Shown: positions 1 to 39,543 of the stretch, in pieces
Numbering within the stretch: position 1 is the first letter of the stretch
How the letters are laid out: each line of letters begins with the position of its first letter
DNA from: a virus
Strand: one strand, 5' to 3'
Length of the DNA stretch: 39,543 nucleotides
IMG/VR virus record: IMGVR_UViG_3300025582_000002
Location: 1 to 39,543 of that record
Made by a program: the position numbers and the translations under genes
The notes under the pieces: generated by a model
The model's database searches: none
What the model was told of the DNA's origin: nothing
What the model saw: the letters and a program-made list of their open reading frames with translations, nothing else

Positions 1-1
1 T

Positions 2-103
2 TGCCCGCGCTATGATCCCGGTCAGTTTTTGATCGCCGGCCGGGTCGGTCCATGAAATATCTAAGTAATTTCTTACCGGTTCTAATAATTCACCCGGTAA
101 CAT
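2..103 (-). CDS. Head-tail connector protein, gp6-like (N-terminal part, cut by window edge)
   Basis: The frame opens at an ATG (101-103) behind AAGTAGGTGG and runs off the left edge after 34 codons. The peptide begins MLPGELLEPVRNYLDISW and continues with a D-P-A-G-D pattern, which is typical of small gp6-like head-tail connectors: short alpha-helical proteins that form a ring between portal and head-closure protein. It follows the major capsid gene, the normal place for a connector. The missing C-terminus is probably the fragment at 39502-39543. Function rests on N-terminal pattern and gene order, not on the full domain. Confidence 0.7.
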   Translation of the reverse strand, partial: MLPGELLEPVRNYLDISWTDPAGDQKLTGIIARA

Positions 104-197
104 TTAACCACCTACTTTTTAGGTTTCTTGATTTCTCCACAAAAAACAACCAGAAGCGGCATCTTATTAACCGCTCCTAGTTATTATCTTTTAGGGC

Positions 198-1679
198 TTA
201 GGACTTAGTAACCTCAACGGTATAGGTTTCTGTCTCAATTCCGCTTGTAACGGTTACTTCGACAGTGTTCGCTCCTGTTAACCATGTTGCCGCTGCGCCG
301 TTAGCATGAGTTACGGCGTTCAACGTAATTGCAATTACTGCCTCTCCGTCCATTGCAACCGCCGTAATTGTATTAGTTGCGTTAACCGTTGCTAAGGTAT
401 AGCTGAATGTGGACTTGTTAAAGACTGGTGTAAGGCTCAGTGCCCCAAATACCAAGCTCGCTAACCTTGCATCAGCTAGTTCTAGAATTGGAATTGGCGA
501 ATCAGATGTATTAGTAACGAATACTTCTCTGATCGCAGGTTTCAGCCCTGAAATGTCGGCATAAACGAACGCTGTATTATCGAGCGGCATACCATAACCA
601 TACAATTTAATGAGATAAACCCTTTCATCTTCTAGAAATTTATACTCATCTGAAAACTCAATCTTGCCACTTTTGGCAGTACCGACGCCCATAAAGTAAC
701 GATTGGCCAGTCCAAATATAGCTTTGCCAGCTGGAACCTCGGTTGACTGGATAACCCTAGTTGGAAATGGGAACACATTGTTAACATACGTGCCGTCGGC
801 ACTCCTTATAGTCGTCGCTGGCATTACCTTTGTCAGATAATCCGCAGGATTAACGATCAAAACAACTCCGTTTACTACCCGTGGATTGCCCTTTGAATCC
901 ACAGCCATCCCGCCGATTAAAGCGCCGTAGGAAATAGGATCCAGCGACACAACTGGTACTGTATCTTTTAAAGGATACACCCCACCAGTAACGACAACGC
1001 CTTCTTGGACTTGACGGTTCATGCCGATTGGCATATTCAGTCCAGTACCGTTAATGATGGCCGCTTCAAGGCCAAAGGCCATCGCTTCGGCTAAAATGGT
1101 TCTAACATATCTGTCTAACCAAGCGGGACCTAAATCCAACATTGATTTTGCAACTGGCAGGAACGCAGATAGTTTCATCAGGGTCAAAGGAATCTTTTTG
1201 AATCCGCTGGTGAGCTCTGCTACGATTGCAGCGGTTAAAACTCCCCAAGTAGCGAGCTGTTTGGTGTTCGTGTTAACAATAAATTCGATCAGTCCGGAGG
1301 TGTTTTGGAAATTGATCACGTCCAAAAGTGGGTGAGTGGCGACAAGTTCATCGAACACCGCGTCAATCGTGGTGATCGGGAGTACAACGGTGAGGTCAGC
1401 GAGTGCCTGCCTTGGGCTGTTGGAGCGCATTGCCTCGATAACGCCCTGGTAGTATTTATTTTCCTCGGAAGTGAGTTGGCGTACGCCCCTGGACGCGAGG
1501 ACTGTGGAATCTGCTGTTTGAGCCATCAAGTGCGCTTCGGCCATCACGGACTCTTGAATGTTTTCCGAAAACTCTGTGAAGGCTTGTGCAAATCCCTCTT
1601 CACTGCCGTCCTTGATCGCTTGGTTCAGTTTTTGCATGATTGCGGTTTTTTCGGCCTGTAAAGTGTCAGCGTTTTTCAT
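198..1679 (-). CDS. Major capsid protein, HK97 fold, with C-terminal cadherin-like domain
   Basis: A 493-residue protein with an HK97-type capsid body over about residues 1-400: a charged helical N-terminal delta-like region, then a long central domain with sequence such as ITTIDAVFDEL, and AMAFGLEAAIINGTG in the middle. It follows the ClpP-like protease gene and precedes the connector, the standard capsid position. RBS is AAAGGGAGAG. The last 85 or so residues (about 405-493) form a separate beta-rich unit with the pattern LSLTPVFNKSTFSYT...ITAVAMD...W.TG.NTVEVTVTSG...YTVEVTKS, which matches cadherin-like beta-sandwich (PF12733-type) domains. By inference it projects from the capsid surface as a built-in decoration domain. 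Confidence 0.93.
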   Translation of the reverse strand: MKNADTLQAEKTAIMQKLNQAIKDGSEEGFAQAFTEFSENIQESVMAEAHLMAQTADSTVLASRGVRQLTSEENKYYQGVIEAMRSNSPRQALADLTVVLPITTIDAVFDELVATHPLLDVINFQNTSGLIEFIVNTNTKQLATWGVLTAAIVAELTSGFKKIPLTLMKLSAFLPVAKSMLDLGPAWLDRYVRTILAEAMAFGLEAAIINGTGLNMPIGMNRQVQEGVVVTGGVYPLKDTVPVVSLDPISYGALIGGMAVDSKGNPRVVNGVVLIVNPADYLTKVMPATTIRSADGTYVNNVFPFPTRVIQSTEVPAGKAIFGLANRYFMGVGTAKSGKIEFSDEYKFLEDERVYLIKLYGYGMPLDNTAFVYADISGLKPAIREVFVTNTSDSPIPILELADARLASLVFGALSLTPVFNKSTFSYTLATVNATNTITAVAMDGEAVIAITLNAVTHANGAAATWLTGANTVEVTVTSGIETETYTVEVTKS

Positions 1680-1696
1680 GTGTTTCTCTCCCTTTT

Positions 1697-2431
1697 TTAG
1701 CGCATTAGCGCATTAATAAATTTTAATGTTTTGTTCTCTTGGGGTGCTGGTTCGGGTGTTGGTTCTGGAATAGGTTCCGGTGTTGGCTCAGGATCGGGGG
1801 TAGGCTCAGTAATTGGTTTTGCAATCGCTTGTTGCGCGACTAGCATCTCGAATAACGTTTTCTTCACGCTTTGGCTTGCGTTTTTATTTGACGCCTCCCC
1901 AACGATTGACGTTGCAAATCCCATTTCGAGCGCATCTTTCGGAAGTAACCATTTTTCGGCATCAAGCATAGCCCTTAGCGATTCCTCCGTGACGTTGACA
2001 TGCTCCATAAATATTGCAATCGAAGCAGCGGTTATCGTTTCTAGATCGTCTGCCTCTTTTCTGAACTGATTGGCATTACCCGCCGCCATTGTCCATGCGT
2101 TATGGATAAACAGCAATGAAGCGTTAGACATAATCCTTTCATCACCCGCCATAAAAATAACGGCCGCAATTGAAGCGGCAAAGCCATCATCATGGGTAAT
2201 GACTTTCGCCTTATGCCTTACAAGCGAGTTATGGATTGCTAACCCCTCAGCAACTTCACCGCCGTAAGAATTGATATAGACATTAATTGTCTCAACGTCT
2301 AAATCTCTCAGTTCTTTCGATAGGCTGTAGCTGGACACGTCGCTTTCAAGGTATTCATACGAAGTAATATCGCCATAGATATAGACATCTGCCTCGTTAT
2401 TTTGCTTTACTAATGAATAATATTTCTTCAT
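1697..2431 (-). CDS. Prohead protease, ClpP-like serine protease
   Basis: A ClpP/S14-type protease that would cut scaffold or delta domains during capsid maturation. The chosen start (MKKYYSLV) follows GAAAGGGGC; the frame is open further upstream to 2521 but without a good start. With this start there are 244 residues. The glycine-rich NSYGGEV at 54-60 is the usual ClpP oxyanion region, the nucleophile is Ser87 in GFAASIAA and the likely base is His110 in LLFIHNAW. Residues about 205-235 are a run of Pro-Glu/Pro-Asp-Pro repeats, a flexible linker or scaffold-like tail. It lies between the portal/zinc-ribbon pair and the capsid gene. Confidence 0.93.
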   Translation of the reverse strand: MKKYYSLVKQNNEADVYIYGDITSYEYLESDVSSYSLSKELRDLDVETINVYINSYGGEVAEGLAIHNSLVRHKAKVITHDDGFAASIAAVIFMAGDERIMSNASLLFIHNAWTMAAGNANQFRKEADDLETITAASIAIFMEHVNVTEESLRAMLDAEKWLLPKDALEMGFATSIVGEASNKNASQSVKKTLFEMLVAQQAIAKPITEPTPDPEPTPEPIPEPTPEPAPQENKTLKFINALMR

Positions 2432-2513
2432 AATTTTAGCCCCTTTCAACATTAGAAAAACACTCCATAAATGAAGCGCCAAATTGATAGCTTTTTCAAT
2501 TTTAATAAAGGAT

Positions 2514-2882
2514 CTATACAAGTTTAATTTTGCGGTCTTTCTGGCGAGGGGTTACTAACTGTATCAACTTCAAAAGTCCCACTTCGTCAACAAGGACTGC
2601 CTCTGTTTCCTTATCGAACGTCATGATGCTATCGAAGTTTGGTCTTGCATCTCCCCAACTAAGACCCCTTACTAATCGCATGGCAATATTCAGTTTGTCG
2701 CAATCAGAGCAGAGCATTGTGCCAAACTTCAACTCTTCGCCAAACCATCTTTCCCTTTTCAGCGGTCCGCCACCGCATTTGTCGCACCTGTCGCCATCGA
2801 TTTTAGAGTACCCTATTTGTTCATGCCCGCAATTTAGACAGGAAACAATCATTCTCCTACCTCTAAACTTTACATCAATCAT
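2514..2882 (-). CDS. Small zinc-ribbon protein of the packaging module
   Basis: A 122-residue protein with CLNCGH near residue 15 and CDKCGG near 34, plus a third CSDC pair near 58: enough cysteines for one or two zinc ribbons. The start ATG overlaps the portal stop in an ATGA, so the two are probably translationally coupled. An inner start (MIVSCLNCGHE) is possible. I do not recognise a named family. Small zinc-binding proteins between portal and protease genes are seen in related phages, but their role is not known to me. Confidence 0.75.
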   Translation of the reverse strand: MIDVKFRGRRMIVSCLNCGHEQIGYSKIDGDRCDKCGGGPLKRERWFGEELKFGTMLCSDCDKLNIAMRLVRGLSWGDARPNFDSIMTFDKETEAVLVDEVGLLKLIQLVTPRQKDRKIKLV

Positions 2883-4042
2883 GGCGTTACCCCCGAATTC
2901 AAAGCGTTCAAAACATCATCAATAGAACTGTAATTCTTTGTCAGGAAATGTTGCCATGCCCATGGCTCGTCAATGATCTCTTCTCCTACAAGTTTTCTAA
3001 TATCGTTTATGCAGAAAGCTCCACTAGCAATTAATTTGTCAATGGCAACGGAAACACTCAGGAGGTCAACGTGCAGAATTGACTTGGTGTCGATCTTGAG
3101 ATAATTCCCCTTAGAGAACTCTTTAAACCCATACCTCTTTCTGTTGATCTCCTCAGCGATGTTATCAACCAAAGGATCGACGCAGAATGTCAGGTAACTA
3201 ATTAGCGCGTCCCCAATTCCCGCAATGTCCCCCTTAGCCAAGGCAGGAGGAATGCCAACGCTCTTCGCCGTGAAGTCGCTAATGTCATCCATCATTGAAC
3301 GAATATCGCGGGTTCCTTCGTTGCTGTACGTCTTGCTCCCGGTATCGGTATAGGTGTAACCGTCCGGAAGTGGTAATACTGCGTTTTCTGCAGTAAAGAA
3401 CTTTTTGAACCGATTATTCATTAAATCGTCAAAGGCTGCTTTTGCCGCTTCGTTGCCTTGTGCGAGTGTTTTGTAGTTCAATATCCCGCGACTCCCGCGA
3501 GACTTCTGATAGGCCGTCATGCCGTATGTGATTAGTTTTCCATAGCTTTCATAAATAGCATTGGTTACTTTTCGCATATCCTTCTCGCCAAGTTTAAAGT
3601 ACATTACGTCTGACATTCTGTACTTTGTGGCGAAAGTGTAATTGCCAACGGTCACACCCTCAAAAATGTTATCGACTAAGGCGTATTCTGTTTGCTGGAA
3701 ACTATCGGCCACAAGCAATTGACCGTTCTCTTCGATCACTAAGCACTCGTTGAATCGGTAAAGTTGAGATATGAGTTTGTGCATGAATGCTGAAGAATTT
3801 TGGTTCTTGTTTGGCGAGACATTCCATTTGTAATACTCTGGACCCTTGATTTCCTTACCTCCGACGAAGGTTTTAAGTTCGCACTTGCTGACGCTGTTGG
3901 CTATCATATTGATACAGGACCAGAACGCAAGCTCTCGGATGTTGATCTCAGCAACTAGGGCATAGAATTCTTCGTCTGTTACTTCTGCCGATGTTACGAT
4001 TCCACCAGTAAAAAAGTCTCTAATGTACGTCAGTAATCCTAT
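2879..4042 (-). CDS. Portal protein, HK97 family (apparent AUA start)
   Basis: Forms the dodecameric portal ring through which DNA is packaged. The body matches HK97-type portals: a helical N-terminal part, AFWSCINMIANSVSKCELK near residue 40, and IPPALAKGD followed by SYLTFCVDPLVDNIAEEIN in the C-terminal half. The likely N-terminus is IGLLTYIRDFF, the usual MGL-type portal start, but its first codon is ATA (4040-4042). It is preceded by AGAGGGGGTGA, a near-perfect ribosome site with 8 nt spacing. An in-frame GTG (4049-4051) lies directly against that ribosome site and is badly spaced, and the far-upstream ATG at 4087 lies inside the terminase gene. Product is sure, start codon is not. Confidence 0.93.
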   Translation of the reverse strand: MGLLTYIRDFFTGGIVTSAEVTDEEFYALVAEINIRELAFWSCINMIANSVSKCELKTFVGGKEIKGPEYYKWNVSPNKNQNSSAFMHKLISQLYRFNECLVIEENGQLLVADSFQQTEYALVDNIFEGVTVGNYTFATKYRMSDVMYFKLGEKDMRKVTNAIYESYGKLITYGMTAYQKSRGSRGILNYKTLAQGNEAAKAAFDDLMNNRFKKFFTAENAVLPLPDGYTYTDTGSKTYSNEGTRDIRSMMDDISDFTAKSVGIPPALAKGDIAGIGDALISYLTFCVDPLVDNIAEEINRKRYGFKEFSKGNYLKIDTKSILHVDLLSVSVAIDKLIASGAFCINDIRKLVGEEIIDEPWAWQHFLTKNYSSIDDVLNALNSGVTP

Positions 4043-4058
4043 TTCGTTCACCCCCTCT

Positions 4059-5735
4059 CTAATACGAATAAACCGGAAGATCGGCAATTACTTCTTCGCC
4101 ATCGCCCATGCGTTCCTCAATGACAACGCTCGCGACTAATGCTAAAAATGGATCTGTTTTTCTTGACTTGCTTTCTATTTTTCCATAGTAGAAATTACCT
4201 GTATCAGTACCCTCTCTTTTTCCCGCTCTAATCAATTTTGTATTATTACAAGCCCACCTGAGCGGAGGATTATTCCCCCAAACAAAAAGTTGATTCGTGA
4301 AGTAACTCCCGATCACAGGAACAATTTTCATAATGTCGGATGGTCTAACGAGATAGACGTTTTTATTTTCCTTTGCGTCGAACCCTATCCTTCTGAGTGA
4401 TGCCGATACTAATGAGTACCTGTAATTATCTAACGCCAATCCAATAATATTGTATTTAGATCCCATCTCTTGAATATAATCGGTCAATAAATCAGGATTA
4501 ATCTCTTTATCGTCAACAAGCGTAAAATGTCCCTCATCTGCCCAAAGCTGCCAAGGTATCTGTAACCGCCTTAGATCGTCTGATTGTAAACACAACCAAT
4601 CATGGGATATATCGTAACATTTACCATCCCTTTTAAAGTGAAAGTTCACACTCGCTAGGTCGTTGATCGACGCATAATCCAATCCTACTGTGCAATCCCA
4701 GCCTTCCATGTCAGGAAGTTCTTTATTAGTTGACTCAATGTTTTCCCACTCGGTAACTATTAAATCCTTGTTTCCCTTGGGCCAGTTCATTCGCTTTGTA
4801 TAAAACTCCTGCTCAATATGCGGTTCGTACTTCAATTGGACAAATTCTTTATTCATTTCCTTTTGGAGTTCAGCGAAAAACCTAAGAGAAGGGTTTGCTT
4901 TATGCCACATGTCGGGTTCTAGGGCTTCCTTCTCTTCGTCTATCTTGTAGATTAGGGGTAATAGCCCCAACTCGGTTATCGTTCCGTTTAGAACATCCTT
5001 AGAGAGTGCTAGCTTATCATCAATTACTCCCTGTCTTATGTGTCCTTGAGTCGTGATATAGAACGTCCTTGAGTGCTTTTTCTTACCGAAACCGGAAGTG
5101 AATACACTAATCATCTTGTAATTTTCATATTCATGGATCTCATCGAAAATCAAACAAGCTGTTCTCTTACCGTCTTTTGTCCTGGCGTTCGACGTGTTGA
5201 ACTTGATATAGGAATTTGTCTTAAGATTGACTATCTTTTCCTTTGATTTATAAAAGAACTTCTTCGACTTCTCCCAGGTTCGATCAAGCATTTCGTAAAC
5301 ATCCCCAAATGATGTTCCAGCTTGGTCTTCGCTATTGGCTATTATGTCAACGTTGTACGCCTTAACGCCGTGGTAGTGAGTCGTTAGATACCACGCCACC
5401 GGGGATATGAAACCATTCTTTCCGTTTCCTCTGCCCATTACAATTAGGAATTCGTCGAAGACAACCGTGTCGTTCGATTTATAAAAGCAATGGATCAAGG
5501 CAAAAATAAAGAGCTCCCAGTCAAGTATTTTGAATTCAAAATACCTTTCCATGAGCTCCACGCCTTTTTCAATTGCAGCACTATCAATAAATACGTTTGG
5601 ATCGTTTAGTTTCGTTTCAATGTAATCCATGGCCTGTTTGATTTCTTCGGATGATGGTATTACCTGGTTACGGACATCATCCATGTATGAGTCAATGTGT
5701 GGATGGTATTTACATTTCGCCATCATCTTTATCAT
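4059..5735 (-). CDS. terL: Terminase large subunit
   Basis: The ATPase-nuclease motor that packages and cuts phage DNA, of the Terminase_1 group found in HK97-like phages. Visible signs are the P-loop GRGNGKN (residues 101-107), the Walker B stretch LIFDEIHE (195-202) and a C-terminal RNase H-like nuclease with its first acidic residue in GLDYA (D353) and later aspartates near LALDNYR and KTDPFLAL. It overlaps the small terminase gene by 26 bp. Several in-frame ATGs cluster at the start (5735, 5726, 5723), so the exact first residue is uncertain. The length of 558 residues is normal for the family. Confidence 0.96.
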   Translation of the reverse strand: MIKMMAKCKYHPHIDSYMDDVRNQVIPSSEEIKQAMDYIETKLNDPNVFIDSAAIEKGVELMERYFEFKILDWELFIFALIHCFYKSNDTVVFDEFLIVMGRGNGKNGFISPVAWYLTTHYHGVKAYNVDIIANSEDQAGTSFGDVYEMLDRTWEKSKKFFYKSKEKIVNLKTNSYIKFNTSNARTKDGKRTACLIFDEIHEYENYKMISVFTSGFGKKKHSRTFYITTQGHIRQGVIDDKLALSKDVLNGTITELGLLPLIYKIDEEKEALEPDMWHKANPSLRFFAELQKEMNKEFVQLKYEPHIEQEFYTKRMNWPKGNKDLIVTEWENIESTNKELPDMEGWDCTVGLDYASINDLASVNFHFKRDGKCYDISHDWLCLQSDDLRRLQIPWQLWADEGHFTLVDDKEINPDLLTDYIQEMGSKYNIIGLALDNYRYSLVSASLRRIGFDAKENKNVYLVRPSDIMKIVPVIGSYFTNQLFVWGNNPPLRWACNNTKLIRAGKREGTDTGNFYYGKIESKSRKTDPFLALVASVVIEERMGDGEEVIADLPVYSY

Positions 5736-6024
5736 CTGCCGGTGTGCTTGTCGCTCTTAATCCAAGCTCATTTAGAATCTTTAGCATCTGCCCGTTCGTC
5801 TTGTTGAGTTCTGAAATAGAGTCATTCTTTTTATACCCTGATTGACTTGCCCCATTTTGATACATTACGGACACGCCGCGCTCGTTTATGTCCTCGATTA
5901 GCTTATTTTTGATGGCCCAAAGACACATATAGTCGTTTACCATATCCAAGTAATGATTACCGTGGACCCCGTTTTTTTCAAGTTGATTTACTAGATCCTT
6001 TTTAATATCCGATTCTTGCGTCAT
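5710..6024 (-). CDS. terS: Terminase small subunit, P27 family
   Basis: A 104-residue DNA-recognition subunit of the terminase. The central part DYMCLWAIKNKLIEDI followed by a short beta region and the conserved S.SELNKTNGQMLKILNELGL pattern is typical of the P27 (Terminase_4) family. It has a good ribosome site (AAGGGGGTG) and directly precedes terL, overlapping it. The DNA it recognises (cos or pac) is probably close upstream; see the inverted repeat at 6101-6145. Confidence 0.88.
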   Translation of the reverse strand: MTQESDIKKDLVNQLEKNGVHGNHYLDMVNDYMCLWAIKNKLIEDINERGVSVMYQNGASQSGYKKNDSISELNKTNGQMLKILNELGLRATSTPADDKDDGEM

Positions 6025-6100
6025 GGTCTACACCCCCTTATGTGATATTTTGGTAATTTATCGAAAGTACGGAACCCAGCTGAGAGACGCCGCCGCTCAT

Positions 6101-6145
6101 TAATATTGGTATTTATTGGATGGGGGCATCATATAACCAATATTA
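6101..6145. repeat. 10-bp inverted repeat upstream of terS
   Basis: TAATATTGGT at 6101-6110 and its perfect complement ACCAATATTA at 6136-6145 flank a 25-bp centre containing a G-run. The site lies in the 122-bp gap between a small gene and terS and about 1 kb from the HNH gene, where a cos or terminase-binding site is usually found. It has no T-run, so a terminator is less likely. The role is inferred. Confidence 0.5.
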
Positions 6146-6146
6146 T

Positions 6147-6320
6147 TTACTTTTGCAATTCTTTGAGTTCCATCGTCTTTAACATAAATCGTCCTAAGAT
6201 AGATTCAGTTTCTTTCGTGACATCTTCTCCTACATCTTCCCTTGCCTTTAATGCAATGAACTCATCTATTATGTCTGCTGTTTGTCTAAATACATCACGC
6301 ATCTTTATCATGTCTTCCAT
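6147..6320 (-). CDS. Small hypothetical protein, 57 residues
   Basis: Starts MEDMIKMRDVFRQTADII behind AGGTGGTAAGTC, a good ribosome site, four bases after the stop of the upstream gene. The peptide is highly charged and predicted helical throughout, with no cysteines or membrane segment. Position (between HNH/6324 gene and terS) suggests a packaging-module accessory protein, but I do not recognise the family. Confidence 0.75.
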   Translation of the reverse strand: MEDMIKMRDVFRQTADIIDEFIALKAREDVGEDVTKETESILGRFMLKTMELKELQK

Positions 6321-6323
6321 GAC

Positions 6324-6803
6324 TTACCACCTCTCAAACAAGCTACTAACTCCGACGATTCTAACTTCAAATGGATAGAAGTAATCCAATATATCTTGAA
6401 CAGATACCCCTTCATCCTTTAAGACGATATGGCTTTTCCCTTTGGTATATCCGCGCAAAGTCTTCTCTTTAGCATATCCACCCTTACATATTGGCAGGAC
6501 ATTTATTTCCTTTCCAAACTCTTCACGTGCCATATCCCTGTACATTCTCTCTAAGTTCTTGTGTGGAACAATAGGAAGATTGTATTCACATGCTAATTTA
6601 ATAAGCGAATATGTCTTGCCTATCTTTCTGTCAACGACACGCATAATCCGTACATCATCCCTGCCGTCCATTACGTCCTGCAAGTCAGCTTTGAGTGTCT
6701 TATATATACGGTCGCTTTCTTCCTTGAGTTTTTCTCCGTCTCTCATCGTTGCTAAGTTATGTAATGCTTCGATTGCATCGTTGGTCATATATGTTCTTTC
6801 CAT
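6324..6803 (-). CDS. Hypothetical protein near the terminase genes, 159 residues
   Basis: The chosen start (MERTYMTND) follows GAGAGGTGGTAGACG; a GTG four codons earlier is possible. The protein contains GKTYSLIKLACEYNLPIV, which resembles a weak P-loop or a DNA-binding helix, and an internal lysine/arginine-rich stretch (KEKTLRGYTKGKSHI). It lies between the HNH gene and terS. It could assist the terminase or be a small ATP-binding protein; I do not recognise it firmly. Confidence 0.7.
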   Translation of the reverse strand: MERTYMTNDAIEALHNLATMRDGEKLKEESDRIYKTLKADLQDVMDGRDDVRIMRVVDRKIGKTYSLIKLACEYNLPIVPHKNLERMYRDMAREEFGKEINVLPICKGGYAKEKTLRGYTKGKSHIVLKDEGVSVQDILDYFYPFEVRIVGVSSLFERW

Positions 6804-6808
6804 ATCGT

Positions 6809-7126
6809 CTACCACCTCTCAATAGTCAATGGTTCAACCTTCTCTTTCCGCACCCATTGGTGGATCAATTCGTGACAATTCTTACAAATTGAGACTAGGT
6901 TCCTCTTTGTAACTCCATCATCATCCTTGTAATACTTCTCAAGCGCTAACTCTGGATGTAACTTAAGATAGTTAACGTGGTGACAGGTGTTCGCCCTTGT
7001 GTAGTATCCCTTAGCCTTGCAATGCAAACATTCATACTTATCGTCCCTCAACACTGCCTTGCGTAACCTACGCCATTCCTTAGACTCATAGAACTTAGTG
7101 GCAAAGGCTTGTGTTACCTCATTCAC
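6809..7126 (-). CDS. HNH endonuclease next to the terminase
   Basis: A 105-residue HNH nuclease. The motif is complete: CLHC near residue 34, the CHHVNYLKLHPELAL core with the double histidine, then NLVSICKNCHELIH with the closing Cys-x-x-Cys and histidine. In many cos-type Bacillota and HK97-like phages, an HNH protein encoded just before terS works with the terminase at the cos site. Gene position here fits exactly. It overlaps the upstream gene by four bases. Confidence 0.92.
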   Translation of the reverse strand: MNEVTQAFATKFYESKEWRRLRKAVLRDDKYECLHCKAKGYYTRANTCHHVNYLKLHPELALEKYYKDDDGVTKRNLVSICKNCHELIHQWVRKEKVEPLTIERW

Positions 7127-7320
7127 CCTCGTCTCGTCTGCCTGATCCCGCCAGGCCCGCGTCTATACCCATCATGTGACATAAGTTGTTCGGTCTCATT
7201 TATTCTATTCATCAACAATACCTCATCGCTACATCGCGTCCATCCCCAATGGTGACAGTTAGGACAGTTCTCCTTTTCCTTTGGATCTATAGCGTTATAG
7301 TGCCAGCACTTTGGATCCAC
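7123..7320 (-). CDS. Small zinc-finger-like protein, 65 residues
   Basis: The true start is most likely the GTG at 7318-7320 behind ACAGGAGGGGATTGTA, because the frame upstream runs through two hairpin terminators. The peptide starts MDPKCWHYNAIDPKE and contains C-x2-C (ENCPNCHHWGW) with a histidine pair, enough for a small zinc knuckle. The C-terminus is rich in arginine and glycine and overlaps the HNH start. It may be a late-operon DNA- or RNA-binding protein; no family recognised. Confidence 0.65.
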   Translation of the reverse strand: MDPKCWHYNAIDPKEKENCPNCHHWGWTRCSDEVLLMNRINETEQLMSHDGYRRGPGGIRQTRRG

Positions 7321-7352
7321 TACAATCCCCTCCTGTATTTTGGCATAAGAAA

Positions 7353-7374
7353 AGACGCTCCTGTCGGAACGTCT
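7353..7374 (-). terminator. Hairpin element R3 (AGACG...CGTCT) before the 65-residue gene
   Basis: AGACG (7353-7357) pairs with CGTCT (7370-7374), with an inner TCC/GGA helix. On the minus strand it is followed by the T-rich TTTTCTTATGCC. It shares sequence and flank with hairpins at 7595-7620 and 26970-26993. It may be an intrinsic terminator or attenuator before the late genes. Confidence 0.6.
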
Positions 7375-7390
7375 GATTAGACATAATAAA

Positions 7391-7416
7391 GCCGGCCCCC
7401 GATCGGAGGGCCGGTT
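7391..7416 (-). terminator. GC-rich terminator-like hairpin downstream of the tRNA-like RNA
   Basis: GCCGGCCC (7391-7398) pairs with GGGCCGGT (7409-7416; one G-T pair at the base) around a short loop. On the minus strand it is followed by CTTTATTATG, a short T-rich tail. It would end the transcript that carries the tRNA-like RNA, or slow polymerase before the late genes. The 7321-7705 gap has no convincing gene otherwise. Confidence 0.65.
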
Positions 7417-7445
7417 TCTCCTTCTACACATGGTAGATGAGATAA

Positions 7446-7574
7446 TGATGTGGGTAAGGATTTGCGCCTTACATGTAAAGCCTTCAGTGTATGGAACAGC
7501 CTTACCATTAGTCTCGCTAACGAGGTCTCACCCCCGCCATACTTATGAGCGTCTACCTATTCCGCCACCACATC
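7446..7574 (-). ncRNA. tRNA-like structured RNA (Leu-type arms, no normal anticodon arm)
   Basis: The 5' end reads GATGTGGTGGCGGAATAGG followed by TAGACGC, which is a class II (Leu-type) tRNA start: 7-nt acceptor strand, TG, and a D arm GCG...CGC. The 3' end gives a T arm (GTAAGG, loop CGCAAAT, CCTTAC) and CCACATC plus A, which pairs perfectly with the 5' acceptor strand. In between, 70-odd bases replace the anticodon arm: GTATGG pairs with CCATAC around a 42-nt region with its own hairpin (CTCGTTAGCGAG). No standard 7-base anticodon loop is visible and CCA is not encoded. A sigma-A-like promoter lies 90 bp upstream. It could be a degenerate tRNA, a tRNA mimic or a regulatory RNA. Confidence 0.6.
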
Positions 7575-7580
7575 CTATAT

Positions 7581-7622
7581 TTGAGCATAGAAATAGACGC
7601 CCCTATATTTCAGGGCGTCTTA
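7581..7622 (-). terminator. Hairpin element R1 in the leader of the tRNA-like RNA
   Basis: AGACGCCC (7595-7602) pairs perfectly with GGGCGTCT (7613-7620). On the minus strand the hairpin is followed by ATTTCTATGC. The loop and 5' flank closely match R2 at 26970-26993. It sits between the promoter at 7672-7701 and the tRNA-like RNA, so it would fold at the start of that transcript. Confidence 0.6.
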
Positions 7623-7671
7623 TAAATGTTCAATATGTGCGAGATATCCCCTGAGGCATACCCTAATAGGA

Positions 7672-7701
7672 ATTATATCATGGCGTGTAAAGCAAAGTCA
7701 A
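7672..7701 (-). promoter_or_regulatory. Strong sigma-A-type promoter for the tRNA-like RNA / late block
   Basis: On the minus strand TTGACT (7696-7701), an 18-bp spacer and TATAAT (7672-7677) with an extended -10 TG. It starts directly after the stop of the 7706 gene, and transcription would begin near 7665. It drives the structured RNA and possibly the late genes beyond the hairpins. Confidence 0.75.
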
Positions 7702-7705
7702 CGAA

Positions 7706-8101
7706 TTAATCCGTAGATCCCCAAATATAAACCGTAGGAATATTACCCTTATTATTCTTCTTAACTTTCATACTAGACCCGCCTGGCGTTGTAGGCCCGC
7801 TCATACACTTCACTGGCTCCTTATATGCCAAGTCTGCCACATGATACTTACGATAATCAGCCCATCTCTCATCCTCATCCATCTTACTAAAATGCTCTGC
7901 CCAAGTTCCTTTGATTCTATAGGCGCTCTCCACGGCCTCAGCTTGCACGACTTCCTCCGCGATCTTGGCCGCTAGGACGACGATTCCGAGGTCAGATATA
8001 TCTGGCTCATATAGGCCTGCCTTGCATAACACGTCGTATTTGCACAAATGACAATCAATCCATCCGTTGGGGCATACTCGGATCTCTTTAGGGCATTTCA
8101 T
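7706..8101 (-). CDS. Cysteine-rich hypothetical protein, last gene of the early block
   Basis: A 131-residue protein with an N-terminal cysteine cluster (C3, C10, C17, C20, C26) that could bind zinc, a helical middle (LAAKIAEEVVQAEAVESAY) and a basic C-terminal tail (MKVKKNNKGN). RBS GGAGGGCTTAAG is good. It is the last gene before the promoter and structured-RNA block, where many phages encode a late-gene activator. I see no ArpU or sigma-like signature, so a late-regulator role is only a guess from position. Confidence 0.7.
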   Translation of the reverse strand: MKCPKEIRVCPNGWIDCHLCKYDVLCKAGLYEPDISDLGIVVLAAKIAEEVVQAEAVESAYRIKGTWAEHFSKMDEDERWADYRKYHVADLAYKEPVKCMSGPTTPGGSSMKVKKNNKGNIPTVYIWGSTD

Positions 8102-8269
8102 TTACTTAAGCCCTCCTAGCCTATTTTCAATCCATAGCGCTAAAAGTAGGAAATTAGCTGCAAGTAGGAAGTAAATAGCATCGGCCATGTTATTTATCCA
8201 AAACGAAATATTGCTTGTCACTATCAAGATTACAATTATCACTGCCTGAAATGTGTAATATACCTTCAT
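8102..8269 (-). CDS. Small two-helix membrane protein, 55 residues
   Basis: The chosen start (MKVYYTFQAV) follows AAGGGGGATAAGGGA; the frame is open 13 codons further up. Two hydrophobic segments (about residues 5-23 and 28-47) predict a small membrane protein. Its start overlaps the stop of the next upstream gene, itself a small membrane protein of similar plan and with a related NMADAIYFLL / NVPDAIYCLL segment, so the two look like diverged duplicates. Function unknown. Confidence 0.7.
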   Translation of the reverse strand: MKVYYTFQAVIIVILIVTSNISFWINNMADAIYFLLAANFLLLALWIENRLGGLK

Positions 8270-8415
8270 TCCCTTATCCCCCTTAACACGGCCATCCACA
8301 CGGCCCAAAGTAAGCAGTAAATAGCATCCGGCACATTATGTGTAACTAGCAAAACAATGCTCATCATCCCTGCTACTATACTCAGCACTAAGCAGGCGTC
8401 CTTTAGCCACTTCAT
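8266..8415 (-). CDS. Small two-helix membrane protein, 49 residues
   Basis: Begins MKWLKDACLVLSIVAGMMS behind GGAGGGGGAAACTG, one of the better ribosome sites here. Two hydrophobic segments with a short polar turn (THNVPDA) between them. It overlaps the downstream small membrane gene by four bases and resembles it around the second helix. The function is not recognisable; a pair of small membrane proteins in an early operon could act in superinfection exclusion or host membrane control. Confidence 0.75.
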   Translation of the reverse strand: MKWLKDACLVLSIVAGMMSIVLLVTHNVPDAIYCLLWAVWMAVLRGIRE

Positions 8416-8493
8416 TCAGTTTCCCCCTCCATTGTCCGCATCCGCCAAGGATAAATACTTCTCCCACAATTCCTTCAAGATCCTTTTAGCCAC
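8416..8493 (-). CDS. Possible 25-residue peptide
   Basis: A GTG (8491-8493) opens a frame of 25 codons (MAKRILKELWEKYLSLADAD...) that ends exactly against the start of the next gene (TGA-ATG). The upstream gene stops a few bases earlier. The ribosome site is poor, so translation would depend on coupling. The amphipathic charged peptide is plausible but unproven. Confidence 0.35.
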   Translation of the reverse strand: MAKRILKELWEKYLSLADADNGGGN

Positions 8494-8497
8494 TCGC

Positions 8498-8944
8498 TCA
8501 CTTGGTTAACCTTTCCGGTATATCCTGCATTTCTGGATGTTTAATCTCAGTCCAAATAGCAAAGGCTATATTCCACATTGCGGCTCTCAGATGCGGTTCG
8601 TCCTTCATGCCCCTGCTATAACAAGATATATGTCGCATCGCACTGTCGATAAGGCTGTGAATCGGTATTCCTTTTTCACAATTTCTCTCACCGTATTTCA
8701 TGGCCCCTTCTTCACAATGTAGGGCTAGTTCATGGATCGCTTCCCATGGCAGGAGATCATATCTCCCCTTTCCTTGGTGCATATCTCGTACTGATCCTGA
8801 GCTGAAATTTGTTCTTTCCCCGCTGTCCTTTATCAGTTGCTTGGGATGCCTCGGTATCCACTTAGTATAATTACCGCAATCATTGCAATATTTATCCGGC
8901 GGTTTACCGTAAAGCGAGCACGTTGCGCACTCTTTAATTATCAT
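8498..8944 (-). CDS. dATP/dGTP diphosphohydrolase-like protein with N-terminal zinc ribbon
   Basis: A 148-residue protein. The N-terminus has CATCSLYGK...CNDCG, a zinc ribbon. From about residue 50 the sequence GSVRDMHQGKGRYDLLPWEAI, then LALHCEEGAMKYGERN and HLRAAMWNIAFAIW, matches the phage dATP/dGTP diphosphohydrolase N-terminal domain family (dGTP_diPhyd_N, formerly DUF5664), an all-helical MazG-like fold whose E.G..KYG residues bind metal. Members would cut (d)NTPs to (d)NMP and pyrophosphate, and some support genomes with altered purines. No purZ gene is present here. The family match is good; the substrate is inferred. Confidence 0.8.
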   Translation of the reverse strand: MIIKECATCSLYGKPPDKYCNDCGNYTKWIPRHPKQLIKDSGERTNFSSGSVRDMHQGKGRYDLLPWEAIHELALHCEEGAMKYGERNCEKGIPIHSLIDSAMRHISCYSRGMKDEPHLRAAMWNIAFAIWTEIKHPEMQDIPERLTK

Positions 8945-9313
8945 TCAACTTCCTCCATTTCCCAAATACCCCTCCAAAACTTCCTTAGCCTCAATCCATC
9001 CATAACAAACCTTTGCTAAATACCCTTGCTTTGTCGTTTGCTCGATCCACCACTTCTGACTAGCCGAAGTCGTATTGCCTTTTACCTTAAGTTCAATATA
9101 TAGCCCGTGATACCCGTTCCTTGAGACAGGTAACATTATGTCGCTCACCCCCGCCAAAACCCCCTCACGCTTCATTCTGGCTCCCTGTATTACGTTTGTT
9201 CTGGCGTTTCCATTGCCAATTGCATGGAGGAGAACGAGTTCAGGGTATTTGGCTTGAGCTAGTTTTGTCCACTGGAATAGGGCGATTTGGTTGTCGGATT
9301 CGGCGTGTTTCAT
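8945..9313 (-). CDS. VRR-NUC domain nuclease
   Basis: A 122-residue stand-alone VRR-NUC (PD-(D/E)XK superfamily) protein. Visible features are the N-terminal E5-x-x-Q pattern (ESDNQIALFQW), GVSDIMLPVSR with the catalytic Asp, and LYIELKVKGNTTSASQKWW with the E-x-K pair. It ends with the usual CYGWIEAKEVLEGYL tail. Phage VRR-NUC proteins of this size are probable structure-specific or Holliday-junction nucleases used in recombination and DNA processing. It overlaps the genes on both sides by a few bases. Confidence 0.92.
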   Translation of the reverse strand: MKHAESDNQIALFQWTKLAQAKYPELVLLHAIGNGNARTNVIQGARMKREGVLAGVSDIMLPVSRNGYHGLYIELKVKGNTTSASQKWWIEQTTKQGYLAKVCYGWIEAKEVLEGYLGNGGS

Positions 9314-9564
9314 TCTTGCCCCAAATGTTCATCGGTTATCTCCATCTCAAAAAACGTGTTCCAGCAATCAGGATAACAACTTAAACCAACTTGTGAGCAT
9401 ACTTTTTCACACGCTTTCACTAATGATTCTGGATACTCGCAATCAAGCTCAAGTCCATCTTTTAAAACACAAGGAGAAATTCTGTTCATGTACGACCATT
9501 CTTTTATCTGCTCAAGCGTTGCTGTTGTTCCCTTCAGTTGGTTAATAAGCTCAAATACCTTCAT
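9310..9564 (-). CDS. Hypothetical protein, 84 residues
   Basis: The chosen start (MKVFELINQLKG) lies ten bases after GGGGAGG; a TTG nine bases upstream sits too close to that site. Cysteines at CVLKDGLELDC, CEKVC and CYPDC could bind zinc or form a small metal site. It overlaps the VRR-NUC start, so the two genes are coupled. I do not recognise the family. Confidence 0.7.
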   Translation of the reverse strand: MKVFELINQLKGTTATLEQIKEWSYMNRISPCVLKDGLELDCEYPESLVKACEKVCSQVGLSCYPDCWNTFFEMEITDEHLGQE

Positions 9565-9569
9565 CCATT

Positions 9570-9662
9570 TCAATCCTCCCCATCATTATCACTCATATGC
9601 ACTCCGTAATTAAAGACTAGGAAAATTCCAGTAATCACGATCCATGCGATGAGATATTTCAT
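9570..9662 (-). CDS. 30-residue single-span membrane peptide
   Basis: ATG at 9660-9662 overlaps the stop of the upstream gene (ATGA). The peptide starts MKYLIAWIVITGIFLVFNYG, one clear membrane helix, and ends in an acidic tail (SDNDGED). Its 3' end carries the GGGGAGG used by the next gene. The tight overlaps at both ends argue that it is real. Function unknown. Confidence 0.55.
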   Translation of the reverse strand: MKYLIAWIVITGIFLVFNYGVHMSDNDGED

Positions 9663-10069
9663 CTCGCCAATACCTCTTTCTTACTCTTTTCATCCCTATG
9701 CCACACCGACAACATTGTCCGACTCGCCTCTGTCCTGACATACTCCAATCCATCTGTGCCGATCTGCCCGGGCACATAACCATCCGTCATCCGGTAAACT
9801 TTAACCGCTTCATCTCTGCATCCGAACAACTCCTTGATCCGTGCATCCAGCTCACCGTTCCTCAACTCGCAGATCACATTAGTCGTCTTCGTTGGCGGCA
9901 TATCCTTTGTGACATTTTTCAGCCAGCGCATATGATTTGTCATCTGTTGTCTACATAGCCCTATATTCTTTGCAAGTCTCGATTGGCCGCCTGATAATGT
10001 TATGGCTAGTTTGAATTTTTCCATTGTCGGATATCGCCGTCGAAGTTGTGCCTGCGCTGATTCAATCAT
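9659..10069 (-). CDS. Putative HTH DNA-binding protein
   Basis: A 136-residue protein. The N-terminal half contains MEKFKLAITLSGGQSRLAKN and IGLCRQQMTNHMRWLK, a helix-turn-helix pattern of the YdaS/Cro-like kind. The C-terminal half (ELDARIKELFGCRDEAVKVY ... EASRTMLSVWH) is of no known type to me. It lies in the early block between replication and late genes and might regulate the step from early to late transcription. HTH assignment is moderate, role inferred. Confidence 0.65.
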   Translation of the reverse strand: MIESAQAQLRRRYPTMEKFKLAITLSGGQSRLAKNIGLCRQQMTNHMRWLKNVTKDMPPTKTTNVICELRNGELDARIKELFGCRDEAVKVYRMTDGYVPGQIGTDGLEYVRTEASRTMLSVWHRDEKSKKEVLAR

Positions 10070-10407
10070 TTGGTCGCTACCTCCTCTGGATCTTCACAGT
10101 CTGAACAAATTAACTTGCCATTGATTGGGGTTAGTCTCTCACTCCATGATCCGCATATGGCACAATCACCCATCCACCAAAAGTTCGTGTATCCCGCTGC
10201 CATTAGATCATCTGCATCATGTTCCCCCGCAACCGTGGTATATACTGGTTTTCCACTCTCCCTGCATAGATGCCCTCGTATGTCTATAAATTCGATCCCG
10301 TCCATATTTTCATGTCCAAATGCGAAGTTTCTGGCTTTTCTCCATGTATCAGCTCCGACGAATACTCCGCGTTCTTCATCATCTGAGAAGAAATAGAGTT
10401 TATTCAT
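10066..10407 (-). CDS. Hypothetical protein with C-terminal zinc ribbon
   Basis: The start MNKLYFFSDDEERGVF follows GAGGGGGCAGCC; ten residues further upstream are open but read through that site. Residues about 1-70 are a mixed alpha/beta domain with YFFSDDEERG-VFVGAD. The end has CAIC...CSDC, a zinc ribbon. Overlaps the HTH gene by four bases. Family not recognised. Confidence 0.7.
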   Translation of the reverse strand: MNKLYFFSDDEERGVFVGADTWRKARNFAFGHENMDGIEFIDIRGHLCRESGKPVYTTVAGEHDADDLMAAGYTNFWWMGDCAICGSWSERLTPINGKLICSDCEDPEEVATK

Positions 10408-10423
10408 TTGGCTGCCCCCTCCC

Positions 10424-10618
10424 TTATCTCGTTCCATCCCGCCTATTTCCCCTATAGGCGTTTATACACTTCCCGGCATCCAATCTTACCCCCGCGTGTT
10501 TTGCCATCACTGAGCCTAGCAAGATTGACGCTAGGAAGTCTTTTGCTTTGCTCGTTTGGATTGGTGTTAATCCTTCAAACGGTAGATGTATGTTGGGTGT
10601 GCCTGTTTTCCTGGACAT
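10424..10618 (-). CDS. Small hypothetical protein, 64 residues
   Basis: Starts MSRKTGTPNIHLPFEGLTP behind GAGGGATAAGCC, three bases after the radical SAM stop. The peptide is basic, with a central helix (SKAKDFLASILLGSVMAKH). No cysteines, no membrane helix. It is directly downstream of the radical SAM gene and may be a partner, but this is only position. Confidence 0.65.
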   Translation of the reverse strand: MSRKTGTPNIHLPFEGLTPIQTSKAKDFLASILLGSVMAKHAGVRLDAGKCINAYRGNRRDGTR

Positions 10619-10621
10619 GGC

Positions 10622-11350
10622 TTATCCCTCCATCTCAGCCCTTAAATCCTCTTTGATATAATAGTTCCATCCGTTTTCTTTGCAGATCCGTTCTGCTTCA
10701 AGGCCGAACTTACGCCAGTCTATATCAGTTTTGTAATGATTAAGTTTTCCAATCTTAAGCAAAGTGTCCTTACTGACCATTACTGGCAGATTGTAAATAA
10801 GCTCTAATACTCCTATAGGTTCAATGACTGGCTCAAAACTAACCCATGTATTTATTCCTTTTCTTGAAGCATCAATTAGTGAATTAAGCCTTTCTAACGG
10901 CTCAGCTGCGTTTGGTTCTGCCCTATTTGATCCGTATAGACAGGATAACGTGATCCCAAAACTATCCCCATCGTCTAACAAGTCAAAGTCTCTTCTTGCC
11001 AGATCCCCGCCTTTGGTCAATATTTGGACGTGAGCGCCTGCTTCTTTGATGGCCTGAATAACTTCGCGTGTCGCAGTTGTATCAATCGTGTGCGGATATG
11101 GGTCGCACATAAAGCAGAGCATAATCTTCTTGTCTCTGTACTTCCCCTTTGATAATTGGAGCTTAGTTGCTTCAACAATTCCTTCGCGCGGCTTAACATC
11201 TTCGCCGAATGTTTCGTTAGGATGCCAGCGCTGAAAATTCTTCTTTGCGTAACAATACCAGCAATTATGATTACAGGAATTATAGATATTTAAGGCAAAA
11301 TCCGCATATTCCCCAGCCCTGCCTTTTGGGGTATAAATTGGTCTATGCAT
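10622..11350 (-). CDS. Radical SAM protein, SplB-like
   Basis: A 242-residue radical SAM enzyme. The 4Fe-4S cluster would be held by C26, C30 and C33 in CNHNCWYCYA. It is followed by the usual beta strands of the partial TIM barrel: IMLCFMCDPYP, VQILTKGG, FGITLSC, INTWVSFEPV. Pattern and spacing resemble the spore photoproduct lyase-like group (COG1533), which includes many phage proteins of unknown target. No second cluster domain is seen. Ribosome site GAGGAGG is strong. It lies directly after the DnaD-like gene, in the same early operon as a PP-loop enzyme and a TGT-like protein. Confidence 0.88.
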   Translation of the reverse strand: MHRPIYTPKGRAGEYADFALNIYNSCNHNCWYCYAKKNFQRWHPNETFGEDVKPREGIVEATKLQLSKGKYRDKKIMLCFMCDPYPHTIDTTATREVIQAIKEAGAHVQILTKGGDLARRDFDLLDDGDSFGITLSCLYGSNRAEPNAAEPLERLNSLIDASRKGINTWVSFEPVIEPIGVLELIYNLPVMVSKDTLLKIGKLNHYKTDIDWRKFGLEAERICKENGWNYYIKEDLRAEMEG

Positions 11351-11365
11351 TAGGCTTATTCCTCC

Positions 11366-12310
11366 TCACAGATAAAATTTATTGAACTTACTCGGATCTG
11401 TTTTGCCTACCGCCTTATCTCCCGGGTCCTTATTCCGCTTATGTTCTTTTTGGTTTTTTCGTTCAGCCTCTCGGGTTTTAACATGATCAACGGATAGAAC
11501 ACCAGCCTCTCTCCAATCAGTGAGTACGGCATTAAGATAGTTCAATTTCCTAACGTCTACCTCAAGGCAAACCCTAAGACCTTCGATGATCACAGCGTCC
11601 GGTTCCTTACATCCCTTTGCTAAAAATTCATCACACCAGGCGATAATGGAATCAGCCTCGCCCTTGGGGATCATTCGCCCCCAATTCTTCTCGGCCCAGT
11701 TTATTGCTTGGGTACCGATTGCCATAACATTGTCAGGCGGGATATCCATATCAACGGCTAGTTCTTCCGGTTCCGTTTCAATCATTTCAGTGACATTTTC
11801 ACTCTCGCGCGCGTTGTTGTTGTTGTTAGTAATTAGGTTAGGTACGGTAGGGTACGGTAGGGTACGGTTACGCAGGACATCCGTGGATTTACCTTGGACG
11901 TCCGCTGGACATCCGTCGGACGTCCTTTTCTTTAACGCCTTATTAGAAGCTTTCTTTCGCTTATCACGCTCTCCGCGCTTTCTATCGGCGTCAGATTGTC
12001 TTCTTTCGATGAGTCTTCCTGCATATTCATACCAATCGTGAATGCAAAAAACAGATTCGTTCTTGTCAATAAATCCAGCTTCAATGAGAGAATCAACGAA
12101 TATTTTAACATCGCCTTCCCACATGCAAGCTTCGGCAATATCGCAGTCATCGAATTTAGTAAGCACTCCATCTTGGGCAAAATCTAGAGCCCACCACCAA
12201 AAATAATGAAGATGGCCGACTGCAGTAACTACGGAAATATCTAACAATCTAGCAAGCTTCTTGGTTTTAGGATGCCTGCCTACCTCTTGATTACTTTCTA
12301 TCCATGCCAC
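11366..12310 (-). CDS. DnaD-like replication initiation protein
   Basis: A 314-residue phage replication protein. Residues 1-110 match the phage replisome organiser N-terminal winged-helix domain (WIESNQEVGRHPKTKKLARLL, then WWWALDFAQDG). The C-terminal part from about 205 (AINWAEKNWGRMIPKG to LNAVLTDWREAGV) is a DnaD/DnaB_2-type domain that would bind DNA and recruit the helicase. Between them is a basic, low-complexity linker with an Asn run (NNNNN) coded by DNA repeats that may be the origin. No phage helicase loader or helicase gene is seen, so host DnaC/DnaI would be used. Confidence 0.88.
   Translation of the reverse strand: MAWIESNQEVGRHPKTKKLARLLDISVVTAVGHLHYFWWWALDFAQDGVLTKFDDCDIAEACMWEGDVKIFVDSLIEAGFIDKNESVFCIHDWYEYAGRLIERRQSDADRKRGERDKRKKASNKALKKRTSDGCPADVQGKSTDVLRNRTLPYPTVPNLITNNNNNARESENVTEMIETEPEELAVDMDIPPDNVMAIGTQAINWAEKNWGRMIPKGEADSIIAWCDEFLAKGCKEPDAVIIEGLRVCLEVDVRKLNYLNAVLTDWREAGVLSVDHVKTREAERKNQKEHKRNKDPGDKAVGKTDPSKFNKFYL
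11841..11925. other. Candidate replication origin: repeats inside the DnaD-like gene
   Basis: Three 10-bp copies of GGTACGGTAG (the third ends in TTA) at 11841-11870 are followed by four GGACRTCCG boxes at 11875-11883, 11896-11904, 11907-11915 and 11918-11925; each box holds a 6-bp palindrome. A GTT-repeat/A+T-rich stretch lies just beside them (11813-11835). Iterons inside the initiator gene linker are the usual origin plan in such phages. Location and structure are seen; origin function is inferred. Confidence 0.6.
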
Positions 12311-12343
12311 CTGACCATCTCCCCTTTATCGAAAAAGTGTCCC

Positions 12344-13090
12344 TTATCCGTCATAACAATTGCATTCTTGGTCCACTACGTCGACGAACATCTTGATTTG
12401 ATTCTCATCGTCATGGATCAAGCCATTCCATGAGTAACTTCTTCCTAACCCTGGTATCACTGTCAGCTCTGCATTACTTTCCATTACTAACGCCCTTTTT
12501 AGTAAGTCAGGGTGTGATTGTCTTAACTCGAATATCTCTGTTTTCTTCATTGATGGGCAGAAGAAACAACTGCTCTTACCCGGCTGTGGAAGTCCTGCGT
12601 CTGCTATGGTTTTTATACAAGCATCCCTGTCTATTTCCCACTCGATCAGGGGGAACCAATTCTGGTACTTCTTATCTTGGCTATTTCTCATACGGCGTTC
12701 TTCTCCGTAATCATAGCCAATAGCCTTAATAACCTTTTCGCCCTTCTCCCATGCCTCAATAGCCAAGGGGAAATGGTTAATGTATTTATCTTGAGGTTCT
12801 GCCTTGAATCGTAAGGAACACGTTTTAAATCCATACGCCAGAGCTGGGAGTGCCTTTCTAATTAAACAATCTTCTTCCAGCGTCCGAGAGGTAACCTTGA
12901 CTACTGTGATCGGCGGCATTCCATGAGCAACTAGCCAAAGAGAAAACATGATAATGTACCAGTATGTTTCTGGCCTCTCCCCCCCTGTATCTGCAAAGAT
13001 GATTAGGTCTGGTATAGTCCCGCGCTTCCACATTTTGATAAGCATTGCCGTTGAGTTTGTTCCTGCTCCGTAGGCCACAATTAGAGCCAT
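12344..13090 (-). CDS. PP-loop (PAPS reductase-like) enzyme
   Basis: The start MALIVAYG follows GGAGGGTTGAAGG; 12 further codons upstream are open. The 248-residue protein begins with a PP-loop variant AYGAGTNSTA (residues 6-15), then IIFADTGGERPETYWY, as in the adenine nucleotide alpha-hydrolase/PAPS reductase family. C91 (TCSLRFK) and the pair C175/C178 (CFFCPSMKK) look like a metal or FeS site near the active centre. Relatives include CysH, DndC and tRNA-thiolating enzymes, so adenylation-driven sulfur or nitrogen transfer is likely. The target (nucleic acid, sulfate or small molecule) cannot be read from the sequence. Confidence 0.85.
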   Translation of the reverse strand: MALIVAYGAGTNSTAMLIKMWKRGTIPDLIIFADTGGERPETYWYIIMFSLWLVAHGMPPITVVKVTSRTLEEDCLIRKALPALAYGFKTCSLRFKAEPQDKYINHFPLAIEAWEKGEKVIKAIGYDYGEERRMRNSQDKKYQNWFPLIEWEIDRDACIKTIADAGLPQPGKSSCFFCPSMKKTEIFELRQSHPDLLKRALVMESNAELTVIPGLGRSYSWNGLIHDDENQIKMFVDVVDQECNCYDG

Positions 13091-13136
13091 ACCTTCAACC
13101 CTCCATGCCTTCCCCAGCTTCGGCAATTCTGTGAGA

Positions 13137-13162
13137 ATAGCCCGGGATTAACCGGGCTATGT
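13137..13162 (-). terminator. Hairpin between exonuclease and PP-loop genes
   Basis: AGCCCGG and CCGGGCT form a perfect 7-bp stem around a 6-base loop (stem at about 13140-13159). The minus-strand tail ATTCTC is not a T-run, so it may be a weak terminator or a processing site that splits the early operon. Confidence 0.5.
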
Positions 13163-13166
13163 TTGG

Positions 13167-13955
13167 TTACAATTCAGAATAATGTATTGCCCCGGTCAAC
13201 CGTTTTGTGCTGCGACAGTAATCGCATACCTCACACCTAACCGGCTCCTTAATTCCCGCCTTAACTGCTAGAATCCTTGGCATATTGACTTCAACCTGGG
13301 CCAGTTCAACCTCTAGCCTGGTGTGATCCGTCATGTTAATGATTGCCTTGTCTGGCTGCTTTTCCTTCGAGACGGCAACGATGAGAAACTCTGAGTAGTC
13401 ACCTGGTTCTCGGCCTTCTGATATGCGTTCACCCTCGCTATAAATAGCCATTTGAAGCGGGTAAGAATACGCCTCGACAAAGGAAACTTTCTTTCTAGTT
13501 TCCTCGTCCCATACCTTCTCTGTAATGCTCCTGGTTGTTTTCAGATCGACTATCCTTCTGCGCTCATTGTTCTGTACGTCTAACATGACTTTCCATGGTG
13601 CCCCGAACATTTCAAAAGTAATAATGACTTCCTTGTCTCCCTCAAGACAATACATGGCAAAATCATCATTTTGTAGGCAATCAATCATGTTGTCAGCCCC
13701 AATATATTCAGCTTTTAATGATCCATCTTTCTTAAACATTTGAGGGCAATTGGCTATAAACTCTCGTTGTGTTCCTTGGCTCCAAGAATGTACATAGCTC
13801 CCGACCATTAGGGCAATGCTAACTTCTTCTACCCATTCACCAGACAACTTCGCAATTTCTTTAGCTTCACACTCTAAAAATCCCTTATATTGACTCCTGC
13901 TCATGAATTCAAAATTGGCCTCATTTGAAAAATAGTTTTCGTGATTAAGAAGCAA
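13167..13955 (-). CDS. RecE-like exonuclease, PD-(D/E)XK (DUF3799 type)
   Basis: A 262-residue nuclease that would make 3' single strands for RecT. It opens with NFEFMSRSQYKGFLECEAKE, the signature of PF12684/YqaJ-like exonuclease VIII domains, has IALMVGSYVHSW, and the active centre VMLDVQNNERRRIVDLKTT with the D...D-x-K arrangement. A C-terminal CEVCDYC cysteine set closes the fold, as in AddB/Cas4-like nucleases. The start is a TTG behind GGAAGGAGAAAG. Together with recT and the SMC-like ATPase it makes a recombination module, now split by the 13945-14592 gene. Confidence 0.9.
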   Translation of the reverse strand: MLLNHENYFSNEANFEFMSRSQYKGFLECEAKEIAKLSGEWVEEVSIALMVGSYVHSWSQGTQREFIANCPQMFKKDGSLKAEYIGADNMIDCLQNDDFAMYCLEGDKEVIITFEMFGAPWKVMLDVQNNERRRIVDLKTTRSITEKVWDEETRKKVSFVEAYSYPLQMAIYSEGERISEGREPGDYSEFLIVAVSKEKQPDKAIINMTDHTRLEVELAQVEVNMPRILAVKAGIKEPVRCEVCDYCRSTKRLTGAIHYSEL

Positions 13956-14592
13956 CTTTCTTTCTCCTTCCTACCCCGCTCGGCCTAGATATTACTTCTT
14001 CAATAGGCCAGTGGGCCCTTAGTCTATAAACAACAGTTCCGTAATCTAAGTTGTATTTCCGTGATATTTCTACAGGGGTAAGGTATTCTCCGTTGACCAA
14101 ATAACGCTTTGTGCATCTTGTATTAAGGCGTTGTTCCCCCATTGTTGCCCATCTACAATTTTCCTTGCAATAATCTCCATTATTGTTATCACGCTCAATA
14201 GTGGTATCTTTTTCGTTGTAGAGATTTACATGTTTTATGTAGCTCTCATACATATCTCTTTTGAAAAGATTGAAGTCGTGCCATTCTTCAGATAATAGAA
14301 TTCCGCGTCCTCCATAACCTGAATATCCGGTTGCATATGGGCTTTCAATTCTCCTGATAATATTTTTCCAAATATTATAAAATCTTGTTTCGCTCATTCC
14401 GTGCTTACTGACAACTTCTTTTCTGTAACAACCGCAACTCTTGCTTCTCCCGTTTATAAGTGTTGGGTAAAAAATAGATTTGACTGTCCCACAATCGCAT
14501 CGGCATAAAACGTAACCGTCTTTTAAGATAATAGAGGGGATAACTGTCCATCTTTCAAATTTTCTTCCGTTTAATTCCTCAGCTCTTCCCAT
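13945..14592 (-). CDS. Putative homing endonuclease (zinc ribbon + HNH-like + DNA-binding tail)
   Basis: A 215-residue protein. Residues 1-60 have the common W-T-V...CRCDCG...CGC zinc-ribbon pattern. From about 65 the sequence RFYNIWKNIIRRI, GYGGRGI, W.DF..FKRDM and TIERDNNNGDYCKENCRWAT is typical of phage HNH-like homing nucleases (ERD.N.G.Y..ENCRW). The last 55 residues (YLTPVEISRKYNLDYGTVVYRL) resemble a NUMOD-type DNA-binding helix. It sits between recT and its exonuclease, two genes that are usually adjacent, so it looks like a selfish insertion. Confidence 0.8.
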   Translation of the reverse strand: MGRAEELNGRKFERWTVIPSIILKDGYVLCRCDCGTVKSIFYPTLINGRSKSCGCYRKEVVSKHGMSETRFYNIWKNIIRRIESPYATGYSGYGGRGILLSEEWHDFNLFKRDMYESYIKHVNLYNEKDTTIERDNNNGDYCKENCRWATMGEQRLNTRCTKRYLVNGEYLTPVEISRKYNLDYGTVVYRLRAHWPIEEVISRPSGVGRRKKVAS

Positions 14593-15501
14593 CTATTTCC
14601 CCTCCTTACCCGCCACCTTAGCATCGGCATCCTCCATGGCGGCAATCTTCGCGTCTAGTTCCAGGCTTGCCTTCCGCTCTTGCTCTGCCTTGAATTCTGC
14701 ATCAATACTGTTCTCTGGTAACTCCTTCAATTCCTCACCAGCAATGTCCACGTAATCAGGGTATTCTTCCCCATCGTCATCCTTACGAATGACTGACTGA
14801 TCAAACTTCACCGCCTGCGCTATTTCCGTAGACATCGGTCCCCAGTGGTTCAGCATATCCTTCAAGACAGTCTTTCTCGCCATGGCATTAAAATCTGATT
14901 GCCAGGGGCCGTTGTTGAATGTCTTTGAGAATCTTTGGGCATGAGCAGTAACCCTTTCCTTTGGCCAATAACTAACCTTTTTGAATCCGTTCATGAGTTC
15001 GAATACTCCTGCGTAGCCAATAACGTCAAGCTTAGCTCTATACACTAAATCTTTATTAAGTTCGAGCTCCAACACTTCTGTAAATGGGTCCCAACTAATA
15101 AGTTCTCCCTTGTGGATATCAATTACATTCATCACTTTATATAGTCCGGTTCGCTGCCCTAATTGGACAAATGCGCGATATCCTAACATAAACTGAGCTT
15201 CAGTAACCTCTCCAGTAACTACGTTTTTGTCGTTCTTTACCTTCCTTTTGAAAGGAATCGCATAAGCAAATCCGAGATTATTATCCAACGGAAGATTAAG
15301 GCTAGCCGCCTTTAATCCGCAGTACATAAGGGTCTCTGGTACGCAATTCTTCAATGAAGGGGTAATATTAGCCATGGACACTAGCGAGGTTACAAATTGT
15401 GGAGCACGCTCCTTCAGGACACCCTCGATGTACTTCTTGACGTTCACCGATCCTAGGAATTGGGCTACCGTTGGTTTTTTCACAGCGATTTCATTACTCA
15501 T
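14593..15501 (-). CDS. recT: RecT single-strand annealing protein
   Basis: A 302-residue RecT family recombinase. Visible signatures are VAQFLGSVNVKKYIEGVL, FVTSLVSMANITPSLKNC, LMYCGLKAASLNLPLDNNLG, then FMLGYRAFVQLGQRTGLYK and the conserved WPKERVTAHAQRFSKTF, ending with MARKTVLKDMLNHWGPMS. The C-terminus is a charged tail. It anneals complementary strands during phage recombination and replication. RBS AAGAGGGGGAG. Confidence 0.96.
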   Translation of the reverse strand: MSNEIAVKKPTVAQFLGSVNVKKYIEGVLKERAPQFVTSLVSMANITPSLKNCVPETLMYCGLKAASLNLPLDNNLGFAYAIPFKRKVKNDKNVVTGEVTEAQFMLGYRAFVQLGQRTGLYKVMNVIDIHKGELISWDPFTEVLELELNKDLVYRAKLDVIGYAGVFELMNGFKKVSYWPKERVTAHAQRFSKTFNNGPWQSDFNAMARKTVLKDMLNHWGPMSTEIAQAVKFDQSVIRKDDDGEEYPDYVDIAGEELKELPENSIDAEFKAEQERKASLELDAKIAAMEDADAKVAGKEGK

Positions 15502-15525
15502 TATTAAATCTCCCCCTCTTTATTT

Positions 15526-15876
15526 TTAGCAAAATTCGAAATTTACGTCCTTGGATAATGCTTCTTCCATCCCCCAGGCAAGACACAGGGCGTTTATCTT
15601 GTCGTAATCATCATCGTCCCAACCAGACACTAGTTCTCTCAGCCTAGGCACAACCTTGGCACAATCAGAAGGGGTTAATCCTCCATCACAATCAGAGTGG
15701 TTAAGTAATGGCTCAATATCATCCTTAATGTCATCCCATCTGGTAAAACTTTTAGTGTTTGAGAATCCAGCCATAGAATCAAGATCAATCCCAGCTTCAG
15801 CAGCTACCCTTCTTCTAAAACTCATAAATCCGGAATAACTCCAATGTGCTTCGCAATGACTAAAATCAATTCCCAT
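15526..15876 (-). CDS. Hypothetical phage protein, 116 residues
   Basis: A small acidic protein (MGIDFSHCEAHWSYSGFMSF...) with a conserved-looking LLNHSDCDGGLTPSDCAKVVPRL centre and aromatic W/F residues. Proteins with the HSDCDG.L...C..V pattern occur widely in Bacillota phages, without a known role. RBS AAGAGGGGGAAATT. Its start touches the stop of the upstream gene. Confidence 0.75.
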   Translation of the reverse strand: MGIDFSHCEAHWSYSGFMSFRRRVAAEAGIDLDSMAGFSNTKSFTRWDDIKDDIEPLLNHSDCDGGLTPSDCAKVVPRLRELVSGWDDDDYDKINALCLAWGMEEALSKDVNFEFC

Positions 15877-16481
15877 TATTTAATTTCCCCCTCTTTATTG
15901 AGACTTTCTCCAATACCAAACAGTAATTCCCAGAAGTGATGGTACTCGCCTTTATTGGCGTATCCAGCTCCAACGGTATATGTCCTTGGATTATTAAGAT
16001 TGTGTCCTTGATATTCAAGATACTTCTTTGCTTCGTCGAGGATAAAGAACGTTGCCACCGTGCGGTAGCGATAACCAATATTAACCTTGTTGTATAATTT
16101 TTCATCTATTCCGTAAGCGGCTAGGTAATCTTTGGGGAAGACGATTACTTGTTCCTCTCCGTTTACATCCATAAATTCATCTTGAGCATAGGCTTCCTTG
16201 AAACTAACAATTTCAATAGGACATTCTTCATCTTGCTGCTCCCAAAAGGCTACGATTAGTTCTTGAGGTGAATCGTAATCCTCTTGCCAATCATCGACAT
16301 GATATAGCTCTTTTTCTGCGTCCTCATAGTCTGGATCAACAACTACTTCATCTCGTGTTTGCACTAAATGTAAAGGATGGTGGGTACCAACATTATCCCC
16401 GCTTCCCTCACATTGTTTTGCAGAAAATTCTTTCAGGTATTTCTCCTGTTCTTCAGTAAGACTTATCGTTACTTCGCGCAT
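15876..16481 (-). CDS. Hypothetical protein, 201 residues
   Basis: An acidic soluble protein beginning MREVTISLTEEQEKYLKEFS, with long Asp/Glu-rich stretches. The middle (ELYHVDDWQEDYDSPQELIV) and the end (GAGYANKGEYHHFWELLFGIGESLNK) show no motif I know. It shares a one-base overlap with the SMC-like gene and lies in the recombination module; DNA mimicry is possible because of the high acidic content but nothing supports it further. Confidence 0.7.
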   Translation of the reverse strand: MREVTISLTEEQEKYLKEFSAKQCEGSGDNVGTHHPLHLVQTRDEVVVDPDYEDAEKELYHVDDWQEDYDSPQELIVAFWEQQDEECPIEIVSFKEAYAQDEFMDVNGEEQVIVFPKDYLAAYGIDEKLYNKVNIGYRYRTVATFFILDEAKKYLEYQGHNLNNPRTYTVGAGYANKGEYHHFWELLFGIGESLNKEGEIK

Positions 16482-18184
16482 TATTTTATTTCCCCCTCAA
16501 TCTTCACATTCAAGTCTCCGTCTTCCGTGTTCAAAATAATATACTGATAATCATCCTCATTGGCTTCCTTCATAATCCACGCTCGGTCTGATGGATTAAT
16601 TTTGCCCCATCCATCCAGACAAATGAGTTTAAGTTCTCCAGCTTGAGCCTTAGCCATGCGGAACGCCAGTTCGAACTGTTCGCCCTCGCTCAGGCCATTA
16701 ATAAGCGTTTGCCCTATGCGGATATTGCCATCAGAATCAACGGTTATGCCAGGAATCGGGAGGGCTGCAATCTTAAGCAGTTCCTTCGGCATTTCTCTTC
16801 CCTTTTCTATTCTGGCTGTGAGGGTTTTGGAGAGTTCTTCCTTCGGCGCCAACTTCTCGCGGATCATACTCGACATAAGGTCAAAATCGCGAAGGTAACT
16901 TTGCATGGTGGCCACTTTGTCAGCTGCCAAGCGGAGGGGTTCGACTTCGATCGCCACCGTCTTGGTAAGCGTTTCCCGAGCATTTCCTACTTTGGCATCC
17001 TCAGTTTTTATTCGCTCATCCACTTTCTCACAAATTGCGATCACGGCTTGATCTTCAAGCTCAATAATGTTTTCGAGTTCTTGGTCTTTAGTGGCAAGGG
17101 AATTCTTGCACTTAGAAATTTCTTCTATTGCCTTAGTTTTTTCTTCCACTAATTCTCTTTTTGAGGTTTCTTTGGAAGTTTCAGCAATGTGATTAAGTGT
17201 GGACAACTCTTCCATATGCTGATCTTTTAAATCCTGAAGTTTCTGTTGATAATCATTTTTTTCACGTTCGATATTAAGCGAGAGTTCTTTATCTATGTCT
17301 CTAAGTGAAGAGATAAGCTTGTTTTCCATCCCATCTATGGAAGTTTGCACCTTCTCAATTTTCTGATCAAGGAATAACTTAAATTCTCTGATCTCATTCC
17401 TCTTCTGTACCATCTGGTTATGTTTAACCTGTCTCTCTGTCTCAGCCTCAGCCCTGGCGGTAGCAATGCGCCCCTCTAGCCCTTCAATAAGATTCTTGGC
17501 AGTATCTATCGTCTTGTTCACTTGCTCGGCATCATGGACAGCCTTGTAATACTCAGCAACCTTCTTCTCCCTCCACTCGTTGCCGTCATAGTTGGGTGGC
17601 AGCTCATTCCGGTACCCGGCTACTTGAGCCTTGAGGACCACGATTTCGCGGTTGATTGACTCGCGCTGGGCAAAGTAATAGGCGACGATCTGACCGAGGA
17701 CTTGGAGGACGTGAGCCTCGTAATTGATACCGTCCGGAATCTCGCCGAACCAGTTTGAAATATCGCCCAACGTCCAGGGGATTTCCAGCATGTTAAGGAT
17801 GATCTTGGCCTGCTCCGTTGCGGATCTGCCTACGAACTCAAGGGGTCTAAATATATCCCCATTAATAAACTGCTTGAGATATTTCTCTGAACTTGGCACC
17901 GCTTCACTAGGCTTTCTGACTTTAAGATAATCCGTTTTATTTGTCCGGATTTTCCTGTCAATTTCAAGGCCTGTGTCCGTCTGAATGAAGATGGTTGCCT
18001 CTTCTTCGCCGTGACGAATGACTTCGATTCGCTCTGATTTGTTGGTGAATCCCTTTTGGATGGCCTCGACTATGGAAGTTTTGCCTGAACCAACGCGACC
18101 GGTCAGGATGTTGATTTTTCCAAGGTCAGCCTTAAATTCTGATAAGCCAATGAAGCTGTTTATTTGAATTCTTGACACTCTCAT
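16481..18184 (-). CDS. SMC/SbcC-like AAA ATPase of the recombination module
   Basis: A 567-residue ATPase of the RecF/SbcC/SMC type. The P-loop is GRVGSGKTS (residues 29-37). The middle from about 190 to 430 is a long coiled coil with heptad-like charge patterns. The C-terminal lobe carries LINGLSEGEQFELAFRMA (ABC-type signature) and LICLDGWG, a Walker B-like strand in which Gly takes the place of Glu. Such proteins sit next to RecT genes in Bacillota phages, probably as DNA-end processing or annealing helpers. RBS AGGGAGAAGGG. Confidence 0.85.
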   Translation of the reverse strand: MRVSRIQINSFIGLSEFKADLGKINILTGRVGSGKTSIVEAIQKGFTNKSERIEVIRHGEEEATIFIQTDTGLEIDRKIRTNKTDYLKVRKPSEAVPSSEKYLKQFINGDIFRPLEFVGRSATEQAKIILNMLEIPWTLGDISNWFGEIPDGINYEAHVLQVLGQIVAYYFAQRESINREIVVLKAQVAGYRNELPPNYDGNEWREKKVAEYYKAVHDAEQVNKTIDTAKNLIEGLEGRIATARAEAETERQVKHNQMVQKRNEIREFKLFLDQKIEKVQTSIDGMENKLISSLRDIDKELSLNIEREKNDYQQKLQDLKDQHMEELSTLNHIAETSKETSKRELVEEKTKAIEEISKCKNSLATKDQELENIIELEDQAVIAICEKVDERIKTEDAKVGNARETLTKTVAIEVEPLRLAADKVATMQSYLRDFDLMSSMIREKLAPKEELSKTLTARIEKGREMPKELLKIAALPIPGITVDSDGNIRIGQTLINGLSEGEQFELAFRMAKAQAGELKLICLDGWGKINPSDRAWIMKEANEDDYQYIILNTEDGDLNVKIEGEIK

Positions 18185-18188
18185 TTCT

Positions 18189-18518
18189 TTATCCCTTCTC
18201 CCTTAAAATTCGTTCCAAATACCACGGTTCAAGCAACGATTGCACTTTAGTAACATTAACGATACAATCAGGGTGACATATTTCCTTTGGGGCCTCCTCT
18301 GACAAGGGGGCCTTTTTCGCGTCCGCATAGTCACGTGGTAAAGACTTGTCATTCCAGGCTTTATTCATCCCTTCTAGGGCTAGGGATATACCGTTGACCT
18401 TATCGACCGGAGCGTAATTACATTCGACAATTGATGTAATAACTCCGATGGTGTAAGGATGCAGACTTAACCTGCCTTGGGACTTTGCTTGGTTGATCAT
18501 GATTTTTTTATAATCCAA
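18189..18518 (-). CDS. Hypothetical protein, 109 residues
   Basis: The start is TTG (18516-18518) behind GATGAGGAGGAAAG. Sequence MDYKKIMINQAKSQGRLSLH..., with a C-x3-C pair (ICHPDCIV). No family recognised. It follows the small DUF6906 gene by 13 bases and precedes the SMC-like gene by four. Confidence 0.7.
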   Translation of the reverse strand: MDYKKIMINQAKSQGRLSLHPYTIGVITSIVECNYAPVDKVNGISLALEGMNKAWNDKSLPRDYADAKKAPLSEEAPKEICHPDCIVNVTKVQSLLEPWYLERILREKG

Positions 18519-18531
18519 AATACTTTCCTCC

Positions 18532-18690
18532 TCATCTAACCTTTATAAGCGTCCTTGTCGCGCCTGATACCCGATGTTCGACGGTGAGACATACCGGGTC
18601 ATCGCGTACGACCAGCCAGTTCAGCGGGTTGAGCCTTAGTTTTTTAAGCTTTAGCTTTTGCGCCCGTGTGGGCCTGCGTCCGTGCTTGAT
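18532..18690 (-). CDS. DUF6906 family small protein with AUC start
   Basis: The frame reads (I)KHGRRPTRAQKLKLKKL, then LNPLNWLVVRD and VEHRVSGATRTLIKVR: the complete DUF6906 phage family pattern (MK.GRRPTR.QK..LK...LNP.NWLV). The codon where Met is expected is ATC at 18688-18690, nine bases after GGGAGG. There is no ATG, GTG or TTG in frame before a TGA six bases upstream. An ATG at 18695-18697 opens another frame of only 17 codons. Either initiation occurs at AUC or the start codon was lost. The 52-residue protein is basic; its function is unknown. Confidence 0.8.
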   Translation of the reverse strand: MKHGRRPTRAQKLKLKKLRLNPLNWLVVRDDPVCLTVEHRVSGATRTLIKVR

Positions 18691-18704
18691 AGGTCATTCC
18701 CTCC

Positions 18705-19382
18705 CTAAAATAAACTAACTTGATATTGTAATGTGCCGGAGCCAGCCATTGTTAATAGAGCCTTAATCCTGTGTTCTCTCTCAATTTCTTGGTCCATGCT
18801 AACCCGTGGGCTCTTGGTCTTAAACTTTGCTAACCACCATGTTGAGTCTACAGAGTAAAAAGGATATGCCTCCAACAATGTTCGGTTAGTGATTCCAAGC
18901 CCGTGGAATTTAACGCTTGGATGCAATGAGTAAACCTTGCCCAACCACGCCCTACGTTGTGTGTGGGGCTTGCCAACAGTGCCACCTAGCCCGATTACCT
19001 TGTAATTCCTTACTAGCTCATCTAATAATGTCATGGGTTCTCCAAAGTGAAAGACTGGTATAGGCAAGAATCCCAATGACTCAAGGTATGTTTGGTTTCG
19101 TGCCGTTCCCTCAGAATCTCCGATCACATCCAGATTAAAGTATTTCTGCGGCTGCCATTTGGTGAGATAGTCAGCATACTCCTGAACGCTTATCCGCTTG
19201 CCTCGGGACCACGCTGAGAACGCTCCGGAGTCTAATAGGATATCCATGCTGTAATCCTTCGCCATTTGCCATACGTGGGCGCTTGGTTTGGCCGCATAAC
19301 TGAACATAATGGCCTTGATGTCTAGATCGTGGAGTTGAGTAAGGGCTTTAGGGTATTCGCAGCCGCCAAAGTATACCTTCAA
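18705..19382 (-). CDS. TGT-like protein (queuine tRNA-ribosyltransferase / DpdA-like fold)
   Basis: A TIM-barrel protein related to tRNA-guanine transglycosylases. With the TTG start overlapping the upstream stop there are 225 residues. Signature stretches are ILLDSGAFSAWSRGK (DSGAFS at 51-56), YFNLDVIGDS (84-90), PVFHFGE, VIGLGGTVG, and FHGLGIT (159-165). The DSGAFS aspartate takes the place of the catalytic/base-recognition Asp of TGTs. Phage and DpdA relatives insert 7-deazaguanines into DNA, but many phage homologues are uncharacterised. No queuosine precursor genes are found in the window, so the substrate is open. A TTG at 19400 is an alternative start. Confidence 0.8.
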   Translation of the reverse strand: MKVYFGGCEYPKALTQLHDLDIKAIMFSYAAKPSAHVWQMAKDYSMDILLDSGAFSAWSRGKRISVQEYADYLTKWQPQKYFNLDVIGDSEGTARNQTYLESLGFLPIPVFHFGEPMTLLDELVRNYKVIGLGGTVGKPHTQRRAWLGKVYSLHPSVKFHGLGITNRTLLEAYPFYSVDSTWWLAKFKTKSPRVSMDQEIEREHRIKALLTMAGSGTLQYQVSLF

Positions 19383-19660
19383 ATGTCGATGTTGCCCCAA
19401 TTCTCTGAATTCAATATCATCGACTCCCGCCCAACAACCTTCCCACCGTGATATTCTTCCAGCGTGACGACTCCAAATGTGTCAAAGGGCTCTAATTTCT
19501 CTGGCTTGAGATTGCGGACCTGTCCAGAGCTAACGATCAAATCCAAACATAACTTGTGTTGTTCCTTTTTCGTTATCATTCGATATAATTCAACCCGGTG
19601 CCTGACCCAGTCAATCTTCATCAGCTGCTTGCGAATGGACTTCATTAGTTTTTTAAACAT
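19379..19660 (-). CDS. Hypothetical protein, 93 residues
   Basis: Starts MFKKLMKSIRKQLMKID behind GTAGGGGGAATAAACC. The N-terminus is strongly basic and helical; the second half (LEPFDTFGVVTLEEYHGGKVVGRE) looks like beta strands. It overlaps the TGT-like gene, so both are likely translated together. A partner role is possible; no family recognised. Confidence 0.7.
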   Translation of the reverse strand: MFKKLMKSIRKQLMKIDWVRHRVELYRMITKKEQHKLCLDLIVSSGQVRNLKPEKLEPFDTFGVVTLEEYHGGKVVGRESMILNSENWGNIDI

Positions 19661-19672
19661 GGTTTATTCCCC

Positions 19673-19927
19673 CTACATTGATTTATAGGCACTTCTCTTG
19701 CTTACCAAGTTCCTCATATGGGACAGCAATTTCATGCCCGGAAGATTGCTACGGTCAAGCATGTGTTCAAGTCCTGACATGGCTTCACGCTTTTGCTTGC
19801 GGGTTTCTTTCTTGGCTCCCCATACAAACTTCTGGACGCATCCGGGAAAAGTTTTCTCCGTGTAATCCCAATAGGATAGGCCCGCTTTCTTGGCGGCTTG
19901 GCTGGCTTCATTTGCTGGATTTGGCAT
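19673..19927 (-). CDS. Hypothetical basic protein, 84 residues
   Basis: Starts MPNPANEASQAAKKAGLSY behind CGAAAGGGG. Rich in Lys/Arg (KKETRKQKREA) with predicted helices; no cysteine cluster. First gene of a run (19.9 to 18.2 kb) of small genes around the TGT-like gene. Function unknown. Confidence 0.65.
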   Translation of the reverse strand: MPNPANEASQAAKKAGLSYWDYTEKTFPGCVQKFVWGAKKETRKQKREAMSGLEHMLDRSNLPGMKLLSHMRNLVSKRSAYKSM

Positions 19928-20031
19928 TTAATTCATTCCCCTTTCGTGAAAATGCTTACAGGGTTTTCCTCTTTCGTGTCGAAATTGGTAGTTGTCTAGA
20001 CTAACCAATTTTTACCGGAAGGGGGTGACAC

Positions 20032-20181
20032 ATAATCGAAAAGTCAGAAATAATTACTTTGCTCTTCTTATCCAAGCAAGACCTTAGCCATTTGATAAAA
20101 CTAGGTGACTATATAAAGCAGTTTGATGAAGTCGAAAAACAAGTAAAATCACTTTTGGAAAATAGTAAACCTAAATCTTAG
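20032..20181 (+). CDS. Small plus-strand ORF with possible AUA start, 49 residues
   Basis: A near-consensus ribosome site (AAGGGGGTGA) is followed after CAC by ATA, ATC, GAA: the frame reads (M)IEKSEIITLLFLSKQDL and ends in VEKQVKSLLENSKPKS. The peptide is amphipathic and protein-like. No ATG, GTG or TTG opens this frame near the ribosome site, and a TGA precedes it. It is the only plus-strand ORF inside the early minus-strand block and overlaps the end of the facing gene by 11 bp. It is either an AUA-started gene or a remnant. Confidence 0.45.
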   Translation: MIEKSEIITLLFLSKQDLSHLIKLGDYIKQFDEVEKQVKSLLENSKPKS

Positions 20182-20320
20182 TTTCTGTGGTAACAATAAT
20201 TTTCAAAAGTTCAGCCATTCTGTTAAAATCGTAAACTGTTAAATTTTCGCTCTTGCACCTCTCGAACAGGTCGAGAGCGATTTTTCTTAATCTTTTTTCA
20301 CGATCAATGATGTTTTCCAT
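20171..20320 (-). CDS. Small hypothetical protein, 49 residues
   Basis: ATG (20318-20320) follows AAAGGGGAGGTGAAG, an excellent ribosome site. The peptide MENIIDREKRLRKIALDLF continues with an all-helical charged sequence. It lies in the early operon behind the Rha regulator. No family recognised. Confidence 0.75.
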   Translation of the reverse strand: MENIIDREKRLRKIALDLFERCKSENLTVYDFNRMAELLKIIVTTETKI

Positions 20321-20369
20321 TACTTCTTCACCTCCCCTTTGTTAGATTAGATTGCTTATTTGAGGAAAG

Positions 20370-20540
20370 TTACTCTGACACTTTAACAGCAGTTACTGAG
20401 TCAATTCCGTTTTTTACATGATCTAACAACACTTTTGCCCAAAAGACGCTATAGCCATGTTCTGCAAGTATTACAAGTATTTGCTTCGTGGCTTTAGCGT
20501 CTCTTTCTGCGTGTTCTTCAGTAGTCAATTTCAACAACAT
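20370..20540 (-). CDS. Small hypothetical protein, 56 residues
   Basis: ATG (20538-20540) follows AAAAGGAGGAAAAAC. The peptide MLLKLTTEEHAERDAKATKQ leads into a helical region (QILVILAEHGYSVFWAKVLL). Located directly after the Rha gene in the early operon. It may be an early host-takeover or excision-type protein but carries no clear motif. Confidence 0.75.
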   Translation of the reverse strand: MLLKLTTEEHAERDAKATKQILVILAEHGYSVFWAKVLLDHVKNGIDSVTAVKVSE

Positions 20541-20579
20541 TTTGTTTTTCCTCCTTTTCCATGCGCTCTTTTTAACAAA

Positions 20580-21227
20580 CTAGGCTGATTTAAGATATTT
20601 CCTTGAGACAATATCTTTTATAGACTGATAATCGTAATCCAAATCAATCAATGAGCTTACTTGTCCTTCAAGCTTTTCGACTCGCCCTAATTCCGCAGAC
20701 GTAAATCTGTTTCGTAAATTATCAGTTTTGCTAATGCCGTGAAATTCCCTCAACTGCTTTGTGTTCTTGCCAAACACTATTTTGTAAACGAGATCCGTAT
20801 AGTGCTTATACTTCATTTGCTTATGCGGGCTTTCGGGTAGGCCTTGAATTGCATTGGTTAACGCTTCCCTTGCTTGCTTTCCGATCTGGCGAGTTACCTT
20901 GCGGCTGATTAATTCTTTTTGCATGATGTAGAATTGCCTGACTAGGGCTTTTTTGAATTGCCTGACTGGTAGAGTGTTTTTCATGTAGGTGATGAGCAAA
21001 GTGGCTTGTTGTTCGTTTAAGTGATACACCTTTTCTGGTTGTCCACGACCTTTGATTTCTCCGATTTCAAATCGGAGTATTCCGAATTCCTTCAGGTCAT
21101 TTTCATATTTCGAAATTAGCCTTACTACTGTTTCATGTTGAACCCTTCCATGTTCAGCAATGACTTTTGACGTGGTGAAAGGTATTTCGTTTAAATCGTC
21201 GGGTTCGAGAAATACTAGGTTGTTCAT
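20580..21227 (-). CDS. Rha family phage regulator
   Basis: The start MNNLVFLEPDDLNEIPFTTS follows AAAAGGAGGGAACC; 11 more codons upstream are open but lack a ribosome site. Residues about 15-105 match the Rha domain (TTSKVIAEHGRVQHETVVRLI, then YHLNEQQATLLITYMKN and RQFKKALVRQFYIM). The C-terminal half resembles the domains that follow in phage Rha/antirepressor proteins (LVYKIVFGKNTKQLREFHGI). Rha proteins interfere with phage growth control and are made early. It follows the Cro-like gene in the early operon. Confidence 0.9.
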   Translation of the reverse strand: MNNLVFLEPDDLNEIPFTTSKVIAEHGRVQHETVVRLISKYENDLKEFGILRFEIGEIKGRGQPEKVYHLNEQQATLLITYMKNTLPVRQFKKALVRQFYIMQKELISRKVTRQIGKQAREALTNAIQGLPESPHKQMKYKHYTDLVYKIVFGKNTKQLREFHGISKTDNLRNRFTSAELGRVEKLEGQVSSLIDLDYDYQSIKDIVSRKYLKSA

Positions 21228-21260
21228 GGTTCCCTCCTTTTCCACTTTGCGTAAACGCAA

Positions 21261-21503
21261 TTATGCAGTCCTTGATGCTTCTGTAAATTTCAGATTATGC
21301 AATCTCGAATCAAAAAAAATATCGATCGCCGCATCCAGATAGTTGCATGTTTTTAACATTTCCTCAAGCGTAAACTGTTTTCTACCGTAAAGCTTCTCGT
21401 TGAGGGCTTGTTGTGAAATATTTAATTCTTGGGCTAGTATTCGCAAATTGTAGCCCTTCTCAGCTACCGCCCCTCGAAGTTTTAGAAAATACTTATCACG
21501 CAT
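21261..21503 (-). CDS. Cro-like XRE repressor of the lytic promoter
   Basis: An 80-residue HTH protein. The start MRDKYFLKLRGAVAEKG follows AAGGTGGTGG. The helix-turn-helix is LAQELNISQQALNEKLYGR. It is the first gene of the minus-strand early operon, divergent from the CI-like repressor, which is the Cro position. Its promoter (21550-21578) has the best consensus in the window. It would bind the TTGCATT-box operators between the two genes. Confidence 0.85.
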   Translation of the reverse strand: MRDKYFLKLRGAVAEKGYNLRILAQELNISQQALNEKLYGRKQFTLEEMLKTCNYLDAAIDIFFDSRLHNLKFTEASRTA

Positions 21504-21549
21504 TATTTCCACCACCTTCCGATATGTTAATTACTCCTTTAACAATTCG

Positions 21550-21578
21550 ATCTTACCATTGCCGATATATAATGTCAA
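21550..21578 (-). promoter_or_regulatory. Early lytic promoter (PR-like)
   Basis: On the minus strand TTGACA (21573-21578), 17-bp spacer, TAAGAT (21550-21555). It points toward the Cro-like gene and the early operon. It directly adjoins the operator region, so repressor bound there would block it. Confidence 0.85.
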
Positions 21579-21586
21579 TTCATATC

Positions 21587-21650
21587 TTGCATTTTATTAA
21601 TATGTGTATTAATATATAATTGAATACAATGCAATTTGTAATTAATGCAA
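21587..21650. promoter_or_regulatory. Operator region with three TTGCATT boxes and repressor promoter
   Basis: TTGCATT occurs at 21587-21593 (plus) and, inverted, at 21628-21634 and 21644-21650, with very A+T-rich flanks (TATTAATAT repeated). These are candidate operator half-sites for the CI/Cro-like proteins. A plus-strand promoter for the repressor lies within: TTGCAT (21587-21592), 17 bp, TAATAT (21610-21615), or the nearby TATAAT at 21615-21620. Confidence 0.6.
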
Positions 21651-21670
21651 TATGAAAGTGGTGCTAACCA

Positions 21671-22348
21671 ATGGATATTAAGGCAGATAAAGAAAAGCGC
21701 GATAAGTTGTTAATAAAACAACTAGATCTATCGTCTAAGAGATTAAGAAGTTTTAGGGAGTCTTCTGGCTTTCAACAAAAAGAATTCGCACAATTATTTG
21801 ACATCGAACCAAGCATTTATAATCGATATGAAACCGGGAAAATAAAATCCATACCACAAAACATTCTTATGGAGATCTGTAATAAGTTTGACCTAAACTT
21901 AAAATGGTTAGCGGGAGTTGAGGATGCAGAAAAACACGTGGTAGTTCAAGACGCATCTCCAGGAACAAAGCGCATTACAATTCTCGGAACAATTGCCGCC
22001 GGGTTGCCCATCTATGCGCAGGAGGATGTTTTGGGTTTTGAATACGTTGATTCTAATTTACATGTAGATTTTTGCCTCCGTGTTCAAGGTGACAGTATGA
22101 TCGGAGCTCGGATACTAGATGGTGACCTAGTGTACATACGTCAGCAGTCGGATGTTGAGACGGGAGAAATAGCCGCCGTCTTGGTTGATAATGACTCAGC
22201 TACATTGAAACGAATTTATAAAGTTAACGGGACAGTTGTTCTAAGGTCCGAAAACCCAAACTTTCCCGATCAAATATATACCAAAAAGGATATGAAAGAT
22301 GTTCGTATCTTGGGAAAGGCCATATTATTTAAAACGGAGGTGCGGTAA
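21671..22348 (+). CDS. CI-like repressor with S24 self-cleavage domain
   Basis: A 225-residue lysogeny repressor. The N-terminal HTH is QQKEFAQLFDIEPSIYNRY; the C-terminal part from about 105 is a LexA-type S24 peptidase: cleavage site A110-G111 (IAAGLPIY), serine S142 in VQGDSMIG and lysine K180 in SATLKRIY. RecA-stimulated self-cleavage after DNA damage would induce the phage. The gene is divergent from the Cro-like gene and ends exactly where the integrase ATG begins, so both are made from one transcript in the lysogen. Confidence 0.95.
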   Translation: MDIKADKEKRDKLLIKQLDLSSKRLRSFRESSGFQQKEFAQLFDIEPSIYNRYETGKIKSIPQNILMEICNKFDLNLKWLAGVEDAEKHVVVQDASPGTKRITILGTIAAGLPIYAQEDVLGFEYVDSNLHVDFCLRVQGDSMIGARILDGDLVYIRQQSDVETGEIAAVLVDNDSATLKRIYKVNGTVVLRSENPNFPDQIYTKKDMKDVRILGKAILFKTEVR

Positions 22349-23440
22349 ATGGCAAGTATAACTAAGCGTCCAAGTGGGTCATATCAAGCGGCCATCTTTG
22401 TTGGTCGCGACGATGAAGGGAGACAAATCAGGAGAATGGTAACAAAGCCCACGTTGAAAGAATGTAAGATCGCGATTAAGGAGATTGAACGAGAGATTGA
22501 AGATCAGAATTATTCAAACGTGCGGAACATCGGGGTTATTGCGTGGATTGATGAATGGATTAAGTTGAATAAGACAAGGCTCTCACCCTCAACTCATGCA
22601 ACTTATAAGATCTATTCAAGGGTACATTACGCACCATATTTTAAAAAAATGAAGCTAAAAGAATTAACCGAGATTCATATTCGCAAATTCATGGCGCAAC
22701 AACTTGGTTTCCTTTCTCCAACTACTGTTCGAAAGCATGTTTCCGTTTTGAATAAAATATTCGAAGAAGCGTTGAAGGACAAGAACCCGGTTAGGTATGT
22801 AAAACTACCATCTAAGGCGAAGTACACGCCTTATGTCTTATCCGAAGCGGAAATGGAAAAGATACACGATACCATAAGGGGAACAAGGGACGAAATTATA
22901 GTGTTGCTAGCCGCCTGGTGCGGCCTACGAAGGGGTGAAATATTTGCATTAAAACCCGATGATGTGGATTGGGAAAATAAAACTATCCGTGTCGATGAAA
23001 ACACAGCAATCAACGACGAATACATGTATGTTGATAAAGGCCCAAAATCAGACAATGGATATAGGGAAGTGGTTGCCCCAAAGTACCTAATGGGGCTATT
23101 GGAGAGCATGAGAAAAAACTGGAAAGAGATACCGGAGCGTTTCTTTACATTACGTCCAGATTACTATTCCAGCTATTTCGCCGAGTTAATTAGAAATAAG
23201 GAATTACCGCCCATCAGATTCCACGACCTCAGACACTATCATGCATCATGGCTCTTTGCGAACAAGATACCCGACCAATACGCCGCAAGACATCTAGGAG
23301 ACGATATACAGACGCTTAAGGCCACGTATCAACACATTGGCGCGGACTACCGCCAAGATATAGATGATACAGTCCGTGGTCTACGTGATGAACCACACAA
23401 AAAGGCTAGAGTCTGGAAATTAAAAAGGACTATGCAATAA
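22349..23440 (+). CDS. int: Tyrosine-recombinase integrase
   Basis: A 363-residue phage integrase. Residues 1-55 are an arm-binding domain (SITKRPSGSYQAAIFVGRD), 60-150 the core-binding SAM-like domain, and 165-350 the catalytic domain with R194 (CGLRRGE), K233, H292-x-x-R295 (FHDLRHYHAS), H315 (RHLGDD) and the nucleophile Y327 (TYQHIG). All catalytic residues are present. The attP site with the tRNA-Leu 3' half and arm-type repeats lies 90 bp downstream. No separate excisionase was identified; one of the small early genes could be it. Confidence 0.96.
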   Translation: MASITKRPSGSYQAAIFVGRDDEGRQIRRMVTKPTLKECKIAIKEIEREIEDQNYSNVRNIGVIAWIDEWIKLNKTRLSPSTHATYKIYSRVHYAPYFKKMKLKELTEIHIRKFMAQQLGFLSPTTVRKHVSVLNKIFEEALKDKNPVRYVKLPSKAKYTPYVLSEAEMEKIHDTIRGTRDEIIVLLAAWCGLRRGEIFALKPDDVDWENKTIRVDENTAINDEYMYVDKGPKSDNGYREVVAPKYLMGLLESMRKNWKEIPERFFTLRPDYYSSYFAELIRNKELPPIRFHDLRHYHASWLFANKIPDQYAARHLGDDIQTLKATYQHIGADYRQDIDDTVRGLRDEPHKKARVWKLKRTMQ

Positions 23441-23464
23441 AGCATAGCCAGGTAATAAAATATT

Positions 23465-23486
23465 CTGTGCAACATTTGTGCAACAT
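23465..23486. repeat. Left integrase arm-type sites (two TGTGCAACAT, 11-bp period)
   Basis: TGTGCAACAT at 23466-23475 and TTTGTGCAACAT at 23475-23486 form a direct repeat with 11-bp spacing. The same double repeat recurs at 23720-23742, and an inverted half (GCACAAAA) lies near 23504. These flank the tRNA-derived core and are probable integrase arm-binding sites. Confidence 0.7.
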
Positions 23487-23529
23487 CCGCTGTAACGGGC
23501 GATGCACAAAATCATTCAAGGTCCAGTAG

Positions 23530-23585
23530 TGGTGCGGGAAACAGGACTTGAACCTGCACGGTTACCCGCTGGAACCTAAATCCAG
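23530..23585 (-). other. attP core: 3' half of tRNA-Leu(UAG)
   Basis: The minus strand carries the anticodon stem-loop (CTGGA, loop TTTAGGT with anticodon TAG, TCCAG), a short class II variable arm (CGG GTAA CCG), a perfect T arm (GCAGG TTCAAGT CCTGT), the 3' acceptor strand TTCCCGC and ACCA. No 5' half is present: upstream sequence is unrelated. On integration this 56-bp piece would restore the 3' part of a host tRNA-Leu gene. The 23441-23895 gap holds only this att region, the arm sites and the promoter of the next gene. Confidence 0.85.
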
Positions 23586-23719
23586 TAGATTGCACATGGA
23601 GCAATAACGTAAATATCCTTGTTACAAGCGTTTTTCTATACGTTTATTATTTGGCAATTTTATTTCATTAATTGCAATATTAAATTATAGTTTAATGGGT
23701 TGCAATAATAATTTAATAG

Positions 23720-23742
23720 TTTGTGCAACATTTGTGCAACAT
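23720..23742. repeat. Right integrase arm-type sites (two TTTGTGCAACAT)
   Basis: Two overlapping copies at 23720-23731 and 23731-23742, 11 bp apart, same orientation as the pair at 23465-23486 on the other side of the core. Between the core and this pair lie two further related A+T-rich blocks beginning TTGCAATA (about 23672 and 23700). Confidence 0.7.
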
Positions 23743-23766
23743 TGGGTCACGAAAAAAGCTTCCTAT

Positions 23767-23772
23767 TATAAT
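23767..23772 (+). promoter_or_regulatory. -10 box of a promoter for the zinc-ribbon gene
   Basis: A perfect TATAAT with a weak -35 (TTGGGT or GGGTCA, 17-19 bp upstream, about 23742-23749). It lies about 125 bp before the gene at 23896 and overlaps the right arm sites, so integrase binding could affect it. Confidence 0.5.
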
Positions 23773-23895
23773 ACTGTAAAAGTGTCGCAGAATAATTAAT
23801 ATTATCCCATAGCAGGAAATACCCCATCAGACGTTGAACACGATACCTAAAGGCAGAGGGCGCCATAAGACCCCCAAATGAGGAGGAAAATCTTA

Positions 23896-24672
23896 ATGAG
23901 TAAAAAGGAAGTTAAGGCCAAGAAGTGCAAATGTGGAGCAGAGGTTTCTAAGGATGCTAAGGTTTGCCCAGAATGTGGCGCTAAGATATTACCTGGCATT
24001 GGCCAAAGTTTATTAATTGTTGGTGGGATGATAGTCGTCTTGTATTGGGTGGGATCGACGTTTATATGGAATAGCCCAGCGACTGCTCCTGTAACTACCT
24101 CCGCCGTTACTCCTGCCCCATCACCAGTAGCAGCGGAGCCAATCTTTTCTGCATCAGATAAGACATTGTTAAAGAAATCATATGCCGATCTTGATCCTAC
24201 CCAAAAACAACAACTAATCGAAATAGGAGATAAATATATTAAACTGTCCGATTCCGATAAGGAAGATATTAAGACTGATTACGAAAGACTAGCTAAGGAA
24301 AAAACTACATATTTAGAGGCAGAGCAAAATAAGGTTTTGAAGACTAGGGCTAAGACAATACCATATAAAGAATTGGCTAGGACCCCCTATGCTTTCACTG
24401 GCCAAGATGTAAAATATAAAGGTCAAGTAATACAAGTACAAGAATCAGGCGATGAGATGGCCCTGAGAGTTAATGTCACAAAAACGTCTAGCAGCTATAA
24501 AGACACGATGTATGTAACTTACACCAAAAAATCCGGAGAAGGCAGAATCCTAAATGATGATATAGTTAATTTTTGGGGAAACTCTCAAGGATTATTTACT
24601 TACAAGACTGTTTTAGGGGCAGAAGCAACAATACCTTCAGTTAAAGCGACAATCATGGAAGTTGTAAAATAA
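23896..24672 (+). CDS. Membrane-anchored zinc-ribbon protein with C-terminal OB-like domain (moron)
   Basis: The start MSKKEVKAKKCKCGAE follows AGGAGG; six upstream codons read through that site. The 258-residue protein has a double-cysteine zinc ribbon (CKCG...CPECG, residues 13-30), a single membrane helix (about 36-55), a Pro/Thr/Ala-rich linker, a charged coiled region (about 85-150) and a C-terminal beta domain (TPYAFTGQDVKYKGQVIQVQ...) that resembles OB-fold tRNA_anti-like domains in small secreted proteins. It lies on the plus strand next to attP, outside the lytic operon, with its own promoter and terminator: a likely lysogenic-conversion gene. Function unknown. Confidence 0.8.
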   Translation: MSKKEVKAKKCKCGAEVSKDAKVCPECGAKILPGIGQSLLIVGGMIVVLYWVGSTFIWNSPATAPVTTSAVTPAPSPVAAEPIFSASDKTLLKKSYADLDPTQKQQLIEIGDKYIKLSDSDKEDIKTDYERLAKEKTTYLEAEQNKVLKTRAKTIPYKELARTPYAFTGQDVKYKGQVIQVQESGDEMALRVNVTKTSSSYKDTMYVTYTKKSGEGRILNDDIVNFWGNSQGLFTYKTVLGAEATIPSVKATIMEVVK

Positions 24673-24685
24673 CCCCATAAACGCA

Positions 24686-24714
24686 GAAAGCCCCCGGCAC
24701 AACCGAGGGCTTTC
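24686..24714. terminator. Bidirectional terminator between convergent genes
   Basis: GAAAGCCCCCGG pairs with CCGAGGGCTTTC (one mismatch) around ACAA-type loop; T/A-rich sequence follows on both strands (CATTTATT on plus, TGCG on minus). It ends the zinc-ribbon gene and, less well, the RHH gene on the other strand. Confidence 0.75.
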
Positions 24715-24716
24715 AT

Positions 24717-25175
24717 TTATTGATTTAAACTATCCAGCAAGGCCGTGATCGCCTTATCGACAGTCCTTGCCATCGGAATACCAGTCTCAGCGGAATGTTT
24801 TCTCAGTCTAGCCATAATCTCGATATCCAGCGTAAGGCCAACCCGTTCACGCGTTGTCAGATCTGAACTGGCCTCCTCCTGCACTCCAAACTCAGCTTCA
24901 TACTCTTCGACCATGAGACGTTCTTCTGACCACTCCTGGGCTTCTGTGACTGTCATGGGGATTAGTTCCCTTCTTCCGCTGGTGGAGTTGCCATGACTCA
25001 CGGAGTACTTGCTCAACGGACCTCCCTCGCCGACTAGGAAATATGCTCCCTTGGTGTTTTTGTAAAGGTCTTCTTCGCAGGAGCGTAAGTCGTTTCCATA
25101 GACCCCGTTGTCCCAGCTTCCGATTTTCTTGGATGTCTCCGTGTTGTAGGTGCGACCGTTTATTACTTTTCTCAT
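24717..25175 (-). CDS. Ribbon-helix-helix protein with conserved N-terminal domain
   Basis: A 152-residue protein with two parts. The N-terminal 75 residues (MRKVINGRTYNTETSKKIGSW, then EEDLYKNTKGAYFLVGEGG) match a domain found on many Bacillota plasmids and prophages, with no assigned role. The C-terminus (ERVGLTLDIEIMARLRKHSA...AITALLDSL) is a ribbon-helix-helix DNA-binding motif as in antitoxins and plasmid regulators. With the 25229 gene it forms a two-gene unit on the non-lytic side of attP with its own promoter. A toxin-antitoxin-like or lysogen-expressed regulator is possible; not proven. Confidence 0.75.
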   Translation of the reverse strand: MRKVINGRTYNTETSKKIGSWDNGVYGNDLRSCEEDLYKNTKGAYFLVGEGGPLSKYSVSHGNSTSGRRELIPMTVTEAQEWSEERLMVEEYEAEFGVQEEASSDLTTRERVGLTLDIEIMARLRKHSAETGIPMARTVDKAITALLDSLNQ

Positions 25176-25228
25176 TTAAAAAACTTCCTTTCGTTGCCGG
25201 GTATTTTGGCTCCCGGCTGACCTTGGGT

Positions 25229-25498
25229 TTATGCTTTAATTTCTGTATACTCTAACATTTTGGAGAGATTAAGAGGACCATATTTCCTAGCAGTTTGTTC
25301 CTTGTAAATATCTCCGTAGTTGTCATAAAGCGTTTCCCCTAAATCTTGGCTATCTATGGTCGCTTTGTAAGTTCTGCCATCTTGGGCAATGTAGGTAATG
25401 TTACCAAGGCTGCCACCTGTAAAAGTTTCTTCCCGATCATACCGAATGGTCTTCGCGTCAACCACCTTCTTAAGATAAGCTAAAACATTTTTCGTCAT
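25229..25498 (-). CDS. Hypothetical protein, first gene of the RHH unit
   Basis: An 89-residue protein (MTKNVLAYLKKVVDAKTIRY...) behind AGGGGGAGGAAAAC. It has a beta-rich middle (GNITYIAQDGRTYKATID) and a helical C-terminus. It has its own consensus promoter (25534-25562) and precedes the RHH gene by 54 bp. It might be the partner of that gene, but no toxin signature is visible. Confidence 0.7.
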   Translation of the reverse strand: MTKNVLAYLKKVVDAKTIRYDREETFTGGSLGNITYIAQDGRTYKATIDSQDLGETLYDNYGDIYKEQTARKYGPLNLSKMLEYTEIKA

Positions 25499-25533
25499 TT
25501 TGTTTTCCTCCCCCTCAACTTCTTGTTACCCTA

Positions 25534-25562
25534 AGTATACATCAACTGATACATAATGTAAA
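25534..25562 (-). promoter_or_regulatory. Promoter of the 25229/24717 unit
   Basis: On the minus strand TTTACA (25557-25562), 17 bp, TATACT (25534-25539). It gives this two-gene unit its own transcription, separated from the late operon by the terminator at 25632-25662. An inner near-repeat (GTATCA/TGATAC) around it could bind the RHH protein. Confidence 0.75.
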
Positions 25563-25631
25563 GGGTAAAACAAGTTATTTCTAAGATTTCCTTGTATTAT
25601 TTTTTGACACAATTCAGGGGATAAAACAAAA

Positions 25632-25662
25632 AAAGCCCTCGACCATTAAGGTCGAGGGCTTT
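25632..25662 (-). terminator. Strong terminator of the late operon
   Basis: AAAGCCCTCGACC pairs perfectly with GGTCGAGGGCTTT (13 bp) around a 5-base loop, followed on the minus strand by a T-run (TTTTTTTGTTTT). It ends the late transcript after holin, and the symmetric A-run also helps on the plus strand. Confidence 0.92.
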
Positions 25663-25670
25663 GTGTATGA

Positions 25671-25719
25671 CAAATTGTCCTTTTCCCACTTATATTATAA
25701 GTTGATTTAGGACAATTTG
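25671..25719. repeat. Nested inverted repeat between holin and terminator
   Basis: CAAATTGTCC (25671-25680) and GGACAATTTG (25710-25719) are perfect complements. Between them ACTTAT-ATT-ATAAGT (25688-25702) forms a second hairpin. It is not followed by a T-run. It could be a protein-binding operator, a transcript-end stabiliser or a recombination site. Confidence 0.55.
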
Positions 25720-25757
25720 CCACGGGCTAACCATATTTCCCACTTGGGAAGAAAGGT

Positions 25758-25943
25758 CTACAGGTGATTGGGATCAGTCGGATTGTTGACGACACCAAAG
25801 CCAACGGCAACCGGAAGAATTAAGTTAATTAATTGATCTGCTCCTGGGATTTCATAGTGGAAATACATCTTTGAACAAAACACAATCAGCGCGAATATCG
25901 CTGTCCATAAAGGCCATGATTTTAATCTGTTTTGAGTTTGCAT
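25758..25943 (-). CDS. Holin, small two-span type
   Basis: A 61-residue membrane protein (MQTQNRLKSWPLWTAIFALI...). Two hydrophobic segments (about 11-25 and 37-52) and the C-terminal GVVNNPTDPNH pattern are typical of small Bacillota phage holins. It lies directly behind the amidase and at the end of the late operon, just before the strong terminator. It would open the membrane for the endolysin. Confidence 0.85.
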   Translation of the reverse strand: MQTQNRLKSWPLWTAIFALIVFCSKMYFHYEIPGADQLINLILPVAVGFGVVNNPTDPNHL

Positions 25944-25961
25944 TGTTCAATTCCTTCTTTC

Positions 25962-26666
25962 TTATTTTGCTAAATTGAGACGGTCACAGGCGAAGCCTAA
26001 CTTGTTAATATCCTTTTTTGCTTGTTCCATAAGAGGTTCGCGACATAACACCCATAGGTATCCATCATCGACAGCAAACTTGCGTGGTTGTGTTACCGCT
26101 GCAGCCCCTACAATAGGCATAGGGGGTACGACAGGGGTCAAAGCCCTATAATCGTATCCAAAGTAGTCACATATCCCCATGTACAAAGCCTTGGAGATCA
26201 TCTCGGGATTATATGCTATCCATGTTGCATCCTCAAGATCGTCGTGGAACCCCAGTTCTATCAGTGCGGCTGTAGCGCTTACCCTGTCTCCGACTTCCAT
26301 TAATCCTGGATTATACTTTACTCCCCGATCAATGCCAGGACTAAGCGGAGCAATCTGATTGTAAAGAGCCCTGGCTAATCGTTCTGAATTTGTTCCGGGC
26401 CCATAAGCATAGACTTCTGTTCCCTCTCCCCCGCCGGCGTTGCTGTGGAGAGCAACGTGGATATCTGCGCCCCATGTGTTAGAGTCCGTGGCAATCTGGT
26501 AAATGTCCATAATGGGGGAGTTGCGTCTCCATACGAACCTTCCGTCTTTTGCGATAAGATGGATTAGGATATCAGCTATACCATTCATTTCGAATTCTTC
26601 GGTCCCGAAGGGACCTACTCCGGCGTTGTGCTCCTGAGTGCTGGGGCTAATGTATATGTTTGGCAT
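25962..26666 (-). CDS. Endolysin: N-acetylmuramoyl-L-alanine amidase (Amidase_3)
   Basis: The start MPNIYISPSTQEHNAG follows AGTAGGAGGATTTATC; 29 open codons upstream overlap the XhlA-like gene and are not used. The 234-residue enzyme has Zn ligand H13 (QEHNAG), HVALHSNAGG with H74, and the catalytic E137 (ALIELGFHD), the set expected for Amidase_3. It cuts the amide bond between MurNAc and the stem peptide. A C-terminal part from about 190 (RKFAVDDGYLWVLC...) may bind the cell wall. It sits between XhlA-like and holin genes. Confidence 0.93.
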   Translation of the reverse strand: MPNIYISPSTQEHNAGVGPFGTEEFEMNGIADILIHLIAKDGRFVWRRNSPIMDIYQIATDSNTWGADIHVALHSNAGGGEGTEVYAYGPGTNSERLARALYNQIAPLSPGIDRGVKYNPGLMEVGDRVSATAALIELGFHDDLEDATWIAYNPEMISKALYMGICDYFGYDYRALTPVVPPMPIVGAAAVTQPRKFAVDDGYLWVLCREPLMEQAKKDINKLGFACDRLNLAK

Positions 26667-26677
26667 GATAAATCCTC

Positions 26678-26908
26678 CTACTTTGTAATAATAAACACGG
26701 CCATGCCTGAGGAAGCTGTCATTAATCCAGCTATAAGCATTGCTACGGACCATGTTGGCCTACCTGAACGGACGGCGTTAAGAGCTTCATCCAGCTTTGT
26801 CTCGATTCGGTCAAACTTTGCCTGTACATCTTTTTCCAAGGCTTCCAGTCTTCCACGTAGAGAAGTGACTTGTTCGACAAGGACGGCTACTGCTGTATCT
26901 TGTTCCAT
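26678..26908 (-). CDS. XhlA-like coiled-coil membrane protein
   Basis: A 76-residue protein: residues 1-48 are a coiled coil (VLVEQVTSLRGRLEALEKDV...), and 52-74 a single membrane helix (WSVAMLIAGLMTASSGMAVF). This plan is that of haemolysin XhlA-type lysis accessory proteins. It precedes the amidase gene and follows hairpin R2. RBS GCAGGTG. Confidence 0.8.
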   Translation of the reverse strand: MEQDTAVAVLVEQVTSLRGRLEALEKDVQAKFDRIETKLDEALNAVRSGRPTWSVAMLIAGLMTASSGMAVFIITK

Positions 26909-26969
26909 GGTTCACCTGCTTTCCGGCTTTCGCCTCTTTCGTTTCTACCCATAAAATAAGGCATAAAGA

Positions 26970-26993
26970 AACGCCCCATATTTCAGAGGCGTT
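26970..26993 (-). terminator. Hairpin element R2 between fibre gene and lysis cassette
   Basis: AACGCC (26970-26975) pairs with GGCGTT (26988-26993); on the minus strand it is followed by TCTTTATGCC and preceded by an A-rich run (TAAAAATAAC), so it can act on either strand. The loop (CCATATTTCAGA) and the GCATA flank match R1 at 7581-7622. Confidence 0.6.
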
Positions 26994-27009
26994 ATTTTTA
27001 TGCCTAACT

Positions 27010-28857
27010 TTAGCTTTGCGTATGGTTATGCACATCTGTACTCGTTCCGTAAGTCCCCGTGTCAGTAGTCACGGTGTGTGTGTGATAATGTGTACTAACG
27101 TTTGCTCCCTTTTGAGCTGCCCAAGCTTGCGTGGCGATTTGAGACGCACCTATATAGATGGCTAAGCCAGGATCTATTTCTATTTGACCACCGCCTGGGA
27201 CAGAAATACTTAAAACTGTACTCCCATCGCCAGTTAAGCCCTGAAAATACTTTATCGTTGCTGGACCCACATAACCCGCTACAACACCCCCGAATTGCAT
27301 GCCATAATCAGTTCCAGCATTCCAAATATTTGATGATACTTTTAAGATGTCCTTAGCTTCTACGGTTGTTCCCGTGACCGAACTTCCAGAAATTGTAGAA
27401 CCCACGATTGCTCCACTGGCGATCATATCAACCAAATTTACTTTTCCATCTACGTCGACATAAAACACATCAATGCCGTTGTTGGTTATCTTGAGCCCGA
27501 CCGTGGGATCAACGAGGACTTCGACTAACCCCTTAACGATGTCGATATAGGAGTCTTTTAAATGAATGTTTCCGTCCACATCCACGTAGAACACATCAAT
27601 GCCGTTGTTGGTTATCTTGAGCCCGACCGTGGGATCAACGAGGACTTCGACTAACCCCTTAACGATGTCGATATAGGAGTCTTTTAAATGAATGTTTCCG
27701 TCCACATCCACGTAGAACACATCAATGCCGTTGTTGGTTATCTTGAGCCCGACCGTGGGATCAACGAGGACTTCGACTAACCCCTTAACGATGTCGATAT
27801 AGGAGTCTTTTAAATGAATGTTTCCGTCCACATCCACGTAGAACCTATTTTCCCACGCTCCCAATCCGTCACCGCTTTGGACTGATATCCCCTCTGTGGC
27901 ATTCAAGACCGACTTAACCTTATTGTCGCTCCTAGTTGCCACAAATCCTTCATCTGGCCCAATCTTTACCCCGTTATACAGCGCATCCTTGGATACCGTT
28001 GTTTGCTGCAAGTCGGTCACGGTGTCGTTTATATCTTTAATAAATGCCCCGGCTAGATTGGATATAGTTACTTTACCCTGCATCCGTTGAACTGGATTAT
28101 GCGATTCTTTTATGATTCGCACTGGCAAATTAACGATGCCTAATTGATCGTCAAACAAATAAACAGTGTCGCCTAACCCGTAGTGATCGTCTACCCCATG
28201 TCCCTGAGCGTATTCCAGCTCAACGACATCCGTGTCATAGGTCACCGTCGGGAGTCCTGCTACTTTGTTACGGTTGTCAGTTATTCGCGACATGCTAACT
28301 AGATTACGCCGATACCTAAACCCTAGCCCGTTATCTGCGCCCCTACGCGTTAGGAGGGATATTACATACTTATCAAACTTCAATTCCCCGCCTAATTGCT
28401 CGGCCAACTTAAGCAGTATCCCACGCTTGCTAACTTTTTCGTTGATTGCCAAAGTCGTTAACGCCGTGAAATCTACTTGCCCAACAGTAAAACCTGTCCC
28501 TGCAAGTAGGGTAGTCAATAGTACTGCCGGTGTCCCTACATCCGCGTAATAATCCACTATCATCGTATCTGCAGGATCGTTTTCGTCGCCTAAAAGGTCA
28601 TAGCTCACATGTTCGCATTCCACGTCGATTGTCAGGGTATCATCGGCGTTATGATTATCTTTTGTGTAAACAATGTTAAAGTAATTGTTTTCTATTTCAG
28701 CGATATTCTGATAAGTCACCTCATCACTTTTGTCTCCATCGACGATCGTTTGAAACGATGCCGTGAACTCTCTATTTATTTCTTCAGAGACTGAGGGAGA
28801 TACTACATTAATCAATAACGCCAAGGGCTCAAGAGATTGATTCAAGATTTTTATCAA
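27010..28857 (-). CDS. Tail-associated fibre (Tal / prophage endopeptidase tail-like) with perfect repeats
   Basis: The start is TTG (28855-28857) behind AAAGAGGTGAAAAAT; the frame upstream crosses a hairpin. The 615-residue protein has an N-terminal Tal-like baseplate domain (residues 1-290, with INREFTASFQ, YVISLLTRRGADN and LPVRIIKESHNP) as in the PF06605 family, and an elongated C-terminal fibre. Residues about 340-467 are three exact 42-residue repeats (FYVDVDGNIHLKDSYIDIVK...). The end is rich in His and Thr (THYHTHTVTTDTGTYG). It is placed after the tailspike, not directly after Dit, which is unusual. Confidence 0.88.
   Translation of the reverse strand: MIKILNQSLEPLALLINVVSPSVSEEINREFTASFQTIVDGDKSDEVTYQNIAEIENNYFNIVYTKDNHNADDTLTIDVECEHVSYDLLGDENDPADTMIVDYYADVGTPAVLLTTLLAGTGFTVGQVDFTALTTLAINEKVSKRGILLKLAEQLGGELKFDKYVISLLTRRGADNGLGFRYRRNLVSMSRITDNRNKVAGLPTVTYDTDVVELEYAQGHGVDDHYGLGDTVYLFDDQLGIVNLPVRIIKESHNPVQRMQGKVTISNLAGAFIKDINDTVTDLQQTTVSKDALYNGVKIGPDEGFVATRSDNKVKSVLNATEGISVQSGDGLGAWENRFYVDVDGNIHLKDSYIDIVKGLVEVLVDPTVGLKITNNGIDVFYVDVDGNIHLKDSYIDIVKGLVEVLVDPTVGLKITNNGIDVFYVDVDGNIHLKDSYIDIVKGLVEVLVDPTVGLKITNNGIDVFYVDVDGKVNLVDMIASGAIVGSTISGSSVTGTTVEAKDILKVSSNIWNAGTDYGMQFGGVVAGYVGPATIKYFQGLTGDGSTVLSISVPGGGQIEIDPGLAIYIGASQIATQAWAAQKGANVSTHYHTHTVTTDTGTYGTSTDVHNHTQS
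27464..27841. repeat. Three exact 126-bp tandem repeats in the tail fibre gene
   Basis: Units at 27464-27589, 27590-27715 and 27716-27841 are identical base for base, coding three copies of a 42-residue unit; a diverged partial fourth copy (FYVDVDGKVNL) follows in the protein. Exact identity points to very recent amplification or to gene conversion. Copy number could vary between virions and change fibre length. Confidence 0.95.
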
Positions 28858-28885
28858 ATTTTTCACCTCTTTTCGATATGAGAAA

Positions 28886-28912
28886 AGCCGCATGATGTAA
28901 ATCAATGCGGCT
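28886..28912 (-). terminator. Terminator after the EpsG-like gene
   Basis: AGCCGCAT (28886-28893) pairs with ATGCGGCT (28905-28912); on the minus strand the hairpin is followed by TTTCTC. It closes the EpsG-like unit and lies just ahead of the tail fibre start, so late transcription must partly read through or start again. Confidence 0.7.
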
Positions 28913-28956
28913 ACGATTATTAAGTTCCGTCTGTCGACTAAGCTGTCTACTACGAA

Positions 28957-30099
28957 CTAATATGAATCATCATGGACGGTTACAATTCTGTATTTGTAAA
29001 TATCCTCTTTGTTGAATATTGTTACATATTTATAATCAGTTATACTTGTCACATAATAATTTCCTTGGTCGATAAATGAACTTATGTCTTTTATGAATAG
29101 CATTCCAATCAGCATAATAATAAATGCAAAGCTTGCTATTTTAGTAGTTCTAAACCTTATTCCTTTAATTAGATTTGGTATAAGAATTACTTCTATTATT
29201 GTGAAGTATTCCAATATTCTGGACAAAATTTCAAGGTTAGCGACTGATATAAATAAAACGCTTCCTAAGAAGTACGTATATATTTGCAATTTATCAAACT
29301 CGCTAATATTCCCTTTCTCATTACTTTTATATAATATATATATAAATATGACACTTACGATCCTTAAAGCTATAGCCATTGGGTTAAAACTTGTTATCAC
29401 ATAGGAATTAACCATCCCAAACACACGGCCTAAGGGAACGACTAAATTACCTAATTTCGATAAACATAAAAATACTGAAGACAAAAGTAAAATTATATTC
29501 AGTATTTTATTAGAAAACATTCTTTTATAAGTATATTTAATAATAGGCATTACCACCATTATCAATGCTGAGGAATGAAATAATGATGCTAATGCTATCA
29601 TTATTAAATATTTGATGGTTTTACCATTTTGAAAATATCTGTAAAAAGCTATGAAGAAAATGGCCATAGCGATGCCTTGCCTGAGTGCACTATTAACATA
29701 TATGCTGTAGTATGCTGCGTAGAAAATAAGTAGTGATAGTAAATTGAACTTAGAGTTTTCTTTAATTACTTTTAGATATATGAACATAATTACAAAAGAA
29801 ATAACCATAATGAAAATTGTAAAATTCACGTCAAAACTTTTAAAGAGTCCTACCAATACCCTATATCCTATGTCCATGTGAGATTGATTCTGGATAGACT
29901 CCAGTATAGTATTTGGGCTTAAGTTATAATCCATCATATACCCAAAATAGTCTGTGCCTGATCCAAATCTAAACATACTTAGCAAGGTTAATACGATGCC
30001 AAATATAAGGAACCAAAATGTAGCAACTTTATTACTGAAAAATTGCAAGAAAGTTGCTACCGATATAATTAAAAATAACGTCATATATAACACTACCAT
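28957..30099 (-). CDS. EpsG/Wzy-like polysaccharide polymerase (moron)
   Basis: The start MVVLYMTLFLIISV follows GGAGAGGGGTCCGG; the frame is open 17 codons more. The 380-residue protein has about ten membrane helices and the EpsG-family pattern (MFRFGSGTDYFGYM near residue 45, GYRVLVGLFK, NSALRQGIAMAIFFIAFYR, LASLFHSSALIMV). EpsG and Wzy proteins join repeat units of exopolysaccharide or O-antigen at the outer face of the membrane. The gene is visibly richer in A+T than its neighbours and has its own promoter and terminators within a late tail operon: a classic moron. It could change the host surface polymer in lysogens. Confidence 0.87.
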   Translation of the reverse strand: MVVLYMTLFLIISVATFLQFFSNKVATFWFLIFGIVLTLLSMFRFGSGTDYFGYMMDYNLSPNTILESIQNQSHMDIGYRVLVGLFKSFDVNFTIFIMVISFVIMFIYLKVIKENSKFNLLSLLIFYAAYYSIYVNSALRQGIAMAIFFIAFYRYFQNGKTIKYLIMIALASLFHSSALIMVVMPIIKYTYKRMFSNKILNIILLLSSVFLCLSKLGNLVVPLGRVFGMVNSYVITSFNPMAIALRIVSVIFIYILYKSNEKGNISEFDKLQIYTYFLGSVLFISVANLEILSRILEYFTIIEVILIPNLIKGIRFRTTKIASFAFIIMLIGMLFIKDISSFIDQGNYYVTSITDYKYVTIFNKEDIYKYRIVTVHDDSY

Positions 30100-30130
30100 C
30101 CGGACCCCTCTCCGATATATTACGGGAATA

Positions 30131-30136
30131 ATTATA
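30131..30136 (-). promoter_or_regulatory. Extended -10 promoter for the EpsG-like gene
   Basis: On the minus strand TATGATATAAT: a perfect TATAAT with the extended TG dinucleotide one base upstream; the -35 is weak (CTGAAG-like, about 30154-30159). It lies about 30 bp before the chosen start and behind a terminator, so the gene can be read independently of the late operon. Confidence 0.65.
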
Positions 30137-30213
30137 TCATAAGTTTTCATCTCCTTCAGTCTTATTTCTTACTCAATCACTACAAACAATTTTATTGAAA
30201 GAAATTAAAAGAC

Positions 30214-30229
30214 CTACTATTTATAGTAG
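30214..30229 (-). terminator. Terminator after the tailspike region
   Basis: CTACTAT (30214-30220) and ATAGTAG (30223-30229) form a tight 7-bp hairpin, followed on the minus strand by GTCTTTTAATTT. It separates the tailspike from the EpsG-like unit. Confidence 0.6.
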
Positions 30230-30246
30230 AAGACGTTGCTAATGCA

Positions 30247-30435
30247 TTAAGATTTATTAGATAATATTTTAATAGGTCTGGTTCCTACCACAGCTGATGA
30301 GGCAGTTATATTAATCAATCTAACCGATATTGCATCAGTACCAGTGGCATAGGCAAATGGTATAACTCCTGCAACAATGCCGCTAGTAAAATTAACTGTA
30401 ACAATGTCTGAACTCAGTACTACTACTACTACGCA
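30247..30435 (-). pseudogene. In-frame extension after the tailspike amber stop (62 codons)
   Basis: Directly after the TAG stop of the tailspike (30436-30438) the same frame continues for 62 codons (CVVVVVLSSDIVTVNFTSG...) to a TAA. It codes a beta-rich, fibre-like peptide with no start of its own, beginning with a (GTA)5 microsatellite. It is either a former C-terminal domain cut off by a stop, or is made by amber read-through. Confidence 0.6.
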
Positions 30436-32226
30436 CTAAAGAGTATTTAGGAGTATTGTTGGATTTACGGCACTAGAAAACTTGTAACATTTAATTTCAT
30501 CAATCCAAACCGAATACGGTGCAGGAAGAGAAGGAAACTGAAAATAAGGGTAATAATTACCATCGACAGTAACGACCGCGGTAACTATTGCATACTCTTT
30601 CCAGTTTGTATCTAGCGTTACTTTTCGCGGATTACCTATCGCCATTGCACCCGTCGCAAGCATATTTATGTCTATTGGATTGTCCGATTTCAATTTAACT
30701 ATCACCAGCATTATATCCCCAACAACCAAAGGGGTGCTAGATGGCGATATGGCTCCATCTACAGCTGTATTAGCAAGTACGTCACACCTATAACTTTGAC
30801 CTCCTTTCACAAAGGTTGTTGTATCAATAACACCTCCTAATCCGCTTTGAGTTTCCCCTATTGCAAAAATCTTGTTTATAGTGGGAACTTGTTTTGTCCA
30901 AGATAAGTCAAAGTCATGAGATTGATCATCTTTTGAAAATGATGCTTGAACTAGAGTACCCGGCCAAAGCACTACGTCCTTAATTCTTAGGTATCCACCA
31001 TTTATGGTAAATGTTCCTGGTTGTGCTTCGATGTTTTGCAACTTAATGACAGTGTCGCTAGTATCGGCGGAAATAAAATCTGATACGGGGAACGTTGTTA
31101 ATCCAAGCACACTGTTTAGTATGCTAAAATATTGACAATTCGTTAGATTAAACACGTTTTTATGTTTTTGTGCTGCGTCAGAAAGCGCCATTTGCCCATT
31201 CTCGATCACAATTCCCCTAACGTTATTAAATTCGAACAGGTCTGTATTATAATCAGGGGCTAATAATTTTTCAAACCAAGGAGAATCGAATCTAACTAGC
31301 TTAGCATTTCGCACCCTCAGCACTTTATTAGCAAATACCCCTTCGATTGTGAGGAGTCTAAAATTAATCTGAGATACAGAACTTATGTCAATTAACGGTG
31401 ACAAAGTTACGCCTATACCCCCTTGAACCTCTACAATGTTGAACGACAAGACATTGTTACGTGAAACCGCAACATTAGGTGTTGTTTTAAACCCACAAGA
31501 AATAAAAAATACATTTTCGAAACTACCCCACAAGACATTATCCATCTCTAAGGCATAAACATTTAGGCAGTTAAAGGTAACTCTTTTAATTCCGAATCCA
31601 AAACTATTGCCAATGTATAGTGCGGGATTTCCCGTGAATGTTCCATTTTCTATTAAAAGATTTTTCCTATTAAGTCCTGTGAAATTAAATAGATAACCTG
31701 CACCAACATAATTTATAGTCGATCCGTTTAGATCAATCTGAAAAGATTTTGATAAATTTATAGGTTCGATAAAGTTATAGACCTTGTTGGGTTGTAGCAT
31801 GATCTTACTATTTTGAGGCAACGCTCCTAGCCTAACTGACAAGTTTGTTAAATCACCGGAATCTAATACATACGCAGTTTCAGCCTTATACGACACAAGG
31901 TCTTGCTCCGATGACTCAAGTCTAGCATCAAGTGTAGCAAACGTTTCGCTCTTTACTGCCGAAACTCTAGCAAGGGCAACCTCTGGATCTACGCTTGCAT
32001 TTACAACGATTGTGTCAATCTCGGTTTTTGCTTGGTCTAATGCCGCCTTAACATCAGCCATGCTTGTAAAACTGCCGGAATATGTTATATCCTGTGCGGC
32101 GTGCTTATCCGCAGTTCCTGCCACATGGTTTATAACCTGCGTATTTATCGCAATGATATTAGCCTTCCACTTTGGCCATGCGTCCCGCAATTTTGTAATT
32201 CCGAGATAGTCTTGTAGTGTAGCCAT
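30436..32226 (-). CDS. Tailspike / receptor-binding protein with pectate-lyase-like beta-helix
   Basis: A 596-residue virion protein. The N-terminus (MATLQDYLGITKLRDAWPKW...HVAGTADKHAAQDITYSG) is a common attachment segment of Bacillota phage tail proteins. Residues about 130-430 show beta-helix rungs (repeated I.NG.F.G, F..L.I..V patterns) as in pectate-lyase-like tailspikes. The last 150 residues form a beta-sandwich similar to carbohydrate-binding modules (FAIGETQSGLGGVID...WIDEIKCYKF). It probably binds or cuts a surface polysaccharide. No catalytic residues can be named. Followed by an in-frame extension and the EpsG-like gene. Confidence 0.88.
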   Translation of the reverse strand: MATLQDYLGITKLRDAWPKWKANIIAINTQVINHVAGTADKHAAQDITYSGSFTSMADVKAALDQAKTEIDTIVVNASVDPEVALARVSAVKSETFATLDARLESSEQDLVSYKAETAYVLDSGDLTNLSVRLGALPQNSKIMLQPNKVYNFIEPINLSKSFQIDLNGSTINYVGAGYLFNFTGLNRKNLLIENGTFTGNPALYIGNSFGFGIKRVTFNCLNVYALEMDNVLWGSFENVFFISCGFKTTPNVAVSRNNVLSFNIVEVQGGIGVTLSPLIDISSVSQINFRLLTIEGVFANKVLRVRNAKLVRFDSPWFEKLLAPDYNTDLFEFNNVRGIVIENGQMALSDAAQKHKNVFNLTNCQYFSILNSVLGLTTFPVSDFISADTSDTVIKLQNIEAQPGTFTINGGYLRIKDVVLWPGTLVQASFSKDDQSHDFDLSWTKQVPTINKIFAIGETQSGLGGVIDTTTFVKGGQSYRCDVLANTAVDGAISPSSTPLVVGDIMLVIVKLKSDNPIDINMLATGAMAIGNPRKVTLDTNWKEYAIVTAVVTVDGNYYPYFQFPSLPAPYSVWIDEIKCYKFSSAVNPTILLNTL

Positions 32227-32238
32227 GTTTTTAGCCTC

Positions 32239-32856
32239 CTAAATAAATTGACTCCTAAAATCAAACTTAAAGTCGATATTCCCGCCTGTTTTCGATATCG
32301 CAATTCTGTTGTCTCCTGGAATCAGCTTCAGAAAGTCTGCCACATCTCCGGTAACTTTGCTTAATTTATTTGTCGCTCCGTTTTTAACAGTAGCGTTCAC
32401 ATTGTCAATCGTGATTGTTTGAGCGACACAATTCTCGGTATATGTCAGGGTTTTTCCATTCATGGCGATTGTAAAAGTTGAGAATGTGCCAGTTACGATA
32501 ATATTAAATCGTGACCCTTCTTGTGACCCTAGTCCTAGTTCGGCATTGCCGTTATAAGCAAGCGTTATTGATGCATCGTTTATCTCTTTAGTAACAACCA
32601 GTTTAATAACAGTGTTTATATTTTTATCGATGCGCTTATTAAAAACAGGTATCGCCTTTGAGATAGATACCATGCGCTTATTTATTCCGCGGAAAATAGA
32701 CGTTCCAACTTTGGAAATAGAAACTAATTGCTTGCCAGGGTCTTTTTTGATTGAAACATCTAGTTTTGTAGTGCTTGATAACATTTTGCTTGAATCTTTT
32801 AGTATTGAACTTCCAGCGATTATATTAGTTGTCAGTGATTTGTTAGTATTGGCCAT
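32239..32856 (-). CDS. Tail protein carrying a Dit-like C-terminal domain
   Basis: A 205-residue protein. The first 85 residues are low-complexity Ser/Lys/Ile repeats (VSISKVGTSIFRGINKRMVSIS), fibre- or linker-like. The rest (ASITLAYNGNAELGLGSQEG to IPGDNRIAISKTGGNIDFKF) is the usual C-terminal beta-sandwich of siphophage distal tail (Dit) proteins. Since the Dit gene at 33427 has only the N-terminal part, the baseplate hub may be built from two polypeptides. RBS GGCGGTGAG. Confidence 0.75.
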   Translation of the reverse strand: MANTNKSLTTNIIAGSSILKDSSKMLSSTTKLDVSIKKDPGKQLVSISKVGTSIFRGINKRMVSISKAIPVFNKRIDKNINTVIKLVVTKEINDASITLAYNGNAELGLGSQEGSRFNIIVTGTFSTFTIAMNGKTLTYTENCVAQTITIDNVNATVKNGATNKLSKVTGDVADFLKLIPGDNRIAISKTGGNIDFKFDFRSQFI

Positions 32857-32903
32857 TATCTCACCGCCTTAGAGGGCATCTTTCAACGCCCTTTGTATAA
32901 TAA

Positions 32904-33290
32904 TTATCGAGTAAATACATTATTCACGGTGAACGTGATTGAATCACCCACACTCATGTTTATGTCGGAAAACGTACCTCTCATAGACAGGTTCCCGGTT
33001 GTTAGGTGGGAAAACAGCCCAACTTCCCTAATGGTCTTGGCTGCGCCTGCGCATGTAATTTGTCCAACGACTCTATACGTATCATTTGTGACTGTCGTTG
33101 TTTCCTGTGTCACAGTTCCGACTGTTCTAGCCTCTGCCCCTGCCGATTCTAAGGCCGTATTAGTGGCGGCAGCTGCAACGACTGCTAATACGCCCCAAGC
33201 AACCCAATGCGGGGTTATTACACTTATACTTGCAAGTAGATCGGTCACCTTCGCTAGTCCAGTATTGGTCCACACAGCCACGTCTGCCAT
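32904..33290 (-). CDS. Phage tail/baseplate structural protein, 128 residues
   Basis: The pattern SAGAEARTVGTVTQETTTVTNDTYRVVG-type (T-rich strands) followed by GAAKTIREVGLFSHLTTGNLSMRG and the VGDSITFTVN end is common to a family of small phage tail-tip proteins. It lies between the Dit halves, with RBS GAAGGAGG. Role in the virion is inferred from family occurrence. Confidence 0.8.
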   Translation of the reverse strand: MADVAVWTNTGLAKVTDLLASISVITPHWVAWGVLAVVAAAATNTALESAGAEARTVGTVTQETTTVTNDTYRVVGQITCAGAAKTIREVGLFSHLTTGNLSMRGTFSDINMSVGDSITFTVNNVFTR

Positions 33291-33413
33291 TTAATTTTCC
33301 TCCTTCGTTACTTCAATATCTTTACAAATTGTTCCCAAGTCTTCAATGGTGCCGTCTGCACGAGTGATAACCGCAGATATTGTTACCCGCGGCCTTTTTA
33401 CTTCCGCTTCCAT
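33291..33413 (-). CDS. Small tail-region protein, 40 residues
   Basis: The start MEAEVKRPRVTISAVITRAD follows TATAGGAGGGATTGC; the longer open frame overlaps Dit and is not used. The short V.I.AVITRADGTIEDLGTI pattern occurs in small genes before tail fibre genes of related phages. No known function. Confidence 0.7.
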   Translation of the reverse strand: MEAEVKRPRVTISAVITRADGTIEDLGTICKDIEVTKEEN

Positions 33414-33426
33414 TAAGCAATCCCTC

Positions 33427-33915
33427 CTATAACGAAATGGTATAATCGTCCCCTGAATCAAGCCATATATCCAAGTCAAGCGGCACATCATCATCCAGAT
33501 ACACGTCCTCTGCCGACGTCACGACATACAGCGCAAACGGTTGACACTCAAATTGTACAGTGGCTTTACCAATCCTGCGCAAAGATTCAAGCCCTACCGG
33601 ATCGTAAATTTTAGCGAGGTAATATTTATCAGGCTCGTCGTCGAAAGTAAGAGGAAGATATGCCGAACTCGTTAGCCATGCGGCGGCATCACGGAATTCA
33701 AGACGCATATCCTCAATAGATGCGCCAAGATATTGAAGCAGTACAGATATTGCGCGGGTATCAAAGGTATTGCCACCAAAATCATACACACCGTGTTTAC
33801 CAGGAATAACCAACTCTCGTTTACGCAATGCAGGCAGGACGGGGCGGCTTAATGATTGTAATATTAGCTTAAAGTCCGTATAGTTGTGTTTGCCCTTATA
33901 AGTTAAGCCGTTCAC
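33427..33915 (-). CDS. Distal tail protein (Dit), N-terminal domain only
   Basis: A 162-residue protein matching the N-terminal half of siphophage distal tail proteins (YKGKHNYTDFKLILQS, LPALRKRELVIPGKHGVYDFG, DMRLEFRDAAAWL, FECQPFALY). Normal Dit proteins are about 230-300 residues, with a C-terminal sandwich that is absent here. The GTG start overlaps the tape measure stop. See the gene at 32239 for the likely missing half. Confidence 0.85.
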   Translation of the reverse strand: MNGLTYKGKHNYTDFKLILQSLSRPVLPALRKRELVIPGKHGVYDFGGNTFDTRAISVLLQYLGASIEDMRLEFRDAAAWLTSSAYLPLTFDDEPDKYYLAKIYDPVGLESLRRIGKATVQFECQPFALYVVTSAEDVYLDDDVPLDLDIWLDSGDDYTISL

Positions 33916-36719
33916 GCCGTCACCGCCTTCCCTCTAGTCCTTCCCCGTTGGATGTTAAATAGTTGTTGAGAGATTACTTTCCCATCCATGTGGAGATTGA
34001 TTTGAATGGGTTGTGAAGATTCGGCGGGTTGAGTTTGGGTTTGCATGCTGGTGATAACGCTTCTTGCGACTTCCTGAGCGGTTTTCAGTACCATGTCTTG
34101 ACTTATGCCTGTCGCGTTGGGCAGAGCATTGTATCTTACCCCCATTGTCATATCTGCCGAAAGTCCCTGAATAGCATTTGTGACTTTAAACTTATTGGCA
34201 TCGATTCCTTTGGCAAGGTTATCCATAAAATCAGGCATCCACATGTCATCGTGTGCCATTGGACCATCCGTCGGGGTAGAGTGTCCTAGTAAGCCTCTGA
34301 TCTTTTCGGCTATCCTTCTTACCGACTCTAAAAGGGCTTTGGCTTTTGACGTAATGCCATCCACAAAACCTTGTATAAAATCTTTGCCCCACGTAAGGGC
34401 TTCACCTGGGAGTTTTTTTATCCAAGTCACAGCTTTTGTTATGCCGGTAACAATTGTATCTTTGATGCTGGACACCTTACCGGAGATAGCATTTTTCATG
34501 CTCTCGAAGGTTTGCACAGCAGAGGTCTTAATCTCAGTCCATTTAGTACTAAGCCAGGTAGACACGCTCGTAAATATTTCAATTGTTTTTGCCTTGACCT
34601 TGTCCCAATTCGCAGCGATTAATACTGCAATTCCAGCAACGGCGATAGCAACCCACGCGATAGGCCCCATGGCAATGACCCACGCTGCCGCCATTTTAGC
34701 CGCTTGTATTGTGCTTTGAACGCCCATCCAAACCCATTTAGCCACCACTACTGCCGACTGAGCTATCATGACAAGCCCTGCTGCTATGGCACCTGCACTG
34801 GTTACGACCCATGAGGCTACTACCTTTAGGGCATGTATTCCACTCTGTACACCCATCCATAACCACTTAGCTACTACTATGGCGGCTTGTGCAACATGCA
34901 CTATGACACTTGCTACCGCTCCGGATGCTGTAGCTACCCATGATCCGACAACTACTAAGGCATGAAATGTACTCTTTATACCCATCAAAAGCCAATCAGC
35001 TATAACCTTTGCCGATGCTATCCCGTTAATAATCGCTGTTTTCGTAGCTGAGATTGCTGTAACTAACCACGCGTTTACGATAACCGCTGCAACTGCGGCC
35101 GCAATCGGAGTTACGATAGCTTTGTATTTCACGAACCAGTCGATAATCCCACCTATTGCCGTTGCTGCTTCCTTGATAGCGGTACCGATTGAAGAAAATG
35201 CAAACTTAATCTCATTTTGGATGGCCGGCATATTAGTTTTTATATTTGTTGCAAACTCGTTCATTTTCGGGAGAACTTGCTCGCCAAGTGGAAGAACTAT
35301 GCCTGTTAACAGCTGGCGTTTAATCCCTTCTACACTCTCGCCGAAAGTGTTATATTTTACTTCGTTAATCTTTTTTAGAGAGTCTGTCGTAGAGTCTACA
35401 GCACCTTTTGTATTCGTGGATGCAAGAACACCTTTGGCACCGGAATCTTCCCATTGTGTTCCATACAATTCTACGCCTATGCGGTTTCGTTCTGTTTCAT
35501 CTTTAGTCTCTGCAAGTTTCTTATTGACTAATTCAAAGGCCGCCTTGCCCTCTGCTCCCCCTTTATTAAACGCCTTGCCAATTTTATCAACATCTAAACC
35601 TAATGACTTAAATGCATCCTGTGTGGTCTTAGATCCGTCTTTTGTTCTGATAGAAAATTCTTTGAATGAATCGGCAACTTTGTCTGTGTTTTGCACTCCT
35701 GCTTTGGCTCCGTTGCTGAACATATTGAACATTTCCTCAGCGCTAAAACCAGCCTCTTTATAAAGTCCGGAATATTCATTAATGGAATCAAGCATGTCGC
35801 CGTTTTTATTTAGTCCGTTTTGTGCTCCCTGAGCTAATAGGTTATAGGCTTGCTCGGAAGTCATGCCGAACTTAGTCATTAACATATCCGTGGATACTAC
35901 CGATTCCTGTACGTCCATCTGGAAGGTATCTCTTAATAATAGGGCATTTTCCGTTGCCTTCTTTAATGCATCCCCGGTTAATCCAGTTGCCTGAGAAACT
36001 GTGGTTAGTGCTGCCCCAATATCCTCAAAGTCTTCGCCAAAATTATCGTTATAGATTGCAAGCATGGTCTGACGCATTTCACCCATGCCAACGTCTGACG
36101 TTCCAGTGGCCGATTGTAACCCATTCAAGGACTTAGTTAGATCATCGGCCATCTTAACCCCTGCAACGGTAGCCCCAACAAATGCCGCGCCGATTGCTAG
36201 GATTCCGGCTACAAGAGCTTTACCCATCCCCTTAACCGTTTCTCCAAATTCCCCCATATCCCTAGCGTTTTCATTAATGGTTTGGTTATTGTCTTCTAAC
36301 GCTCTATTCATGTTATTTAATCCAGTAGTAGCGCCATTGAGTTGAGTTTGTAATCCCATTACAGCGGTATTCTGCCTGTCGTATGCCCTTTGAGCTTGTG
36401 CAACTTCTGCCGAATCGGCTGCAAACGCCGCCTTTGTCGCGTCAAGACTCGTTCTTAGCGTGGTAAGTTTGGTGTTTTGGTTGTCGTATTGAGTAGTTAA
36501 GAGTGCGATTTTGCTTTTCTGTGTATCCATTTGCTTGCCGAGGACTTCATTTTGAGCGGTGAGGGCTTGAGTTGATTTATCGTTACGGTCGAACTGGCTC
36601 AGGGATACTTTCATTTCTGAGGTGAGTAGCTTAAATTCATTGTTGATTCCTGCCATTGCCGCTTTAAATTCTTTTTCACCTGTAACTTGTAGCCGTGGCC
36701 CTATCGAAGTTTCAGCCAT
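33912..36719 (-). CDS. Tape measure protein
   Basis: A 935-residue tail-length protein. The N-terminal 150 residues are coiled coil; residues about 200-450 match the PhageMin_Tail/TP901 domain (TTVSQATGLTGDALKKATE, LLAQGAQNGLNKNGDML, GVELYGTQWEDSG). A hydrophobic region (about 560-720) has three related 43-residue repeats (VVAKWLWMGVQSGIHALKVV...SWVVTSAG). The C-terminal part carries LPGEALTWGKDFIQGFVDGI and GHSTPTDGPMAHDDMWMPDF, usual in this family. It fixes tail length and would help DNA entry. RBS GGAAAGGAGGAAG. Confidence 0.96.
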   Translation of the reverse strand: MAETSIGPRLQVTGEKEFKAAMAGINNEFKLLTSEMKVSLSQFDRNDKSTQALTAQNEVLGKQMDTQKSKIALLTTQYDNQNTKLTTLRTSLDATKAAFAADSAEVAQAQRAYDRQNTAVMGLQTQLNGATTGLNNMNRALEDNNQTINENARDMGEFGETVKGMGKALVAGILAIGAAFVGATVAGVKMADDLTKSLNGLQSATGTSDVGMGEMRQTMLAIYNDNFGEDFEDIGAALTTVSQATGLTGDALKKATENALLLRDTFQMDVQESVVSTDMLMTKFGMTSEQAYNLLAQGAQNGLNKNGDMLDSINEYSGLYKEAGFSAEEMFNMFSNGAKAGVQNTDKVADSFKEFSIRTKDGSKTTQDAFKSLGLDVDKIGKAFNKGGAEGKAAFELVNKKLAETKDETERNRIGVELYGTQWEDSGAKGVLASTNTKGAVDSTTDSLKKINEVKYNTFGESVEGIKRQLLTGIVLPLGEQVLPKMNEFATNIKTNMPAIQNEIKFAFSSIGTAIKEAATAIGGIIDWFVKYKAIVTPIAAAVAAVIVNAWLVTAISATKTAIINGIASAKVIADWLLMGIKSTFHALVVVGSWVATASGAVASVIVHVAQAAIVVAKWLWMGVQSGIHALKVVASWVVTSAGAIAAGLVMIAQSAVVVAKWVWMGVQSTIQAAKMAAAWVIAMGPIAWVAIAVAGIAVLIAANWDKVKAKTIEIFTSVSTWLSTKWTEIKTSAVQTFESMKNAISGKVSSIKDTIVTGITKAVTWIKKLPGEALTWGKDFIQGFVDGITSKAKALLESVRRIAEKIRGLLGHSTPTDGPMAHDDMWMPDFMDNLAKGIDANKFKVTNAIQGLSADMTMGVRYNALPNATGISQDMVLKTAQEVARSVITSMQTQTQPAESSQPIQINLHMDGKVISQQLFNIQRGRTRGKAVTA

Positions 36720-36736
36720 TGTCTTCCTCCTTTCCT

Positions 36737-36949
36737 CTAAAGACCCGCATCATCGAGCGCATTTGATTGTTCTACGAGCCCCTTGTTAGCGTCATAAATT
36801 AAAAGGTCCAGATAATAATATATGTCCATTTCATCAACATCGTTGAGCGTCCATCCCTTATCTTTCGTTAGACCTATGTACATCTCTTTAATCCAGTCAG
36901 AGAGAGATATGCTAGGTCCTGAATTACTTGTTTTTGGGAAATTTCTCAA
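36737..36949 (-). CDS. Tail assembly chaperone T part, probably made by frameshift
   Basis: The frame (LRNFPKTSNSG..., ending NALDDAGL) opens at a TTG without a ribosome site and overlaps the end of the G gene by 26 bp. It contains SLSDWIKEMYIGLTKDKGWTLNDVDEMDIYYYLDLL, typical of the gpT-like part of tail assembly chaperones. It is in the +1 frame relative to G. Both frames code F-P at the overlap (TTT CCC against TTC CCA), so +1 slippage there, or -2 slippage at AAAAAC, would make a G-T fusion. Confidence 0.75.
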   Translation of the reverse strand: MRNFPKTSNSGPSISLSDWIKEMYIGLTKDKGWTLNDVDEMDIYYYLDLLIYDANKGLVEQSNALDDAGL

Positions 36950-37253
36950 TTCTTTTTGTCACACCACTTATTACGCCTTCCATAGTTTCTCTTAACGTCG
37001 GCAATAGTTGATCAGATTCAAGGCCATCATATAGCTGATCGCGTGTGAATTTGTCTCCATAAGCCTTACATGTAAAATCCGCTAATTTATGTAAAGACTC
37101 AGTTGTAAACTCTGTAGCAGTTATCTCATCTCTTACCTCAAAAGCAACTACTACAAGCCGTGACTTAATTTTTCCAGTCACAAAAGTTCTCATTTCAGTA
37201 ATTTCTTCACCGTCTACTATCTTGCCAGTTCCAAATTCAAGTTTCAATTCCAT
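36924..37253 (-). CDS. Tail assembly chaperone G
   Basis: A 109-residue protein located between major tail protein and tape measure, where all long-tailed phages carry the G/GT chaperone pair. Sequence MELKLEFGTGKIVDGEEI ... RFTRDQLYDGLESDQL-type resembles Bacillota phage tail chaperones. RBS GGGGAGG. It binds the tape measure during tail assembly. Ends at a site that allows frame slippage into the T frame. Confidence 0.85.
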   Translation of the reverse strand: MELKLEFGTGKIVDGEEITEMRTFVTGKIKSRLVVVAFEVRDEITATEFTTESLHKLADFTCKAYGDKFTRDQLYDGLESDQLLPTLRETMEGVISGVTKRIEKFPKNK

Positions 37254-37313
37254 AATTTATAATTCCTCCCCAAAATTCTTCAAAATAAAAGAGGGCATTT
37301 CAGCCCTCAATAA

Positions 37314-38195
37314 TTAAACTGTGAAATTAACCACGTAATTAGTAGCAAGTGCAATCCCGGACGCACTCTTGATATTTGTGGTTGCAACCAAGATGTAGGC
37401 TCCCGCTGCCAAAGCGATAGTAGGATGCACTGTTACGATTGTGTTAAGAGCACTAATAGCCAACGTCGCGGCTACTGCAGTCCCATCAGCCATCATGACG
37501 AACACGTTAGCCGGGGTCATCGTTGACGGTTGAATTGCCTTGTCGAATGTTAATACCATATCGGATGCTGCCAAAACCCCAACTGCTGCGTCAATCGGGA
37601 CGCTTGTTACGGTTGGTGCGACTGCATCAAAAGGTCCAGCGCCTGGTACCGTGTCGAGGAAAGCTACGGTAGTGGGATTTGTGCCCGAATCCTGATCTCC
37701 GGCTTTCTGCCAATCTCCGTTTTTGTTAGCGATGGCAAGCCCTGATATCTTAGGGGTTTGGAATACTACTTTCCCTTCTGAAGTTTTTGTTTCTTCTGCC
37801 ATTTCCTGAAGCATTACCTTAAACAACCAAACGTATCTACTCTTTCCGTTACCCTTGGTTCGTTCGTAGCCTAATGCCACGTATGGGGCTTTGTCGTCAA
37901 CGTTTTTGGTTATTATTCCCGTTACCGGATCAAATGCGTTCCCCAAAAAATCAGCTTGAACTTGATGTGGCAGATCCTGTGTTTCAAAGTCTACTGGGAT
38001 ATCCCCTATACTTGTACCCGTTTGCACTACTCGATTGCTTGCGTATAGATTAGCTACGTCCACCTTAGGGGCGACCTTGATATTTAGAACTGGCGGGGCT
38101 TCCTTTATCGCTCCATAAGTTTCCAGTAGCTCATCTGTCATGATTGCATAAACAAGTTTGTTGATTCCTGTGGTTGCACTGTTTACTATTGGCAT
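37314..38195 (-). CDS. Major tail protein with C-terminal Ig-like (Big_5-type) domain
   Basis: A 293-residue tail tube protein. The first 190 residues have the common Bacillota tail-tube plan (VNSATTGINKLVYAIMTDE, ETQDLPHQVQADFLGNAFDP, YVWLFKVMLQEMAEETKTSEG, GLAIANKNGDW). Residues about 193-293 form a separate beta domain (APTVTSVPIDAAVGVLAASD...VLTFDKAIQPSTM...VVNFTV) of the bacterial Ig-like Big_5 type, which would stand out from the tail surface. RBS TAGGAGG. It is the second virion shell protein here with such an extra domain. Confidence 0.92.
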   Translation of the reverse strand: MPIVNSATTGINKLVYAIMTDELLETYGAIKEAPPVLNIKVAPKVDVANLYASNRVVQTGTSIGDIPVDFETQDLPHQVQADFLGNAFDPVTGIITKNVDDKAPYVALGYERTKGNGKSRYVWLFKVMLQEMAEETKTSEGKVVFQTPKISGLAIANKNGDWQKAGDQDSGTNPTTVAFLDTVPGAGPFDAVAPTVTSVPIDAAVGVLAASDMVLTFDKAIQPSTMTPANVFVMMADGTAVAATLAISALNTIVTVHPTIALAAGAYILVATTNIKSASGIALATNYVVNFTV

Positions 38196-38214
38196 AATTT
38201 AACCTCCTATAAAT

Positions 38215-38418
38215 TTAATTTCTTGCTATTCCTGCATTTGCCCAAAACATCGCCTCTTCAAGTTTGGTCATTGCTATTGATTTTTCCCTAGAGTCAAGGC
38301 AAACACCGTCAATTAGATATGCCAACTCTTTGCACTTATCCCTAATTTCGTTGTATCTTCCCGGTCTGTCGGCATCAGGTTTGTGATATCTAAAATTGTT
38401 TTCAATCTGTTTGTCCAC
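38215..38418 (-). CDS. Acb2/Tad1-type cyclic-nucleotide sponge (anti-CBASS/anti-Thoeris)
   Basis: A 67-residue protein starting at GTG behind TAGGAGGTAG. The whole sequence follows the Acb2/Tad1 hairpin family: F9-x-Y11-H12-x-P14, R21-Y22-x-x-I25-R26, a helix KCKELAYLIDGVC, then S43-R-E-K-S-I-A-M-T-K-L-E-E-A and WANAGIARN at the end. Known Acb2 and Tad1 proteins form oligomers that bind and hide cyclic nucleotides or gcADPR made by CBASS and Thoeris immune systems; I recall that Tyr11 and a basic residue at 26 bind ligand in the Pseudomonas Acb2. It lies between the gp10-like and tail-tube genes. Family call is firm, ligand unknown. Confidence 0.82.
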   Translation of the reverse strand: MDKQIENNFRYHKPDADRPGRYNEIRDKCKELAYLIDGVCLDSREKSIAMTKLEEAMFWANAGIARN

Positions 38419-38429
38419 ATTTCTACCTC

Positions 38430-38849
38430 CTATAAATTTAATTTCCTGATCTCTTCGTTGATAACTTCGCCCATTCGAGCAACGGCTTGTTTCTTCGTTG
38501 CGTTCACTGCTGGTCGGACAAATGGTGTTTTTTGTTGCTTGGAAGATCCGCTCTCGAGGACGCGGGCCTTTAGTTGGTTGGCCACTCCGTCCGAACCGTA
38601 GCCATCAAAGCCGATCTTCGCATTCCAATTGCCGGACGCGTCTTTTTCGATTGGAGTAACACCAAAACTAGCCACCAATTCGCCGGACGCTTCTGGCGAT
38701 AGTACCCCGTCGAGATTGCTTTTGATTTTGTCGGCTATTACTTTAGCCCCTTCATAAATTGCCTTTTTGGCTATCTCATCTGATTGAGTTGCAAGATGCG
38801 AGAGGGCAAGGGCGAACTCATCACCTGCCATAAACGAGCACCTGGCCAT
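38430..38849 (-). CDS. HK97 gp10-like head-tail protein
   Basis: The start MARCSFMAGDEFALAL follows GGTGGAGGTGTAAGG; 12 open codons upstream overlap the previous gene. The 139-residue protein has KKAIYEGAKVIADKIKSNL and GELVASFGVTPI, then KTPFVRPAVNATKKQAV, the signatures of the HK97 gp10 family of tail-completion/head-joining proteins. Position between tail terminator and tail tube genes fits. Confidence 0.9.
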   Translation of the reverse strand: MARCSFMAGDEFALALSHLATQSDEIAKKAIYEGAKVIADKIKSNLDGVLSPEASGELVASFGVTPIEKDASGNWNAKIGFDGYGSDGVANQLKARVLESGSSKQQKTPFVRPAVNATKKQAVARMGEVINEEIRKLNL

Positions 38850-38854
38850 AATCC

Positions 38855-39181
38855 TTACACCTCCACCGGGATGCTGAAAATCCACTGATAATGAATATAC
38901 TTGGTATCCTCCTCGTACTGGATTGAGTCTAAATAAAAACTGATCCCAGCATTATTGAGGGCTGTTTGAATTTGGCTAAATTTTGGGTCGTATTCTGTTT
39001 TTGTGAATAGGTCGATGGTTCCTTGAATAGCTTGCTCTTGCATTTGCCCGCCAGCATATACAGCATCGGATTGGGTGTCCTCTGACCAGACTAAATAGGG
39101 TGTAATTAGGCCGGTCCCATCATAGTGGCGCAGATTTGTTGTTACAGTCAGGAGGGCATTTTTAACATCAGCTAACGTCAT
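38855..39181 (-). CDS. Tail completion / terminator protein
   Basis: A 108-residue protein (MTLADVKNALLTVTTNLRHY..., LVWSEDTQSDAVYAGGQM, then QGTIDLFTKTEYDPKFSQI). The E-x-x-QGT-I-D-L pattern is typical of tail completion proteins in Bacillota siphophages, which cap the tail tube and join it to the head. It overlaps both neighbours (27 bp with gp10-like start region, 14 bp with head closure). Confidence 0.85.
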   Translation of the reverse strand: MTLADVKNALLTVTTNLRHYDGTGLITPYLVWSEDTQSDAVYAGGQMQEQAIQGTIDLFTKTEYDPKFSQIQTALNNAGISFYLDSIQYEEDTKYIHYQWIFSIPVEV

Positions 39182-39533
39182 AATCAGATCCCGCCCTCTC
39201 TAACGACAAATCCATAGCCGGTGGCATGGAATCCTCAATGTACTGGATCTGCTTGACCTCGTACTGGTACCCATCAATCAGGATCGCAACGAGAATATCA
39301 GTGGCCTTTTCGGATAATCCCCTAACCTCAGGACAGCGGATCACAAAGTCAACCTTGATGTTGTTTTGGAGGGCCGCGTAATAACGGTTAAGGCCGACCG
39401 TTCGTTCTTTGTAACGGAGGGATTGCTTGAGTACTAGGCCTTCTTTCGGGAGGTCACCTGGTAAAGCCAGGTCGGTAACCTTGTAGACACTAACAACGCC
39501 ATCAGGGAACGATTGCCGCTTGCGCGATAACAT
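39168..39533 (-). CDS. Head closure / head-tail adaptor protein
   Basis: A 121-residue protein (MLSRKRQSFPDGVVSVYKVTD..., YAALQNNIKVDFVIRCPEV, then GYQYEVKQIQYIEDSMPPAM). Position after the connector and before tail completion, and the small beta-barrel-like pattern with I-K-V-D-F-V...Y-E-V-K-Q-I-Q, fit the head closure (stopper) family. It overlaps the end of the upstream connector frame by 32 bp. Confidence 0.8.
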   Translation of the reverse strand: MLSRKRQSFPDGVVSVYKVTDLALPGDLPKEGLVLKQSLRYKERTVGLNRYYAALQNNIKVDFVIRCPEVRGLSEKATDILVAILIDGYQYEVKQIQYIEDSMPPAMDLSLERAGSDYDVS

Positions 39534-39543
39534 ACGCAGCCAC
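39502..39543 (-). CDS. C-terminal end of the head-tail connector (cut by window edge)
   Basis: From the right edge the minus strand reads GTG GCT GCG TAT GTT ATC GCG CAA... to a TGA: peptide VAAYVIAQAAIVP. It overlaps the start of the head closure gene, the usual way these genes meet, and the E.xxAYV-type end is what connector proteins show. It is probably the other end of the gene at 2-103. The two pieces are out of frame if joined directly. Confidence 0.45.
   Translation of the reverse strand: MAAYVIAQAAIVP

Follow-up and report, generated by a model that had tools for sequence, protein, structure and literature searches.

The window, that is, the entire 39,543-nt stretch of viral DNA analyzed here, carries on its minus strand a short acb2-like gene, which encodes the predicted protein MDKQIENNFRYHKPDADRPGRYNEIRDKCKELAYLIDGVCLDSREKSIAMTKLEEAMFWANAGIARN and is flanked by the genes for an HK97-gp10-like protein and the major tail (tube) protein (Table 1). 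The start codon is preceded, at a distance of 7 nt, by a good Shine-Dalgarno sequence (GGAGG), and only 11 nt separate the gene from the gp10-like gene and 19 nt from the tube gene, all three on the same strand. The location between these two tail genes, already given in a preliminary description of this DNA, is borne out by the profile matches on both sides.

The genes for the terminase, portal, protease and capsid proteins occupy 1–6 kb of the window, an endolysin gene is found at 26 kb, and tail genes extend from 27 kb to the end. The phage is a siphovirus and, given the CI-like repressor and integrase genes, a temperate one. Several other features of this genome deserve mention. Amid the tail genes, in a part of the window with low GC content (37.7–39.1%), there is a gene for an EpsG-family polysaccharide polymerase (28957–30150, minus strand; PF14897, 1.9e-45), a candidate lysogenic-conversion gene that would alter the host surface. 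A tail endopeptidase-like gene contains a 126-bp tandem repeat (27443–27844; 3.2 copies at 97%), the copy number of which might vary, and the phage early region encodes a Radical SAM/DUF5131 protein (10622–11350, minus strand). In the comparison of the tube protein with its counterparts at loci L024–L045, some relatives have the C-terminal Big_5 domain, whereas others with an otherwise similar protein lack it.

Table 1 Coordinates of the acb2-like gene, its flanking repeats and other genes of the window
Feature	Position	Strand	Matches and remarks
acb2-like gene	38215..38418	-	67-aa ORF, GTG start
HK97-gp10-like neck/tail completion (Neck1, connector) gene, upstream neighbour	38430..38885	-	PF04883, phrog_5, TIGR01725
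Major tail (tube) protein gene with C-terminal Ig-like Big_5, downstream neighbour	37314..38195	-	phrog_88, TIGR01603; PF13205
Tail terminator gene	38855..39181	-	phrog_78 5.6e-13; same operon as the acb2-like gene
Small gene downstream of the tube gene, at the position of a tail assembly chaperone	36924..37253	-	phrog_187 5e-13 (labelled head-tail adaptor); precedes the tape measure gene
Tape measure gene	33912..36719	-	PF10145 1.1e-26; same operon as the acb2-like gene
21-bp direct repeat GAAATTAAATTTATAGGAGGT, upstream copy	38425..38445	-	gp10 end, stop codon, acb2 ribosome-binding site
21-bp direct repeat, downstream copy	38202..38222	-	acb2 end and tube gene ribosome-binding site
Exonuclease and RecT annealing genes	13167..15501	-	phrog_1227 3.3e-82, phrog_148 1.9e-58
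CI-like repressor and tyrosine integrase genes	21671..23440	+	phrog_4, phrog_1

Family membership of the 67-aa protein

The 67-aa protein matches the Pfam profile of the Acb2/Tad1 hairpin, PF24729, with E=5.2e-25 and a score of 87.9 bits (cut-off, 27) over positions 2–58 of the 58 in the profile, and PHROG_1454 with E=1.5e-27; all 18 aligned relatives independently match PF24729. The preliminary description had placed the protein in the Acb2/Tad1 family and listed its motifs; the profile search upholds the assignment, and the motifs recur letter for letter (F-R-Y-H-K-P, R-Y-N-E-I-R, S-R-E-K-S, T-K-L-E-E-A and W-A-N-A-G-I-A-R-N). No matching model was found when the PADLOC and NCBIfam collections were searched with the same protein. 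A hit to PF20940 (SSV1_D-63), at 17.3 bits below the cut-off of 27, was dropped. The pN/pS ratio between the window gene and a partial homologue from another phage (L003) is 0.17; the protein is therefore under constraint, which indicates purifying selection. The gene is ordinary in kind, the Acb2 family having been known since 2023.

Homologues that belong to PHROG_1454, or 'cyclic nucleotide sequestering protein', are found in more than 300 phage records, among actinobacteriophages and Paenibacillus larvae phages. Most are full-length, with about 37–63% identity to the window protein among the matches listed, and, in the genomes inspected, they occupy other genome locations than the window gene. 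In cluster E mycobacteriophages, such homologues are annotated as a CBASS antagonist (PMC11953737). Many homologues from P. larvae and Brevibacillus phages are labelled 'phosphomannomutase' in GenBank (for example, L108, 2989–3195), which is probably a spreading annotation error.

Predicted architecture and putative binding positions

In the AlphaFold2 model of the 67-aa protein (mean pLDDT 86), a short N-terminal helix (residues 2–8) is followed by two long antiparallel helices (19–39 and 44–66), without any strand. The Acb2 protomer has this very layout, whereas Tad1 contains an additional N-terminal antiparallel beta-sheet domain ahead of the two helices, and the gcADPR pockets of Tad1 include conserved loops of that N-terminal part (PMC12043709). 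The length and the predicted secondary structure thus fit the Acb2 type, not Tad1, and, the beta domain being absent, gcADPR binding is not implied. Accordingly, the earlier suggestion of an Acb2/Tad1 sponge stands in its Acb2-like part, but its Tad1/gcADPR part does not follow. The protein does share with Tad1 (PDB 7uav and others) the S-R-E-x-x-x-A-x-T-x-x-E-E-A-x-x-W pattern of the C-terminal helix, the first part of which, S-R-E-x-x-x-A-x-T, is common to Tad1 chains, and the PF24729 family takes in Tad1 as well. However, the alignment covers only 20–23 residues in the region of the last Tad1 helix, and a protein of 67 aa that lacks both the beta domain and the N-terminal loops of the gcADPR pockets (PMC12043709) is very unlikely to be a Tad1-like sponge with gcADPR from Thoeris as its main target.

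The comparison of the model with the Acb2 structure 8h2x yields Z 5.2 and rmsd 3.0 over 56 residues, but unrelated helical hairpins score equally high, so the fold alone proves nothing and the assignment is carried by the sequence profile. A Foldseek search of the PDB with the model produced no significant match, as expected for a hairpin of 67 residues, and this is no evidence of a new fold. By sequence, the closest solved relative is 'Acb2 homolog 43' (PDB 9ptq; profile match with E=1.5e-8), a protein of 76 aa with which the GREKS-TKLEEAMF stretch is held in common.

The Acb2 proteins of Pseudomonas phages (PaMx33/PaP2) and Vs.4 of T4 have a similar protomer layout, and their binding positions can be aligned with the window protein, but PaP2 and T4 Acb2 are longer (88–93 aa), because the inter-helix loop is about 24 residues shorter in the window protein. 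The Acb2 of PaP2 is gp26, with Y11 and K26 as cyclic-dinucleotide contact positions and R67 as the trinucleotide-binding arginine. In the very weak alignment of the window subgroup with T4 and PaP2 Acb2 (HMM scores of 6.0 and -0.1 bits), T4 Y8/PaP2 Y11 corresponds to H12, T4 K23/PaP2 K26 to R26, PaP2 R67 to R44, T4 T68 to T51, and the stacking residue T4 F82 to I64, that is, tyrosine is replaced by histidine, lysine by arginine, and the F82 position is non-aromatic. Among the 18 aligned sequences, R26 is invariant and H12 is conserved in at least 90%. In T4 Acb2, F82 forms a stacking contact with the ligand, and the binding of cyclic dinucleotides is disrupted by Y8A (PMC12657218); T68M lowers binding (PMC12657230).

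The putative nucleotide pocket thus appears to be modified, not lost. From the family membership and the conserved positions, we infer that the 67-aa protein binds nucleotides and functions as a sponge; its ligand range may differ from that of T4 and PaP2 Acb2 because two of the dinucleotide contacts are changed (Y to H12, and F82 to I64). The same changes, combined with the retention of R44 at the position of PaP2 R67, could be taken to suggest a sponge with a different target, either another cyclic nucleotide (for example, cA3 or one of the other cyclic oligoadenylates of type III CRISPR) or a hitherto undescribed ligand. Given that the residue mapping comes from a weak alignment, we consider such a specialization a minor, if real, possibility.

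An exchangeable cassette between two tail genes

Relatives of the window phage were retrieved via the tail tube protein, and the gp10-tube junction was readable in 24 contigs, a few of which are near-copies of each other, so that not all are independent. No gene is present at the junction in 21 of these contigs, acb2 in two and an unrelated insert in one. Of the two acb2 carriers, L002 and L025, the former hardly differs from the window, and the contig names trace both to a single metagenome.

The edges of the cassette in the window are marked by a perfect 21-bp direct repeat (two exact matches in the window, with none expected in shuffled sequences). As the repeat comprises the end of the gp10-like gene, the stop codon and a ribosome-binding site, neither neighbour is deprived of its signals. 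Exact direct repeats of at least 14 bp were absent at the junction of the empty-site relatives, and the edges of the L025 cassette match each other less exactly than those of the window. A 16-bp version of the repeat flanks the unrelated 239-nt insert in L038 (4499–4734), which contains a possible 45-aa CxxC ORF. At its 3' edge, this insert has the same sequence as the window acb2 has at its own, GCAAGAAATTAAATTTATAGGAGG, as if the tail of a former acb2 had stayed behind. Short-homology exchange of such cassettes could possibly be driven by the exonuclease and RecT encoded in the phage genome.

The divergence between the window and L025 is unevenly distributed. The proteins are 91% identical for gp10 and 85% for the tube, but only 57% for Acb2, and the contrast extends to synonymous sites, with dS of 2.5 in acb2 compared to 0.48 and 0.66 in the gp10 and tube genes, respectively (Fisher p=1.4e-4 for acb2 against the flanks). 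Protein-level selection is not expected to increase synonymous change; the probable cause is therefore replacement of one of the alleles or their separate acquisition. Conversely, the window acb2 is close to the partial homologue from L003 (81.6% identity in DNA and, over the 44 available residues, 80% in protein); L003 is a phage that differs in its portal, and the DNA similarity between it and the window does not extend beyond acb2. In a tree of 46 rows, the resolution of which is poor, the window pairs with L003 (94/67) and L025 is placed elsewhere. The topology with the window and L025 as sole sisters is weakly rejected (p-AU 0.043), this topology having been chosen after the tree was seen, and the contrast in synonymous divergence is the stronger evidence of exchange. 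The alternative, fast evolution of one and the same acb2 without any exchange, would agree with the beginning (MDKQIE) and the end (WANAGIARN) that the two alleles have in common and with a clade of the window, L003 and L025, which is not rejected (p-AU 0.24). Nevertheless, with acb2 far more divergent than either flank at synonymous sites and not just in amino acids, and with the window allele nearer to that of an unrelated phage than to that of L025, we find this explanation unlikely.

Because the site is empty in most of the relatives, the edges are formed by 21-bp repeats, and dS of acb2 is far above that of the flanks, acb2 is an exchangeable cassette at the gp10-tube junction; the presence and absence at one site among close relatives is that of a moron-like element. 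With the kind of protein already known, the new detail is this well-documented slot between tail genes.

Late placement and proposed role of the sponge

In a scan for promoters and terminators around acb2, sites of both kinds were about as frequent as in shuffled sequences, and none were found directly 5' of the gene on the minus strand. The cassette thus differs from a classical moron, which has a promoter and a terminator of its own. Because no above-chance promoter or terminator signal separates acb2 from the operon, late co-expression with the tail genes is likely.

The preliminary description had called a late location odd for an anti-defence gene. This finds mild support in PaP2 and T4, where acb2 is located in early or replication regions, unlike the tail operon location in the window, but for the most part the point does not hold, in view of the presence/absence cassette and of some ten homologue loci that adjoin portal, connector, tail-fibre or endolysin genes, in a convenience survey that was no census. 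These homologues are located next to the portal (L105, L014, L088 and L003), a head-tail adaptor (L090), a tail fibre (L004) or an endolysin gene (L006, L016 and L106), or between the terminase and the portal (L111). Several others are found next to ribonucleotide reductase, SSB, RecA-type or replication genes.

The location of acb2 between two structural genes in one transcription unit, together with homologues that likewise adjoin portal or tail genes, might suggest a small neck or tail assembly protein that merely resembles Acb2. However, the gene is missing in most of the relatives with intact neighbouring tail genes, family members are found also by ribonucleotide reductase, SSB and RecA-type genes, and the match to the sponge family is strong, all of which makes an assembly role extremely improbable.

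An Acb2-type sponge carried as an optional, horizontally exchanged cassette in a late tail operon is the interpretation that we favor and consider likely. Under this scenario, the small helical protein would assemble into hexamers, like the characterized Acb2, and the hexamer would hold cyclic di- and/or trinucleotides produced by the host CBASS or another cyclic-nucleotide system. With the signal held, the effector would stay off, and the cell would not be sacrificed before the phage finishes. The cassette, inserted between the gp10-like and tube genes, with the duplicated ribosome-binding site keeping both neighbours translated, is passed horizontally between phages. More tentatively, the gp10-tube junction might be a swap site for sponges with varied ligand ranges, where the short subgroup with H12 and R26 would have a preference of its own, perhaps for cyclic trinucleotides, unlike T4 and PaP2 Acb2, and would come into play late in infection, when the host signal is triggered by structural proteins.

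The record of the window is a virus contig that includes no host genome. No match was found in a profile scan of genome contigs with the tail-tube alignment; the scan with the Acb2 alignment detected one Oscillospiraceae MAG and three Nocardia, none of which is the host of the window phage. At the compared loci, in sampled genomes of the MAG's class, relatives of the tube protein show at most 47% identity, and a search within one order found none clearly closer by E-value; the suggestion of the preliminary description that the host group carries CBASS or Thoeris is thus a conjecture. As background only, given that the host may be outside this class, the 391 genomes sampled from the class to which the one homologue-carrying Bacillota MAG belongs include 4 with PF24729, 21 with a SMODS cyclase domain and 5 with a ThsA-type STALD domain, all above the cut-off.

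Here, phages have exchanged a known counter-defence gene in the form of a precise cassette that occupies a late tail operon, and the matched relatives with an empty site offer a natural experiment on whether phages gain protection from a late sponge. In public phage records, most members of the short subgroup with altered binding residues, to which this gene belongs, carry no annotation or a wrong one. In the Gordonia phage ChisanaKitsune (L105, 2989–5253), an acb2-like gene is located between the portal and RNA ligase genes and is followed by a gene annotated as a VIP2-like ADP-ribosyltransferase, perhaps comprising a cluster of host-interaction genes in the head operon.
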